This document shows positions 1 through 50,076 of a stretch of 50,076 nucleotides of DNA, piece by piece. The notes beneath the pieces are model-generated. The model saw nothing but the letters and a program-made list of their open reading frames with translations. It was not told where the DNA came from and did no database searches. Position numbers and translations under genes: made by a program. This DNA comes from Candidatus Omnitrophota bacterium (lineage in GTDB: Bacteria; Omnitrophota; Gorgyraeia; JAFGHF01), in the NCBI GenBank assembly GCA_016939375.1, contig JAFGHF010000076.1, positions 1-50,076 of the forward strand, read 5' to 3'. How positions within the stretch are numbered: position 1 is the first letter of the stretch; the number at the start of each line of letters is the position of its first letter.

Positions 1-395
1 ATCATCTTCCTGACTGCGCTATAAATTAAATAACCGCCGCAGGCCCCTATAAAAGACATATTAAAGATGTTGGCCCCCAGAGTGGTCAAGCCGCCATCCT
101 GGAATATCAGACACTGGACCACTAAGACTACCGCGATCACTATTGCTCCGGCACAAGGGCCTAACAAGACCGCTGCCAAAACGCCGCCTAAAAGATGGCC
201 CGATGTCCCTCCCACAACAGGAAAGTTCAACATCTGGGCCGCGAAAATGAAGGCAGCCATCACGCCCATCAAAGGCACCATTTTGTCTTTAAGCATCTGG
301 GTCGTCCTTTTTAAGCAAAAGCCCAAGCCCCCGATAGAAAGCAACCAAGTAGGGATCCAGGTATTTGCCGCCAAAAATCCATCCGGTATATGCAT
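1..395 (-). CDS. cbiM: Nickel/cobalt ECF transporter S component CbiM/NikM (partial)
   Basis: Membrane substrate-capture subunit of an ECF-type Ni/Co importer. Only the first 131 codons are visible; the gene runs off the left edge, where the CbiQ/CbiO-type partners would be expected. I chose the ATG at 395 because AGGAGG lies just upstream and the protein opens MHIPDGFL; in this family the N-terminal Met-His-x-Pro-x-Gly segment folds into the metal site. A conserved NFPVVGGTSGHL segment (residues 57-68) and several hydrophobic stretches fit the family. It follows the outer-membrane barrel gene by 24 bp and nikR lies further upstream, so nickel is the more likely metal. No homology search could be run. 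Confidence 0.93.
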   Translation of the reverse strand, partial: MHIPDGFLAANTWIPTWLLSIGGLGFCLKRTTQMLKDKMVPLMGVMAAFIFAAQMLNFPVVGGTSGHLLGGVLAAVLLGPCAGAIVIAVVLVVQCLIFQDGGLTTLGANIFNMSFIGACGGYLIYSAVRKM

Positions 396-419
396 CTTCT
401 CCCTCCTCATATTAAAATG

Positions 420-1157
420 TTAAAAGGCCAATGTCAATCCGCTGGTGACTAAAAAATCGGCGCTGGCATCAGAGATACCCCAGCCAAAGCCCAGGTCGAA
501 TGTGATTATATCAGATAAGGCATAGTTAAATCCAACTAAACCTGCAAATGGATTATCGTCAAATTCACCGTCAAAGTTCGTCTCTCCTGTCAGTTCCCCT
601 ACAAGGTTCAACCTCTCATTTACCGGGTATTCCAAAGCAATGGCGTATGAGAACACATCGTCGTTTTCGTCTTCCGCAAGACCGACATAGGTATAGCCTA
701 AATTCAGGTGTCCGACGACCTTTCCCAGCTCTTTTGTCAATATAGCATTGATAGCGTGGTCTACCTCGCCGGAACTTAAGCCCTTCTCTTCGTCTCCTGT
801 CTCTGTCTTAAAAGAATAGGAGATTGCCAAAGCTGGTATATTCTCTTTTTCCTCTAAGACGTTGAGCTTGGCGCTTATCGACACATCGCCTATGCCATCG
901 ACATCATCACCGTTGGAGACCTCGATAAAATGATAAGGCACTTCCACGCCTATATCCAAGCGGCTAAAAAGCCCGTACTTCATGCAAAAGCCCAAGTTAT
1001 ATTCATCGTCAGCGTCGTCGACATACTCAAATCCTGCCTCGGCTTCAAAATGGCCTTTTTCGACAGTGCCGGCGTCGTCGGTGGACAAAGGCCTGGCCGC
1101 CAAACACACAACCGGCAAAAAGACCACAAATATGATTAAAAATATAGAAACTCTCAA
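420..1157 (-). CDS. Outer-membrane beta-barrel protein, candidate nickel channel
   Basis: A 245-residue protein with a signal peptide (residues 1-20, hydrophobic core, probable cleavage after CLA) followed by alternating polar/hydrophobic short strands separated by acidic turns (DDADDE, NGDDVDG, EDENDD). It ends in a terminal Phe, as many BAM substrates do. It resembles the transporter/Phenol_MetA_deg-type barrels of unknown substrate. The start is TTG at 1157 with GGAG 8 bases upstream. It lies between nikR and cbiM, with a candidate NikR box about 60 bp upstream, so a role in moving nickel across the outer membrane is inferred from context only. Confidence 0.75.
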   Translation of the reverse strand: MRVSIFLIIFVVFLPVVCLAARPLSTDDAGTVEKGHFEAEAGFEYVDDADDEYNLGFCMKYGLFSRLDIGVEVPYHFIEVSNGDDVDGIGDVSISAKLNVLEEKENIPALAISYSFKTETGDEEKGLSSGEVDHAINAILTKELGKVVGHLNLGYTYVGLAEDENDDVFSYAIALEYPVNERLNLVGELTGETNFDGEFDDNPFAGLVGFNYALSDIITFDLGFGWGISDASADFLVTSGLTLAF

Positions 1158-1216
1158 AACCCAACGCTCCTTTCTCTCTTTCTGAAAAGCTACTTGATAA
1201 TACGTTTTTAATATTC

Positions 1217-1244
1217 GTGCTACGATAGGGCAAAAAAATAATAC
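1217..1244 (-). promoter_or_regulatory. Candidate NikR operator upstream of the barrel-cbiM operon
   Basis: On the minus strand the site reads GTATTAT-N14-GTAGCAC. It closely matches the site in front of nikR (GTGTTAT-N13-GTAGCAT). As I recall, deltaproteobacterial NikR sites have the form GTGTTAC-N13/14-GTAACAC, so half-sites and spacing agree. No strong sigma-70 promoter is obvious here. Confidence 0.5.
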
Positions 1245-1247
1245 TGC

Positions 1248-1664
1248 TCAATCAATTTCTTTGCCGGTACTGGACATGCTTAATGTCGTATGCTTCACCC
1301 CCTTTATCGCTTTTAAAGAGTCTTGCAACTTTTGGGCATCCTTGGGGTTGCCTCTTATCGCAATGATCTCTAAGCAGTTATTATGGTCTAAATGGATATG
1401 CTGGGTGGAAATGATCACTTTTTGAAAATCGTGCTGCACATCAGTTATTTTGTTAAGCAGCTCTCGTCTGTGATGGTCATATATAAAGGTGATCGCCCCG
1501 GCAATCTCTTTATCGCCCTGCCACTGTTTTTTGACCAGCTCCTGGCGGATCAGGTCGCGGATGGCCTCTGAACGGTTGGTGTAGTTTTTCTCCTCGTTCA
1601 AACGGTCGAATTTCAGCAAGAGTTCTTTTTCTAAAGATACGCCAAATCTTAATAGCCTAGTCAT
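1248..1664 (-). CDS. nikR: Nickel-responsive regulator NikR
   Basis: A 138-residue ribbon-helix-helix repressor that binds DNA when loaded with nickel. The N-terminal RHH segment (residues 1-45, RLLRFGVSLEKELLLKFD then a helix pair) is followed by an ACT-like metal-binding domain. All four expected nickel ligands are present: H78, H89, H91 and C97, matching E. coli H76, H87, H89 and C95. Length is typical of the family. It has its own sigma-70 promoter, with a candidate NikR box covering the -10 element, which suggests autorepression. Downstream lie the barrel gene and cbiM, its likely targets. Confidence 0.95.
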   Translation of the reverse strand: MTRLLRFGVSLEKELLLKFDRLNEEKNYTNRSEAIRDLIRQELVKKQWQGDKEIAGAITFIYDHHRRELLNKITDVQHDFQKVIISTQHIHLDHNNCLEIIAIRGNPKDAQKLQDSLKAIKGVKHTTLSMSSTGKEID

Positions 1665-1677
1665 CGCTTCCCTTTCA

Positions 1678-1704
1678 ATGCTACGATTTTTGAAATAATA
1701 ACAC
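1678..1704 (-). promoter_or_regulatory. Candidate NikR operator over the nikR promoter
   Basis: Minus-strand GTGTTAT-N13-GTAGCAT, overlapping the -10 hexamer and the presumed transcription start and ending 13 bp before the nikR ATG. Position and similarity to the site at 1217-1244 support autoregulation. Confidence 0.55.
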
Positions 1705-1723
1705 GAAACAGGGACCTTGTCAA
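1695..1723 (-). promoter_or_regulatory. Sigma-70 promoter of nikR
   Basis: TTGACA at 1718-1723, a 17-bp spacer, then TATTAT at 1695-1700. It lies between the stop of the preceding methyltransferase gene (1730) and nikR (1664). Confidence 0.8.
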
Positions 1724-1729
1724 TGGTTT

Positions 1730-2350
1730 TTATTTTTCTTTGCTGGCGCGTATTACCACAAAGCCGCCCGGACTTGCTCCCCTTCTGGGTTCTTCGACAG
1801 ACTTGATTTTATGCGGCAAGCTAAATATAGCCTGATGGTAGGAAAAGTTTCCAAAGCCTAAGCCCTTGAGCATCTTGGCTACTTCTCCGGCACTAAGAAA
1901 ATTCGCCTCTCTGTAAAATACGCCTTTTTTCTTTTTATAAAATCTGCCTAAAAAGCTGCCTTTTTCCACTATGGCAACAATGATCTTGCCTTTTTTCCTT
2001 AAGACCCTTTTCGCCTCTTTAAGTACTTTTTGCGGGTTTTTCAAGAAGGCCAAAGAAATAATTATAGCTACATAGTCAAAAGCAGAGTTTTTTAGGGGAA
2101 GGTTTTCGCCAGAGCCGACTTTTGCGTCTACGCCTCGCTCTCTGGCGATCTTGACCATCTTTTTCGCCGGATCTATGCCGCTTGAAATCCCTAAAGGTGC
2201 CGCAAACCTGGCTGTGCCCACTCCGATCTCTAATCCTTTGCCTTTGCGGGGCACCACCTTCCTCAACGCTTCCAATTCCGACAAATAGGCAAACCTGTTT
2301 TTATCATACCAGGCATCATATCTTTTATAATAGCGGTCAAAGATATTCAT
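1730..2350 (-). CDS. Class I SAM-dependent methyltransferase
   Basis: A 206-residue methyltransferase of UbiE/Methyltransf_11 type, substrate unknown. Motif I reads GLEIGVGTARFA, followed by GIDPAKKMVKIA (acidic residue of motif II region), an acidic-loop LPLKNSAFDY and the VLKEAKRVLRKKGK segment. I place the start at 2350 (MNIFDRYYKRYD), where similarity to the family begins. The open frame extends upstream to 2434, but that stretch translates a palindromic repeat (2351-2401) and overlaps the J-domain gene. The Shine-Dalgarno at 2350 is poor (AAGG abuts the ATG), so the start is uncertain. It is the last gene of the Fur-headed run. Confidence 0.8.
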   Translation of the reverse strand: MNIFDRYYKRYDAWYDKNRFAYLSELEALRKVVPRKGKGLEIGVGTARFAAPLGISSGIDPAKKMVKIARERGVDAKVGSGENLPLKNSAFDYVAIIISLAFLKNPQKVLKEAKRVLRKKGKIIVAIVEKGSFLGRFYKKKKGVFYREANFLSAGEVAKMLKGLGFGNFSYHQAIFSLPHKIKSVEEPRRGASPGGFVVIRASKEK

Positions 2351-2401
2351 CCTTCGACTCACTTTCGTTCGCTCAGGATGACCCTGAGCACAGTTGAATG
2401 G
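2351..2401. repeat. Interspersed palindromic repeat (REP-like)
   Basis: Contains the perfect arms GCTCAGG / CCCTGAGC around ATGA, with outer partial arms TTCGACT and AGTTGAA. Elements of the form CCTTCGAC...GCTCAGG...GTCGAAGG are common intergenic repeats in many environmental genomes. It sits directly before the methyltransferase start. Confidence 0.7.
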
Positions 2402-2402
2402 G

Positions 2403-2720
2403 TCATAGATCCAGGTTTCCCCACCAGCCGTCATAAAACCGCTTCAAGTGGGCATAGGTCTCTTTGTCCAGTGAGTTTCTCTTTACGTCTTTTTCCTTAA
2501 AAGAGTATCTATATCCCTGGCAATATGCCATCAATAGGTCCTTGGCCCGGTTTATCTCTTTTGTAAGTTGCTCACATTTATCTCTATCTTGCTTTCGGCA
2601 ACGGTCCGGGTCATATTTTAACCTCAGCTTGCGGTAGGCCTGGGTTATTTCCTGTAACGTGGCTTCTTCCGCCAAGTTTAACGCCTTTCTGGCCCGCTCT
2701 ATCTGTTTAAAATCAGCCAT
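2403..2720 (-). CDS. J-domain-like protein with altered HPD motif
   Basis: A 105-residue protein resembling the DnaJ N-terminal domain: ERARKALNLAEEATLQEITQAYRKLRLKYDP. The invariant His-Pro-Asp tripeptide that stimulates DnaK ATPase is Asp-Pro-Asp here (KYDPDRC), so co-chaperone activity is doubtful. The rest (residues 60-105) is a Lys/Tyr-rich helix ending FYDGWWGNLDL. It starts 15 bp after the MBL-fold gene's stop and is probably co-transcribed with it. Function is unknown; a scaffolding or protein-interaction role is possible. Confidence 0.7.
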   Translation of the reverse strand: MADFKQIERARKALNLAEEATLQEITQAYRKLRLKYDPDRCRKQDRDKCEQLTKEINRAKDLLMAYCQGYRYSFKEKDVKRNSLDKETYAHLKRFYDGWWGNLDL

Positions 2721-2735
2721 TATATTACCTCTTAG

Positions 2736-3446
2736 CTAAACTTCTATTATCGAACCCGCGCCTATATCGACAAAGCCCTCTTTGAATCTCTCTTTAAAAA
2801 GGGCTATGCCTGCGTCTCCGCTACAGTGACAGGGACCCGCTTTTTTAACCCCCAGTTTCTCTAAACCACTCACTATAGCGCTAAGCCTGGGAGACATCCC
2901 CAGATGGAATCCGCCTAGCACAAGATAGATATCTTTATCCAGCCTCCTATTTGTCTCTTGGGCCATTTCTAAAATTCCCGGGTGAGCACAACCGGTGATC
3001 AGGACCAAACCTTTGTCTGTCTGCAGAGTAAGCGCTATCTCTTTTGGACCCGGACCGGACATCTCCGGACCGGCAAATACGCCTTCGGCTACAGAAACCA
3101 TATCCTCGACTAACTCAAAATCTATTCCCTTAGCCTTGAGCGACTTCCTAAAAGATTCGGGAAATGATTTACCGAAAAAGAGCCTGCATTTTTTACTTTT
3201 GCCTAAGACAGCCGCAAGCCCGTCGATATGGTCCCAATGGTTGTGGGAGAGGACGATTGCGTCGAAGTCTTTTGGATTAATATTCATCTTTTTCAGGTTT
3301 GACGATAATTTACGGGGGTCGTCACCTGTATCAAAAAGGATCTTTTTATCCGAGCATTCGACTAAACAAGAAAACCCCCATCCTGATTGCAGGTCCTTAT
3401 CGTGCAGTTTATTGTCATAGACAATCGAAAGCCTGGCGCTTTTCAT
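2736..3446 (-). CDS. MBL-fold metallohydrolase (COG1237 type)
   Basis: A 236-residue metallo-beta-lactamase-fold protein of the dihydropterin ribofuranosylaminobenzene-phosphate synthase-like group. The metal site HxHxDH reads HNHWDH (residues ~68-73), followed by TGCAHPGI and a late GGFHLG. The ATG at 3446 has GGGAG 9 bases upstream; a TTG two codons earlier is less well placed. It lies in the Fur-headed operon next to a small Cys-rich protein. The archaeal pterin role cannot be transferred safely; substrate is unknown. Confidence 0.85.
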   Translation of the reverse strand: MKSARLSIVYDNKLHDKDLQSGWGFSCLVECSDKKILFDTGDDPRKLSSNLKKMNINPKDFDAIVLSHNHWDHIDGLAAVLGKSKKCRLFFGKSFPESFRKSLKAKGIDFELVEDMVSVAEGVFAGPEMSGPGPKEIALTLQTDKGLVLITGCAHPGILEMAQETNRRLDKDIYLVLGGFHLGMSPRLSAIVSGLEKLGVKKAGPCHCSGDAGIALFKERFKEGFVDIGAGSIIEV

Positions 3447-3467
3447 TTTCAAATACTCCCTCTGCGG

Positions 3468-3665
3468 CTATTTAAGCCGTTCATCGAATGTACCATCGGG
3501 CAACATGTTATCCGCATGGTAAATCCCTTTTTCTTCCAGTTTTTTTCTCACGCAATCCGGGTTATCAACCCAACAATACTCTTCGACCCATTTTTTGTCC
3601 AGCTTGCCCTGTTGGTAGTACCTCTTTAAAGGGCAGGCATCATACCATCTGCAGTTCTTGTTCAC
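3468..3665 (-). CDS. Small Cys-rich conserved protein, function unknown
   Basis: A 65-residue soluble protein with four cysteines (C5, C11, C31, C38) in NCRWYDACPLKRYY and YCWVDNPDC contexts, consistent with a small metal- or Fe-S-binding fold. The GTG start at 3665 overlaps the stop of the upstream methyltransferase gene (GTGA overlap), so translation is probably coupled. I recognise the pattern as a widespread small protein of anaerobes but cannot name a function. Confidence 0.7.
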   Translation of the reverse strand: MNKNCRWYDACPLKRYYQQGKLDKKWVEEYCWVDNPDCVRKKLEEKGIYHADNMLPDGTFDERLK

Positions 3666-4297
3666 GGCTTGATTCTCTTTTGGCAGATCAAGGCCCAGTG
3701 ACAGTCATCCTGAAAGTTCTCGACCTCATAACCCAATTTATGAAAAAAAGTGTAGGCATAATCCTTGCCGGTCTCTGATTTCTCGTGCGTCCTGCCTTCT
3801 TCCCGGTGGACAGAATCTATGATCTGCATCCCCTTCTCATTGAAATCGGCTATGATTAACAGGCCATCTTGGTTTAACACCCTGTCAGTCTCTAAGAACA
3901 TCTCATCGGCCTCAAATACATGGTGCATCAGGCCGATCATTATTATATTGTCAAAACTCTTATTGGCAAAAGTCATGGCTTTGCCATCCATCGCATAAAG
4001 AGTGACTCTTCTAAGTAAATTTCTGCTGGCCAGGTTCAAGGCTGTCGTTTTCAGAGATTCCTGATCCGGGTCTACGGCTACAAAGTCATATCCGCTTTCG
4101 GCCAAAACTATGCTTGCGTATCCGTTTCCGCAGCCTATTTCCAATATTGAACCTTCTAAAGGACCGGCCTTCTCAAATATGAGCCTACGGCTACCCAGCA
4201 GATCCAGGCCTTTCTTTTTATAAAGAGAGACCCTCTCTTTAAAATGGCCTTGATTGTCTTTTATTTCCTTATCATCTATTTTTGGTATGTAGCGCAT
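3662..4297 (-). CDS. Class I SAM-dependent methyltransferase
   Basis: A 211-residue methyltransferase with motif I ILEIGCGNGYASI (residues ~51-63), motif II AVDPDQ, post-motif SFDNIIMIGLMHHV and the VLNQDGLLIIADF strand typical of Methyltransf_11/25. The substrate is unknown. It starts 13 bp after the MinD-type ATPase gene and shares a GTGA overlap with the next gene. Its place among metal/Fe-S ATPase genes hints at a role linked to that system, but this is inference. Confidence 0.85.
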   Translation of the reverse strand: MRYIPKIDDKEIKDNQGHFKERVSLYKKKGLDLLGSRRLIFEKAGPLEGSILEIGCGNGYASIVLAESGYDFVAVDPDQESLKTTALNLASRNLLRRVTLYAMDGKAMTFANKSFDNIIMIGLMHHVFEADEMFLETDRVLNQDGLLIIADFNEKGMQIIDSVHREEGRTHEKSETGKDYAYTFFHKLGYEVENFQDDCHWALICQKRIKP

Positions 4298-4310
4298 GGC
4301 CTTCTCCGCA

Positions 4311-5171
4311 TCAACGCATCCTCTGATAAAGCTTCTCCCAGATCTGTATTATTTGCTCTTTTGCCCCCTTTGAGGGATATTCTATTATCGTCTTGCCTTC
4401 TACCAAAGCCTTGACCACATCTTCATCGAAAGAAATCTTACCGATAAGCTCAATATTGTTTTTATGGCAATATGACTCTATTTCCTCGCTCATTTGGGTG
4501 TTTAGATCGAACTTATTTACGACTAAAGCAACGGGTACGCTGAAATGCCTGGCCACCTTGATCACCCTATCTGCGTCGTGTAAGCCGGATAAGGTGGGCT
4601 CGGTAACTACCAAAGCACAGTCTATTCCTGAAAGAGAGGCAATCACCGGACAACCAATGCCAGGGGCCCCGTCAATGATCACCCAATCTGCGTCTTCCTT
4701 TTGGGCCAGCTCCTTTGCCTTTTGCCTGACCAAGGCCACCAACTTGCCTGAATTCTCTTCAGCAATGCCCAATTTAGCATGCACGAGGGAACCGAATCTC
4801 GTCCGCGAGATATACCATTCGCCGGCGATATTTTCTTGCATTATCACTGCTTCGGCCGGACAGATAAATTTACAAAAGGCGCAACCTTCGCAGGAAATTG
4901 GATCAACCACAAAATCCTCGCTGATTGCGTTGAAACGGCAGGCAGCGACACATCTTCCGCATTCTTTGCAAAGTTTTTTGTCGATCTTGGCAGTAAACCC
5001 GCTTTTAAATTGATGCCGCTGTTCTATCTCGGGCGAAAGCAAAAGATGTAAGTCTGCTGCATCGACATCGCAGTCGGCCATGACTTTATTTTCTGCCAGA
5101 GCGGCAAAGGCCCCGGTGAGTATGGTCTTTCCCGTGCCACCTTTTCCGCTTATCACCACTATTTGTTTCAC
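4311..5171 (-). CDS. MinD-type P-loop ATPase with inserted ferredoxin domain (second copy)
   Basis: A 286-residue ParA/MinD-superfamily ATPase (COG1149 type). The deviant Walker A is GKGGTGKT (residues 8-15), followed by an inserted 2x[4Fe-4S] ferredoxin domain (CKECGRCVAAC and CEGCAFCKFIC, residues ~70-107) and the switch DGAPGIGCP. Such proteins pair in anaerobes and are thought to act in Fe-S or metal assembly or electron transfer; the exact role is unknown. The start is GTG at 5171, supplied by the right end of the 84-bp element at 5171-5254 (GGAGG 9 bases upstream). Without the insertion the start would be ATG overlapping the stop of the CoA-binding gene. Confidence 0.88.
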   Translation of the reverse strand: MKQIVVISGKGGTGKTILTGAFAALAENKVMADCDVDAADLHLLLSPEIEQRHQFKSGFTAKIDKKLCKECGRCVAACRFNAISEDFVVDPISCEGCAFCKFICPAEAVIMQENIAGEWYISRTRFGSLVHAKLGIAEENSGKLVALVRQKAKELAQKEDADWVIIDGAPGIGCPVIASLSGIDCALVVTEPTLSGLHDADRVIKVARHFSVPVALVVNKFDLNTQMSEEIESYCHKNNIELIGKISFDEDVVKALVEGKTIIEYPSKGAKEQIIQIWEKLYQRMR

Positions 5172-5258
5172 CCCGTTAAACCTCCAATCAGCCTCTCCCC
5201 GCTAAAACATTTATGCACTTTTCGAAGCTGCATAAATACATAGGCTTAACGGGGTTCA
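5167..5258. mobile_element. 84-bp non-autonomous element with TTCA target duplication
   Basis: The element is 5171-5254, flanked by direct TTCA copies (5167-5170 and 5255-5258). Its termini CCCCGTTAAACCT and the inverted CCCCGTTAAGCCT match those of the GIY-YIG element at 16841-17105. On the minus strand the left end opens a 23-codon remnant frame starting MNPVKPMYLC, and the right end retains the GGLTG-stop frame seen in the full element. This suggests an internal-deletion derivative. Its right end supplies GGAGG and the GTG start of the downstream ATPase gene. Confidence 0.8.
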
Positions 5259-5639
5259 TCTAGGACCCATCATTATACAAAGGTTATATACTACAGCAAT
5301 GCCGTTTTCTCTACAGTATTTTACCGCCTCTTCGCTTTGCGCCCCAGGCTGCATCCAGACCCTCTTTATCCCCTTTTCTTTGCACTGCCTGACTATCTTC
5401 TCCGTCGCCTCAGGGGGAGTAACCAGATCAGCGACATCACAGACTACCGGTATGTCTTTTACGCTGGCATAACAAGCGATCCCTTCTACTTCTTTTAAGC
5501 GCGGGTTGACCGGATATACCTCATAGCCCTTTTCTTTCAGGGCCATCAGGATCTTATAGGCGAATTTGTCCTTGTTTCTAAAAGACCCCGCTACGGCAAA
5601 CTTCTTCTGTTTTAGGAATTCTTGCACTAGGTCCTGCAT
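5256..5639 (-). CDS. CoA-binding domain protein (YccU/COG1832 type)
   Basis: A 127-residue Rossmann-fold CoA-binding protein with KKFAVAGSFRN at residues ~12-22, YPVNPRLKEVEG in the middle and the C-terminal VWMQPGAQSEEAV...YNLCIMMGPR, all typical of the family. The ligand is probably a CoA thioester or free CoA; the biological role is not established. It overlaps the upstream ATPase gene by 13 bp. Its stop codon (TGA at 5256-5258) lies within the target duplication of the 84-bp element; before the insertion it would have formed an ATGA overlap with the next start. Confidence 0.88.
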   Translation of the reverse strand: MQDLVQEFLKQKKFAVAGSFRNKDKFAYKILMALKEKGYEVYPVNPRLKEVEGIACYASVKDIPVVCDVADLVTPPEATEKIVRQCKEKGIKRVWMQPGAQSEEAVKYCRENGIAVVYNLCIMMGPR

Positions 5640-6460
5640 CGGACGATATCCTTATATAATTTTTCAAATTTTTCTTTATATTCCGGCAGGGCTCCTACGA
5701 TATTCTCGCCTCTGGAATAGCAAGAAGCTATTTCTTTTTTAAAAGGGATGCGCATCAAAATAGGAACGTTTTCTTTTTGGCAGTAGGCATCGGTTTTTTC
5801 ATCTCCGATATCAGCACGATTGAGCACTAGGCCAAAAGGTATCTTCATCTTTCGCAAGACTTCTACCGCCAGTTTCAAGTCATTGAGGCCAAATGGGGTA
5901 GGCTCGCTTACTAAAATACAGAAGTCAGAACCTTTGATCGATTCGATGACAGGACATGAAGTCCCCGGAGGCGCGTCGATTATTACAGTCCGCGAAGGAT
6001 TGGCATATTGTTTTACAGTCCTGATCAAAGGTGGGGACATCGCCTGGCCGATATTTAGCTGCCCGTGCGCAAATTGAAGGCTATCTTTCTCGCCGATCTC
6101 CACGCAACCTATTTCTTTATCGACTTCTTTTATTGCTTCTTTAGGACAGAAATATGTACACGAGCCACAACCATGGCAGAGCTCGGGAAACACCAATACT
6201 TTATCTTTAATCACCACCAAGGCATTATAAGCGCAGACCTCTTGGCAACGGCCACAAAAGTCACACTTCTCTTTGTCTATCTGGGGTATAGGAATATAGA
6301 CAGGGACCGTATTCTTTATTTCGGGCTTTATAAATAGGTGGGCATTGGGCTCTTCTACGTCACAGTCTAGAAGTTGGACATTAGTTAAAGATAGCGCTAG
6401 ATTGACACTGACTGTAGTCTTGCCTGTGCCGCCTTTTCCGCTGGCAACTGAAATTATCAT
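5627..6460 (-). CDS. MinD-type P-loop ATPase with inserted ferredoxin domain (first copy)
   Basis: A 277-residue paralogue of the ATPase at 4311-5171. Walker A GKGGTGKTT lies at residues 9-17, then the inserted ferredoxin domain with CDFCGRCQEVC and CHGCGSCTYFC, then DAPPGTSCP. The two copies probably work as a pair, each with an ATP-driven switch and two [4Fe-4S] clusters. The gene starts 12 bp after the zinc-ribbon gene and overlaps the CoA-binding gene. Neighbouring NifX-like proteins make a metal/Fe-S trafficking role plausible, but that is inference. Confidence 0.88.
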   Translation of the reverse strand: MIISVASGKGGTGKTTVSVNLALSLTNVQLLDCDVEEPNAHLFIKPEIKNTVPVYIPIPQIDKEKCDFCGRCQEVCAYNALVVIKDKVLVFPELCHGCGSCTYFCPKEAIKEVDKEIGCVEIGEKDSLQFAHGQLNIGQAMSPPLIRTVKQYANPSRTVIIDAPPGTSCPVIESIKGSDFCILVSEPTPFGLNDLKLAVEVLRKMKIPFGLVLNRADIGDEKTDAYCQKENVPILMRIPFKKEIASCYSRGENIVGALPEYKEKFEKLYKDIVRCRT

Positions 6461-6472
6461 ATAATCTTCTAC

Positions 6473-6667
6473 TTAACCTCTTGTCAGTCTGTTACCGCAA
6501 GTTGGACAATTTATAGTATTGCAGGGCACCCCTCTTTGGTGTTGCACCTTGTTTCCGCAGCTAGGGCATACGCAATATCCCCCCGGGCCGGCACCTGGAC
6601 GGTTGCCGCCTCCTTGGCCACGGCCACCACCGGGACCCACAGGTCCTGTTCCGTCTCCGAATGGCAT
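6473..6667 (-). CDS. Small Gly-rich zinc-ribbon protein
   Basis: A 64-residue protein beginning MPFGDGTGPVGPGGG, an N-terminus shared with DUF5320-like proteins, then a Gly-rich stretch and two Cys pairs (CVCPSC and CPTC) forming a probable zinc ribbon or Fe-S knuckle near the C-terminus. I chose the ATG at 6667 because GGAGGAG precedes it; the longer frame would overlap the upstream NifX-like gene heavily. The function is unknown; proteins of this kind accompany NifX-like and MinD-type ATPase genes in anaerobes. Confidence 0.75.
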   Translation of the reverse strand: MPFGDGTGPVGPGGGRGQGGGNRPGAGPGGYCVCPSCGNKVQHQRGVPCNTINCPTCGNRLTRG

Positions 6668-6692
6668 GGTCTCCTCCTTCCAAAAGTTTATT

Positions 6693-7079
6693 TTATTTAT
6701 CACTTTGGCCTTTGCCCGGCATGCCAAACTTTGACCCTACGCTGGGTCCGCCGGTAGGCTTAAGCTCTCCCTTATTATATTTTTCAACCGCCTCTTTTAC
6801 ACTGCCGGATATGCCGGTGATTATTTCTACCCCTCCGGCATTCAGCGCACTAAAGGCATTGGGGCCCACGTTGCCGGTAAGGACCGCTTTGACATTCTTA
6901 TTGGCCACCAACTGTCCCGACTGGACACCCGCTCCACCCATTGCCGCAATATTTGGGTTTTGCACTGCCTCAAATTCCAGGGTCTGCGGGTCGACGAAAA
7001 TAAAAAACTCACAACGGCCAAAACGCGGGTCCACCTTTGTTTCCAGATTATTCCCTTGAGCAGTCACGCAAATCTTCAT
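6693..7079 (-). CDS. NifX/NifB-C-type cofactor-binding protein (first of two)
   Basis: A 128-residue member of the dinitrogenase iron-molybdenum cofactor biosynthesis (DiNase_FeMo-co) family: MKICVTAQGNNLETKVDPRFGRC at the N-terminus, then NVKAVLTGNVGPNAFSAL and GVEIITGISGSVKEAV. Members bind metal-sulfur clusters. No nitrogenase genes are in the window, so a nitrogenase role is not supported; general Fe-S or metal carriage is more likely. It sits 13 bp after its paralogue. Confidence 0.9.
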   Translation of the reverse strand: MKICVTAQGNNLETKVDPRFGRCEFFIFVDPQTLEFEAVQNPNIAAMGGAGVQSGQLVANKNVKAVLTGNVGPNAFSALNAGGVEIITGISGSVKEAVEKYNKGELKPTGGPSVGSKFGMPGKGQSDK

Positions 7080-7092
7080 CTTATCTCCTTAA

Positions 7093-7479
7093 TTATTCTT
7101 CATCGGGATGGTCGCATTCGGTCTTTTCGATCCCGTAACCTCTGCCGGCACCGGGCCTGCATAGGCTTTCCCCTCCCGCCAGGGTACCTTTGACTAGACT
7201 TTCTATTACATCATCGATTTTTCCGCTTACTCCTAAAATTGTCTTGATGCCTAGTTCCTGGAAAAACCCTGTTGCGCGCATGCCCATACCACCGGCGATA
7301 ATAGCCTCTGCCCCCTGCTTATGCAAAAACTCAGGGATAGCCCCTGGGGCATGGCCGGGGTTATCAACCACTTCTTTGTTGATAACGCTATTATTTTCTA
7401 TCTCTACGATAGTAAAGTGTGGACAGCGGCCAAAGTGGGGGGACACAAATTCCCCATCCGTGGATATAGCTATCTTCAT
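7093..7479 (-). CDS. NifX/NifB-C-type cofactor-binding protein (second copy)
   Basis: A 128-residue DiNase_FeMo-co family protein: MKIAISTDGEFVSPHFGRCPHFTI, then AEAIIAGGMGMRATGFFQELGIKTILGVSG, and a C-terminal Gly/Cys/Asp-rich tail with CRPGAGRGYG and a His/Asp/Glu end. ATG at 7479 has GGAGG six bases upstream; the TTG one codon earlier is too close to it. The tandem pair downstream of fur and DUF5320 genes is a recurrent arrangement in anaerobes, of unknown function. Confidence 0.88.
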   Translation of the reverse strand: MKIAISTDGEFVSPHFGRCPHFTIVEIENNSVINKEVVDNPGHAPGAIPEFLHKQGAEAIIAGGMGMRATGFFQELGIKTILGVSGKIDDVIESLVKGTLAGGESLCRPGAGRGYGIEKTECDHPDEE

Positions 7480-7503
7480 CAACGTCCTCCATCTAAATAG
7501 ATG

Positions 7504-7875
7504 TTATTTTTCTTTTTTTGTCTTTTCCAACTCTGCGATATGCTTGTTCATCAGTTCGATCTCTTCCTTGAGCACATTGACCTGCTCTTTGAGCATATCC
7601 GCTTCCTGCTGCGGGTTCATCTCCGGGGGGTAGGGATATCCGGCATACGGATAGCCGCCATAAAAAGGCGCACCGTAAGCAAAACCTCTGCCCCAACCAA
7701 ATCCACGGCCACGGCCACGGCCCATTCCCCAACCACGGCCATAACCATATCCGCCGCGGCCTCTGCCGGGGACCGGATTCATATAACCGGCAACGGGATA
7801 ACCGGCGCAGTAACCTGCCGCTCGGCCTGTCATCGGCCCTAATCCTTGTGGTCCAGTTCTGTCTCCACCTGGCAT
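7504..7875 (-). CDS. DUF5320 domain protein
   Basis: A 123-residue protein opening MPGGDRTGPQGLGPMTGRAAGYCAG, the hallmark of DUF5320. A central Gly/Arg/Tyr-rich low-complexity region (residues ~35-85) follows, then a C-terminal coiled coil (MLKEQVNVLKEEIELMNKHI). ATG at 7875 has GGGAGG 8 bases upstream. It lies between the Fur-family regulator and the NifX-like pair. The function is unknown; the family often sits beside MinD-type ATPases. Confidence 0.88.
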   Translation of the reverse strand: MPGGDRTGPQGLGPMTGRAAGYCAGYPVAGYMNPVPGRGRGGYGYGRGWGMGRGRGRGFGWGRGFAYGAPFYGGYPYAGYPYPPEMNPQQEADMLKEQVNVLKEEIELMNKHIAELEKTKKEK

Positions 7876-7880
7876 CTTAA

Positions 7881-8351
7881 TCACCTCCCTTTACATTTAT
7901 CACATAATCCGTAAAATTGAATCAGATGGTGGGTAATGTCAAAATTGTATTTTTTTGACAAACCCTTCTCTGTCTGCTGCAACAGCTCTATTTCATCATC
8001 GATAAACTCTGTATAATCGATTACCCTGCCGCAATTAGTGCATACTAAATGGTGGTGATGCCTCTCGCCTTTAGGGCCCAGGGCCAATTCATATCTGGCC
8101 CTGCCATCACCAAAGTCAAATTTAAAAACCAGCCCCATATCGACCAACAGCTCTAAGGTACGGTATACCGTTGTCAAGCCCACTGTGGGGCATATCCTGT
8201 GCACGGCCATATATACATCTTCGGCGCTTAAGTGTTTCTGGGTCTTGCTTAAGACTTCTAAAATAGCCTGCCGGGGAACGGTAATGCGAAAACCTGCCCC
8301 TCTGAACCTTGTGTGCCACCACGGTCCTCCGTGACCAAATCCCCTGGGCAT
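7881..8351 (-). CDS. Fur-family metal-dependent transcriptional regulator
   Basis: A 156-residue Fur-family repressor. The winged helix spans residues ~20-85 (FRITVPRQAILEVL, TVYRTLELLVDMGLV). The dimer domain carries RHHHHLVCTNCGRV (C104, C107) and the C-terminal CDKC (C150, C153), the two structural-zinc Cys pairs. An extra Gly/Trp/His-rich N-terminus (MPRGFGHGGPWWH) may add metal binding. Its promoter has a consensus Fur box directly after the -10 element, so autoregulation is likely. It heads a 13-gene run. Whether it senses Fe, Zn or Mn cannot be told from sequence. Confidence 0.92.
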   Translation of the reverse strand: MPRGFGHGGPWWHTRFRGAGFRITVPRQAILEVLSKTQKHLSAEDVYMAVHRICPTVGLTTVYRTLELLVDMGLVFKFDFGDGRARYELALGPKGERHHHHLVCTNCGRVIDYTEFIDDEIELLQQTEKGLSKKYNFDITHHLIQFYGLCDKCKGR

Positions 8352-8367
8352 CCTCTATTCTCCTTAT

Positions 8368-8388
8368 TGAAAATGGTTTCCATTATCA
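8368..8388 (-). promoter_or_regulatory. Fur box
   Basis: A 21-bp imperfect palindrome (minus strand TGATAATGG-AAA-CCATTTTCA) resembling the classic GATAATGATAATCATTATC. It directly follows the -10 element and ends 16 bp before the regulator's start codon. Confidence 0.75.
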
Positions 8389-8417
8389 ATTATACACCAG
8401 GGACCACCCCCTGTCAA
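8389..8417 (-). promoter_or_regulatory. Consensus sigma-70 promoter of the Fur-headed operon
   Basis: TTGACA (8412-8417), 17-bp spacer, TATAAT (8389-8394): an exact consensus promoter. High intrinsic strength suggests tight repression by the adjacent Fur box. Confidence 0.88.
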
Positions 8418-8441
8418 CCCCTTTTTTCATTTTATTTTATT

Positions 8442-8506
8442 AAGACCGGTTCTTGAGTCTATCGGAGAACTGTTCAGGAGCCAATCGGGAAAGTGTCCCC
8501 TGAACA
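8442..8506. repeat. Composite palindromic repeat after hypE
   Basis: Begins with AAGACCGGTTCTTGAG, the unit also found at 11806-11841 and 12101-12137. It continues with arms TGTTCAGG / CCTGAACA enclosing the AATCGGGAAAGTGTCC module shared with repeats at 33480, 35071 and 40428. It lies between the stop of hypE and the fur promoter and may also act as a transcript-end hairpin. Confidence 0.7.
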
Positions 8507-8514
8507 ATTTCAGG

Positions 8515-9501
8515 CTAGCAGATCCGCGGAAGCTGGTCGTGTTCCAGCATGGGTAGGATACGTTGTGAGCCGATTGCGGTATTTAGATATACTTCTCTTT
8601 TATGTTTAGACGAAACTTTACCTATTATTTTGGCTTCTCTTCCCAGCGCCTTTTTTACTTTCAGCGCGTCTTTGGTATCCACAAAACAGACAAACTTTCC
8701 CTCATTGGCTACATATAGAGGGTCAAATCCTAATATATCGCACATCTTTCTTACGTCTGTCCTTATAGGGATATCTTTTTCATCGACCTCGATTCCCAGG
8801 CCGCTACTATGTGCTATCTCATTTAAAACCGTGGCCAGCCCTCCCCTGGTCAGGTCGCGCATAAGGCTTATTCTTTTGGAAGCCAAAAGACACCTGCCGA
8901 CCTCGCGGTTAAGACTACGGCAATCACTTTTTATCTTTGAGCCAAAGCCGAATTTTTCCCGGGCATTCAAAATAGCCATACCGTGCTCAGCTATCGGACC
9001 GTTAATCACTATTCGCTCAGCCGCTTTTACCTTTGCGCCGATACTCTTGGGGTAATTTATTACCCCTATGCCCGATGTATTGATATAGATTCCCTCGGCA
9101 GCGCCTTTCTCGACTACCTTTATATCTCCGGTCACTACCGATACGCCTGCTTTTGCGGCCTCTTTTTTTATCGACTGCACTATCCGCTCAAAATCTGCAA
9201 ACTCAAATCCTTCTTCAACAATAAAAGCTAAAGAGATAAAAAGTGGCTCAGCGCCTTTCATCGAAATGTCATTTACTGTCCCACAGACGGCAAGCTTGCC
9301 GATATCCCCTCCCGGGAAAAACAACGGCTTGACCACATAGGAATCGGTACTGAAAGAAAGCCTCCCCTTTTTGACATTTAATTCCGCGGCATCGGAAAGC
9401 TCATCTAAGATCTTGTTGGAAAGCTTGAGACGCAGGCTTTCGATAAGCTCATGCATCAACCTGCCGCCGTTTCCATGAGCCAGAGTGATCGTCTTTTTCA
9501 T
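8515..9501 (-). CDS. hypE: Hydrogenase maturation protein HypE
   Basis: A 328-residue PurM-like ATPase that dehydrates the carbamoyl group on its C-terminal cysteine to make the CN ligands of the [NiFe] site. The family N-terminus LAHGNGGRLMHELI, FSTDSYVVKPLFFPGGDIGKLAVCGTVND and LMRDLTRGGL are all present. The protein ends in the essential PRIC tail. The ATG at 9501 lies 3 bp after the hypD stop. It is the last gene of the Rex-headed operon. Confidence 0.97.
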   Translation of the reverse strand: MKKTITLAHGNGGRLMHELIESLRLKLSNKILDELSDAAELNVKKGRLSFSTDSYVVKPLFFPGGDIGKLAVCGTVNDISMKGAEPLFISLAFIVEEGFEFADFERIVQSIKKEAAKAGVSVVTGDIKVVEKGAAEGIYINTSGIGVINYPKSIGAKVKAAERIVINGPIAEHGMAILNAREKFGFGSKIKSDCRSLNREVGRCLLASKRISLMRDLTRGGLATVLNEIAHSSGLGIEVDEKDIPIRTDVRKMCDILGFDPLYVANEGKFVCFVDTKDALKVKKALGREAKIIGKVSSKHKREVYLNTAIGSQRILPMLEHDQLPRIC

Positions 9502-9504
9502 ATA

Positions 9505-10521
9505 TCAAGCTCCATATTTATAATAAGCAGCACAGGTGCCCTCTGAAGATACCATGCAAGGGCCGATAGGGCTTTGCGGCGTACAGGCCTTCTTAAATAA
9601 CCTGCAATCAACCGGCGAACTTATGCCTTGCAAGACTTCACCGCAGATACACCCTTTGGGCTTGCGCGGCTTAGGCAGATTTACCTTAAACTCCCTTTCC
9701 GCGTCAAAGCAACGGAATTCTTTTCTCAAGGCCAGGCCGCTTTTTTTAATAATCCCTAATCCGCGCCACTCTGAATCGGCGGGCCGAAATACCGCCTTTA
9801 AGATATTGCGGGCCTTGGTATTTCCGCTCCTCTTGACCGCCCTTTTATAAGCGATCTCTACCTTTTGCTCGCCGCTGTTGATCTGCCCGATCAACAGCTT
9901 GATGCCTTGCAAGATATCGTTATCATCAAAGCCCGTGATCACGCAAGGGACCTTATAATTCTTGGCTATCTTTTCATAAGGGATACTGCCTGTGATCACG
10001 CTGACATGCCCCGGGCATATAAAGCCATCGATCTCTATTTTGCGCGAACCGGCCAATGCCGCAAGCGCAGGAAAAATCAGTTTGAAGTTTGACAATACAA
10101 AAAAGTTGTCCGCCCTGCGCCTTTTTGCCTCTATTAAAGTCAAGGCTACCGTAGGAGATGTGGTCTCAAAACCCACTCCCATAAATACCACCTTTTTCTC
10201 AGGATTGGCCAGGGCAATCTGCAAGGCATCCAAGCAGGAATAGACCACGCGCACGTCTTTACCTTGGGCTTTGATTGAATATAGGCTTTCTTTTGTCCCC
10301 GGTACGCGTATCATATCCCCGAAAGTAGCCATAATCACATCTTTTTCCTTGGCTATAGCAATAGCTAAATCGATATCCTTTTGCGCCGTGACGCAGACCG
10401 GACAACCGGGGCCGGAAATCAACCTTACCGAATCAGGAAGGAGTTTTTTTATTCCCGACCTGGCAATAGCCATAGTATGCGTGCCGCATACCTCCATTAA
10501 TGTGACTGCTTTTACCTTCAT
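9505..10521 (-). CDS. hypD: Hydrogenase maturation protein HypD
   Basis: A 338-residue Fe-S scaffold protein on which Fe(CN)2CO is assembled with HypC. Conserved motifs: MEVCGTHTMAI (residues ~9-19), GPGCPVCVT, GFETTSPT, and the C-terminal cluster ligands in CICGEVLQG and the segment ending CMVSSEGTCAAYYKY. Length is slightly short for the family but all motifs are there. The start overlaps the hypC stop by 4 bases. Confidence 0.97.
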   Translation of the reverse strand: MKVKAVTLMEVCGTHTMAIARSGIKKLLPDSVRLISGPGCPVCVTAQKDIDLAIAIAKEKDVIMATFGDMIRVPGTKESLYSIKAQGKDVRVVYSCLDALQIALANPEKKVVFMGVGFETTSPTVALTLIEAKRRRADNFFVLSNFKLIFPALAALAGSRKIEIDGFICPGHVSVITGSIPYEKIAKNYKVPCVITGFDDNDILQGIKLLIGQINSGEQKVEIAYKRAVKRSGNTKARNILKAVFRPADSEWRGLGIIKKSGLALRKEFRCFDAEREFKVNLPKPRKPKGCICGEVLQGISSPVDCRLFKKACTPQSPIGPCMVSSEGTCAAYYKYGA

Positions 10522-10751
10522 CTTAGGTCTTGTTTGGAGACTTCTCTTAATTCATACAAAAGCTTCAACGTATCTTCTGCTTCGGCCTTGCCTACTTTGC
10601 CGATGGCAAATCCGGCATGCACAAGTACATAGTCTCCCCTTTTTACCCCGTCTAAAATCCCCAGGGAGATCTCCTTGCTTACACCTCCGAAATCGACAAC
10701 GGCGCTTTGGCTTTTAACTTCTTTTATTTTTGCCGGAACAGCAAGACACAT
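10518..10751 (-). CDS. hypC: Hydrogenase maturation chaperone HypC
   Basis: A 77-residue OB-fold chaperone beginning MCLAVPAKI; the Cys after the initiator Met carries the Fe(CN)2CO fragment to the large subunit. GDYVLVHAGFAIGKV in the middle and a C-terminal helix are typical. It overlaps the upstream hypF-like gene by 38 bp and hypD by 4 bp. Confidence 0.96.
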   Translation of the reverse strand: MCLAVPAKIKEVKSQSAVVDFGGVSKEISLGILDGVKRGDYVLVHAGFAIGKVGKAEAEDTLKLLYELREVSKQDLR

Positions 10752-11787
10752 AATATTGCCCCAATGATATGTTTAGGTCGTTAGCTGGCAGGTCTATATT
10801 CGTCAAAGCATTAAAACCGCCTTTACTCAATCGCCTGATCATTTTTTCTTTTAAGAAATTGTTCTGAAAGACACCACCGCTTAAAGCTATATCTTTTATT
10901 TTTAACGAAGAAAGGGTCTTCTTGGCCATAGCCGATACTATTTCGACCATGGAATTGTGGAATTTAGCGGCTATTACGCCTTTATTTTTACCCGCCTTGA
11001 TATCTCTGCACATCTCTAAAAATATCCGGTCAGTATCGACCACATAGACATCTTTATTTTTGTCGATCACAAACGGATAAAACGCCTCTATATTTTTATC
11101 GCATATCTTCTCTAACTCGATAGGGCCCTGGGCTTCGTATGAGGCATATTGGCATAATCCCAAAATGGCAGCGGCCGCATCAAAGAGCCTGCCCGCGCTG
11201 GAGGTCTGCGGCGAGTTGATGTCTTTGGTTAACATCCTCAAAATATATTCCTTATCTTTGCCTGGCACGTCTTTTAAAAAAGCAAAGGCCTTTTTACCTA
11301 AAATACTTACCGCCATACGCCAAGGTTGGTGCACTACTTTATCGCCTCCGGGCATCTTTCTATATTTTAAAAAGCCCAGACGCCGAAAGCGGGCGCCATC
11401 GACCAGAAGAAACTCACCCCCCCAGGAGTTTCCGTCCACGCCATATCCTGTCCCGTCAAAACAGACTCCGATGACGGGCCTGGTTAGGCGGTGTTCCTGA
11501 AGCACGCTGGCTATATGCGCATGGTGATGCTGTATCGGCTGAAGGCTGAAGGCTGAAGGCTGATAGCTGCGAGCAAAAAGCGATGAAAAATAATGCGGGT
11601 GCATATCATAAGCTATCACGCGCGGGCTGATCTTTTTTATTGCCCTATGCACCTGCTTTTTAAAAAGTTCAAAGTTATCCGCCTGGCTCAAATCACCTAT
11701 CTGCGGGCCAAAGTCAATGTCCTTGCCCTTTGCCGAAAGGATCTGATTTTTCATGTCTGCGCCTAAGGCGACTATAGCTCTGTTCAT
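10714..11787 (-). CDS. hypF: HypF C-terminal (Kae1-like) carbamoyltransferase, single domain
   Basis: A 357-residue protein equal to only the C-terminal Kae1-like half of HypF, which normally has about 750 residues. It starts at the domain's first strand (IVALGADMKNQI). It keeps DMHPHY, the QHHHAHIASVL metal motif, GVCFDGTGYGVDG, GGEFL and ALSGGVFQN. The acylphosphatase, zinc-finger and YrdC-like domains that make carbamoyl-adenylate are absent, and there is no room for them upstream. They must be encoded elsewhere or replaced. AGGAGG lies 11 bases before the ATG. Residues ~74-85 (SYQPSAFSLQPI) are encoded by a micro-repeat at 11533-11570. Confidence 0.88.
   Translation of the reverse strand: MNRAIVALGADMKNQILSAKGKDIDFGPQIGDLSQADNFELFKKQVHRAIKKISPRVIAYDMHPHYFSSLFARSYQPSAFSLQPIQHHHAHIASVLQEHRLTRPVIGVCFDGTGYGVDGNSWGGEFLLVDGARFRRLGFLKYRKMPGGDKVVHQPWRMAVSILGKKAFAFLKDVPGKDKEYILRMLTKDINSPQTSSAGRLFDAAAAILGLCQYASYEAQGPIELEKICDKNIEAFYPFVIDKNKDVYVVDTDRIFLEMCRDIKAGKNKGVIAAKFHNSMVEIVSAMAKKTLSSLKIKDIALSGGVFQNNFLKEKMIRRLSKGGFNALTNIDLPANDLNISLGQYYVSCCSGKNKRS
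11533..11570. repeat. Micro-repeat inside the hypF-like coding region
   Basis: About three copies of GCTGAAG followed by GCTGATAGCTGC, matching the style of the junction tracts at 17653-17704 and 21557-21612. It is read in frame between the DMHPHY and QHHHAHIA motifs, a region variable in HypF. Confidence 0.65.
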
Positions 11788-11805
11788 TCTTTTGAAGTCC
11801 TCCTA

Positions 11806-11841
11806 CAGGACAGTTCTCCGATGGGCTCAAGAACCGGTCTT
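11806..11841. repeat. AAGACCGGTTCTTGAG repeat between hypA and hypF
   Basis: On the minus strand: AAGACCGGTTCTTGAG, then CCCATCGGAGAACTGTCC. It begins about 3 bp after the hypA-like stop. Same unit as at 8442 and 12101. Confidence 0.7.
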
Positions 11842-11844
11842 GAA

Positions 11845-12087
11845 TTATTCTATGTCGAAGGAAACGACTTCGACTCTTGTGCCGGGGAAAAAGGTCAACT
11901 CCAGCTGCGCGTCTTCCATAATAGTCCCTTTTGCCAGTACGGCAAATGTCTCTTTAAAAGAATCCTCTTTGGAACCGGTAAACTCCCCTACCTTTAATCT
12001 GATCTTAGAGACCTTTTTGGCACCTTCCTTCTGGGCGTGTTCTGAAATACCATCTATTATTGGCTGAATCAAATGCGTCTCATGCAT
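11845..12087 (-). CDS. hypA: HypA-like nickel chaperone lacking the zinc domain
   Basis: An 80-residue protein with the HypA N-terminal metal site MHETHLIQPIIDGI (Met1-His2-Glu3), the KKVSKIRLKVGEFTG strand and AQLELTFFPGTRVEV. Typical HypA is about 115 residues with a CxxC...CxxC zinc domain; here the protein stops (SFDIE) with no cysteine at all. The stop lies about 3 bp before a palindromic repeat, so truncation by repeat insertion is possible. It could still bind nickel at its N-terminus. Confidence 0.85.
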   Translation of the reverse strand: MHETHLIQPIIDGISEHAQKEGAKKVSKIRLKVGEFTGSKEDSFKETFAVLAKGTIMEDAQLELTFFPGTRVEVVSFDIE

Positions 12088-12100
12088 CTCCTATTCCTTT

Positions 12101-12137
12101 CCTGGACACTTCTCCGTTTGGCTCAAGAACCGGTCTT
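12101..12137. repeat. AAGACCGGTTCTTGAG repeat between hycI and hypA
   Basis: On the minus strand AAGACCGGTTCTTGAG, then CCAAACGGAGAAGTGTCC. It overlaps the last bases of the protease gene's stop codon. A near copy of the unit at 11806-11841. Confidence 0.7.
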
Positions 12138-12612
12138 AATGATTTAGGGTTTCTTTTATTTTCTGGCAAATCTGCTCTAAGGCCTGTTCTATTTCATCAG
12201 ACATAGGCTCTCCCAAAGCAATGCTCTTTGGTTCTACTCCCAACATATATATTTTGGCCGGAGTATTCTGCTCCAGATATTCTATAAACATGTGGCAAGA
12301 CGTATCATGTGTACTAAAGCCGCTTTTGACTATCTCATCTTTCTCTAAAATCGCCCATTCTCCGGGGACGGCGCCCAAATGCAGGGCATCGAGAAGCAGT
12401 ATGGTATCGGGCTTTTCTTTGATGATCTTGCCGGTATGATTCTCCGGTGTGCTGGCGGCGTCAATACATACCGCTTTTACTTTCCCCTGCAATCGCTTGA
12501 TTAAAACCGGCCCAAAAGCATCGTCAGCCCGCAATGGGTTTCCGATGCCGATAATAACGACTTTGCCTTTAAGTATCTGAGTTAATCGGTCTTTCATGGA
12601 GTTTGGCATCAT
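12136..12612 (-). CDS. hycI: Hydrogenase maturation endopeptidase (HycI type)
   Basis: A 158-residue protease that trims the C-terminus of the group 4 hydrogenase large subunit after nickel insertion. Family motifs: IIGIGNPLRADDAFGPVL (residues ~19-36; the Asp of DDAFGP is a nickel-sensing ligand), LLLDALHLGAVPGEW and FSTHDTSCHMFIEYL with the second metal-binding His/Asp. Its likely target is the TER-MAV site of the large subunit at 19351-20532. The start could also be Met6. Confidence 0.93.
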   Translation of the reverse strand: MMPNSMKDRLTQILKGKVVIIGIGNPLRADDAFGPVLIKRLQGKVKAVCIDAASTPENHTGKIIKEKPDTILLLDALHLGAVPGEWAILEKDEIVKSGFSTHDTSCHMFIEYLEQNTPAKIYMLGVEPKSIALGEPMSDEIEQALEQICQKIKETLNH

Positions 12613-12622
12613 AAAAACAAAT

Positions 12623-12645
12623 AGAGAGATTGCGCCGATCTCTCT
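12623..12645. repeat. Inverted repeat between NuoI-like and hycI genes
   Basis: Perfect 8-bp arms AGAGAGAT / ATCTCTCT with a 7-base loop, followed by a CTACT/TCTAC-rich tract up to 12670. It may be a processing hairpin or one of the junction repeats; there is no U-run for a terminator. Confidence 0.5.
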
Positions 12646-12670
12646 ACTCTCTACTATTTCTATATACTTT

Positions 12671-13288
12671 CTACTCTTTGGTAGTCAGCGTTGTCTCTCG
12701 CCTGCAGCGGGCACAAAGTATCTTTACCCGGTCCGAGCGCCCCTTATCTTTTAACGCGGATATGATATTTTTATCTATAATACCTAAACTTTTCAGGCGT
12801 GAAAGGTATAAGGTAGGACTGGAATAAGTCAGCTCGCCCAATTTTTCGGAAATCCATTTCAAATGGTCTTTACAGGCAATGGGCTTACCGCATATCTCAC
12901 ATAACTCTAGTTCTTTTTCTATAGTCTCGTATGAGTCGTGTTTTCTGTCGAAAAAGGAAAGCTCCCACTCATTGGAAAGCTTTATCCCTTGATGTTCGGC
13001 GATGCAGGCCGCTTCGCATTGGCCGCAGAAAATACAGGTATCGGTATAATGGATCATGATTCTCCTGGGCACCCCCGAATCATCGACAATGTCTTTATGG
13101 TCGATGGCATTGACCGGACAGATCTGCTCACAAGCTAAACATCCAACGCACTTCTGGTCATTAAACTTAGGCTGGCCCCTGAAGTTTGGATGCGGAGTAT
13201 GTGCAACTTTAGGAAACTTAGACGTATAAGGCCCTACGATTAACGCCTTTATCGCTTCTTTTAACTCTCTTAACTTTGGTATCTTCAT
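12671..13288 (-). CDS. NuoI/MbhN-like 2x[4Fe-4S] hydrogenase subunit
   Basis: A 205-residue electron-transfer subunit of the membrane-bound hydrogenase. Two ferredoxin motifs are present: CVGCLACEQICPVNAI (residues ~42-57) and CIFCGQCEAACIAEH (~86-100). After the second cluster a C-terminal extension (~residues 125-205) carries CEICGKPIAC and CARCRR, two further Cys pairs that could bind zinc or another cluster. It feeds electrons toward the NuoB-like subunit. It lies at the end of the structural genes, before the maturation genes. Confidence 0.92.
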   Translation of the reverse strand: MKIPKLRELKEAIKALIVGPYTSKFPKVAHTPHPNFRGQPKFNDQKCVGCLACEQICPVNAIDHKDIVDDSGVPRRIMIHYTDTCIFCGQCEAACIAEHQGIKLSNEWELSFFDRKHDSYETIEKELELCEICGKPIACKDHLKWISEKLGELTYSSPTLYLSRLKSLGIIDKNIISALKDKGRSDRVKILCARCRRETTLTTKE

Positions 13289-13306
13289 TATTTATTTTCC
13301 ACTTTT

Positions 13307-13340
13307 AACTGTAAACTGAAAACTGTAAACTGAAAACTGT
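13307..13340. repeat. 14-bp tandem repeat at the gene junction
   Basis: AACTGTAAACTGAA repeated 2.4 times, between the MnhG-like stop and the NuoI-like start. One of several low-complexity tracts at junctions in this operon. Confidence 0.75.
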
Positions 13341-13678
13341 CAAGCTTCTCCCTCTTTATCCTCGGCATATTTATCCACTACGCTGCCCTCCCAGAGCTTA
13401 ACGCCTGATCTATGCGCCCCTCTTGCTATAGCATGGGCGGCAACCGGTGAAGTAAGTAATAAAAATATCATACACAAGAGACATTTCATGCCTGCGGCAA
13501 TAAATCCCACCACTAGAAATGTACCAAATAGAATACTGCAAGTACCCAAAGTTACACATTTTGTCGCAGCTTGCAGACGGTTATAAACATCAGGAAGGCG
13601 CACAAGCCCCAGACAACCAAATACATCAAAGGCAAAACCAATAACAATGAATATCAACCCGATAACATCAATAATCAT
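13340..13678 (-). CDS. mnhG: Mrp antiporter subunit G (MnhG/MbhC-like)
   Basis: A 112-residue membrane protein with three TM segments (residues ~3-25, 38-60, 63-85). It carries the MnhG signature GLVRLPDVYNRLQAATKCVTLG and ends in a charged tail. It is part of the sodium/proton antiporter-like module of the hydrogenase (MbhC in Pyrococcus naming). It overlaps mnhF by 4 bp. Confidence 0.93.
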   Translation of the reverse strand: MIIDVIGLIFIVIGFAFDVFGCLGLVRLPDVYNRLQAATKCVTLGTCSILFGTFLVVGFIAAGMKCLLCMIFLLLTSPVAAHAIARGAHRSGVKLWEGSVVDKYAEDKEGEA

Positions 13679-14043
13679 TCCTCAAACCCTTTCCCTTCCA
13701 GATATTTGGAAAGTGCTAGCGTACTGATAAAACTTTGCAAAGCCCAGGCAATCCCTATATCAATGTACCAAGAGCGACCAGTAGAAATTGTCAATATCGC
13801 GCAAAGGCCAACAATCATAATACCCAATATATCCACGGCCACGATCCTGTCAGCGCTGGTAGGGCCTTTCCAGATCCGGTATAGGCACATCACGCAGGCA
13901 AGTAATATTATATATAGCGCCCGGCCCACAAATCCCACATAAGGAAGCTTATGGTAAAATAAAAACGGCAGCGGCCTAAAAACGATAAAAGCTACTATCG
14001 CTACTATTATTACCGCCCCTATCAACCATCTGATATTTTTCAT
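13675..14043 (-). CDS. mnhF: Mrp antiporter subunit F (MnhF/MbhB-like)
   Basis: A 122-residue protein with an extra N-terminal TM segment, then the MnhF core: RIWKGPTSADRIVAVDILG (residues ~57-75) and two more TM segments. ATG at 14043 has AGGA 8 bases upstream; the TTG six codons earlier, which overlaps mnhE, is less likely. Part of the ion-pumping module. Confidence 0.92.
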   Translation of the reverse strand: MKNIRWLIGAVIIVAIVAFIVFRPLPFLFYHKLPYVGFVGRALYIILLACVMCLYRIWKGPTSADRIVAVDILGIMIVGLCAILTISTGRSWYIDIGIAWALQSFISTLALSKYLEGKGFEE

Positions 14044-14053
14044 CTTACTTTTC

Positions 14054-14551
14054 CTATTCAAATACTTTTCTCAATATTCCCTCGAAGCGTTCCACGATCT
14101 GGGCTGTAGCCTTATCAATGTCCTTGGCCCGCACGTCTATCCAGTGCACATATAAGATGCCGTTGTCTCTGTCGATATCTACGCTTAATGTGCCCGGTGT
14201 AAGCGTAATCGAATTGGCCAGGAATGTCAGTGCCGTATCTGTCTGCAATGTGGTCTTTACTTTTACTATGCCCGGCTTTATGGGTAGGTCCGGATGGATC
14301 ACGCGATAGGCCACATCTATATTGGCTTTAAGACACTCCCACAAAAATACGGGTATGTAGTGCATGACGAAATACCAGTAACGCTTTGGGTGCTTTAAGA
14401 CATGCGGGCGCTGAATAAAAAGGTCGCCGGTCATATAGGCCACAAAAGCGGCTATAAAGATACCGGTCAACGAATGTTGCCAGTCCGGAGGCCAGTTTAA
14501 AAGCAACCAGGCCACAAAACCCAAAGCGAATAAGATCATTTTTGATTTCAC
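14054..14551 (-). CDS. mnhE: Mrp antiporter subunit E (MnhE/MbhA-like)
   Basis: A 165-residue subunit with two or three N-terminal TM helices and a soluble C-terminal domain. SITLTPGTLSVDID is the MnhE signature; LLNWPPDWQHSLTG and ECLKANIDVAYRVI also fit. The GTG start overlaps the mnhD stop (GTGA) and has GAGG 8 bases upstream. Confidence 0.93.
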   Translation of the reverse strand: MKSKMILFALGFVAWLLLNWPPDWQHSLTGIFIAAFVAYMTGDLFIQRPHVLKHPKRYWYFVMHYIPVFLWECLKANIDVAYRVIHPDLPIKPGIVKVKTTLQTDTALTFLANSITLTPGTLSVDIDRDNGILYVHWIDVRAKDIDKATAQIVERFEGILRKVFE

Positions 14552-16056
14552 TGGCTTATCCTCTGCAATATAATACTCGCATACTCAGTGCCTTCTGAAA
14601 GCACATTCGCTGCCTGTTCTAAAAATATCTGATTAAACTGAGGTAGGCACAAAAGTCCTCCTAACACACAAAGCAGGGCCAAAAATGCCATAGAAAGCCG
14701 CATCAACATCGGCACCTCTTTTATCTGACTCCAGCGTTCGCGCAACTGGCCAAAAAAGGCGTATTTCATCACCTTCATAAAAGAGGCCAGGGTCAAAAGG
14801 CTGGCCAATACAGCCCAAAAAGCAAAACCATACCTTCCCGCCTGCACCGCAGCCAGGATGATTATCAGCTTACTCCAAAACCCGTTAAACGGCGGGATAC
14901 CGGCAATAGACATCGAAGCGGTCAGGCAGGTACCGCTGGTAAAGGGCATCCTCTTGGCCAGGCCGCCCATTTTTTTCAGGTCACGTGTGCCTGTTGAGTA
15001 CTCCACTGCCCCTGAGTTTAAAAAGAGCAATGACTTAAACAACGAATGGTTTAATAGATGGAAAAGCCCGCCTAAAATCCCTAAAGGTGTACCCAGCCCT
15101 ATCCCTAAGACCACGTAACCTATCTGGCTTATAGAATGATAGGCCAAAAGGCGCTTGAAATCCCACTGTCCGATCGCCAGGCAAACTCCGATGACCATGG
15201 AAAGTACTCCTAAAGACATCAATATCGAGGAGATCTCAGGCGTCAGCCCGATAATGCTGAAAAATATCCTCACCAAAGCATAGACCCCCAAAGATTTTAT
15301 CAAGACTCCGGAAAGCATCGCTGATATAGGCGCTGGAGCCGAAGGGTGTGCATCCGGCAGCCAGGCGTGAAAAGGCACCAACGCCGCTTTTAAGCCGAAG
15401 CCCATGATGAAGAGTACGCTGATCATCAATACGATATTACCTGTACCTTTTTCCAGCAATACGCCGGCTATATCGGCCATATTCAGAGAGGATGTATAGG
15501 AATATAGAAATACTATTGCCAAAAGGATAAATAATGAACCTACTGTGCTCATCACCGCATATTTGAAAGCGGCTTCCAACTCCTGGCGCTCGGTGCCAAA
15601 GGCTACCAAGGCATAGCTGGCCACAGAGGCAATCTCCAAAAAGACAAACATATTGAATATATCGCCGCTGATGACTACGCCGTTCATACCCGCCAGCATC
15701 AAGAGAAAAAGCGTGTAAAACTTCCATTTGGAGGTAAACTTCTCCATATAATCTATGGCAAAAACTGCTATAGCGAAAGCGACTAGATTTACGGTGACCA
15801 GCATAAAAGCGGTCAAACCGTCTAAAACCATAGCGATACCGATGGGGGGCTTCCAGGCGCCGATACTGGAAACCAGCACGCCGCTTACGTTGACAGTCCT
15901 CACCGCGACAAGAGAAAGCACAAGTACGCAAAATGTGGTCAGGCTGCCCATTAAATCGGGAAATGCCTTTATTTTTTTGCCGGCGATGGAAACCAAAAAG
16001 GCACCGGCCAAAGGCAGGACCACGAAAAGCGGTAAGGAAGTACTTTGTAAGATCAT
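14548..16056 (-). CDS. mnhD: Proton-conducting antiporter subunit D (MnhD/MbhH, NuoN-like)
   Basis: A 502-residue polytopic ion-translocating subunit with about 14 TM helices. The catalytic TM5 glutamate is present (FVFLEIASVASY, E141), as is the TM7 lysine in GLKAALVPFHAWLPDAHPSAP (K223). QWDFKRLLAYHSISQIGY carries the TM8-9 residues. It is the sodium/proton-moving partner of the hydrogenase and overlaps both neighbours by 4 bp. Confidence 0.95.
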   Translation of the reverse strand: MILQSTSLPLFVVLPLAGAFLVSIAGKKIKAFPDLMGSLTTFCVLVLSLVAVRTVNVSGVLVSSIGAWKPPIGIAMVLDGLTAFMLVTVNLVAFAIAVFAIDYMEKFTSKWKFYTLFLLMLAGMNGVVISGDIFNMFVFLEIASVASYALVAFGTERQELEAAFKYAVMSTVGSLFILLAIVFLYSYTSSLNMADIAGVLLEKGTGNIVLMISVLFIMGFGLKAALVPFHAWLPDAHPSAPAPISAMLSGVLIKSLGVYALVRIFFSIIGLTPEISSILMSLGVLSMVIGVCLAIGQWDFKRLLAYHSISQIGYVVLGIGLGTPLGILGGLFHLLNHSLFKSLLFLNSGAVEYSTGTRDLKKMGGLAKRMPFTSGTCLTASMSIAGIPPFNGFWSKLIIILAAVQAGRYGFAFWAVLASLLTLASFMKVMKYAFFGQLRERWSQIKEVPMLMRLSMAFLALLCVLGGLLCLPQFNQIFLEQAANVLSEGTEYASIILQRISQ

Positions 16057-16391
16057 CCTCTTAGTTCCCTAATCTTAGTAATGTCGAACGTGCCGTACTT
16101 ATCATAGATACGCATAGCCAGGGCTATTAAAAGTGCGGTGGTAGCCAGGCCGATCACTATTGCGGTGAGCACTACCGCCTGGGGAAGCGCATCTACCATA
16201 TTCTCGATTTGAGACTCAGGCGAGAAGACCGGCGAACGTCCTTCCATGCGATAGGCCACCAGGACAAAAAACATGTTTACCGCATATTCCGAGATTATTA
16301 CGCCCACAATGATTTTGATGATGTTTCTTTTGCGCAATATGCAATATATGCCTATACTAAAAAGCAAAAGGCAAAGCAAATATACTAACAT
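16053..16391 (-). CDS. mnhC: Mrp antiporter subunit C (MnhC/MbhG, NuoK-like)
   Basis: A 112-residue three-TM subunit. IIVGVIISEYAVNMFFV carries the membrane glutamate, and DALPQAVVLTAIVIGLATTAL is the MnhC signature. It abuts mnhB and overlaps mnhD by 4 bp. Confidence 0.95.
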   Translation of the reverse strand: MLVYLLCLLLFSIGIYCILRKRNIIKIIVGVIISEYAVNMFFVLVAYRMEGRSPVFSPESQIENMVDALPQAVVLTAIVIGLATTALLIALAMRIYDKYGTFDITKIRELRG

Positions 16392-16841
16392 TTATTTCTT
16401 CTCCGATTCGAATTTTAACAATACCAAGGCCACGAATATCGCGAAAAGCCCAGCGCCCACTTTTAAGCTTATGGCGATGTTATAAAGCGGGATCACACCA
16501 GCGCTGAAGAGCTTAAAAGGCTCGCCCTTGGATAAAAAGTTCAAAAAGAAATAGCCGCCGGTAAATCCCAAAAGGGCGATAGCCAAAAACATTATTGCGC
16601 CCATGCTTTCGAAAAAGGAACTGGCCTGTTTGGGCAGCTTGCTCAAAGCCACTTCCTTGCCATAGGCCAGCATCAGGTGCACAAAAGAAAGCGCGATAAT
16701 CACCCCTCCGGCAAAACCGCCGCCGGGAGAGACGTGGCCGTGGGAGACTATGTAAATGCCATATAGCAGGATCAGACCCACAGTCAAGCGGGTGATAGTC
16801 TTAACGATTAAAGACATGCCCTGTTCGTGTTCTTTACTCAC
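16392..16841 (-). CDS. mnhB: Mrp antiporter subunit B (MnhB/MbhF-like)
   Basis: A 149-residue membrane subunit with four TM helices. GHVSPGGGFAGGVIIALS is the MnhB signature. The GTG start at 16841 and its GGAGG come from the right end of the GIY-YIG element. Without the element the start would be ATG in GATGAGTAAAG, overlapping the stop of the MbhDE gene. The protein itself is intact. Confidence 0.94.
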   Translation of the reverse strand: MSKEHEQGMSLIVKTITRLTVGLILLYGIYIVSHGHVSPGGGFAGGVIIALSFVHLMLAYGKEVALSKLPKQASSFFESMGAIMFLAIALLGFTGGYFFLNFLSKGEPFKLFSAGVIPLYNIAISLKVGAGLFAIFVALVLLKFESEKK

Positions 16842-17109
16842 CCCGTTAGACCTCCTTTTAATCTATTTTTAATATATCTTTTACCCATACCCGTCTTTAG
16901 GTACCTTTCTCTACGAAAAGCATCGTCTTTATTCAAACAAGCTTCGAAATATATTAGATGCAATGGACGCTTGCATTTCGTTGAGGTAACGTGCCCGTTA
17001 TTATGCTCTTCTATTCTACTTTTAATATTTGCTGTAGCGCCTGTATAAAACTCGGTGTTTTTATCGCTTCTTAAAACATACGTATAATACCAGGGTCTAA
17101 CGGGGCTCA
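16837..17109. mobile_element. 265-bp GIY-YIG element with CTCA target duplication
   Basis: The element is 16841-17105 with perfect 12-bp inverted termini CCCCGTTAGACC / GGTCTAACGGGG. Direct CTCA copies flank it (16837-16840 and 17106-17109). It is inserted between MbhDE and mnhB exactly where an ATGAGTAA start/stop overlap would otherwise be. It carries one gene, a GIY-YIG nuclease, and no transposase. It shares termini with the 84-bp element at 5171-5254. Confidence 0.85.
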
Positions 17110-17110
17110 T
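16838..17110 (-). CDS. Small GIY-YIG (URI-domain) nuclease of a mobile element
   Basis: A 90-residue single-domain GIY-YIG nuclease (COG2827 type). WYYTYVLRSDKNTEFYTGAT matches the GIY and YIG strands, with YTG in place of YIG. R32 (IKSRIEEHNNG) and E62 (LKxxE-like, YFEACLN region) are in the catalytic positions, followed by the typical RRERYLKTGMGKRYIKNRLKGG end. Its ATG lies in the target-site copy, so it borrowed the start codon of the interrupted gene. Its TGA stop overlaps the new GTG start of mnhB. It has no role in the hydrogenase. Confidence 0.9.
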   Translation of the reverse strand: MSPVRPWYYTYVLRSDKNTEFYTGATANIKSRIEEHNNGHVTSTKCKRPLHLIYFEACLNKDDAFRRERYLKTGMGKRYIKNRLKGGLTG

Positions 17111-17651
17111 CTTCGTCCCTTACTTTTTCGCCTACTTTTTTCCTGCCGATACGCCGCACTATCGCCAATACACCTATAACGGCCGTAAATAAGACCGTGG
17201 CCTCACCTAATGTATCGTAAGCGCGGTAATCCAAGATGACCGAGGCTACTATATTGGCGGCGCCGGTCTTTTCAAAACCTTCCTTTAAATAAGTACTGGC
17301 CACTTTCATCGTGGGATAACCAAACTCGGGAAGGTCCTTAAAACATTTCGCCGCTACCATCAAAAACAGCGAGATAAAGATCACAGTAATCAAAGTATTT
17401 AAAAACCATCTGCCGGAAGTCGAAAATGGCAGATCCTTTCTTAAAGTAGCCCTGATCAAGATTATCAAACACAATATCTCGACCACCAACTGGGTAATCG
17501 CCACATCCGGGGCCTTGAGCACTAAAAAAGCAATAGATAAAGCCAGGCCTACCGCACCCACAGCTACTACCGAAGAAAGCAGGTCTTTGATCTCCACCGC
17601 CACAACGGCGGCCACGATCATGAATATAAGCAGGATGTAAAGTTCGAGCAT
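17097..17651 (-). CDS. MbhD/MbhE fusion (MnhA C-terminal domains)
   Basis: A 184-residue membrane protein joining the MbhD-like part (residues ~1-70, EIKDLLSSVVAVGAVGLALSI and KAPDVAITQLVVE) with an MbhE-like part (residues ~80-175, ending ILDYRAYDTLGEATVLFTAVIGV). Together these match the C-terminal domains of MnhA. The C-terminus EPR-stop uses the first bases of the GIY-YIG element; the ancestral end would be two residues shorter. Confidence 0.92.
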   Translation of the reverse strand: MLELYILLIFMIVAAVVAVEIKDLLSSVVAVGAVGLALSIAFLVLKAPDVAITQLVVEILCLIILIRATLRKDLPFSTSGRWFLNTLITVIFISLFLMVAAKCFKDLPEFGYPTMKVASTYLKEGFEKTGAANIVASVILDYRAYDTLGEATVLFTAVIGVLAIVRRIGRKKVGEKVRDEDEPR

Positions 17652-17652
17652 T

Positions 17653-17704
17653 TTACAGTTATCAGTTTTCAGTTATCAGCTATCAGCAGCTAAAGGCTGA
17701 TGGC
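17653..17704. repeat. Low-complexity micro-repeat at the MbhDE/NuoL-like junction
   Basis: Built from CAGTTATCAGTTTTCAGTTA and CAGCTATCAGCAGC units followed by GGCTGATGGCT. Short quasi-palindromic units; nothing coding is seen. Confidence 0.6.
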
Positions 17705-19357
17705 TCATTTAAGTAAAATATAAAACAAAACGCCCATGCCTAAAAGGCACCAGGCCAAATAGGTAGGCAATACACCATTGTGCAGATAACGCAATATACT
17801 GTTAAAGCCAAAAGTAATCCGCGAACCTACTTCGTAGGGGTCGAACAGCTTCCTCTTGGCCAGGTCATATATCCATTTTAATATACCGATGTCGCTGATG
17901 GTATTATAAAATTCGGTCCCCGACAACCTCATATCCGGGTGGTCCTTAAATATTTCTCCGCCCATGAATATTTCCGCTTCTTTTGTGTCCGAGGCCTTGC
18001 CCCATAAATAGATCAATATCCCTATTATGATCCCGACCAATATCAAGGCTGTAGCGATATTGGCGTTCCAGATCCCGGAAAAAACGACGTTCTCATTTAG
18101 GCTGGGCAAGATAAACATCTTCAAAGGCAGCCGATAGGCAAAAACACCGAAAAGTATGCACAAGCCGGCCAGAAAAACCTGAGGAATCCACATCAGCGGG
18201 CTTTCCTCGCGCACATCATGTACGGTAAAGCGGGATTCCTTAGACTGCTGTCCTAAAAATACCGCATGCACTAACTTCATAAAGCTGGCTAATGTCAGGG
18301 CGCTGCCAAAAAGCGCGGCCACAAGCCAAACTACCCAGAGATAGCCTCCTTTTTTGCCCAGATCTATGACGCCTTGATATATCATCCATTTTGAGGCAAA
18401 GCCGTTAAACGGCGGAACGCCGGATATCGCAAAGGAAGCGATTAAAAAGGTGACGAAGGTAATCGGCATGATCTTGGCAAAACCGCCTAATTTATCCAGC
18501 TCTGTAGTCTGCGCTTTCTTCTCCACCGAACCACCGGAGAGAAATAGGCAGGATTTATATATGGCGTGATTAAGCATATGAAAAAGTCCCCCGGCAATAC
18601 CGATAGGATTGCCGGTACCGATGCCCAATACCATATAGCCCACCTGGCTTACGGCGTGATAACCCAGCAGTCTTTTTAAGTCGTGCTGGACTAAAGCCAT
18701 CATTACCGCGGCCACGATAGTAAAACTGCCTATAGCCATCAAAAAGGTATTCATGGCTGCGTCCATCGCGAACATATTTAAGGAAAGTCTGGCTAAAAAG
18801 TATATTCCCAGAAGTTTATCCAGCGACGCTGGCAGATACGCTGTCACCGGAGAGGGCGCGTCTTCAGCAGTATCAGGAATCCATGTATGAAGAGGCATCG
18901 CCCCGGCCTTAGCAAAGGCCCCGCAAGCCAGGCAAAGGTAGGCCCATACCGCGGGCCTGGAATTAAGGGCGATATTTATCTTATCCATCTGCAAAGTGCC
19001 GCTTAACTTCCAAATAAAAGCAATGCCCAAAAGCATAAACGCATCGGTCCCGCCAATGATGATAAAAGCCTTCTTGGCCGTGGCTGAAGTACGGTCCTTC
19101 TCGCCGAAACCAATCAATAAGTATAGCAGTAAGCCCAAAAACCCCCAGCAGAGGATAAACAGCACCAGATTATTGGCGAAAACCACGCCTAAAGAAGTTA
19201 TTAAGGTAAGTAATATATATAAATAATAACGCAGCTGGCCTCTTTTCTGGCGCATGAAGCTGACAGAATAAAGGCAAATCACCACGGTAAAAATAACGGC
19301 GAATAAGCCTACAAAGCTGGAAAGACTGTCAAATCTAAAATAAGCGGGATTTAACAT
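17705..19357 (-). CDS. NuoL/MnhA-like antiporter subunit lacking the TM5 glutamate
   Basis: A 550-residue polytopic subunit of the NuoL/HyfB-like group with about 14 TM helices and a C-terminal lateral-helix-like extension (EAEIFMGGEIFKDHPDMRL then further TM). The TM7 lysine is present (GAFAKAGAMPLHTWIPDT, K150), as is HDLKRLLGYHAVSQVGY. The usual TM5 glutamate of WEGVGL-type motifs is glycine here (CWGFLGLLLYLLIGF, G72). Ion pumping by this subunit may therefore be altered. It overlaps the large-subunit gene by 7 bp. Confidence 0.92.
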   Translation of the reverse strand: MLNPAYFRFDSLSSFVGLFAVIFTVVICLYSVSFMRQKRGQLRYYLYILLTLITSLGVVFANNLVLFILCWGFLGLLLYLLIGFGEKDRTSATAKKAFIIIGGTDAFMLLGIAFIWKLSGTLQMDKINIALNSRPAVWAYLCLACGAFAKAGAMPLHTWIPDTAEDAPSPVTAYLPASLDKLLGIYFLARLSLNMFAMDAAMNTFLMAIGSFTIVAAVMMALVQHDLKRLLGYHAVSQVGYMVLGIGTGNPIGIAGGLFHMLNHAIYKSCLFLSGGSVEKKAQTTELDKLGGFAKIMPITFVTFLIASFAISGVPPFNGFASKWMIYQGVIDLGKKGGYLWVVWLVAALFGSALTLASFMKLVHAVFLGQQSKESRFTVHDVREESPLMWIPQVFLAGLCILFGVFAYRLPLKMFILPSLNENVVFSGIWNANIATALILVGIIIGILIYLWGKASDTKEAEIFMGGEIFKDHPDMRLSGTEFYNTISDIGILKWIYDLAKRKLFDPYEVGSRITFGFNSILRYLHNGVLPTYLAWCLLGMGVLFYILLK

Positions 19358-20532
19358 TTATATTTCTCTCTCAATCTCTCGGTCTTGCGCTGGGAAAGCT
19401 TTATTAGATCCTCACCGTTGTAGAGTTTTTTGCCCTTTGTATTGCGCACCGCCATCCTCTCTGTGCAGCAATAACAAGGATCTATTGCCGCTAAGATTAT
19501 GGTCGCATCGGATACGGTCTCACCCACGACTGTCGCCTTATATGTAGGCAGGTTCATAAATGTAGGGGCACGTACCTTATGGCGTACGGGCCTATTGGTG
19601 CCATCGCTTCTTACATAATGGAATGTCTCACCTCGCGGCGCCTCAATATGTCCGATGCCTTCTCCGGGTGGTATATCCTTGATATTCAAGTCTATCTCGC
19701 CAACGGGAAGATTCTGCAGGCACTGGCGCATTATCTTAACAGCCTCCAACACCTCTAATATGCGTACCACTACTTTATCAAAGACGTCTCCGTTCTCAGT
19801 GACTATCATCTCCCACTCTACTTTATCGTAGGCACCATAGGGAGAATCCCTGCGTACATCACGGGCAACGCCTGAGGCCCGGGAAGTAGGGCCCAGGGCT
19901 GAGAAATTAATCGCCTCTTCCTTTGAAAGAACTCCTATTCCCTTGGTGCGGGCGTGCAGCACAGGGTCATCCGCGATGGCCTTAAGCAACATCTCCAGCG
20001 TAGGCACGATGGAGTTTATCTTCTTTAATACATCTGGTATATCTTCTGCTTTGATGTCCCGCCTTACTCCGCCGGGCTTAAACATCGCGTAATTGTTCCT
20101 GTTGCCGGACAATATCTCCATGGCATCCAATATCTCTTCCCTTAGTTTCCAAACCCACATATATACCGTATTATATCCCAAGAAATGTCCGGCCAGCCCC
20201 AGCCATAAAAGATGCGAATGGATCCTTTCGCCTTCGGCAATAATGGTACGGATATATTTTGCCCTCTCAGGGACTTCCACGGGGATGACATCTTCTACCG
20301 CCCGGGTATAGGCAAAGGGATGGCTGGTCGAGCATATACCGCAGATCCTTTCGATTACAAAAGTAGACTGGTCAAAGGTCTTCATCTCGGAAAGCTTCTC
20401 TATACCCCTATGGTTATACCCTACCCTTACATCTATATCCACGACCTTCTCACCCTCAACGGTGAGCATAAAGAATTCCGGCTCTTCCTGAAGCGGATGA
20501 TACGGTCCTATGGGAACTATCGTTTTAGCCAT
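19351..20532 (-). CDS. Group 4 [NiFe] hydrogenase large (catalytic) subunit
   Basis: A 393-residue NuoD-like subunit holding the [NiFe] site. The L1 motif RICGICSTSH gives C64, C67 and H71; the L2 motif DPCYCCTER gives C353 and C356. All four metal cysteines are present, so this is a hydrogenase and not a complex I homologue. The tail after TER (R359) resembles the HycE propeptide, with cleavage expected between R359 and M360 by the HycI protease encoded downstream. EGERIHSHLLWLGLAGHFLG and GIGHIEAPRGETFHYV are also typical. It is membrane associated through the NuoH-like subunit. Confidence 0.97.
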   Translation of the reverse strand: MAKTIVPIGPYHPLQEEPEFFMLTVEGEKVVDIDVRVGYNHRGIEKLSEMKTFDQSTFVIERICGICSTSHPFAYTRAVEDVIPVEVPERAKYIRTIIAEGERIHSHLLWLGLAGHFLGYNTVYMWVWKLREEILDAMEILSGNRNNYAMFKPGGVRRDIKAEDIPDVLKKINSIVPTLEMLLKAIADDPVLHARTKGIGVLSKEEAINFSALGPTSRASGVARDVRRDSPYGAYDKVEWEMIVTENGDVFDKVVVRILEVLEAVKIMRQCLQNLPVGEIDLNIKDIPPGEGIGHIEAPRGETFHYVRSDGTNRPVRHKVRAPTFMNLPTYKATVVGETVSDATIILAAIDPCYCCTERMAVRNTKGKKLYNGEDLIKLSQRKTERLREKYKC

Positions 20533-20539
20533 GCTACAT

Positions 20540-20598
20540 CCTCATTAATTAAAAACTAAAAATCAATTTTGAATTTTGAATTCTAAATTTTAAATTTC
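20540..20598. repeat. A/T-rich micro-repeat upstream of the large-subunit gene
   Basis: Units AAAAACTAAAAATCAA and TTTTGAATTTTGAATTC, then TAAATTTTAAATTT. Low-complexity junction tract; no coding signal seen. Confidence 0.6.
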
Positions 20599-21072
20599 CT
20601 ATACTCCCCTATCTCTGATAGCGTCTTTATCCCACTCTTTATAATCGCAACGCAAGGGGTATACGCCTTCGGGCCATTCATCCGAAAGCAATAGCCTCCT
20701 CATATCAGGATGGCCTTTAAATTTTATACCCAAAAGCTCGTGCATCTCGCGCTCTATCCAATTGGCGCCCTCAAAGCTGTGGGCCAGCGAGTCTATTTGT
20801 GGGTTCTCCCGAGGCAACCTTACGCGCAACGAGATTAACAAGTTGATATCCTCGATAGTGAAATGATACAGGATCTCTATGTGGTGTCTGATGTCTACGC
20901 CTGAGGCGATATTAAAACGCGCGCCTAAATCGTAAAAAATATAGTTGGCTATTTTTACTAGCGACTCGGGCTTGATCTCGATATATACCCTTTTATCGGA
21001 TTTATCGAATACCTCGACTATATCCGCCTTAAATCTTTCTTTTAGGTCTTTTAATACGCTTTCTCTTGTCAT
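20599..21072 (-). CDS. NuoC/MbhK-like hydrogenase subunit (30-kDa type)
   Basis: A 157-residue soluble subunit of the complex I 30-kDa family: GARFNIASGVDIR in the middle, then AHSFEGANWIEREMHELLGIKFKGHPDMRRLLL, the family signature, and WPEGVYPLRCDY. It docks on the NuoB- and NuoD-like subunits. Complex I fuses or adjoins these genes in the same order. Confidence 0.93.
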   Translation of the reverse strand: MTRESVLKDLKERFKADIVEVFDKSDKRVYIEIKPESLVKIANYIFYDLGARFNIASGVDIRHHIEILYHFTIEDINLLISLRVRLPRENPQIDSLAHSFEGANWIEREMHELLGIKFKGHPDMRRLLLSDEWPEGVYPLRCDYKEWDKDAIRDRGV

Positions 21073-21103
21073 TTTAGAGCTCTCAGTTTTCAGCCTAAAG
21101 TCG
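21073..21103. repeat. Short micro-repeat tract between NuoB- and NuoC-like genes
   Basis: Contains GAGCTCTCAGTTTTCAGCC, of the same style as 17653-17704. Confidence 0.4.
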
Positions 21104-21556
21104 CTATTTGGCTTTCTTTGTCTTCTCGCTCAGTTTGTCTTTCTTTACCTTTTCGATCAACTTGACTACGCCGGCGATTATTGCCTCCGGCTTGGGAGGA
21201 CAACCGGGTATATATACATCTACGGGAATTATTTTGTCCAGCGGCAGCGGACAATTATAACTATGAATAAACATGCCCCTGGATAAAGAACACTCCCCTA
21301 CGGCTACCACCAGGCACGGCTTGGGCATCTGTTCATAAAGCCTTTTCAGCCTGATTACCGACTGTCGATTGCAAGAGCCGGTGACTAAAAGCACATCGGC
21401 GTGTTTTATGCTTCCGGCCAAAAGCATGCCAAACCTCTCAATGTCAAAACGGGGCGTCAGGCAGTCCAGTATCTCTATATCACAGTTATTGCAGCTACCT
21501 GTAGATAAGTGGAATACCCACGGAGATTTTAATAATGCCTTTAATTTTAAACTCAT
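21104..21556 (-). CDS. NuoB/MbhJ-like hydrogenase small subunit
   Basis: A 150-residue small subunit with the proximal [4Fe-4S] cluster. Ligands are C22 and C25 (GSCNNCDIE), C89 (GEC) and C119 (GCPPKP). It passes electrons to the [NiFe] subunit. VTGSCNRQSVIRLKRLYEQMP is characteristic of group 4 enzymes. It ends with a Lys-rich tail. Confidence 0.95.
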   Translation of the reverse strand: MSLKLKALLKSPWVFHLSTGSCNNCDIEILDCLTPRFDIERFGMLLAGSIKHADVLLVTGSCNRQSVIRLKRLYEQMPKPCLVVAVGECSLSRGMFIHSYNCPLPLDKIIPVDVYIPGCPPKPEAIIAGVVKLIEKVKKDKLSEKTKKAK

Positions 21557-21612
21557 TTTCTTCTCTGCCTTCAGCTTTCAGCCTTCAGCCGCTGATGGCT
21601 GACAGCTGATAG
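21557..21612. repeat. CAGC-rich micro-repeat between NuoH- and NuoB-like genes
   Basis: GCCTTCAGCTTTCAGCCTTC followed by GCTGATGGCTGACAGCTGATAGC. Same family style as the tract read inside the hypF-like gene. Confidence 0.65.
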
Positions 21613-22524
21613 CTACCTTCCTGTCAATGCTAATGCCACTGCTAGAGCTGCTAAAAAAGTCATCGGGCCCCAGAAAAATCTCACTGCCTGGTCTATCCTT
21701 ACCCTGGGGTTGGTATTTCTTATTACTGTAACCAAGGCTACCAGGCCGACATACTTGACTATGCTAATAGCGTCAAAATGCAGTCCGCCCATAAAAATTA
21801 TTATCAAAAAGAAAGGTAAAATAAACAAAAGCATGTTCTTCATCAATTTATAAAGGGCCAGTCCGGGCCCGGAATATTCTACTAAAGGCCCGGAGACTAT
21901 CTCTGTCTCCGCTTCCGGGATATCAAAAGGGACCAGGCCTAATTTTGCCTGAATACAAAAGATAGCTACGATTAAGGCTAATACACCGGAGAGACCTGTG
22001 GCAACAGCACCATTTTGCAATTGATAGCCGAGTATAGTCGCCAGCCTTAGACTAAATCCGGATTTTATTACCGGGACCAACACAGCCAGCACAAAGGGCA
22101 GCTCATAGCTTAAGATCAGCTTCATCTCCCGGGAAGCCCCCAGGCTGGCTAAAGGATTTCGGGAGGCGAAACCACCCATTATTATACTTATAGAAGGTAT
22201 AGTCAATAGATATATGACTACCACTAAATCGCCCAGATAAGTATGCGCGGAAGTTATATTATTGACCCACAAAATAGTCGACACTAAAATAGCGCTGGCA
22301 AAACCCACTACGGGAGCCATCAGAAATGTCGATTTGGATGCCCCTTTAGGAATAAGGGTCTCCTTGCCTAAAAGCTTGATGATGTCGATCAGAGGCTGCA
22401 GGATCGGAGGGCCCACCCGGTATTGCACCCTGGCGGTGACCTTGCGGTCTATCCAGCTGGTCAAAAGCCCGATGGCCACAGTCAAGAGAAATCCGTAGGT
22501 TATAAAATAAAGTACGTATATCAT
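21613..22524 (-). CDS. NuoH/MbhM-like membrane subunit
   Basis: A 303-residue subunit with eight TM helices that anchors the hydrogenase arm and links it to the ion pumps. RKVTARVQYRVGPPILQPLIDIIKL (residues ~27-51), FDIPEAETEIVSGPLVEYSG and the end FFWGPMTFLAALA are the expected motifs, with the conserved glutamates of the E-channel region. It overlaps the polyferredoxin gene by 4 bp. Confidence 0.95.
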   Translation of the reverse strand: MIYVLYFITYGFLLTVAIGLLTSWIDRKVTARVQYRVGPPILQPLIDIIKLLGKETLIPKGASKSTFLMAPVVGFASAILVSTILWVNNITSAHTYLGDLVVVIYLLTIPSISIIMGGFASRNPLASLGASREMKLILSYELPFVLAVLVPVIKSGFSLRLATILGYQLQNGAVATGLSGVLALIVAIFCIQAKLGLVPFDIPEAETEIVSGPLVEYSGPGLALYKLMKNMLLFILPFFLIIIFMGGLHFDAISIVKYVGLVALVTVIRNTNPRVRIDQAVRFFWGPMTFLAALAVALALTGR

Positions 22525-23102
22525 GCCTTTTCTCTGTCCCAGTGAGTAGAGTGGATTATTAGATTATCGCCCACCAGAAAAGTATTCTCATCCAATTCCG
22601 TATCGCCTTCTTTTAAGCTCAGGGCCCCATAAGGGCAAGTGCCGATGCAAAGCGGCTGATGTTTTTCTTTTCTGCGGTCAAGGCAAAAGTCGCAATTATG
22701 GATCAATTGCGGCACCAGCTCGGGATATATCGTGCCGTAGGGACAGGCGTGCGAACATGACCTGCAACTGATACAGCGCATATTATGCCTGACCAACATC
22801 TTGTCCTTATCTTCCTGCTGCTCTAATGCTTCGACCGGACAGGCGCTCACGCAGTGCGGCTCATCACACCTTCTACAGACCAAAGCGTATGTAGCCAACT
22901 CGGCCACGGAAAGAATACCGTTATTGCCGGCATCATTGTCTTTGCCGTCCTGCTGATGGTAAGGATAGCTGCATTTGATCACGCATTGGGGGCATTCCGC
23001 TCCCGCGCATATATCCAAGTCGATAAAAAGGCGCTTGTCCTTGCCTTTTTTCGGTTGCAGCCTTAGTTTCCCGTTATGGATCTGCTCTGCGCTTGTGCTC
23101 AT
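22521..23102 (-). CDS. Four-cluster ferredoxin-like subunit (HycB/CooF type)
   Basis: A 193-residue iron-sulfur protein with four Cys clusters: CAGAECPQCVIKC, CRRCDEPHCVSACP, CISCRSCSHACPYG and the CDFC...CIGTCPYG set. It resembles HycB/HydN/CooF electron carriers. Placed between the HydG-like diaphorase and the membrane subunits, it probably relays electrons between the NAD(P)-reactive arm and the hydrogenase. An acidic Asn/Gly loop (HQQDGKDNDAGNNG) interrupts the first motif pair. Confidence 0.9.
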   Translation of the reverse strand: MSTSAEQIHNGKLRLQPKKGKDKRLFIDLDICAGAECPQCVIKCSYPYHQQDGKDNDAGNNGILSVAELATYALVCRRCDEPHCVSACPVEALEQQEDKDKMLVRHNMRCISCRSCSHACPYGTIYPELVPQLIHNCDFCLDRRKEKHQPLCIGTCPYGALSLKEGDTELDENTFLVGDNLIIHSTHWDREKA

Positions 23103-23145
23103 TTTCGTCGTTCGTGGTTCGTGGTTCGTGCTTCAAAAATCTGAT
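23103..23145. repeat. GTTCGTG micro-repeat
   Basis: TCGTTCGTGGTTCGTGGTTC then GTGCTTCAAA between the HydG-like stop and the polyferredoxin start. Tandem 9-bp units. Confidence 0.6.
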
Positions 23146-23146
23146 A

Positions 23147-23971
23147 TCAATCCCAGATGTTGGAAAATCCTTTTATCTGCGAATATTTAAATACCGGCCC
23201 GTCTTTGCAGGCATAATATGTGCCAATGCGACAGTGTCCGCATTTTCCTATACCGCAGGACATGTTCTTTTCCATGGAAAGATAAAGGTTCTCTTCTCTA
23301 AAACCCATCTCTAAAAGTTTTTTTGTGGCGAACTTCATCATTATCGGCGGCCCGCAGACAACGGCGATGCCTTCTTTATAGTCCATCTTTACGTCATTTA
23401 GGATAGTGGTGACCACCCCGACATTGCCTTTCCATTTATCATCGCCTTTATCGACGGTCAGCTTGATATTGAGGTCCTTGCGCTTGCCCCACTGGCCTGT
23501 CTCGTCTCTATAGACCAACTCCTTAGGCGTGCGACAGCCGCCACGGAAAAATAATTTTTTAAATTCATCGGATCTATCGAACAAAGAATACATCAGGCTG
23601 CGTAAGGGCGCAAACCCGCAACCGCCACCGACTACCAATATCTCCTTGCCTTTGAACTCATCCAGAGGATAGCCTTTTCCGAACGGCCCGCGCACTCCTA
23701 TAATATCGCCTTTTTTAAGCTCGTGTATCTTATCGGTGACCTTGCCCACCTTCATCACGGTCACTTCCATCATCTCCTTCACCGCCGGCCTTGAAGAAGG
23801 GGTAAAAGGCGCCTCTCCTACTCCCGGTATCGTTATCTCCACAAACTGGCCGGTGACAAAAGATATCTCTTCCTTAGGGCTAAAACGAATAGTCTTTATG
23901 GACGGGGTCTCAGGGATAACTTCTAAGACCTCTGCTTCTATAGATCGGTAAGGGTTTTTGTGCTTATGCAT
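23147..23971 (-). CDS. HydG-like FAD/NAD(P)-binding [2Fe-2S] reductase subunit
   Basis: A 274-residue diaphorase subunit like the gamma subunit of Pyrococcus sulfhydrogenase. An FAD domain (FVTGQFVEITIPG, SSRPAVKEMMEV), an NAD(P) domain (GGGCGFAPLRSLMY, CGPPIMMKF) and a C-terminal [2Fe-2S] site (CGIGKCGHCRIGTYYAC) follow in order. It probably exchanges electrons between NAD(P)H and the HydB-like subunit. It overlaps hydB-like by 8 bp. Confidence 0.93.
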   Translation of the reverse strand: MHKHKNPYRSIEAEVLEVIPETPSIKTIRFSPKEEISFVTGQFVEITIPGVGEAPFTPSSRPAVKEMMEVTVMKVGKVTDKIHELKKGDIIGVRGPFGKGYPLDEFKGKEILVVGGGCGFAPLRSLMYSLFDRSDEFKKLFFRGGCRTPKELVYRDETGQWGKRKDLNIKLTVDKGDDKWKGNVGVVTTILNDVKMDYKEGIAVVCGPPIMMKFATKKLLEMGFREENLYLSMEKNMSCGIGKCGHCRIGTYYACKDGPVFKYSQIKGFSNIWD

Positions 23972-24989
23972 CGTTGACCAACTTCTTAAGTACTTTTCTG
24001 ATATCTATCTTTGCCGGGCAGGCTGAAATACAACGGCCGCAGCCAGTGCAGGCGTAAATATCGGCCACCTTAGGAAAATAATCGAACTTTTTTTCGAATC
24101 TGTTACGCAGCCTCATCCATAAGTTTCCCCTGGGATTGGCTCCTCCGGCGACCCGGGCAAAATCCTTTATCATGCAGGAATCCCATATTCGCAACCTGGC
24201 CATACGTTGCTCGTCTTTCTGGTCATACAAAAGAAAACAGTGGCAAGTAGGACATATCGTATTGCAAGCACCGCATTCCACGCATGTCTTGGCCTCGTCT
24301 TCCCATATCTTTGACTCAAATTTCTTCTCGACCACACCTTTATATCTATCTTGCCGCGGAACGGCGCTCATCTTTATATTGTCCTCAACGGCCTTGGCCA
24401 CCCTCTGTCTTTGCTCCTCCCTTTGAATACTCTGTCCTTCTCGTTCGTCTTCAAAAAGGCTCCCCTGCTTTTCAATAAGCGCCTCGCCTCTTTGCGAACC
24501 GACATCGACTAAAAAACCGCCTTTGATCTGCGAAAGGTTGAGGTCAAAGTCCTCTGTTGGGTGGGGCTCCAGCCCTAAGGCCAGACAGAAACACGTATCT
24601 ATGGCACAACTGCAATCAGCGGAGATGATCAGGTTTTCCTCGCGTGCCTTCATGTAGAAAGGGTCCTGGTAATCATGGTCCTTAAAAACAAAATCTTGAA
24701 CCTTAAAGCCCTTTAGGTCGCAGGCCTTCACCCCTACTATGGCAAATGGCTTCTGCGGGGCATAAGGAACATCGTCTTTAAAGCCTTCGGCCACTACTTC
24801 CCTGGCTCTTGAGAAAAATGCCTTTGCCGGCTCGACTGTGCGTGCTTCGGCAATCACTATATCCTCAGTAAAATCCTGGTAGCGTTTAAAGAACCGCTTC
24901 TCGCCTGATTTGACCGGCACATAGACAGAATATTCGTCTTTTAAAACGTCTAAGAGCCTTTTAAAATTATCGAACGAAATATATTTCAT
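23964..24989 (-). CDS. HydB-like iron-sulfur subunit (sulfhydrogenase beta type)
   Basis: A 341-residue electron-transfer subunit. The N-terminal part has VGVKACDLKGFKVQD and a Cys-rich loop SADCSCAIDTCFC. The C-terminal part carries two [4Fe-4S] motifs, CVECGACNTICPTC (residues ~235-248) and CTGCGRCISACPAKID (~314-329). It pairs with the HydG-like subunit, as in soluble sulfhydrogenases. It follows rex directly, so it is the first structural gene of the operon. Confidence 0.93.
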   Translation of the reverse strand: MKYISFDNFKRLLDVLKDEYSVYVPVKSGEKRFFKRYQDFTEDIVIAEARTVEPAKAFFSRAREVVAEGFKDDVPYAPQKPFAIVGVKACDLKGFKVQDFVFKDHDYQDPFYMKAREENLIISADCSCAIDTCFCLALGLEPHPTEDFDLNLSQIKGGFLVDVGSQRGEALIEKQGSLFEDEREGQSIQREEQRQRVAKAVEDNIKMSAVPRQDRYKGVVEKKFESKIWEDEAKTCVECGACNTICPTCHCFLLYDQKDEQRMARLRIWDSCMIKDFARVAGGANPRGNLWMRLRNRFEKKFDYFPKVADIYACTGCGRCISACPAKIDIRKVLKKLVNDA

Positions 24990-24990
24990 C

Positions 24991-25635
24991 TTACGCGTAT
25001 TGGGCCTTCTTGTTCACTAAAAAATAAGAAAGCGTCTCCAGCTCCCGGGAAAGGTCCACATCTTTGACTTTGACGTTATCCGGCACGTTTAGGGATGTAG
25101 GGGCAAAGTTTAATATGCATCCTACTCCTAATTTGACCAGCATATCGGTTACGCCCTGGGCCTCTTTGGCCGGGACCGCGATAATGCCGATAGACACCTT
25201 TTTCTGCTGAATAACCCTGGGCAGCTCTTCTAAAGGCTGAACCGTGATCTCTTTCATCTGCTTGCCGACCTTGCGGGAATCTGAATCAAATGCCGCCACG
25301 ATGTCTAAGCCACGCTCTTTAAATCCGGGATATGTCAAAAGGGCCGAACCCAAATGCCCTGCCCCTACTACAGCTACGTTCCAGGCCCTGTCTTTTCCTA
25401 ATATCTTCTCCAGCGCCGTTTTTAGCTCCTGGGTGTTATAACCGGCGCCGCTGACCCCAAACTGTCCGAAATAACCTAAGTCTTTTCTTACCTGGGCATC
25501 GCTTAGATTAGTACGCTCTCCCAATTCGGCTGAGGAAATCGTGTGTATATTTAACTTTACCAGTTCTGTGATCTCCCGCAGATAAATAAAGATCCTTGAT
25601 ATTGTTCCTTCCGGTACTTTTTTGTTGTTCATCAT
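24991..25635 (-). CDS. rex: Redox-sensing repressor Rex
   Basis: A 214-residue NAD(H)-sensing repressor. The winged-helix N-terminus (RIFIYLREITELVKL, LSDAQVRKDLGYFGQFG) binds DNA; the Rossmann domain has VAVVGAGHLGSALL and a C-terminal swapped helix ending SYFLVNKKAQ. I placed the start at 25635 (MMNNKKVPEG); any upstream start would lie within the promoter and Rex box. No clear Shine-Dalgarno is visible. A canonical Rex operator overlaps its own promoter, so it should repress the whole hydrogenase operon when NAD+/NADH is high. Confidence 0.95.
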   Translation of the reverse strand: MMNNKKVPEGTISRIFIYLREITELVKLNIHTISSAELGERTNLSDAQVRKDLGYFGQFGVSGAGYNTQELKTALEKILGKDRAWNVAVVGAGHLGSALLTYPGFKERGLDIVAAFDSDSRKVGKQMKEITVQPLEELPRVIQQKKVSIGIIAVPAKEAQGVTDMLVKLGVGCILNFAPTSLNVPDNVKVKDVDLSRELETLSYFLVNKKAQYA

Positions 25636-25667
25636 GCCGTTGTTGTTTGTAAAAAAAATCACAGAGT

Positions 25668-25685
25668 TTGTGCCAATTTTCACAA
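25668..25685 (-). promoter_or_regulatory. Rex operator
   Basis: TTGTGCCAATTTTCACAA (plus strand), an 18-bp palindrome matching the consensus TTGTGAAATATTTCACAA. It immediately follows the -10 hexamer. Confidence 0.88.
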
Positions 25686-25714
25686 AGTATAGCAAATAAA
25701 AAAGGGGCTGTCAA
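25686..25714 (-). promoter_or_regulatory. Sigma-70 promoter of the hydrogenase operon
   Basis: TTGACA (25709-25714), 17-bp spacer, TATACT (25686-25691). The -35 overlaps the stop codon of mnmA. The Rex box occupies the start-site region, so Rex binding would block initiation. Confidence 0.88.
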
Positions 25715-26799
25715 GAGATTTTTGTAGATGATTTTATTATCCCGCCACCGATTACAGTCTCGCGATCATAGAACACTGCTGACTGACCCGGTGTCAGGGC
25801 CCACTGTGGTTGCTCAAATACGATTTTTACTCTTCGCTCACCCTGCGGGAAGATTTCCGAGCGCGCCCCCGGGTGCATATACCTTATCTTCACCTCTGCC
25901 TTAATGGGCTTCTCTATATTGCCCAGGGCAATAAGATTCACTTCATCTACTAGGGCCTCATTGCTGTAGACATCGTCCTTGTAACCCACTTTTATCATAT
26001 TGGCCTTACTATCTATCTGGGTGACATACAAAGCCTCTTTATCCGCTATGGATATGCCTTTGCGCTGCCCGATAGTGTAAAAAATGATTCCCTGATGCTC
26101 CCCAATGGCTTGGCCTTCCTGATCGACTATATTGCCCGGCTTGGCGCCTTGAGGAAGGCGGTTTTTAAGAAAACTGCCGTAATCATCTTCGGGTATAAAG
26201 CATATCTCCTGGGATTCCCAACCAGCCACAGGCAAGCCCTTTTCCCTGGCAATCTTCTTTACTTCCTCTTTGGTCAGCCCGCCCAAAGGGAGCAAAGTAT
26301 GGCCCAGCTGTTCTTGACTTAGGGCATATAAGAAATAGGATTGCTCCTTCAAGGGGTCTGAACCTTGTTTGAGCAGGTATCTTTTGCTTTGTTCATCTAC
26401 ATCGATACGGGCGTAATGGCCGGTGGCGATGAAGTCGGCCCCCAGCTCTTTTGCCTTTTGGAATAAAATGTCAAATTTGATATATTTATTACATCTTACA
26501 CAAGGGTTAGGCGTACGCCCTTGCTGATATTCCCGGCAAAAATAGGAGATGACCTTCTCTTCAAATATCTGCCGCAGGTCAAAGACATGGTGTTCTATCT
26601 GCAATTTATCGGCTATCTTTTTAGCATCCTCCGGCCTGCCGACACCAAAGCGCCCCGGACCATCATTGAGATCCTTAAGCTGCATAGTGACACCAAAGAC
26701 ATCGAAGCCTTTATCTTTGAGTATGGCCGCGCAGACCGAAGAATCCACTCCCCCGCTCATCGCCACCACTACTTTCTGTCTTTGTCCTTTTGCCTGCAT
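25711..26799 (-). CDS. mnmA: tRNA 2-thiouridylase MnmA
   Basis: A 362-residue enzyme that adds sulfur to U34 of tRNA Lys/Glu/Gln. The PP-loop ATPase motif AMSGGVDSSVCA lies at residues ~13-24. The catalytic cysteines are in NPCVRCNKYIKF and ESQEICFIPEDDYGSFL. The central and C-terminal barrel domains (GEHQGIIFYTIGQRKGI, FEQPQWALTPGQSAVFY) are complete. It is the last gene of the Rrf2-headed run; proximity to cysK and Suf genes fits sulfur transfer. Confidence 0.97.
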   Translation of the reverse strand: MQAKGQRQKVVVAMSGGVDSSVCAAILKDKGFDVFGVTMQLKDLNDGPGRFGVGRPEDAKKIADKLQIEHHVFDLRQIFEEKVISYFCREYQQGRTPNPCVRCNKYIKFDILFQKAKELGADFIATGHYARIDVDEQSKRYLLKQGSDPLKEQSYFLYALSQEQLGHTLLPLGGLTKEEVKKIAREKGLPVAGWESQEICFIPEDDYGSFLKNRLPQGAKPGNIVDQEGQAIGEHQGIIFYTIGQRKGISIADKEALYVTQIDSKANMIKVGYKDDVYSNEALVDEVNLIALGNIEKPIKAEVKIRYMHPGARSEIFPQGERRVKIVFEQPQWALTPGQSAVFYDRETVIGGGIIKSSTKIS

Positions 26800-26807
26800 T
26801 AGTGTAT

Positions 26808-26834
26808 AAGGCGCAACCTGATAAGCTGCGCCTT
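26808..26834. repeat. Hairpin between cysK and mnmA
   Basis: Perfect 8-bp arms AAGGCGCA / TGCGCCTT with an 11-base loop. No T-run follows in the minus direction, so a strong intrinsic terminator is unlikely; partial termination or RNA processing is possible. Confidence 0.5.
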
Positions 26835-26863
26835 CCTTAAATCTTCCGTTTATTGATTTAAAC

Positions 26864-27790
26864 CTATATTAAGGTACCGGAACTGATATAGCGTTCGGCC
26901 GTATCAGGGAAAATGACCACTATCAGCTTGCCTTGGTTTTCCTTTCTTTTTGCCAACTCAAGCGCGGCCCAGCAAGCAGCCCCGGAGGAAATACCCACGG
27001 CCATGCCTTCTTCTTTGGCTAGGCGCAGAGCCATTAAACGGGCATCTTCATCCTCGACCGCCAAAACTTCATCGATGATGTCTTTGTTGAGTATTTCGGG
27101 CACAAAGCCGGCACCTATACCCTGAATCAGATGTTCACCAGGCTCGCCCCCCGAAAGCACAGCTGAATTTTTTGGTTCCACGGCAATAACTTTAAATTCA
27201 GGTTTTCTGTTTTTTATAGTCTCGGCGATGCCGGTAATCGTGCCGCCTGTGCCTACTCCGGCGACTACCATATCTACCTTGCCATCGGTATCGCGCCATA
27301 TCTCCTCGGCAGTGGTCTTGCGATGTATCTGTGGATTGGCCGGATTTTTAAACTGTTGCAGCATAAACGAGTTCTTAGTCTTATTCAAAAGCTCTTCGGC
27401 CCTCTTTATTGCGCCGCCCATGCCTTCTTTGCCTGGCGTGAACACGACTTGCGCCCCCAGTAAAAATAGAAGTTTCCTGCGTTCAATGGACATCGAATCG
27501 GGCATTACCAAAATCAGTTTGTATCCTTTGACCGCGCTGACAAAGGCCAGGCCAATACCGGTATTGCCGCTGGTCGGCTCGATAAGCGTAGTCACTCCCG
27601 GCTTGATCTTACCATTGTCTTCGGCATCCTCTATCATAGCTAACCCTATGCGGTCTTTAATGCTGGACAGAGGATTAAAATATTCCAGCTTAGCTATTAT
27701 ATCGGCGCCGGAGGCCTGGCTCACCTTGTTGAGTCTTACCAAGGGCGTATTGCCTATAAGTTTGGTCACATCCTCGGCTATTTTAGCCAT
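26864..27790 (-). CDS. cysK: Cysteine synthase (O-acetylserine sulfhydrylase)
   Basis: A 308-residue PLP enzyme making cysteine from O-acetylserine and sulfide. The PLP lysine lies in [15 protein letters not shown] (K44), the substrate loop is [13 protein letters not shown], and [11 protein letters not shown] binds the cofactor phosphate. Full length. It lies 14 bp after the glutaredoxin-like gene within the oxidative stress/sulfur operon. Confidence 0.96.
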
Positions 27791-27804
27791 AATTCACCTT
27801 TTAT

Positions 27805-28041
27805 TTATATACCTAATAATGATTTTATCCTTGCCTGGTCAAATCCGACAATGATCTGGCCATCTATATCTATTACCGGCACGCCCATCTGGCCGGATTT
27901 CTGTACCATCTCCTGGGCGGCTTCTTGGTCGGCCAGCACATCGATGTCCTGGAACTCTACGTTGTTCGACTTCAGAAAATTCTTTGCGCTTACGCAATAA
28001 GGGCAAGTCGTGGTACTGTACACCTTTACACTTTTAGCCAT
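27805..28041 (-). CDS. Glutaredoxin-like thiol-disulfide protein
   Basis: A 78-residue glutaredoxin/NrdH-type protein with the redox motif TTCPYCVSAK (C13, C16), the cis-Pro loop MGVPVIDIDGQIIVGF and the C-terminal helix DQARIKSLLGI. It probably reduces disulfides or handles thiols in the peroxide-defence run; the partner reductase is not clear. Confidence 0.94.
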   Translation of the reverse strand: MAKSVKVYSTTTCPYCVSAKNFLKSNNVEFQDIDVLADQEAAQEMVQKSGQMGVPVIDIDGQIIVGFDQARIKSLLGI

Positions 28042-28056
28042 CGCATACCTCCTTAA

Positions 28057-28632
28057 TCAATAGTTCTCACACAAAAGTTCATAATAAGCCTGGGGATGGG
28101 CGCAGGCAGGGCATTTCTTCGGCGCTTCCTTGCCCTCATGCACATATCCACAGTTGCGGCACTTCCATTTTACTTGCTTTTCCTTCTTAAAGACAGTACC
28201 TGCCTTTACATTGGCCAGCAGTTTGCGGTACCTTTTCTCATGCTCCTCCTCTACCTCAGCTATCTCCTTAAACTGCACCGCCACTTCCTCAAAACCTTCT
28301 GCCCTGGCTGTTTCTTCTGCTTCTTTATAAAGCTTGGTCCACTCTAAATTTTCACCTGCCGCTGCTGCCTCTAAATTCTGGGCTGTATCGCCGATAACAC
28401 CGGCTGGAAAAGCAGCGCTTATTTCTACTTCGCCGCCCTCTAAGAGTTTAAAAAACCTCTTGGCATGTTCCTTCTCATTATCAGCTGTCTCCAAAAATGT
28501 AGCCGCTATCTGCTCATAACCGGCCTTTTTGGCCACGGATGCAAAATAGGTATAGCGGTTTCTGGCCTGTGACTCACCGGCAAACGACGCCAGTAGATTT
28601 TTCTCTGTCTGTGTCCCTTTGACGCTTTTCAT
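28057..28632 (-). CDS. rbr: Rubrerythrin
   Basis: A 191-residue peroxide reductase of anaerobes. The diiron four-helix domain carries the E(x)nExxH motifs (FAGESQARNRYTYFA, ADNEKEHAKRFFKLL, EVEEEHEKRYRKLL). The C-terminal rubredoxin domain has CRNCGYVHEGKEAPKKCPAC. Length and order are classical. It lies between the PNPOx-like and glutaredoxin genes. Confidence 0.96.
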   Translation of the reverse strand: MKSVKGTQTEKNLLASFAGESQARNRYTYFASVAKKAGYEQIAATFLETADNEKEHAKRFFKLLEGGEVEISAAFPAGVIGDTAQNLEAAAAGENLEWTKLYKEAEETARAEGFEEVAVQFKEIAEVEEEHEKRYRKLLANVKAGTVFKKEKQVKWKCRNCGYVHEGKEAPKKCPACAHPQAYYELLCENY

Positions 28633-28651
28633 CCTCTTCTCCTCCTTTTTC

Positions 28652-29113
28652 TCATTTCAGATGTTGCGGGGTAAGGTCTACTATTTTTCCTACTTCCATC
28701 ACTATCATATATTTTGGTTCAGGCAAACGCGCTTCCGGATGGTTGGGATGGCCGCTCTTGCCTGTAACGTTTTTCATTATCCTCTTTGTTATCCTTTTAT
28801 TTATTTTCTTATCCCAGGCAGCCATAACATCCTCGGTTAAGTCTTCTTTGCTAACCAACCTGGCCTTTCCTTTCAGGGAGTATCCTTTGAATGTATGCTC
28901 GTTTACCGCGGTCAAAGAGATATGCTTGTTTTCTTTTAAATTCTCGGATGTATGGCCATGATAGAGGTCCAAAAGATATATCTTTCCCTCGGGGTCTATC
29001 TCCACTATCCCCTTGCAGGAGTTGTGCGGAAACCCTTCTTTATCAATAGTCGTCACCACGGTAAAGCTCTGCTTTTGTAAAAACTGGATTATTTGTTCAG
29101 TCAGCTGCGCCAT
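28652..29113 (-). CDS. Pyridoxamine 5'-phosphate oxidase-like flavin-binding protein
   Basis: A 153-residue split-barrel protein of the PNPOx/flavin-nucleotide-binding superfamily: FTVVTTIDKEGFPHNSCKGIVEID at the N-terminus, LTAVNEHTFKGYSLKGKARLV, and a C-terminal YMIVMEVGKIVDLTP. It probably binds FMN or a related cofactor; a role in oxygen or stress response is inferred from its neighbours. True PNP oxidase activity is unlikely. Confidence 0.85.
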   Translation of the reverse strand: MAQLTEQIIQFLQKQSFTVVTTIDKEGFPHNSCKGIVEIDPEGKIYLLDLYHGHTSENLKENKHISLTAVNEHTFKGYSLKGKARLVSKEDLTEDVMAAWDKKINKRITKRIMKNVTGKSGHPNHPEARLPEPKYMIVMEVGKIVDLTPQHLK

Positions 29114-29115
29114 CT

Positions 29116-29529
29116 TTACCTTATTATATCCCTTATTTCTATTCTGTTGCCATCGGGGTCTTGGGCGAAATATACCACATGGCTGTTGCGCTTGACCTCG
29201 ATGAGTTTGGTTTTTTTGGCCTTGAGTTTTCTACAAAAAGCCTCCCTGTCTAAGACAGCGAATCCCCAATGGTGATTGCCGGCGTGTCCCTGATTGCGCT
29301 TAAGTCGGCTCTTTTTCGGCCGGAATAATTCTATCTTGACGGAGGCGTACTCTAAACGGATAAAATCGCAATCGCAGTCGATGCCAAAGACTGCTTTGGA
29401 AATTGCCCTGGGCAAAACCTCTTGTTTTTCCTTTTTAAATCCCAGTTTATCTACATAAAAACGCTCAAGCCTTTTTACATTATTAGTAAGTATGCCTATA
29501 TGGTCGCAAGCGCCGTAGCCCTTTTTCAT
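29116..29529 (-). CDS. VOC-family (glyoxalase/dioxygenase-like) protein
   Basis: A 137-residue vicinal-oxygen-chelate protein. ACDHIGILTNNVKRLERFYVDKLGF is the typical first beta-alpha unit with a metal-binding His, and HVVYFAQDPDGNRIEIRDI is the last, with the final Glu ligand. The substrate is unknown. ATG at 29529 has AGGA 8 bases upstream and follows the desulforedoxin-like gene. Confidence 0.85.
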   Translation of the reverse strand: MKKGYGACDHIGILTNNVKRLERFYVDKLGFKKEKQEVLPRAISKAVFGIDCDCDFIRLEYASVKIELFRPKKSRLKRNQGHAGNHHWGFAVLDREAFCRKLKAKKTKLIEVKRNSHVVYFAQDPDGNRIEIRDIIR

Positions 29530-29534
29530 CAAAT

Positions 29535-29660
29535 CTATCCTGCTGTCTTCTCCATCGGTTCTCCGCAGCAGACTAACTCCCCGCCGCCTACCTTGGTAAC
29601 CTTGACTTCATTGCCGCATATATTACACCTGTACTCTTCTCCTGCTTTCTCTACCGCCAT
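29535..29660 (-). CDS. Desulforedoxin-like mini-protein (desulfoferrodoxin N-terminal domain)
   Basis: A 41-residue protein: [20 protein letters not shown], then [16 protein letters not shown] and a short end. The CxxC...CC pattern (C12, C15, C31, C32) is that of the desulforedoxin rubredoxin-like Fe(Cys)4 site. GGAGGGG precedes the ATG at 29660. It probably serves as a small electron donor to the superoxide reductase encoded in the same run. Confidence 0.88.
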
Positions 29661-29674
29661 TTGCCCCTCCTATA

Positions 29675-30091
29675 TTATTTAATGAAATCCATGTAAATTG
29701 CTATCAGAAGCGCTGCTGCCGATAGCGCGAATATAAACAGGTAATTGATTTTTTCTTTTTTGGAGCTCAGGCCGCAAAGGATAGAGCTGATTAAACTATA
29801 ATCCTCCGGGGTCAATTTTTTCTGCTGCCTTATCTTATCGACCAGGCCTCTGCCTGCAATGCTTTGCGTCCTGGCCTGGCTGACTTTGAATTTATAGACA
29901 AAGAATACGAAAAATCCGCCTACGCCGATATACCAGGCAATCTTGGCGTAAATAGGGTCTAAATGAATTAACACCGTTACCACGCGCACCGCCACGGTAG
30001 CCACCAGGCCGATAATAAAAAATATCCAGGAGGCAAAGGAATCTTTGCAATTTTTATATTCACTGCAATTAAGGCATTTATTATCGGGCAT
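29675..30091 (-). CDS. Conserved membrane protein, function unknown
   Basis: A 138-residue protein with a cytosolic Cys-rich N-terminus (CLNCSEYKNCKDSF, C6, C9, C15, a possible metal site). Three TM segments follow (residues ~19-42, 49-68, 115-134) with a charged loop between the second and third. No family is recognised. The operon context suggests a link to redox defence or metal handling. Confidence 0.65.
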   Translation of the reverse strand: MPDNKCLNCSEYKNCKDSFASWIFFIIGLVATVAVRVVTVLIHLDPIYAKIAWYIGVGGFFVFFVYKFKVSQARTQSIAGRGLVDKIRQQKKLTPEDYSLISSILCGLSSKKEKINYLFIFALSAAALLIAIYMDFIK

Positions 30092-30099
30092 CTTAATAT

Positions 30100-30744
30100 T
30101 TAACGGATAATCTCTTCTAGCTTTTTAATATCATCTATTATATAATCCGGCCGGGCCTTCTCTATCTGTTCTCTTGTACCTATGCCATATGTCACCGCGC
30201 AGGTAGCCGTACCCGCCTCCTTGCCGGCCAAGACGTCTATATCCATGTCTCCCACCATGATGGTCTTTTGTTTTTCTATGCCAAAACGCTGCATCGTGTC
30301 ATTAAGCGGACAAGGGTTGGGCTTAACGCACTTGCCGTTATCTCCCCCTATTATCTCTTTGAAATAACCATCGGCTCCCAATCCTTTTAAAGTCAATACG
30401 ACAAAATCGCGCTGTTTATTGGAGACGACCACTTTGTTTTTGTCCTTAAAATACTCAAGCATCTCTTTTACACCCGGATAAAGTAAAGAATTGTCCTTAA
30501 AGTGCTCTCGGTAGTAATCCTTAAATATGGCCAGTGCTTGTGCAACCAAAGAAATGCTATCCTCGCCCAATATCTTTTCCATTAAATACTCAAGGCCTTT
30601 TCCCACATGCGACATGATCTCCTGGAAGCCTCTTTCTTTCAATCCCAGCTCTCTTAAAGTAAAATTTACCGCGTTGGCGATATCTTCCCGGGAATCTACC
30701 AGAGTGCCGTCAAAATCGAATATGATCAGGTCTATTTCCCGCAT
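30100..30744 (-). CDS. HAD-family phosphatase (phosphoglycolate phosphatase-like)
   Basis: A 214-residue haloacid dehalogenase-type hydrolase. Motif I IIFDFDGTLVDS carries the nucleophile Asp, motif II is VVVSN, motif III lies near KCVKPNPCP, and motif IV is MVGDMDIDVLAGKEAG. The cap domain matches the Gph/PGPase subgroup; the substrate is not certain. It abuts the superoxide reductase gene. Confidence 0.9.
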   Translation of the reverse strand: MREIDLIIFDFDGTLVDSREDIANAVNFTLRELGLKERGFQEIMSHVGKGLEYLMEKILGEDSISLVAQALAIFKDYYREHFKDNSLLYPGVKEMLEYFKDKNKVVVSNKQRDFVVLTLKGLGADGYFKEIIGGDNGKCVKPNPCPLNDTMQRFGIEKQKTIMVGDMDIDVLAGKEAGTATCAVTYGIGTREQIEKARPDYIIDDIKKLEEIIR

Positions 30745-31140
30745 CTATTCCACCGTTAATTCTTTAGAGTTTTGCCAGAGCCCGTGGATGTTGCAATAAG
30801 AAGAAGCTAAAATAGTCCCTGGTTTTTCAATCTTGAGGCTGAATACAGCCTGGGGCTGGCTATAGATGGTACTTGCATTGGGGCCCTGCAGCGATTCACC
30901 GTGAGCGCCAAACTCGGCCTTACCTATTTGGACGGGAAATTTCTCGCCTTGGGCAAGATAATAGACTTCTATAGAACGGATGTGATGCTCGGTTGTATTG
31001 GGATGGGCTATTTCTTTGCCCACGCTCACCTTGATATCTAATGCTTCACCTTTTTTTATCTTATCCGGCGCTTCAATCACCGGGATATGTTTTTCTTTTT
31101 TCCAGTCCGCGCTTTGAAACAGTTCATTTAAAGCCGCCAT
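30745..31140 (-). CDS. Superoxide reductase (neelaredoxin, class II)
   Basis: A 131-residue superoxide reductase that reduces superoxide to peroxide at a mononuclear Fe(His)4Cys site. The ligands are visible: E16 and H18 in EKHIPV, H46 and H52 in AHPNTTEHH, C116 and H119 in YCNIHGLW. The N-terminal desulforedoxin domain is absent; a separate 41-residue desulforedoxin-like gene at 29535-29660 may replace it. It sits directly after sufB. Confidence 0.95.
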   Translation of the reverse strand: MAALNELFQSADWKKEKHIPVIEAPDKIKKGEALDIKVSVGKEIAHPNTTEHHIRSIEVYYLAQGEKFPVQIGKAEFGAHGESLQGPNASTIYSQPQAVFSLKIEKPGTILASSYCNIHGLWQNSKELTVE

Positions 31141-31153
31141 TTTACCCCTCCTA

Positions 31154-31178
31154 TAACTTAAAGCTTATAGCTTACAGC
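31154..31178. repeat. AAGCTTATAGCTTACAGC micro-repeat
   Basis: Short tandem-like units (AAGCTTATAGCTTACAGCTT) between sufB and the superoxide reductase gene. Confidence 0.5.
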
Positions 31179-32375
31179 TTAAAACACGTCTTTCTCACAA
31201 GAAGATATAGTCTGGTCTACTTCTTTCTGCAACGCCTCAGGCAAACCCATGATGGAAGTATCTAAAAACCCGCGCACGATAGCCGCCTGAGCCTCTCCTT
31301 CGCTTAAGCCCCTGGACATCAGATATTCTATCTCGTCTCTGGCGATTTTTCCTACTGCCGCCTCATGGGACATATCCACCCCATCGACAGTAGCTTCTAA
31401 CTCTGGTATCGCGTGTATATGCCCTTTCTCCGCCACCATCAGTCCGCGACATTCCAAATGGGCCTTTATTCCTTTGACCTCACCGCGCAGATGACCGCGG
31501 GCGATAATATCGCCCCCGGCACTGACTGTGCGCGCGATTATCTCCGCCCTTGAATCCTCGGCTTTTAAGATCACTCTTGAACCCACATCAAGATGTGAGC
31601 CGGGATGGGCAAAAAGTATAGAGTTAAATCGGGCGGTCGCGCCCCTGCCTATCAATTCTGCCTTGGGATACATCTGCAAGCTCTTTACCGGTTTAAGGCA
31701 TATATAATTTGATAAGAAAACTCCGCCTGCTTCCACTTGGGCCGCGCTGCGTGGGCGCACTTCTACCTCATCGGCCCAATTATGGATCATAGTAAAAGTC
31801 AGCTTGGCGCCTTTTTTGACATAAAATTCGGAGATGCCAATATGCAAGCCTCTTCTCACATCGCTGGCTGTGGCACAACCGGTGATTATCTGCAAGTCCG
31901 AGCCTTCCTCGGCGATTATTATGTTATGCACGTTCTGGATTATGTTATCCTCATTAATAAACAGACAGGCTTGTAAGGGATATGTCGCTTTTACTCCCGG
32001 CAAGGCCCTTAAAAAATATCCGTGGTGCGGCCTAAGATGCGCCTGCTTGGTAAAGCTATCCGCGCCCAACGCTACCGCCTTCCAGAAATAGTTGTCCAGC
32101 CACTCGTGCCTTTTCAAGGCCTCGGTGATACTCATCACCTCTAAGCCCGGATAAAGGCTGTTGGCATGAACTACACTGTGGTCCATCTGCACGTATGTGC
32201 CTGAACGGGCCTTTTGTGAAGGGTCGACTCCTGCGGAGAGCATATTCTTCTTCTGGTCAGCACTTACCTTATTAAGGTCTTCGAGATAGGCTTTTTCCTT
32301 GGCCTTGACCTTATAAGAGCGGATGTTTATTTTCCGGGACTGTGCGAGCTGTGGCTTAATTTTTCCCCTGCGCAT
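31179..32375 (-). CDS. sufB: SufB/SufD-family Fe-S cluster scaffold
   Basis: A beta-helix scaffold of the SufBC minimal Fe-S system (398 residues from the chosen start). YPGLEVMSITEALKRHEWL, FLRALPGVKATYPLQACLFI, the ECRGLMVAEKGHIHAIPELEATVDGVDMSHEAAVG core and a C-terminal ARDEIEYLMSRGLSE helix are typical of the family. The start is uncertain: 32375 (MRRGKIKPQL), 32387 or 32441, all overlapping sufC. No SufD, SufS or SufE is present. Confidence 0.9.
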   Translation of the reverse strand: MRRGKIKPQLAQSRKINIRSYKVKAKEKAYLEDLNKVSADQKKNMLSAGVDPSQKARSGTYVQMDHSVVHANSLYPGLEVMSITEALKRHEWLDNYFWKAVALGADSFTKQAHLRPHHGYFLRALPGVKATYPLQACLFINEDNIIQNVHNIIIAEEGSDLQIITGCATASDVRRGLHIGISEFYVKKGAKLTFTMIHNWADEVEVRPRSAAQVEAGGVFLSNYICLKPVKSLQMYPKAELIGRGATARFNSILFAHPGSHLDVGSRVILKAEDSRAEIIARTVSAGGDIIARGHLRGEVKGIKAHLECRGLMVAEKGHIHAIPELEATVDGVDMSHEAAVGKIARDEIEYLMSRGLSEGEAQAAIVRGFLDTSIMGLPEALQKEVDQTISSCEKDVF

Positions 32376-33073
32376 GTTATACACCATTCGTATCCGTGTT
32401 TTTTGACTGTTTTTAAAATCCTTCTGGGGTCTCCGATGCAATGCAACTTACCGCCTACCAAGATACAGCCGGTATCCGGCTTTACGTAATCGAAGATATA
32501 GCCGGTATGGGTGATGATCAAGGCTGTGTTTTCCTTGCGCTTCTTGAGCATTTCATCCATCATCTTGCCCACCAGCGCGATATTCTCTAAATCCACCCCC
32601 GATTCCGGTTCATCGAATAGACTCAATGAGGGCGAACTGGCCATAAGCTGCAATAATTCACAGCGTTTTATTTCGCCGCCAGAGAAACCCAAATTCACTT
32701 CTCTGTTTAAGAAATCACTTAAGTGCAGACTCTCAGCCTGGATTTCAGTATCAAATCCGTCTTGTTTGATCAGATCCACCATCTGCCTCAACCGTATACC
32801 TCTTACCGTAGGCGGTCGCTGAAACATCAGGCCTATCCCTAACCGGGCGCGCTCATCGATGCTTAGGTCGTTAATCCTCTTTCCCTTAAAGATAATATCG
32901 CCTTTTTTGATCTGGTAATTGGAAAATCCCAGAATGGCCATCAAAAGCGATGTCTTGCCCGAACCATTAGGCCCTAAAAGCGCCATCCGCTGGCCATTCT
33001 TGATCTCCAGGTTGATATCCGAGAGCACATCTTTTCCTGAAACCGAAACTGTCAAATTCTCTATCTTTAACAT
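32327..33073 (-). CDS. sufC: SufC ATPase of Fe-S assembly
   Basis: A 248-residue ABC-type ATPase that works with SufB. Walker A is GPNGSGKTSLL (residues ~34-44), the Q-loop region is MFQRPP, the signature is NLGFSGGEIKRCELLQ, and Walker B is SLSLFDEPESGVD. The C-terminal CITCAGEKL tail overlaps the sufB start. It is preceded by the permease gene with a 9-bp gap. Confidence 0.95.
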   Translation of the reverse strand: MLKIENLTVSVSGKDVLSDINLEIKNGQRMALLGPNGSGKTSLLMAILGFSNYQIKKGDIIFKGKRINDLSIDERARLGIGLMFQRPPTVRGIRLRQMVDLIKQDGFDTEIQAESLHLSDFLNREVNLGFSGGEIKRCELLQLMASSPSLSLFDEPESGVDLENIALVGKMMDEMLKKRKENTALIITHTGYIFDYVKPDTGCILVGGKLHCIGDPRRILKTVKKHGYEWCITCAGEKLSHSSHSPGK

Positions 33074-33082
33074 ATCTCTACC

Positions 33083-34273
33083 TTAAAATATTATATTCGC
33101 CAAAATCCCCAGCAGTACTACTTGGGGCACAGTGATTATGGGCAACCACACGGCCACCCGTTTTCCTACATTGTGCCAAAGAAGCCCTATCTCTGTATAA
33201 TCAGTGACTACCCCGGCCATCAAAAATACGAAAGAGTTTCCCAGAGCACCGGTCTGCCTGAATATCTCAAAGGCCAAGGGAGCGGTCCCCTCTGAACACA
33301 CCTCCATGATTGTCGCCACTATCAGCGTGACAATAAGTCCCAAAGCAGTCGGCCCCATATAATTTTGGAATATGTCCTGGGGGATATAGGCAGCGGCCAA
33401 GCTGGCCAGCCCCATACCGATAAGTATCCACCATAATACCATATTTGCCAAGGAAATTGAACCAGAAAATATCCCTTTTAGAAACGTTTTCCAACCTAAT
33501 CGGGAAACGCTTTCCACGCCAATCGGGAAAGTGTCCCCTTTTCTGAATCTCTGCCTGATATCTTTGATTACCGAAAATCCTTCTTTTAGCTTGAGCGTAT
33601 TTTTGTTTGTCTCAATCAATCCCCTGCTCTCCAGAAGCTGGAAGATAAAGCCGGTAGTGATGGCGATAATCAGGGCGCAAATTATTATGTAAAAGGCCTT
33701 CAAGCCAAAAAAACCGACAAGCATTATGGTCAGCGGAAAATTGGCCCAGGGAGAAGCTAATAAAAAGGCTATCACCGCTGGGTTGGAGGCCCCTTTCTTA
33801 TGTAATTCTATTGAAAGTGCCAAAATGCCATGGCTGCAGGCGCTCATAAAAAACCCTAATATCACAGAGTAAAAAATAGTCTTTTTCTTAGGGCTAGCCA
33901 GGATATGCGAAATATATTCCCGGGGCACCAAATAATCGATAACGCCTCCTAAGACCAGCCCCAGCAAAATCGCCCACCAGATACGCTGAAAGTACATGGC
34001 AAATGAGTTTCTAAACGGCACCAACGAAGGCATAAAATATGAAAGTGCGCCTAGGCCGGCGATTACAGCAGCGGCAATAAAGACCTTATTGAAAAACCAG
34101 GGCTGCTTGGGTCTGATAACACAACAGGTAACATCTTTGTCTTCTATCCCATGCTCTTGGGCAAACTTATCCAGGCAATGCTGGCTGCAGAAAAAGAAGC
34201 GCTTGCCCTCCTTCTCAAGCTGGAAAGCACTGGATTCCTTGACATCCATCCCGCAGATCGGGTCTTTGGCCAT
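33083..34273 (-). CDS. YHS-domain permease (COG0701 type) with a repeat read in frame
   Basis: A 396-residue protein. The N-terminal YHS domain (KDPICGMDV, FFFCSQHCLDKF; C7, C29, C33) is followed by a membrane permease with about eight TM helices (FMSACSHGILALSIELHKKGASNPA, LLASPWANFPLTI, EVCSEGTAPLAFEI) like metal or arsenic-related permeases. Residues ~244-265 are encoded by a palindromic repeat (33480-33540) that forms a loop between TM groups. The transported substrate is unknown. Confidence 0.85.
   Translation of the reverse strand: MAKDPICGMDVKESSAFQLEKEGKRFFFCSQHCLDKFAQEHGIEDKDVTCCVIRPKQPWFFNKVFIAAAVIAGLGALSYFMPSLVPFRNSFAMYFQRIWWAILLGLVLGGVIDYLVPREYISHILASPKKKTIFYSVILGFFMSACSHGILALSIELHKKGASNPAVIAFLLASPWANFPLTIMLVGFFGLKAFYIIICALIIAITTGFIFQLLESRGLIETNKNTLKLKEGFSVIKDIRQRFRKGDTFPIGVESVSRLGWKTFLKGIFSGSISLANMVLWWILIGMGLASLAAAYIPQDIFQNYMGPTALGLIVTLIVATIMEVCSEGTAPLAFEIFRQTGALGNSFVFLMAGVVTDYTEIGLLWHNVGKRVAVWLPIITVPQVVLLGILANIIF
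33480..33540. repeat. Palindromic-family repeat inside the permease gene
   Basis: Starts AGAAACGTTTTCCAACCTAA and contains GGGAAACGC and GGGAAAGTGTCCCC modules, shared with the intergenic repeats at 35071-35168 and 40428-40526. Its length keeps the reading frame open. Confidence 0.75.
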
Positions 34274-34274
34274 T

Positions 34275-34985
34275 TTAATATCCCGCGAAGTTCTCTCTTA
34301 TGATTTGCCCTTTGCCGAGTTTCAATTTATTATCTAAAATAGCGATTAAAGTATCCACCATTTTCGGCGGGCCGCATACATAAAAGGTCCTTTCTTTATA
34401 GTCAGGTATCTCTTCCTTGATCATCTTCTCATCTATATATCCAGTCCTGCCACCCCAGGAGCCTTTGTCTATATCCGGGGAGGTCAGTGTATATACTACG
34501 CGGATATTTGCGTTTTGCCGCTTGATCTCATCAAAATCCTGGCGGAAGACTATGTCCTTTTCCTTATTATTGCCGTAAAGCAGGACAACGCTTACATCCA
34601 GCCCTTTATCGACAATGGATTTAGTGATGCTTCTGATGGGGGTGATGCCGATACCACCGGATAAAAAGGCTATCTTTTTGTACTTATCATCATAGACAAA
34701 ATTTCCGTAGGGCAACTTAATCTTGGCCCAATCCCCCGGCTTCATTTTATCCAATGCTTGCGAAAACTCACTCTGTGTGATCCGTTTGGTAAATTCCAGG
34801 TATCCTTTTTCGGTGGGTGAGCTGGAAATAGAAAAAGGCTTGCTGGCTTCTGCCTGAGAGAGCTTTATGGTCAGGAAAAAGAACTGCCCGGCCTTAAAAT
34901 TAAGCTCTTGCCCTACCTCAAAGCGGAAGCTTTTTGTGCTATCCGTACGACTGATAACTTCTATCAGCTTTGTTTCAAATTCCAT
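34275..34985 (-). CDS. FAD/NAD(P)-binding oxidoreductase (ferredoxin-NADP reductase type)
   Basis: A 236-residue flavoprotein reductase. FKAGQFFFLTI and KPFSISSSPTEKGY bind FAD; GGIGITPIRSITKS and YVCGPPKMVDTLI bind NAD(P). There is no [2Fe-2S] domain. ATG at 34985 has AGGGGG about 9 bases upstream; a GTG eight codons earlier would contain that ribosome site. It probably donates electrons to the rubrerythrins or superoxide reductase of this run. Confidence 0.9.
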   Translation of the reverse strand: MEFETKLIEVISRTDSTKSFRFEVGQELNFKAGQFFFLTIKLSQAEASKPFSISSSPTEKGYLEFTKRITQSEFSQALDKMKPGDWAKIKLPYGNFVYDDKYKKIAFLSGGIGITPIRSITKSIVDKGLDVSVVLLYGNNKEKDIVFRQDFDEIKRQNANIRVVYTLTSPDIDKGSWGGRTGYIDEKMIKEEIPDYKERTFYVCGPPKMVDTLIAILDNKLKLGKGQIIRENFAGY

Positions 34986-35070
34986 CGCTTCTATCCCCCT
35001 CCAAAACACACGATTTAAGGCACCCGACTAACATACAACAAATCCACCTCTGTTTCAACTCTTTTCTAAC

Positions 35071-35168
35071 AGAAACGCTTTCCAACCTAAACGGGAAAGT
35101 GTCCCCAAAAGGGACAGCTTCCTGATTAGCCAGGAAAACGGTTCCCGAACAAGCTGGAAAACGTTTCT
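35071..35168. repeat. Compound palindromic repeat
   Basis: Outer arms AGAAACGCTTTCCA / TGGAAAACGTTTCT and inner module GGGAAAGTGTCCCC / GGGACAGCTTCC. A close relative lies at 40428-40526. The nested structure could fold as a branched hairpin in RNA. Confidence 0.8.
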
Positions 35169-35194
35169 AGGGTAGTTTAGTGTCCTGCCCAGGA

Positions 35195-35260
35195 CTAATT
35201 ACAACAGCCCTCTGAACAATGAGCGACTGGTCTCAACATATATTTGAGTGTTATATCCAT
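35195..35260 (-). CDS. Possible 21-residue small protein with CxxxCC end
   Basis: Frame MDITLKYMLRPVAHCSEGCC plus a final Asn, 24 bp after the rubredoxin-rubrerythrin gene. Cys15, Cys19 and Cys20 could bind metal. AGAGG is only two bases from the ATG, so translation is not assured. Function unknown; it could be spurious. Confidence 0.3.
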   Translation of the reverse strand: MDITLKYMLRPVAHCSEGCCN

Positions 35261-35284
35261 TGCCTCTCACCACCTCTCCTATCC

Positions 35285-35803
35285 TTAGATCCCCTGTTCT
35301 GAAAGTGTTATATGGTCTGACTCTATTTCCGACAAAGCCTTGAAGAATTCTTTTATTTCTGGCTCAGGCGCCTGATTTATTGCCTGACCGTAAAAGGCAA
35401 CCGCCCTTTTCTCGCGCCTGTTGGACTCTTTGACATTCTCTTCGTCGGACTCGACTGCCTTATCGGCACCGACATTCGAATCCGGCTTTTCTATTCTTAG
35501 GTGCTTGCATATCGCCGAGGCATGTTCTCTTTCCACCTTAGAAAGCCCCTTAAACATGCTCTTTACATAGGTATTTTTGCTTTTCTCGGACACGGCCTTA
35601 TAGAAATTTGTATTGTCTATCTCTAAGTCTAAGGCTTTTTTCAGGTTCTCCTTGGTTACATCAGAGAGGCTCTCGGCCTTGAGTAATTGCCACTGGCGGG
35701 CCAAGACAAAATAATCTTGGTGCGCTCCGCAAAACGGACAACTCCCAGGCTTCTCCTCTCCTATATATACCTCACCGCATACCCTGCATCGATAAACCTT
35801 CAT
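35285..35803 (-). CDS. Rubredoxin-rubrerythrin fusion (reverse rubrerythrin type)
   Basis: A 172-residue peroxide-defence protein with the rubredoxin domain first (YRCRVCGEVYIGEEKPGSCPFCGA, residues ~4-27), then a ferritin-like diiron domain with Glu/His motifs (ALDLEIDNTNFY, LSKVEREHASAI, ALSEIESDHITL). The order is reversed relative to the rubrerythrin at 28057-28632. ATG at 35803 follows AAGGAGG. Confidence 0.93.
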   Translation of the reverse strand: MKVYRCRVCGEVYIGEEKPGSCPFCGAHQDYFVLARQWQLLKAESLSDVTKENLKKALDLEIDNTNFYKAVSEKSKNTYVKSMFKGLSKVEREHASAICKHLRIEKPDSNVGADKAVESDEENVKESNRREKRAVAFYGQAINQAPEPEIKEFFKALSEIESDHITLSEQGI

Positions 35804-35821
35804 CAATCCCCTCCTTTTCTA

Positions 35822-35983
35822 TCATGAACTGGCAATAATGAAACCGAAAAGCGCCCCTACGAATGTGGAAATGTAGGGATTGCTTGTCAACGGGCATACC
35901 CCGGAGGCGCATTTTCCGAAATATCCCAAGGCAAACCCGATTATCGCGCCTATTACCACACCTAAGACGATGCGTAGACTCAT
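35822..35983 (-). CDS. DUF6132-family small membrane protein
   Basis: A 53-residue protein with two hydrophobic segments (residues ~5-22 and 38-52) around a GKCASGVCPLTSNPYIST motif, the signature of this family. AAGGAG lies 9 bases before the ATG at 35983. The two cysteines (C25, C30) suggest a redox or metal site at the membrane. Function unknown; it accompanies rubrerythrin and thiol genes. Confidence 0.85.
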   Translation of the reverse strand: MSLRIVLGVVIGAIIGFALGYFGKCASGVCPLTSNPYISTFVGALFGFIIASS

Positions 35984-35984
35984 C

Positions 35985-36242
35985 TTAATCATCTCCTTTT
36001 TTGTTTTTCCTATTCTTTAAGTATTGCTTATATTTTTCTTTGCCCACGCAAATGCCGGCCATCGAACACCAATCAAGGCAGGTCGGTTCCATCTCCCGCG
36101 TGACTTTTCTTTTACATTTCTTACAGGTAGCGCTTGTCTCATCAGACCAGATCTCTACTGTCTGCCCGCAGAGACATTTTATCTCTTCCGGATAGGGCGT
36201 CTTTATCTGCTTTGAACCTGGGCAATGATTAAATATGGACAT
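35985..36242 (-). CDS. Small zinc-ribbon protein, function unknown
   Basis: An 85-residue Cys-rich soluble protein: HCPGSKQ near the N-terminus, then IKCLCGQTVEIWSDETSATC with CKKCKRKV forming a zinc ribbon, and CLDWCSMAGICVGKEKYKQY near the end. It starts ten bases after the Rrf2 gene (ATG at 36242 has AGGAG six bases upstream). The family is recurrent next to Rrf2 and rubrerythrin genes but I know no established function. Confidence 0.8.
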   Translation of the reverse strand: MSIFNHCPGSKQIKTPYPEEIKCLCGQTVEIWSDETSATCKKCKRKVTREMEPTCLDWCSMAGICVGKEKYKQYLKNRKNKKGDD

Positions 36243-36251
36243 CATTATCTC

Positions 36252-36647
36252 CTACAATATCGACTCTAAATTGATCCTTTTGAGTTCACCTACGACATAT
36301 CTTTCGATTACATCCAGCTTCTGCTTGAATTTACATACCTTTCTTTCCGGGCAAGGCGAATTTTTGAAGACATGCTCGCTTATCTTAAGCGGGCCCTGAA
36401 AAATGCGCATCAAATCTGCAATTATGATCTTTCTTGGTAAGCGGGCCATGCGAAACCCCCCGCCTTTTCCTTTATAGGATTTGACCAGCCTTTTTTTGTT
36501 TAAGGTTTGCAGGAGTTTCCTTAAAAAAGGCCGGGGAATACCTAAGACGCTGACCAGCTCAGAAACAGAGGTCAAGCCCTTTTGCCGCCTGGCAATAAAA
36601 CAAAGCGCCCTTATCGCGTAATCGGTATCCCTGGTAATCAGCTTCAT
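36252..36647 (-). CDS. Rrf2-family transcriptional regulator
   Basis: A 131-residue winged-helix regulator. MKLITRDTDYAIRALCFIARR, ELVSVLGIPRPFLRKLLQTLNK and GGGFRMARLP are the family's DNA-binding and wing segments. NSPCPERKVCKF carries two cysteines in the cluster-binding loop (IscR and NsrR have three), so an Fe-S ligand is possible but not assured. A perfect palindrome overlaps its promoter. It heads the 18-gene redox and Fe-S run that ends at mnmA. Confidence 0.92.
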   Translation of the reverse strand: MKLITRDTDYAIRALCFIARRQKGLTSVSELVSVLGIPRPFLRKLLQTLNKKRLVKSYKGKGGGFRMARLPRKIIIADLMRIFQGPLKISEHVFKNSPCPERKVCKFKQKLDVIERYVVGELKRINLESIL

Positions 36648-36676
36648 AAATGCCTCCTTTTTGCCCTCTCAATATA

Positions 36677-36697
36677 ATGATACCATATTAGTATCAT
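36677..36697 (-). promoter_or_regulatory. Candidate Rrf2 operator
   Basis: Perfect 7-bp arms ATGATAC-N7-GTATCAT. It covers the -10 hexamer and most of the spacer, so the regulator probably represses its own operon. Confidence 0.75.
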
Positions 36698-36704
36698 TTG
36701 TCAA
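36677..36704 (-). promoter_or_regulatory. Sigma-70 promoter of the Rrf2 operon
   Basis: TTGACA (36699-36704), 16-bp spacer, TATCAT (36677-36682); AAGGAGG precedes the start codon further down. Confidence 0.82.
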
Positions 36705-36724
36705 GTGAAAAAATAAAAAAGACC

Positions 36725-38515
36725 CTAATTCCCCAAATAAGGCAAGATTTTCCTCAAAAAATCCGGGTCATCAAAACCCAACGCCTCCGCCCGGAGATAA
36801 TAGTCGGCGGCCAGGCTCGTCTTTCCGTCCTGAAAATATAAAATAGCCAGGTTGCCATAGGCGGTGGCGTTATCAGGGTCGATGGCGATGGCCTTTTTTA
36901 TTTCTGCCTCGGCCTCGGCCCGTTGGCCCAATCTGGCCCATATCAGGCCCAGGTTGTTATGCGCCTTGGCATGCCGGGGATTTATCTGTATCGTTTTTTT
37001 AAATAACTGCTGCGCCTCTTCGAGCTGGCCGGTTTCATAATATATGTTTCCCAAATTATAGTAGGCTTTATAATAATCGGGGTCGGCTTTGATGGTATTG
37101 TTATAAGCAGTCATGGCATCATCCGGCCTTTTAAGGCTGGTATATGCCTTGGCCAGATTATAATAGGTATCCGCATCTTTAGGGTCAAGCTCTATTGACT
37201 TTTTGTATGCAACTATGGCCTGCCCATTTTTATCTATGCTTCTATATTCATTCCCCAGGTTATAGTAGACCCGGGCGCTGCCCGGGGCATACTTTAGCGT
37301 CTTTAAATAGAAGGCGATGGGTTCTCGCCAATAATCGTTTTGCCTGTCCAGCGAATAAAAATAAAAACCCAAAAGCGTCACGCTAATTATAATGGCGGGT
37401 TTCTTTAGTTTTTCCTGCTGAGTCAAATAGCTCAAGCCTCTGGCTAAGATAAGAAAAAAACCTATCGAAGGCAGATAGAGCCAGTGCTCGGCCATGTAGG
37501 CATTTAAAGGATATATATTTGAGACCGGGATCAGGCCTATCAAGAACCAGCCCAGTGAGAAAAAAAAGATATTTCTGCCGGCCTTCATCCTGAAGGTCAA
37601 TATTAATACGGCGATAATCGCCAATATGCCCAAAAGGGCCTGGGGGTTATTTAATTTAAAGAGTTCGTTGCCGTATTCCATATGCAGGCCTAAAGGTAAA
37701 ATCAAAAGCCTGATATAACTGACAAAGGCCACAAAAAACCCGGGCAGCCTCTGAAAATAAGTAGTGCTGCGGCTGATATGAGCGCTGAGAAAACTCAAAG
37801 CACTAAACCTGGTTATGATATACGCCAGCGTAATGACCAGTATTGGCAAGAGCCTCTTGAAGTCTAACTTCTTTCTAAAACTATAATGATACAATAAAAG
37901 AAAAAACGGCAGGATAAGGCTGGTCTCTTTAGATAATACAGCCAAGACATAAGTAACGAAAGAAAACAAGTAATAGCTTTTATTGGACTTACCCAAGTCC
38001 TTAATGTAGAAGATAAGACAAAGCAGCATAAATATAGCGGCCAGGGAATCGGCCCGGCCGGATATATAACTCACTGCTTCGCTGTGCACCGGATGGGCCA
38101 CAAAAAGAACAGCAGTCAAAAAAGAAAGCAACTGATCGCCGAATAAAATATTTATCAGCCAAAAAACAGCCCAAGCGGCTAAGATATGTAATATTATATT
38201 CGTTAAGTGATATCCCCTGACCTTTAAGCCCCAGAGGGAATAGTCAAAGGTATAGCTGATCAGCTGCAGGGGCCGGTAAAAGCTATACATCTTGGGCGCA
38301 CCCGAGCCCGCGGCCATGCCCTGGGTGAAAAACTTAGGCAGGTTCGACCAGCTCCTGACATAGAGGTTCTCCTCTACCAGATGGGTATCATCCCAGAGGA
38401 ATTGGCCGTTTAGAGAACTGGCATAAAATAAAAAACCCAAACCCGCTATAAGCGCAATAGATACCCATATCGCTTTAGTCGAACTTTGGGTTTTATTTTT
38501 CTGCGTAGAGATCAT
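36725..38515 (-). CDS. TMTC-like membrane glycosyltransferase with TPR repeats
   Basis: A 596-residue protein. The N-terminal part (residues ~15-400) has about ten TM helices with LNGQFLWDDTHLVEENLYV (the acidic DD of GT-C folds), AHPVHSEAVSYISGRADSL and ALSKETSLILPFFLL. The C-terminal part (~420-590) holds about five TPR units (YYNLGNEYRSIDKNGQAIVA, YYNLAKAYTSL, YYNLGNIYYETGQLEEAQ, HNNLGLIWARLGQRAEAE). The family adds sugars to proteins on the outer membrane side or in the periplasm; the substrate here is unknown. It overlaps the cupin gene by 4 bp. Confidence 0.88.
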   Translation of the reverse strand: MISTQKNKTQSSTKAIWVSIALIAGLGFLFYASSLNGQFLWDDTHLVEENLYVRSWSNLPKFFTQGMAAGSGAPKMYSFYRPLQLISYTFDYSLWGLKVRGYHLTNIILHILAAWAVFWLINILFGDQLLSFLTAVLFVAHPVHSEAVSYISGRADSLAAIFMLLCLIFYIKDLGKSNKSYYLFSFVTYVLAVLSKETSLILPFFLLLYHYSFRKKLDFKRLLPILVITLAYIITRFSALSFLSAHISRSTTYFQRLPGFFVAFVSYIRLLILPLGLHMEYGNELFKLNNPQALLGILAIIAVLILTFRMKAGRNIFFFSLGWFLIGLIPVSNIYPLNAYMAEHWLYLPSIGFFLILARGLSYLTQQEKLKKPAIIISVTLLGFYFYSLDRQNDYWREPIAFYLKTLKYAPGSARVYYNLGNEYRSIDKNGQAIVAYKKSIELDPKDADTYYNLAKAYTSLKRPDDAMTAYNNTIKADPDYYKAYYNLGNIYYETGQLEEAQQLFKKTIQINPRHAKAHNNLGLIWARLGQRAEAEAEIKKAIAIDPDNATAYGNLAILYFQDGKTSLAADYYLRAEALGFDDPDFLRKILPYLGN

Positions 38516-38784
38516 CCGAACTTATAATGTTTCTTCACCGGTTCGTGGATCTGCCAGACACAGCTTAACCCCTGCGGAAAGACTACGAAATCACCGGCGC
38601 CAAAATCAACGCTCTTACCATCCTTGGCAGTCACGGTGACTTTACCTTCTAAAAGATAGCATGACTCCTGGTCGTCATAATACCAGTCGAATTTTGATTT
38701 TTCTTTCTGCCAGATCGGCCAGCTGGAGACATTCATCTTATCGAGCTTTTCTTTCGTGGGTTTCTCGATCTTTATATCCGCCAT
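38512..38784 (-). CDS. Small cupin protein (DUF861/EutQ-like)
   Basis: A 90-residue single cupin. The SCYLLEGKVTVTAKDGKSVDFG and DFVVFPQGLSCVWQI segments form the two cupin motifs, although the metal-binding His of motif 1 is not obvious. Substrate unknown. It lies between the PilZ and TPR genes in a four-gene operon. Confidence 0.88.
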   Translation of the reverse strand: MADIKIEKPTKEKLDKMNVSSWPIWQKEKSKFDWYYDDQESCYLLEGKVTVTAKDGKSVDFGAGDFVVFPQGLSCVWQIHEPVKKHYKFG

Positions 38785-38804
38785 CTTAAGCCCCCTTCCT
38801 TGTT

Positions 38805-39188
38805 TTAAAACCTGAAGTATTCCCGCAGCAACGCGTATCTATTAAGATACTGCAGATAGTTGCTTAACATCGACTTCTCGCGAAGGCCGATATTCGTAAA
38901 CTCTAACCCGGCTTGATAAGGATGGCTTTTATCGTCGGGGTTTGCTTTCACCCAGATGACCTTTGCCTCAAGGAGCATCCTCTTTTTCTCTTTCAACAAT
39001 TCTATGCTTAATTCCAATATATCGCCTACCTTGGGCTCCTCCTTAAAAGGCATCTTTACTCCGCCACCGCTTATATCATTGGAAAATGATTCCTGATGCG
39101 CCTCTTGGGCGCTAAGCGTCCTATAGCTGAGTAAAAGCGATTCTCCCACGCGCACAAACTTTCTTCTCTCAGAACTTAAGCTGCACAC
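38805..39188 (-). CDS. PilZ-domain protein (c-di-GMP receptor candidate)
   Basis: A 127-residue PilZ protein. The RxxxR motif appears as RRKFVR (residues 8-13) and the second motif NDISGGG (DxSxxG-type) at residues ~38-44; together these bind c-di-GMP. It starts with GTG just after the HD-GYP stop, so it is probably co-regulated with a c-di-GMP phosphodiesterase. Confidence 0.9.
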   Translation of the reverse strand: MCSLSSERRKFVRVGESLLLSYRTLSAQEAHQESFSNDISGGGVKMPFKEEPKVGDILELSIELLKEKKRMLLEAKVIWVKANPDDKSHPYQAGLEFTNIGLREKSMLSNYLQYLNRYALLREYFRF

Positions 39189-39189
39189 A

Positions 39190-40338
39190 TCAGGCCCCGC
39201 TTTCTAATTGTGAGTAAAATACTTCTTTAAAGAGGCCTTCTTTGTAGGCCTCCAAAAACGCATCCACTACCTTAGCGTCGAGTTTTATGCCCCTTATCCT
39301 TTTAAGCTCGGTGATACATTCGTGGTGGCTCAAGGCCTTTCGATAGGGCCTATCGGTAATCATAGCGTCAAAAGTATCAGCCACCCTGATTATCCTGGCC
39401 AAGATATTCGTCTCTTCCCCTTTTTTGCCATAGGGATAGCCGGTGCCGTCAAAATTCTCATGATGGTAAAGCACCGCTTCTATTACTACCCTGCCGAACC
39501 ATTTCTCTAGGGGTTTGATTATCTTGCTTGATTCAAAAGGATGGGTCTTCATCTTCTCCCATTCCTTATCGTCAAGGCGGTCTTGCTTTTGGATTATGCT
39601 GACAGGGAGATTGGTCTTGCCTACATCATGCAATTCAGCGGCGTAATATAAGCAGACTTCTCCGAAAGGGATCTTGGAGACTTCATCGGCTAATTTGCGG
39701 CCCATTATGGCCGAAAACTGGGCTACCCTGTGAGAATGGCCGCGGGTGTAGACGTCTTTGGCTTCCAGCTCGTCATTGATCTTGCGGATAGAACTGACAA
39801 AAAGTTCTACTTCCCTCTTAATGCCGTTGAAGCTATCTATTACCCTTGCCGACTGCCGGGCCAAGGCGCCTAAGGCCTCTATCTCTACCTGAGAATATTG
39901 GTGTTTGGACATCTTCTTATCAAACATAAAGATGACCACTAATTTATCCTTGAAGAACCCAGGTACGCAAATCTCGGCGCCAAGCGCAGACATCTTTTCC
40001 CTGACAGCGTTTAAAAAGGTCTTTCTTTTCTCGGTGAGGGCCACAGCGATATTGTCATTTATCTCCCTTGTCAAGACGGCCTTCTGCACATCCATCAAAT
40101 GCACTATCAAGGGATCTTGTACCCAAATAGATGTGTTTAAAGGATTTACCGGCTCCTCTTTCTGGTTGGGATTTAAGTCGATGTTCCTTCTGAGGACAAG
40201 CTTGGTCTCTGATTCATCAAGGGTAAACACCTTTACCGCGCTGGCGTCGAGGACAACGGCAACGTTCTCCTCTAAAAGGTTAAAGATCTCCCTGGGGGTC
40301 CTGAGCTTGGAAAGTTTCTTGGTATCTTTATCGTCCAT
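39190..40338 (-). CDS. HD-GYP domain phosphodiesterase with N-terminal GAF-like domain
   Basis: A c-di-GMP hydrolase candidate of about 382 residues. A GAF-like sensor occupies residues ~1-170. The HD-GYP core reads TRGHSHRVAQFSAIM, ELHDVGKTNLP (HD pair), HHENFDGTGYPYG (GYP motif) and ADTFDAMITDRPYRKA. The ATG at 40338 has AAGG 8 bases upstream; a GTG two codons earlier is possible. It has its own promoter and heads the operon with PilZ, cupin and TPR genes. Confidence 0.93.
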   Translation of the reverse strand: MDDKDTKKLSKLRTPREIFNLLEENVAVVLDASAVKVFTLDESETKLVLRRNIDLNPNQKEEPVNPLNTSIWVQDPLIVHLMDVQKAVLTREINDNIAVALTEKRKTFLNAVREKMSALGAEICVPGFFKDKLVVIFMFDKKMSKHQYSQVEIEALGALARQSARVIDSFNGIKREVELFVSSIRKINDELEAKDVYTRGHSHRVAQFSAIMGRKLADEVSKIPFGEVCLYYAAELHDVGKTNLPVSIIQKQDRLDDKEWEKMKTHPFESSKIIKPLEKWFGRVVIEAVLYHHENFDGTGYPYGKKGEETNILARIIRVADTFDAMITDRPYRKALSHHECITELKRIRGIKLDAKVVDAFLEAYKEGLFKEVFYSQLESGA

Positions 40339-40377
40339 AAACACGACCTTGCATTAAAACAGAAAAAGTAGAATATT

Positions 40378-40406
40378 ATTATACCCCCTTTTACATATTT
40401 GAGCAA
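40378..40406 (-). promoter_or_regulatory. Sigma-70 promoter of the HD-GYP operon
   Basis: TTGCTC (40401-40406), 17-bp spacer, TATAAT (40378-40383), 39 bp before the start codon. Confidence 0.7.
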
Positions 40407-40427
40407 GCCATATTTCCCCCTTACACC

Positions 40428-40526
40428 AGAAACGTTTTCCACTTTAATAGGGAAAGTGTCCCCAAAAAGGGACACTTTCCCGATTAGACTGGAAACAGTT
40501 TCCCGATGGGTTTGGAAAACGTTTCT
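40428..40526. repeat. Compound palindromic repeat after clpB
   Basis: Outer arms AGAAACGTTTTCCA / TGGAAAACGTTTCT-type, inner perfect 13-bp arms GGGAAAGTGTCCC / GGGACACTTTCCC with a CAAAAA loop (40450-40481). It begins one base inside the clpB stop codon, so it may also end the clpB transcript. Relative of 35071-35168. Confidence 0.82.
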
Positions 40527-42664
40527 TATTTGCTGAAGGTGAATTCCCGGGCCTTGAAGTCTACTTTGACCTTATCGCCTTCTCTGAATTCTCCGCTCAA
40601 AAGCTTCAAGGCGATTATATCCTGTAATTTCCTCTGAATGAGCCTTTTTAAGGGCCTGGCCCCGAACACAGGGTCAAAGCCTTCGCGGGCCAGCTCATCT
40701 TTAGCGGCCTTGCTTATTTCGATAGCGATCTTTTTCTCAGCCAACCTCTGTTTAAGCTCTGTCAGCTGTAACTCCACTATAGCGGCGATATCCTTTTCAT
40801 CAAGCCTGTTGAATATGATTATCTCATCTATCCTGTTGAGCAGCTCAGGGCGAAAGTGGTTGCGCAGCTCAGTATTTATAGACCTTTTGATGTCCTCTTT
40901 GCTCTGGGTCTGCTCCTGGAAGTACTGGCTGCCTATATTGGAGGTCATGATAATGACCGTATTCTTGAAGTTGACCACCCGGCCCTGGTTGTCCGTAAGC
41001 CGGCCGTCCTCCAAAAGCTGAAGCAAAACGTTAAACACATCGTGATGGGCCTTCTCTATCTCATCGAAAAGGACCACAGAATATGGCCTTCTCCTTATGG
41101 CCTCGGTCAGCTGGCCTCCCTCCTCATAACCTACATATCCGGGAGGAGCACCGATTAGGCGGCTGGCGGAGTGCTTCTCCATATATTCAGACATATCTAT
41201 CCTGACCACCGCTTCCTCATTATCAAACAAAAACCATGCTAAGCTTTTGGCCAGGTGGGTCTTTCCGCAACCGGTAGGCCCTAAAAACATAAATGAGCCG
41301 ATGGGCCGCTTGGGATCAGACATACCGCTTCTGGAACGCCTGACCGCGTTTGAGACCATGGCAATCGCCTCATCCTGGCCGATGACACGGCTCTTAAGCC
41401 GCTCTTCCATGGTCACCAATTTCTCCACTTCTCCCTCAATTAGCTTTGAGATGGGGATACCTGTCCAACGGGCTACTATCTCAGCTATATATTCCTCATC
41501 CACCTCTTCAGTGAGCATCTTTTGCGTCTTCTGCACCTGGGCCAATTGCCTGCTTTGCTCATCGAGTCGCTTTTTTAGTTCGACTAAGCTTCCGTATCTG
41601 ATCTCGGAAACCCGGCCTAAGTTTCCTTCTCTCTCCGCCTTGGCCTCCTCAAGCTTCAACTTGTCGATTTCTTCTTTTATCTTGCGGATCCTATCGATTA
41701 CATCCTTTTCTTTCTTCCAGTGTTCCTTCATCTGAGCGCTTTTTTTCTTAAGTTGCGCTAGATCTCCCTCCAGCTTAGTCAAGCGCTCACGCGAAGGCTT
41801 GTCTTTTTCTTTCTTCAGGGCCTGCCTTTCTATCTCCATCTGCATTATCTTTCTGTCTACCTCATCTATCTCTGTAGGCAGGCTGTCGATTTCGATACGC
41901 AATCTCGAGGCCGCCTCATCGATAAGGTCGATGGCCTTATCAGGCAAAAATCTGTCCGTGATATACCTATGGGATAAAGTAGCCGCCGCTATCAATGCCG
42001 TGTCCTTTATCCTTATGCCATGGTATACCTCATAGCGTTCTTTTAAACCGCGCAATATCGCGATAGTATCCTCTACATCCGGCTCCTTAATAAATACGGG
42101 CTGAAACCTGCGTTCCAGGGCCTTGTCCTTCTCGATGTGTTTTCTGTATTCGTCAAGTGTAGTCGCGCCTATACAACGCAACATCCCTCTTGCCAGGGCC
42201 GGTTTTAACATATTGGACGCATCTATAGCCCCCTCCGCGGCTCCCGCCGAGACTATCGTATGCAACTCATCTATAAACAGGATTACCTTTCCTTCTTTTT
42301 CTTCTATTTCTTTTAAGATTGCTTTCAGGCGTTCCTCGAACTCACCCCTGAATTTTGTGCCGGCGACCAAAGAACCCATATCCAAGGCCACGATGCGCTT
42401 TTGCTTTAAGCCATTGGGCACATCGCGCGAGGCTATCCTCTGGGCCAGGCCTTCGGCAATGGCGGTCTTTCCTGTTCCGGGGTCTCCTATCAAGACAGGG
42501 TTGTTCTTGGTCCTTCGTGAAAGAATCTGAATCAACCGCCTGATCTCATCATCGCGGCCGATAACGGGGTCTAATTTCCCCTGTTCGGCCAGAGAGGTCA
42601 AGTCACGGCAGAAAACCTCCAACGCCTTTTTTTGCTCTTGTGTGTTTTGGCCCTGTATCATCAT
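40526..42664 (-). CDS. clpB: ClpB-type AAA+ disaggregase lacking the N-terminal domain
   Basis: A 712-residue Hsp100 disaggregase. NBD1 Walker A GDPGTGKT (residues ~60-67), Walker [11 protein letters not shown], a coiled-coil middle domain (~residues 260-390), NBD2 Walker A GPTGCGKT and the GYVGYEEGG pore loop are all present. The normal N-terminal substrate domain (about 145 residues) is missing: the protein begins at the position of E. coli ClpB's internal start. ATG at 42664 has GGAG 7 bases upstream, within an 86-bp leader shared with hsp20. Confidence 0.95.
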
Positions 42665-42671
42665 TTTATAT

Positions 42672-42757
42672 CTCCTTCAATGAGCACACAACTTATGGAG
42701 AGTAAGCGAACATAAGTTGTCGTGCGGATTAATCCCCAGCCGTAAGGCGAGGGATCT
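42672..42757 (-). promoter_or_regulatory. 86-bp heat-shock gene leader, copy 1 (clpB)
   Basis: Directly upstream of clpB, ending in the GAAGGAG ribosome site. It folds as two hairpins: ATCCC...GGGAT with a GCC-TTAC-GGC core, and a perfect ACAACTTATG / CATAAGTTGT stem extended by GCAC/GTGC. It is 83/86 identical to the copy in front of hsp20. Confidence 0.75.
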
Positions 42758-42769
42758 AAACTATATTTA

Positions 42770-42865
42770 GGATAGGCGGGAGAATCGCCGTCCCGCACTA
42801 TCCCGATTATGCGGATATGCCGCCTCCCGGCCAGCCAGCCAAAGGCAGCCGACCCCCACCTATCC
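42770..42865. repeat. 96-bp palindromic element in the clpB-hsp20 gap
   Basis: Terminal arms GGATAGGCGGG / CCCACCTATCC with an internal GC-rich structure (GGCGGCATATCCGC, CGGGACGGCG). It is transcribed between the probable clpB promoter and its leader. Origin unknown. Confidence 0.65.
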
Positions 42866-42882
42866 CAATTTTTTTATAAATC

Positions 42883-42911
42883 ATTTTAAGCATATAAGAG
42901 GTGCCCGGCAA
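42883..42911 (-). promoter_or_regulatory. Candidate promoter for clpB
   Basis: TTGCCG (42906-42911), 17-bp spacer, TAAAAT (42883-42888), just after the hsp20 stop. Moderate match only. Confidence 0.4.
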
Positions 42912-42918
42912 AAGGTAG

Positions 42919-43359
42919 TTACTTTACATCGATGTTGATCTTCTTTTTCTTCGACTCTTCTGACTTTGGCAACTCGACTTTTAACACGCCGTCCTTATAT
43001 GTTGCCTTGGCGTTTTCTGCTTTTACTTCACTGGGCAGCCTGATCGTCCTTTCAAACCTGCCATATGCTGATTCCAGTCGATAATAATCCTTCTCCTTTA
43101 CTTCGTTTTCCTGCTTCTTCTCACCGCTGATAGTGAGCAGGCCATCATCGACCGCGATATCCAGCTCCTCTGACTTTACTCCCGGAATCTCGGCCTTGAC
43201 CACCACGCTGTTGCCCTTCTCATATATATCTACCGCGGGCAAGGTCTCAAATCCGGTCAATCCCCATTTAATGGGGGCCTTGAAGAAATCATCAAATAAA
43301 TTGTCGATCCTTACAAGGCCATCTGAGTTGTTCCTTCTGACTACTGGAAAGTTGAACAT
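42919..43359 (-). CDS. Small heat-shock protein (Hsp20/alpha-crystallin)
   Basis: A 146-residue alpha-crystallin-domain chaperone. The domain runs PAVDIYEKGNSVVVKAEIPGVK through LTISGEKK to the ATYKDGVLKVELPKS end, with a C-terminal KKKINIDVK. It prevents aggregation and hands clients to ClpB. GAAGGAGG lies 10 bases before ATG 43359, within the shared leader. Confidence 0.95.
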   Translation of the reverse strand: MFNFPVVRRNNSDGLVRIDNLFDDFFKAPIKWGLTGFETLPAVDIYEKGNSVVVKAEIPGVKSEELDIAVDDGLLTISGEKKQENEVKEKDYYRLESAYGRFERTIRLPSEVKAENAKATYKDGVLKVELPKSEESKKKKINIDVK

Positions 43360-43369
43360 CTCAAAACAC

Positions 43370-43455
43370 CTCCTTCAATGAGCACACAACTTATGGAGTT
43401 TAAGCGAACATAAGTTGTCGTGCGGATTAATCCCCAGCCGTAAGGCAAGGGATCT
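43370..43455 (-). promoter_or_regulatory. 86-bp heat-shock gene leader, copy 2 (hsp20)
   Basis: Near-identical to 42672-42757 (three differences: two in the second hairpin loop, one in the first hairpin's internal loop, all outside the paired stems). It ends in the hsp20 ribosome site. Confidence 0.75.
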
Positions 43456-43501
43456 CTATTGTTTCCCCTTTCCAAGCACCTCTTTTGCTTAAATACTTAA
43501 A

Positions 43502-43530
43502 TATTTAAATACTTCAATATATTAGTGCAA
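43502..43530 (-). promoter_or_regulatory. Candidate promoter for hsp20
   Basis: TTGCAC (43525-43530), 17-bp spacer, TAAATA (43502-43507), in an A/T-rich repeat of ATTTAAGTATTTAAATATT type that could also be an operator for the adjacent ArsR protein. Confidence 0.45.
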
Positions 43531-43536
43531 AAAAAA

Positions 43537-43815
43537 TTAAAACTCTATTTCAAAGCTCTCGAAAAATTCCACCACTCCATCGTGTAATATTTTTTTGTTC
43601 ATAGTATAATAGACCATCTTCCCTTCCTTGTGCGTATCCACTAGTTCACAGTTTTTCAATATCTGCAAGTGGTGCGAAATCGTAGGCTGGCTCATCTTTT
43701 CAAATGCCTGGCAGATCTCAGATACGTTCATATCGTGCTCTTTAAGCAAGGCCAATATCTCCTGCCTGGTGGCATCGGAGAGTGCCTTGAACATATGCGT
43801 GCAATTTTTCTTCAT
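43537..43815 (-). CDS. ArsR-family winged-helix regulator
   Basis: A 92-residue ArsR/SmtB-type regulator: MFKALSDATRQEILALLKEHDMNVSEICQAFEKMSQPTISHHLQIL then the wing. Typical metal-box cysteines (ELCVCDL) are absent; ICQAFEKM takes that place, so the ligand is unclear. ATG at 43815 is favoured over a GTG three codons earlier. It precedes hsp20. Confidence 0.9.
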   Translation of the reverse strand: MKKNCTHMFKALSDATRQEILALLKEHDMNVSEICQAFEKMSQPTISHHLQILKNCELVDTHKEGKMVYYTMNKKILHDGVVEFFESFEIEF

Positions 43816-43824
43816 TTTTATCAC

Positions 43825-43860
43825 CGCCTACTTCAAATAGACGTATTTACATTCTTCAAT
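43825..43860 (-). promoter_or_regulatory. Candidate ArsR-type operator
   Basis: Between the promoter and the gene: TTGAAGAATG and TATTTGAAGTA half-sites around the inverted repeat AAATA-CGTC-TATTT. Similar TTGAAGTATTTAAA sequence lies upstream of hsp20. Confidence 0.4.
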
Positions 43861-43863
43861 ATA

Positions 43864-43891
43864 AGTATACCACATATAAATTTCTTGTCAA
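43864..43891 (-). promoter_or_regulatory. Sigma-70 promoter of the arsR-like gene
   Basis: TTGACA (43886-43891), 16-bp spacer, TATACT (43864-43869). Confidence 0.8.
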
Positions 43892-43930
43892 GCAAAATTT
43901 TTAAGGCAGGTAGGAAACTCCATAACTCAT

Positions 43931-44854
43931 TTATTCTGAAACAGTTGTGGCTTCTTCAGTTTTTTTGGCTAATTCCCCCTCCAAGACCTCTATAGCGGTA
44001 GGGCTGAGTAAAAACTTCTGTATGCGCTGGTCGATATCTCCACCTTTGTGTTCGGGGAAAATACATTCTTTGAGCTCTAACGCCAGTTGATCCTTTCTCC
44101 AGCCAAAGTCTATATCAGAAAGTTTCCGGGCCTCGTCAAATATGGCGAGTAGTCTATCCTTTAGCTCGTCTTCGTTGAATTCTTCCTGTTTGTTGGCATA
44201 AAGCCTGGCGGTCTCCAGCGCCCTCTCGACCATTGTATATTTTCTCTTTTCATATACAAGTTCGGACATCGCCCTAATCCGCTCCAGCTGCTGGGTCTTC
44301 TGCGCTCCTGCTTCTGCTGCAGCGGCCTGGCCAAAGCGGGCCGGTCCTTTAGGTGGCACAAGACAAGGCACGAATTCCTCTATAATATGCAGCTGGGTAC
44401 TGGTAAGATTGCCCTTCACCTCTTCAGTTATATTATCCATCTTTTCATCATATTCTACCCTTAGTTTACGCAATTCCATACCCGACTGATGCACCTGTTT
44501 TGCCACTTCTTCGGAGACCTCCCCGTCAGTCTCATATTCTTCCAATTCCTGCTTTAATTCCTGCAGAGTCTCGGTCTGGGCCTGAGTTTGCCTCTGGGCC
44601 TTTTCTCTTAATCTCTTTTTTAGGCTCTCCAGCTCCTTTGCCTTCGATATCAGATACAACATCTGCTCATCCGTAAGATAAAGTCCGCTTAAAAGGTTAA
44701 GCAGCTGGATTTCCTGCTTTAGTTTTGCCTGTTCATTCATTCCTCTCTGCTGCTGGGGCTGAGCGCTGGCGTATCCATAAATACCCAGAAGAAAACTAAA
44801 GAATAAAACCCCCGCCAATATTATTCTGCATGCACTGGACATTGTTCCTGCCAT
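43931..44854 (-). CDS. Secreted coiled-coil protein, function unknown
   Basis: A 307-residue protein with a signal peptide (residues ~8-32, cleavage after ASA). Long Glu/Lys/Gln-rich helices follow (KAKELESLKKRLREKAQRQ, LQELKQELEEYETD, GMELRKLRVEYDEKM), interrupted by a Pro/Gly/Ala segment (FVPCLVPPKGPARFGQAAAA). It resembles Spy-type or other periplasmic helical proteins but has no confident family. It overlaps the Spy-like gene by 34 bp and is the last gene of the ECF operon. Confidence 0.65.
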   Translation of the reverse strand: MAGTMSSACRIILAGVLFFSFLLGIYGYASAQPQQQRGMNEQAKLKQEIQLLNLLSGLYLTDEQMLYLISKAKELESLKKRLREKAQRQTQAQTETLQELKQELEEYETDGEVSEEVAKQVHQSGMELRKLRVEYDEKMDNITEEVKGNLTSTQLHIIEEFVPCLVPPKGPARFGQAAAAEAGAQKTQQLERIRAMSELVYEKRKYTMVERALETARLYANKQEEFNEDELKDRLLAIFDEARKLSDIDFGWRKDQLALELKECIFPEHKGGDIDQRIQKFLLSPTAIEVLEGELAKKTEEATTVSE

Positions 44855-45405
44855 GCCTTTCTTCTTTCTTCGGCCTTAGCCGCCCATTCCTGAAATTTTG
44901 CCTTTTGTTCCTCATCAAGCACTTCCGCTATTTGCGCATGGTTGTTCTCTTTGAGCTCTTGCAGGTATGCCCTGAACTCCTTTTGCTTCTGGGAAAGCTG
45001 TTCTTTGTTCTGATCCAATATGGTCTTTACCTGCTGGCTTTGCTCATCAGTAAGGTTAAGCTCCTGGGTAATAAGCCCAAACAGCCTATCGCTTTTGTCT
45101 TCTCCTCCCTGACGCCCCTGCATCATCTGCCTTCTCTTCTGGGCAAATTGCTGCATCCTCTGCATCCTATCTGCCCCTTCGAAGCCTTCTCCAGGTCCAA
45201 ACTGTCCAGGTCCAAACTGCCGGGTCCCAAAGCCTCCCATGCCTCTTTGAAAATTCGGATCTTGCATACGCTCAAGCATCTGCTTTCTCATAATCTGAGG
45301 AAGGTTCCTGGCAATATATCTTCTATCGGCCGCGACACCGACTACAACCCCCAATCCCGTACAAGCGACGCAAAGGATTATTATATATAATGTCGCCTTT
45401 TTCAT
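44821..45405 (-). CDS. Spy/CpxP-like periplasmic stress protein
   Basis: A 194-residue protein with an N-terminal TM/signal segment (KKATLYIIILCVACTGLGVVVGV). A Gly/Gln/Phe-rich part follows (RQFGPGQFGPGEGFEG), then the helical LTDEQSQQVKTILDQNKEQL and VLDEEQKAKFQEW motifs of the LTxxQ-type family. Such proteins act as periplasmic chaperones or metal sensors. ATG at 45405 has GGAGG 8 bases upstream. Confidence 0.85.
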   Translation of the reverse strand: MKKATLYIIILCVACTGLGVVVGVAADRRYIARNLPQIMRKQMLERMQDPNFQRGMGGFGTRQFGPGQFGPGEGFEGADRMQRMQQFAQKRRQMMQGRQGGEDKSDRLFGLITQELNLTDEQSQQVKTILDQNKEQLSQKQKEFRAYLQELKENNHAQIAEVLDEEQKAKFQEWAAKAEERRKAWQEQCPVHAE

Positions 45406-45417
45406 ATCGAGCACCTC

Positions 45418-45870
45418 CTAAAATATCACTTCAGTTAATAACTCGGAACTATCAACATATCCGCTCAGGATGCCGATATCCTCGTCGGACAAATCGGCAT
45501 ATAAGTATTCTTCTACCGGGTTTACGCCGTTTAGCCGCGCCACTACCATAAAAAACATAAAGGCGGCGATAATAGCCGGCACCGGTATCAATTTGCGCGC
45601 CAGATTGCCTGCCTCCGGAAGCCATCTTATCTTGATTATTTGCGCCTGCTCATTTTGAATATTAAGCTTCAAGGTCTCCAGAAAATCTTTAGTCAGTTTT
45701 ATTTTTTCTTTTTGGGCGATCAATCTTTTGACGGCGATTAAGGAGTGAAATTCCCGTTGGCAGTCTTCACAGGCCTTAAGATGCTCATGCAGCTTAAGCC
45801 TTAGACTTTCGTCTTTGAGCTCATTGTCTATGTATCTGGAAAGCAATCTCTTTGCCTTGTAACAATTCAT
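45418..45870 (-). CDS. Anti-sigma factor with zinc-finger (zf-HC2) domain
   Basis: A 150-residue membrane protein. The N-terminal zf-HC2 motif C3...HEHLKACEDCQ binds zinc and holds the ECF sigma. One TM helix (residues ~92-110, PVPAIIAAFMFFMVVARL) and a short periplasmic acidic tail (YLYADLSDEDIG) follow. It starts with an ATGA overlap with the sigma gene. Confidence 0.9.
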   Translation of the reverse strand: MNCYKAKRLLSRYIDNELKDESLRLKLHEHLKACEDCQREFHSLIAVKRLIAQKEKIKLTKDFLETLKLNIQNEQAQIIKIRWLPEAGNLARKLIPVPAIIAAFMFFMVVARLNGVNPVEEYLYADLSDEDIGILSGYVDSSELLTEVIF

Positions 45871-46415
45871 TTTTGGCCCCCTTCGCTATATATAGGGATA
45901 AGTTTCGACTTCAGCATCTCCCGGGCCCGAAAAAGCCGCGACTCGACTGTTCCGATACGGCAACCCAGGGTCTTGGCAATATCTTTGTAGGAGAGGCCCT
46001 CGATTTCCTTTAAGACCAACACGCTGCGGAACTTAAAAGGCAACTCCGCTATGGCCTTTTTGATGATCTCGCTTTTTTCCTTAGATTCTAATTGCTCACG
46101 CGAATTTTTGCCTATGGAATTTTCCCTTTTTATATTTTCCAGAGGCACAAACTGCTTTCTGCCTCTTAAATGACTGTAGGTGGTATTGACGCTTATGCGG
46201 TAAAGCCAGGTGGAAAACTGCGCCTTTCTATTAAAAGAGCTTAGATTGTTATATACCTTCATGAATATGTCCTGAGCGATATCTTCGGCTTCGCTGATAC
46301 GCCCGGCCAGAGAATATACGATGTTTACCACATGATTTTGGTATTTTTTGACCAACATCTCAAAACCTTCCTTATCTCCGGATAAAAACTTATCTATTAA
46401 TATATTGTCATCCAT
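45867..46415 (-). CDS. ECF-type RNA polymerase sigma factor (RpoE-like)
   Basis: A 182-residue sigma factor. Region 2 has EAEDIAQDIFMKVYNNLSSF and FSTWLYRISVN; region 4 has LPFKFRSVLVLKEIEGLSYKDIA and GTVESRLFRAREML. It is followed by its anti-sigma and two secreted stress proteins, and an ECF-type promoter lies upstream, so it is probably autoregulated in response to envelope stress. Confidence 0.94.
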   Translation of the reverse strand: MDDNILIDKFLSGDKEGFEMLVKKYQNHVVNIVYSLAGRISEAEDIAQDIFMKVYNNLSSFNRKAQFSTWLYRISVNTTYSHLRGRKQFVPLENIKRENSIGKNSREQLESKEKSEIIKKAIAELPFKFRSVLVLKEIEGLSYKDIAKTLGCRIGTVESRLFRAREMLKSKLIPIYSEGGQK

Positions 46416-46431
46416 TTGTCAGTTCCATATA

Positions 46432-46460
46432 TTAGACAGCCAAAAATGCCTATTTATTCC
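46432..46460 (-). promoter_or_regulatory. Candidate ECF-type autoregulatory promoter
   Basis: GGAATAA (46454-46460), 16-bp spacer, GTCTAA (46432-46437), 16 bases before the sigma gene's ATG. The form matches typical ECF promoters (GGAAC-type -35, GTCTA -10). Confidence 0.65.
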
Positions 46461-46498
46461 CCATTTTCTTATCTTTTTCGCCAAAAACAAGCCAAATC

Positions 46499-47272
46499 TT
46501 AAGGCTTTTTGGCGGTAGTAAACACGCGCGCGGTCATCATACCGTAGTCTTTTTTACGCTTATGCAGTTTTAACTCCCTGCGAATAGATAAGTTACGAAA
46601 GCCTATGTCTTTTAGGATGCGCTCTATTTTGCCCCTGTCATAAAGCCGTTCACAGTATAAGCCGTCTCTGATTAGGCCCCGGCTTCTGGAGATGACTATC
46701 TCCCGGGCCTTGATTAAATCACCCCTTAACTCTCTCCTGCGGTAGACTATTACATCATCATTGGCCTCATGCCAGGAAACAGGCTTTAAGTTGCGCCGCA
46801 GATACTCTGGGTCGGTGAGGTCCAGAAGCAGCTTGCCTCCTTTGTCCAAGAGCCTGTAGGCCTCTTTTAAGATACGCCGGTTATCCCTTTCATCCTCAAA
46901 ATAGCCAAAGGAGTTGGCCATTACCAGAACCGCGGAAAAACTATTTGGCCTCAACTTGCAGTCTCTGGCATCGCGGCGTAAGAACTTTATCTCTAAGCCC
47001 GCTTCGCTGGCGATCTTCTTTCCAAACTTGATCATGTGGTTTGAGAAATCCACTACAGTGGGAGGATGATACCCCCTTCTGGCCAATTCCAAAGAATGCC
47101 TTCCATATCCGCCGCAAAGGTCGAGTATCCGGTCGTCCTTCTTCAATCTCAATATCTTCTCCACCAAGTCCACTTCCGTACGGGTGAGCGAATGGTCGCA
47201 TACGCTGCGGGCATCGGTAAGCAAATAGGTATGGTCGAAAAAATGTTTCCACCAATCTTTATCGGTCTTCAT
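46499..47272 (-). CDS. Class I SAM-dependent methyltransferase
   Basis: A 257-residue methyltransferase with DDRILDLCGGYGRHSLELARRG (motif I), VVDFSNHMIKFGKK (motif II), NSFSAVLVMANSFGYF and LDKGGKLLLDLTDPEYL. I chose ATG 47272 (MKTDKDWWKHFFDHTY) because GGAG lies six bases upstream; the longer start overlaps the ATP-grasp gene more. Substrate unknown. Confidence 0.87.
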   Translation of the reverse strand: MKTDKDWWKHFFDHTYLLTDARSVCDHSLTRTEVDLVEKILRLKKDDRILDLCGGYGRHSLELARRGYHPPTVVDFSNHMIKFGKKIASEAGLEIKFLRRDARDCKLRPNSFSAVLVMANSFGYFEDERDNRRILKEAYRLLDKGGKLLLDLTDPEYLRRNLKPVSWHEANDDVIVYRRRELRGDLIKAREIVISRSRGLIRDGLYCERLYDRGKIERILKDIGFRNLSIRRELKLHKRKKDYGMMTARVFTTAKKP

Positions 47273-48653
47273 CTTTCTCTCCAAAGCCAAAAAGTCCGTC
47301 CGCGGCGATTAAAGCAGGCCGGCCCTGCCAGGGAGCAAGCTTAGCGATAGCTTCTTCTTCTTTATTTATCTGCACGAATTTCTCCAGCTTTCCGTCTAAC
47401 CATAATTTTTCCAAGGTGAGCGCGTCGTTCCAAAGGTTGTGCGCATATTCTTTTAATTGTTCTATATGCGCGGGGGTAATGATACGGGGACGCAGCGTGC
47501 ACATTATCGGGCCTAAAAGATATACGTTGCCCATCTCGATAGAGACCTTATCCAGCTCCTGCTGCAGCTGCCAGATAAAATCAAAACCCAGGCCCAAGAT
47601 CGCCTCGTTTACCTTTTTTATCGCTTCATCTAAAGGCATCCCCGAGCGCAAAATGGCAGTACTTTGTATCCCGCCTCCGGAACCAACATTGGTGGGAATA
47701 CCGCCAAAGCGGGTGACAAATCCGATTAAACCCACATCGGTGATAAAACAACGAAAGTCGGTCTGCCAGCGCTTGATGAATAATTTTTTGTTATCTTTAT
47801 CGATCCAGGGAAAATCCTCGGCCCATATAGCCAAAGGCACCAAGGGCTGTATTATGTAATCGCCGGCATCCAGGGCACGCTTGATAGACTTCTCGATGTC
47901 TTCTTCTTTGTGGCCGATAATAATGCCGTGGCCGGAATATCCGTGCACAGGCTTTAAGATTATATTATCCCAGTTATCTCGAGCCCACTTTATTAAATCG
48001 GGGATTTCCTCGCCCTCAGGGCCTACCGTAGAACGCGGATAAAACTGCCTGGTCCAGGGGGTGCGCTCCAGTGTTGTCTGGGCCATTTTATCTTTAAACT
48101 CACCAGTGACCGCCTCAAAAACACCCTTGGCCCCTACAGGCTCCATGCCTCTTGGGTTTGTCACCAGGCCTTTTTCTATCGCCCCTAAAAGGCCTTCAAG
48201 TTTGTGCTCTTTCTTTAACTTCACTATCACCTTGTTATTGAAGTCCATAAAGACCGTGGTCACTTTTTGATTCTGCACATATACTTCGCCATCCCTTAAT
48301 TCCAGCTTGGCCGGGTCGACCAATACCGCGCTTACATCAGGCATCTCATTTAGATATTGCACGATGCGGATATTCTCACCCACTTTATCCAGCGTATCTT
48401 CCTCAGCGATAAGGGCGATAAAGGCGGGATTGCCGGGTGAGTATCTTTTATGGGCCCGCAAAAGCATCTGGGCGAAATTCGGTACCGGATTAAGAATAGG
48501 GTCCTCGAAATCGAGCTCGATTTTTAAACCGCTTTTCTCTTTGATTCTCTTCCATCCGATCTTGGCCACCTCTTGGGCCATCCTCTGGTAATCCCAGCCT
48601 CCGGGTGAACCTAAATTCCACTCAGAATGATATCCTAAGAATTTCTCTGACAT
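47259..48653 (-). CDS. ATP-grasp-type enzyme, possible peptide ligase
   Basis: A 464-residue protein whose central part looks like an ATP-grasp fold: WDNIILKPVHGYSGHGIIIG (ATP loop), DAGDYIIQPLVPLAIWAEDFPW, and the metal region of RCFITDVGLIGFVTRFGGIPTNVGSGGG. It resembles glutathionylspermidine-synthase-like or other circularly permuted ATP-grasp proteins, but the exact substrate is unknown. Its ends overlap the neighbouring methyltransferase and peptidase genes. Confidence 0.75.
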   Translation of the reverse strand: MSEKFLGYHSEWNLGSPGGWDYQRMAQEVAKIGWKRIKEKSGLKIELDFEDPILNPVPNFAQMLLRAHKRYSPGNPAFIALIAEEDTLDKVGENIRIVQYLNEMPDVSAVLVDPAKLELRDGEVYVQNQKVTTVFMDFNNKVIVKLKKEHKLEGLLGAIEKGLVTNPRGMEPVGAKGVFEAVTGEFKDKMAQTTLERTPWTRQFYPRSTVGPEGEEIPDLIKWARDNWDNIILKPVHGYSGHGIIIGHKEEDIEKSIKRALDAGDYIIQPLVPLAIWAEDFPWIDKDNKKLFIKRWQTDFRCFITDVGLIGFVTRFGGIPTNVGSGGGIQSTAILRSGMPLDEAIKKVNEAILGLGFDFIWQLQQELDKVSIEMGNVYLLGPIMCTLRPRIITPAHIEQLKEYAHNLWNDALTLEKLWLDGKLEKFVQINKEEEAIAKLAPWQGRPALIAADGLFGFGEKDEDR

Positions 48654-50076
48654 AAGTACTCCTCTATTCTCCTGGCCACCATATCAAAAGGGATCTGGCC
48701 GCCATCCAAAAGAAGCTGATGAAACTTCTTCAATCCCAATTTCTTTTCAAACTTTTTACGTAGATTTTCGATTTCGAATTTACCAATAGTATAACATAAT
48801 TGGTATCCGGGAGTAAGCAGATAATGGCGGACCATCGATTTTACCGTTTTGTGCTCATAACCTAAACCCTCCAGCATCCGCTGGGCGTCTGCGGCCTTAA
48901 ACTTATCTATCCTTATGCCTATATCCAGCATCGCCCTCACCGTACGCCAGGCCTGGCGACGCAGCCCCACTAACCTTTGTAAGGGGTTATCGATATATCC
49001 CAATTCATCGATTAACCACTCGGCATAAGAGGCCCAGCCTTCGTAGAAAAACGGCGATTCGATCTGTCTGCGGATGGGGTTTTTGAGATTACGGCGCAGG
49101 GTGTCTAAGAGATGGTGCCCGGGATAAGTCTCATGGGCACTGACAAATATATATTCGCTATGGATGTCGCCATATAAGCTGCTCTCGGAGCTCTCCACTT
49201 GTCCATAGTCAGCGGTGATATAGAAATATCCCGACTCGCGGCGGTCGGTAGTAACAGGCGCGCTGTAGGAGGCCGAGGCCCTTACCGGGCGCATAAAACC
49301 GGGGGTCTGGCGCACCTTTATATCCTGGCTGGTTTCAGCGGCGATAATATCTTTGCCTTGGAAAAAATCCTTTAACCTCTGCACCTGGCCGGCGTAGAGG
49401 CCAAGCAGCTCTTTGCTGTTCTTGGGCCTTACCTTATAAGCCGCCAATATCTTCTGCCAACTTTTATTAGGGTCTATACGCGCGGCGGTCTCAGCGAGTC
49501 TATTAATCGTCTTTTCATATTCTGCTTGAGCGATGTCGAATATATCTTTGAGGTCCCTTTTATAAGAAAAGGAATCTTTTAATACGCTCTCTAAAAAATC
49601 TCGGTCCCGGCTTACGAATTTGCGCAGCGGCTGGGCAAGAAGAAAAGTTTTGAACTCTTCTAATGCCTTTAGTGTGCCTTTTTTTAAAGGCAGCTGAGCA
49701 TCCCGAAAATAATCTATGGTGGCCTGGGCCATTTCAACGGCCACTTCCATATAGACATAATTGCTTTTTTTGAGGTTTTCCCTGGCTTCTTTTAAAAGGC
49801 GGGGAATTTGGGCGATGCGCGCGCGCAGGTTGCTCTCGGTGTCCTCTTTGACCAGGGCAAACCTGTTAGTGATCTGGTCTATCCCTAAAAGAATGATTTT
49901 TAAGTAAAGCGAAGGGTCATATTGCCAGATCTTGGCTTGCTGGAATTCTCTTAAGAAAGTAGCGATGCTCTGCTTTAAAAGCCCCAGGTCGATTTGGGCC
50001 TCTAGATTCAAGACCTCGGGGTTGAGCTTCTCTAACTGGCGCTTCAGTCCTTTCAGATGGGAAATATTCTGCTTTA
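48635..50076 (-). CDS. DUF885-family zinc peptidase (partial, runs off right edge)
   Basis: The frame is open from the right edge to 48635, giving 480 visible codons; the true N-terminus lies outside. The HETYPGHHLLD motif (HExxH-like, on the minus strand near 49100-49135) and FFYEGWASYAEWLIDELGY are signatures of the family, whose members are secreted or cytosolic metallopeptidases. The N-terminal visible part is helical. It heads a run with the ATP-grasp and methyltransferase genes. Confidence 0.88.
   Translation of the reverse strand, partial: KQNISHLKGLKRQLEKLNPEVLNLEAQIDLGLLKQSIATFLREFQQAKIWQYDPSLYLKIILLGIDQITNRFALVKEDTESNLRARIAQIPRLLKEARENLKKSNYVYMEVAVEMAQATIDYFRDAQLPLKKGTLKALEEFKTFLLAQPLRKFVSRDRDFLESVLKDSFSYKRDLKDIFDIAQAEYEKTINRLAETAARIDPNKSWQKILAAYKVRPKNSKELLGLYAGQVQRLKDFFQGKDIIAAETSQDIKVRQTPGFMRPVRASASYSAPVTTDRRESGYFYITADYGQVESSESSLYGDIHSEYIFVSAHETYPGHHLLDTLRRNLKNPIRRQIESPFFYEGWASYAEWLIDELGYIDNPLQRLVGLRRQAWRTVRAMLDIGIRIDKFKAADAQRMLEGLGYEHKTVKSMVRHYLLTPGYQLCYTIGKFEIENLRKKFEKKLGLKKFHQLLLDGGQIPFDMVARRIEEYLCQRNS

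What the first reader, a model, noticed from the sequence alone, without database searches (positions are those of the whole stretch)
16837..17109. A GIY-YIG mobile element that inserts exactly at a stop/start overlap and rebuilds both genes
The 265-bp element has perfect 12-bp inverted termini (CCCCGTTAGACC) and a 4-bp CTCA duplication. Removing it and one CTCA copy restores GATGAGTAAAG, where the ATG of mnhB overlaps the stop of the MbhDE gene. With the element in place, the MbhDE stop becomes TAG in the left terminus. The nuclease gene takes over the original ATG, its own TGA overlaps a new GTG that starts mnhB, and its C-terminal GGLTG codons double as the mnhB ribosome site (GGAGG). The element thus threads itself into an operon and keeps every junction coupled, with only a 90-residue nuclease and no transposase.
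Basis: partly seen in the sequence, partly recalled or inferred. Interest (0 to 1): 0.93.

Follow-up and report, generated by a model that had tools for sequence, protein, structure and literature searches.

The report
Nuclease-only transposon that borrows start codons
A 265-base DNA element whose only gene encodes a small cutting enzyme, predicted to be what moves it, sits exactly on a gene's start codon: its own gene begins with that codon and its end supplies a GTG start and a likely replacement ribosome site, and copies with the same ends lie in many bacterial phyla.

Summary
Observation confirmed. Window 16841-17105 is a 265-bp insertion with perfect 12-bp inverted ends and a CTCA duplication, inside an ATGAG stop/start overlap; two same-family relatives carry the uninterrupted junction. 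Short copies have 4-bp duplications (49 of 92; 7.5 in shuffles); target consensus TNNA. End subtype and nuclease lineage track each other on a tree. In the GACC end-subtype the nuclease has no Met of its own before the domain: 104 of the 120 best homologues begin MxPV[RK], i.e. host ATG plus left terminus. In genome G018, 25 of 41 duplicated insertions lie on ATGAR, with a Shine-Dalgarno-like motif on the gene side in 20 of 25 and on the far side in 1. Other copies sit in prepilin genes and rebuild LTG-FTLxE. That the nuclease moves the element is inferred; an unseen transposase is the main rival. Against: only 25 of 82 full copies keep an exact duplication, and a TTCA/TAAA flank combination (17 of 82) is unexplained.

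The parts
16841..17105 (-). full-length element, 265 bp, nuclease orientation
   Evidence: perfect TIR, duplication, empty site in relatives
16841..16852 (+). terminal inverted repeat, gene-side (mnhB) end
   Evidence: CCCCGTTAGACC
17094..17105 (-). terminal inverted repeat, left end in nuclease orientation; encodes PVRP of the nuclease and the TAG that ends MbhDE
16837..16840 (.). target duplication CTCA (TGAG on gene strand), copy 1
17106..17109 (.). target duplication CTCA, copy 2
16838..17110 (-). GIY-YIG nuclease ORF, 90 aa; ATG 17108-17110 is the original mnhB start codon
   Evidence: Pfam PF01541 E=2.1e-14; fold model pLDDT 88.6, nearest SLX1 and UPF0213
16851..16855 (-). GGAGG, likely replacement Shine-Dalgarno motif
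   Evidence: read directly; such a motif on the gene side at 27 of 44 ATGAR insertions
16839..16841 (-). new GTG start of mnhB; G from the element, TG from the duplication
16392..16841 (-). mnhB-like gene downstream (PF04039)
17097..17651 (-). MbhD/MbhE gene upstream, now ending DEPR* through the element
5171..5254 (-). second copy without nuclease (84 bp, CCCCGTTAAACC / CCCCGTTAAGCC), TTCA duplications at 5167-5170 and 5255-5258
5181..5185 (-). GGAGG of the second copy, 9 nt before GTG 5169-5171 of ORF 4311-5171

Best explanation
The 265-bp segment is one copy of a transposon-like family with 12-14-bp inverted ends and 4-bp TNNA target duplications whose only gene, a 90-residue GIY-YIG nuclease, is predicted to be the enzyme that moves it and its short copies. 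Shown by sequence: ends, duplications, empty site, linked descent of ends and nuclease, and what each junction does to the reading frames. On an ATGAR start codon the left terminus puts the nuclease in frame with the host ATG (MNPVRP/MSPVRP), the upstream gene ends in the target or at the TAG of CCCCGTTAG, and the right terminus brings GGAGG plus a G that turns TGAR into GTGAR in the host frame. On the TTTA (once TTCA) of a prepilin motif the same terminus reads LTG, giving LTG-FTLxE. Inferred: the nuclease, nearest in fold to the structure-specific nuclease SLX1, recognises the paired ends, cuts at the GGGG/TNNA boundaries and makes a 4-nt staggered cut in a TNNA target, and host repair fills and joins, leaving the duplication. 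Inferred too: translation of the host gene is kept, so insertions in needed genes survive.
For: Ends linked to nuclease: 82 of 123 distinct end-pairs of 241-301 bp contain it (6 flagged broken), and 24 of the 41 others contain further termini. With columns outside the core left out, end family A needs 4 changes on the 166-row nuclease tree (55.8 in shuffles; many of its rows were collected by their ends); within the 81 family-A rows, subtypes GAT (16 rows, 99/96) and GACC (5 rows, 99/97) are each one clade, GAG and GAA are not (10 and 11 changes). Mobility: exact 4-bp repeat in 49 of 92 short pairs (shuffled 7.5, max 16; 5-bp in 1, 6-bp in 0), 25 of 82 full copies (4.6, max 11), 41 of 51 pairs in G018 (8.3, max 16) and 10 of 18 in G000 (1.8, max 7); consensus T-N-N-A, 0.88 at either end, over 95 sites; variable positions 11-13 of the ends agree within a copy in 222, 215 and 194 of 231 (shuffled 68, 116, 115); empty sites. 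Short pairs occur in 10 of 11 class genomes with a full-size end-pair (the eleventh, G153, has no nuclease in its pair) and in 58 of 373 without (p=1.6e-7). Selection: 26 of 26 pairs with dS 0.05-1.2 have dN/dS below 0.5, median 0.30 (not independent); Y9, Y11, Y22, G24, E68 invariant in 43 sequences. Capture and give-back: 104 of 120 best homologues begin MxPV[RK], 112 end LTG; 44 of 143 duplicated pairs lie on ATGAR, with a Shine-Dalgarno-like motif on the gene side in 27 of 44, on the far side in 1 of 44, at other sites (either end) in 13 of 99; 20 of 41 have an upstream frame of 45 or more codons ending in the ATGA itself, against 19 of 158 roughly called ATGAR starts; LTG-F(S/T/A)xxE across the junction in 15 of 297 pairs.
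Against: No movement was observed. Only 25 of 82 full copies have an exact 4-bp repeat; 17 of 82 have TTCA left / TAAA right, which is not a duplication. 58 class genomes have short pairs but no exact full-size pair. Most G018 short copies share only the ends with a full element (4 of 37 with 10 or more of 15 matches just inside the ends). In the window's genome most short copies carry other end subtypes (mostly GAAA) than the nuclease copy. In G018 the Shine-Dalgarno-like motif is also found at 7 of 16 other sites, either end. GIY-YIG enzymes hydrolyse DNA; none is known to me to do strand transfer (recalled). Gene callers favour ORFs with an ATG, which inflates the 104 of 120.
Confidence: 0.68

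Rival explanations
1. The ends are those of an ordinary transposon whose transposase acts in trans; the GIY-YIG gene is a passenger that was captured by, and then inherited with, the ends.
For: TIR plus fixed-length duplication are marks of DDE-type transposition (established knowledge); 58 of 373 class genomes without an exact full-size pair have short pairs.
Against: Nuclease lineage and end subtype descend together across phyla (phyla from record titles); purifying selection on the nuclease. In G018, 94 of the 100 listed exact termini form 47 pairs spanning only 28-116 bp (68 more termini not listed; of the six left over, one, C62:27947, shows no partner in the 421 bp fetched). End-pairs longer than about 310 bp were not searched, so a larger transposase-bearing copy is not excluded.
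Confidence: 0.22
2. A free-standing homing endonuclease gene that spreads by cutting an empty allele and being copied in by recombination with the same locus.
For: GIY-YIG is a classical homing fold (recalled; I-TevI appears at rank 22 of the fold search, E 1.2).
Against: Copies sit at many unrelated loci with TIR and 4-bp duplications, often without the nuclease; no Rfam match, so no known intron family, in the window.
Confidence: 0.06
3. A domesticated regulatory cassette: the hairpin ends and small ORF serve operon translation and no longer move.
For: Junctions keep the reading frames coupled; start-codon sites dominate in G018.
Against: Related short copies also at other sites, neighbouring copies sharing one 4-bp repeat, absence at the orthologous junction of same-family relatives.
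Confidence: 0.04

Closest known systems
GIY-YIG-encoding, non-intron insertions in rRNA genes of CPR bacteria (PMC11270868; passages seen)
   Same: GIY-YIG proteins in insertions that match no intron, in Patescibacteria; [quoted passage not shown]
   Different: No inverted repeats are mentioned in that text (0 hits); in the passages seen no TIR, duplication, short partner copies or start-codon targeting; said to be sparse
IS elements with MITE derivatives
   Same: TIR, fixed-length duplication, one gene, short copies without it
   Different: No DDE, HUH, serine or tyrosine transposase domain in the element's gene; a GIY-YIG nuclease instead
Penelope-like retroelements with GIY-YIG endonuclease (PMC3846280; passages seen)
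   Same: GIY-YIG enzyme in integration, with short target duplications
   Different: Reverse transcriptase present there, none here; eukaryotic
Tsy transposon with accessory GIY-YIG nuclease (PMC10293859; passages seen)
   Same: GIY-YIG nuclease encoded in a bacterial transposon; its removal lowered transposition
   Different: Tyrosine recombinases are the movers and the nuclease is not essential; no inverted repeats detected by the authors
REPIN/RAYT systems (recalled)
   Same: Short palindromic copies plus one small mobilising protein
   Different: RAYT is a Y1 HUH enzyme; no target duplication
UPF0213 / SLX1 GIY-YIG proteins
   Same: Nearest solved relatives by sequence and fold
   Different: SLX1 is a repair nuclease (recalled); neither is bounded by TIR as far as known to me

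Membership tests
GIY-YIG nuclease superfamily | GIY-YIG domain with conserved Tyr, Arg, Glu | tested here: met
   PF01541 54 bits; invariant Y9, Y11, Y22, G24, E68 and nearly invariant R32, H36 in 43 sequences (43 of the 65 intact ones listed); E68 as metal ligand is recalled
DNA transposon / insertion sequence | terminal inverted repeats | tested here: met
DNA transposon / insertion sequence | fixed-length target duplication | tested here: met
   4 bp; (exact in only 25 of 82 full copies)
DNA transposon / insertion sequence | a known transposase (DDE, HUH, serine, tyrosine) | tested here: not met
   the element's gene matches only GIY-YIG and T5orf172 in Pfam
MITE | short TIR copies with duplications and an autonomous partner with the same ends | tested here: inconclusive
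   short copies and duplications met; a full-size end-pair is present in 10 of the 68 class genomes with short pairs; autonomy of the partner untested
Homing endonuclease element | insertion in one cognate site without TIR or duplication | tested here: not met
   many unrelated sites, TIR, 4-bp duplications
Group I/II intron | catalytic intron RNA around the ORF | tested here: not met
   no Rfam match at gathering score in the window
REPIN/RAYT | Y1 HUH transposase | tested here: not met
   for the element's own gene; not searched genome-wide
Penelope-like element | reverse transcriptase | tested here: not met
   no second ORF of 60 aa or more on the gene strand within the element
Any transposon | observed movement | not testable with these tools
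   needs a bench assay

The most novel reading that the evidence does not exclude
A new class of autonomous DNA transposon in which a single GIY-YIG nuclease replaces the transposase, and whose ends have evolved into translation parts: they take over the host gene's start codon for the nuclease and give back a Shine-Dalgarno and GTG, letting it live inside operons and essential-looking genes; a second lineage with other ends (CCCAGCCCC / CCCCGCACC) has the same design.
Probability: 0.6. Interest if true: 0.93.

Novelty: categorically new. Interest (0 to 1): 0.88.

Why it matters
If the inference holds, transposition with TIR and duplications does not require any known transposase chemistry, and an autonomous transposon can be as small as about 265 bp. 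It would bear on what a 2006 survey of the superfamily left open, whether further GIY-YIG proteins act as molecular parasites (PMC1564403, passage seen). It also gives a case where transposon ends appear tuned so that insertion on a start codon or a prepilin signal is tolerated, and it may explain many genes named 'GIY-YIG nuclease family protein' in uncultured bacteria. It would be testable at once in a laboratory E. coli strain.

Tried and rejected
Homing, intron and REPIN readings were rejected as in the membership table. A model in which the donor's own TNNA overhang sets the target (restriction-and-ligation) was dropped because one short-copy length class in G018 (67 bp) sits in TGAG, TTTA, TGAA and TGGA duplications. 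The TTCA/TAAA flank combination could not be explained; in L178 the interrupted integrase-like codons (recognised by eye) suggest a changed left copy of TAAA, unproven. A scan of viral contigs found no exact full element (0). One search used a pattern with one N too many (2 hits) and was replaced; the ORF regex failed (0 of 91) and was replaced; one search stopped on an error and was replaced; the end-subtype labels were too short and were redone. Literature: ten searches showed no description of this element in their listings; the library lacks most subscription papers and all bioRxiv preprints. Papers were seen as listings, and as passages for six; none was read whole.

Full report
Observation. 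Removing the element and one CTCA gives a junction that aligns without gap to L047 and L051, two same-family relatives, in ATGAGTAAAGA; a third, L049, reads ATGAGTAGAGA. The window holds a second copy, 5171-5254, with TTCA duplications and the same layout; its upstream gene ends in the TGA of ATGA and its downstream gene starts GTGAAACAA, where four of nine relatives' loci (L363, L364, L366, L367) start ATGAAACAA or ATGAAACAG.

How common. In 384 genomes of the class, an exact end-pair of 241-301 bp occurs in 11 (reversed control pattern: 1 genome) and one of 35-65 bp in 68 (no control hit seen in the table). Nuclease-bearing pairs there come from records named Omnitrophota, Patescibacteria groups, Bacteroidetes, Deltaproteobacteria, Thermodesulfovibrionia, Planctomycetes, Cloacimonadota, Elusimicrobia and Chlorobiota; an Aenigmatarchaeota record (L111) has ends but no nuclease. 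Over there are 123 distinct pairs; 82 contain the nuclease by tblastn at 1e-4 (6 flagged broken, some others shortened), 41 do not, and 24 of these 41 contain further termini, as two neighbouring short copies would. The search itself was a DNA pattern with no protein in it.

Duplications. Short pairs: 49 of 92 have an exact 4-bp direct repeat, shuffled mean 7.5, maximum 16; five bases agree in 1, six in none. Full copies: 25 of 82 (4.6, maximum 11), and 17 of 82 have TTCA/TAAA, which I cannot explain. G018: 41 of 51 pairs (8.3, maximum 16); G000: 10 of 18 (1.8, maximum 7) (G018 pairs from the termini listed, 100 of 168, plus the full copy). Over 95 sites with the repeat (of 210 pairs) the consensus is TNNA with a weak outer G and C. 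The ends are about 13 bp: positions 11-13 differ between copies but agree within a copy (222, 215 and 194 of 231), position 14 less so (102; shuffled 67), so the two ends of a copy belong together. Some neighbouring copies share a single 4-bp spacer.

Nuclease and ends descend together. With columns outside the core taken out, end family A needs 4 changes on a 166-row nuclease tree (shuffled mean 55.8); many of its rows were collected by their ends, so the contrast is with rows found by protein similarity. Within family A (81 rows), the GAT subtype (16 rows) and the GACC subtype (5 rows) are each one clade (99/96 and 99/97; bootstrap not settled), while GAG and GAA are mixed (10 and 11 changes). 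The 26 pairs with dS between 0.05 and 1.2 all have dN/dS below 0.5. Model: pLDDT 88.6; nearest solved folds SLX1 and UPF0213 BH0048; invariant residues continue into the C-terminal part (D63, E68, L71, K72, G76, R78, R83).

Start-codon capture and give-back. In the GACC subtype no Met precedes the domain; the ORF starts on the host ATG. The six nuclease copies of this subtype that I hold (window, L006, L007, L008, L146, L202) all lie on ATGAA or ATGAG in the sense direction; L113 is a GACC pair on ATGAA without nuclease. Of the 120 best homologues (of 1459 found) 104 begin MxPV[RK], with N in 80 and S in 22, and 112 end in LTG; calling bias towards ATG must be kept in mind. Short copies do the same: in G018 25 of 41 duplicated insertions lie on ATGAR, and a Shine-Dalgarno-like motif stands on the gene side in 20 of 25, on the far side in 1 of 25, and at either end of 7 of 16 other sites. 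Over all loci held then: 44 of 143; 27 of 44 against 1 of 44; 13 of 99 other sites. In 39 of 44 the GTG frame stays open to the end of the 90 nt read. Some host genes look important by their first residues (L313 like adenylosuccinate synthetase, L323 like TsaB, L244 like TruB; recognised by eye, not by a search). In 33 of 41 testable cases an upstream frame of 45 codons or more ends within -12 to +15 of the ATG, in 20 at the ATGA itself; the rough background is 57 and 19 of 158 (background starts were called by a simple rule and are noisy). A second tolerated target is the prepilin motif: 15 of 297 pairs read LTGF(S/T/A)xxE across the junction, 12 with the duplication.

Beyond this family. Of 91 GIY-YIG loci recovered from stretches found by protein similarity (the better-scoring part), 25 have inverted repeats of 13 bp or more around the gene (shuffled mean 0.66, maximum 3) and 15 have direct repeats of 15 bp or more (0.46, maximum 2). 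A distinct set of ends, CCCAGCCCC, CCCCGCCCTT or CCCCGCACC, shows 10 of 17 pairs with 4-bp duplications, all ten TGAA or TTCA, with ATGAR on the left in 5 of 17 pairs and a GTG after the element in those.

Verdict. The anatomy is shown; that the GIY-YIG enzyme is the mover is the best inference and would be a new kind of transposon. The rival, a hidden transposase, is not excluded: pairs longer than about 310 bp were not searched.

Noticed in passing
L019, L023, L255, L265, L271, L277: Second lineage of GIY-YIG elements with other ends (CCCAGCCCCTCC, CCCCGCCCTTCC, CCCCGCACCTTC), TGAA/TTCA duplications, several on start codons, with a GTG after the element.
   Followed up: partly
L029, L031, L268, L273, L276, L281: Third kind: GIY-YIG genes inside AATTTGA-CCC...GGG-TTTAA(T/C)T inverted repeats; in L029 and L031 the flanks look like larger hairpins by eye.
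   Followed up: no
L020, L022, L028, L030, L033: GIY-YIG genes beside tRNA-like sequence (by eye) with direct repeats of 18-28 bp on both sides, as if inserting in tRNA genes.
   Followed up: no
L040, L010, L110, L130, L231, L353 and others: Copies in type IV prepilin-like genes that recreate LTG-FTLxE; in full copies such as L164, L130 and L042 the nuclease frame runs on into the pilin.
   Followed up: partly
L108, L117, L122, L144, L171 and others: TTCA left and TAAA right flanks in 17 of 82 full copies, often with TAAATG downstream; not a duplication.
   Followed up: partly
L312, L320, L332, L335, L344 (G018): Neighbouring copies separated by exactly one shared 4-bp target repeat.
   Followed up: partly
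window 11845-22524: Gene set resembling a membrane-bound hydrogenase/Mrp antiporter operon (MbhDE, MnhB, antiporter-like and hydrogenase-like subunits), host of the element; five proteins tested with Pfam, the rest by eye.
   Followed up: no
window 4311-6460: Two P-loop ATPase-like genes with ferredoxin-like motifs on either side of a short gene, next to the second copy of the element (by eye).
   Followed up: no
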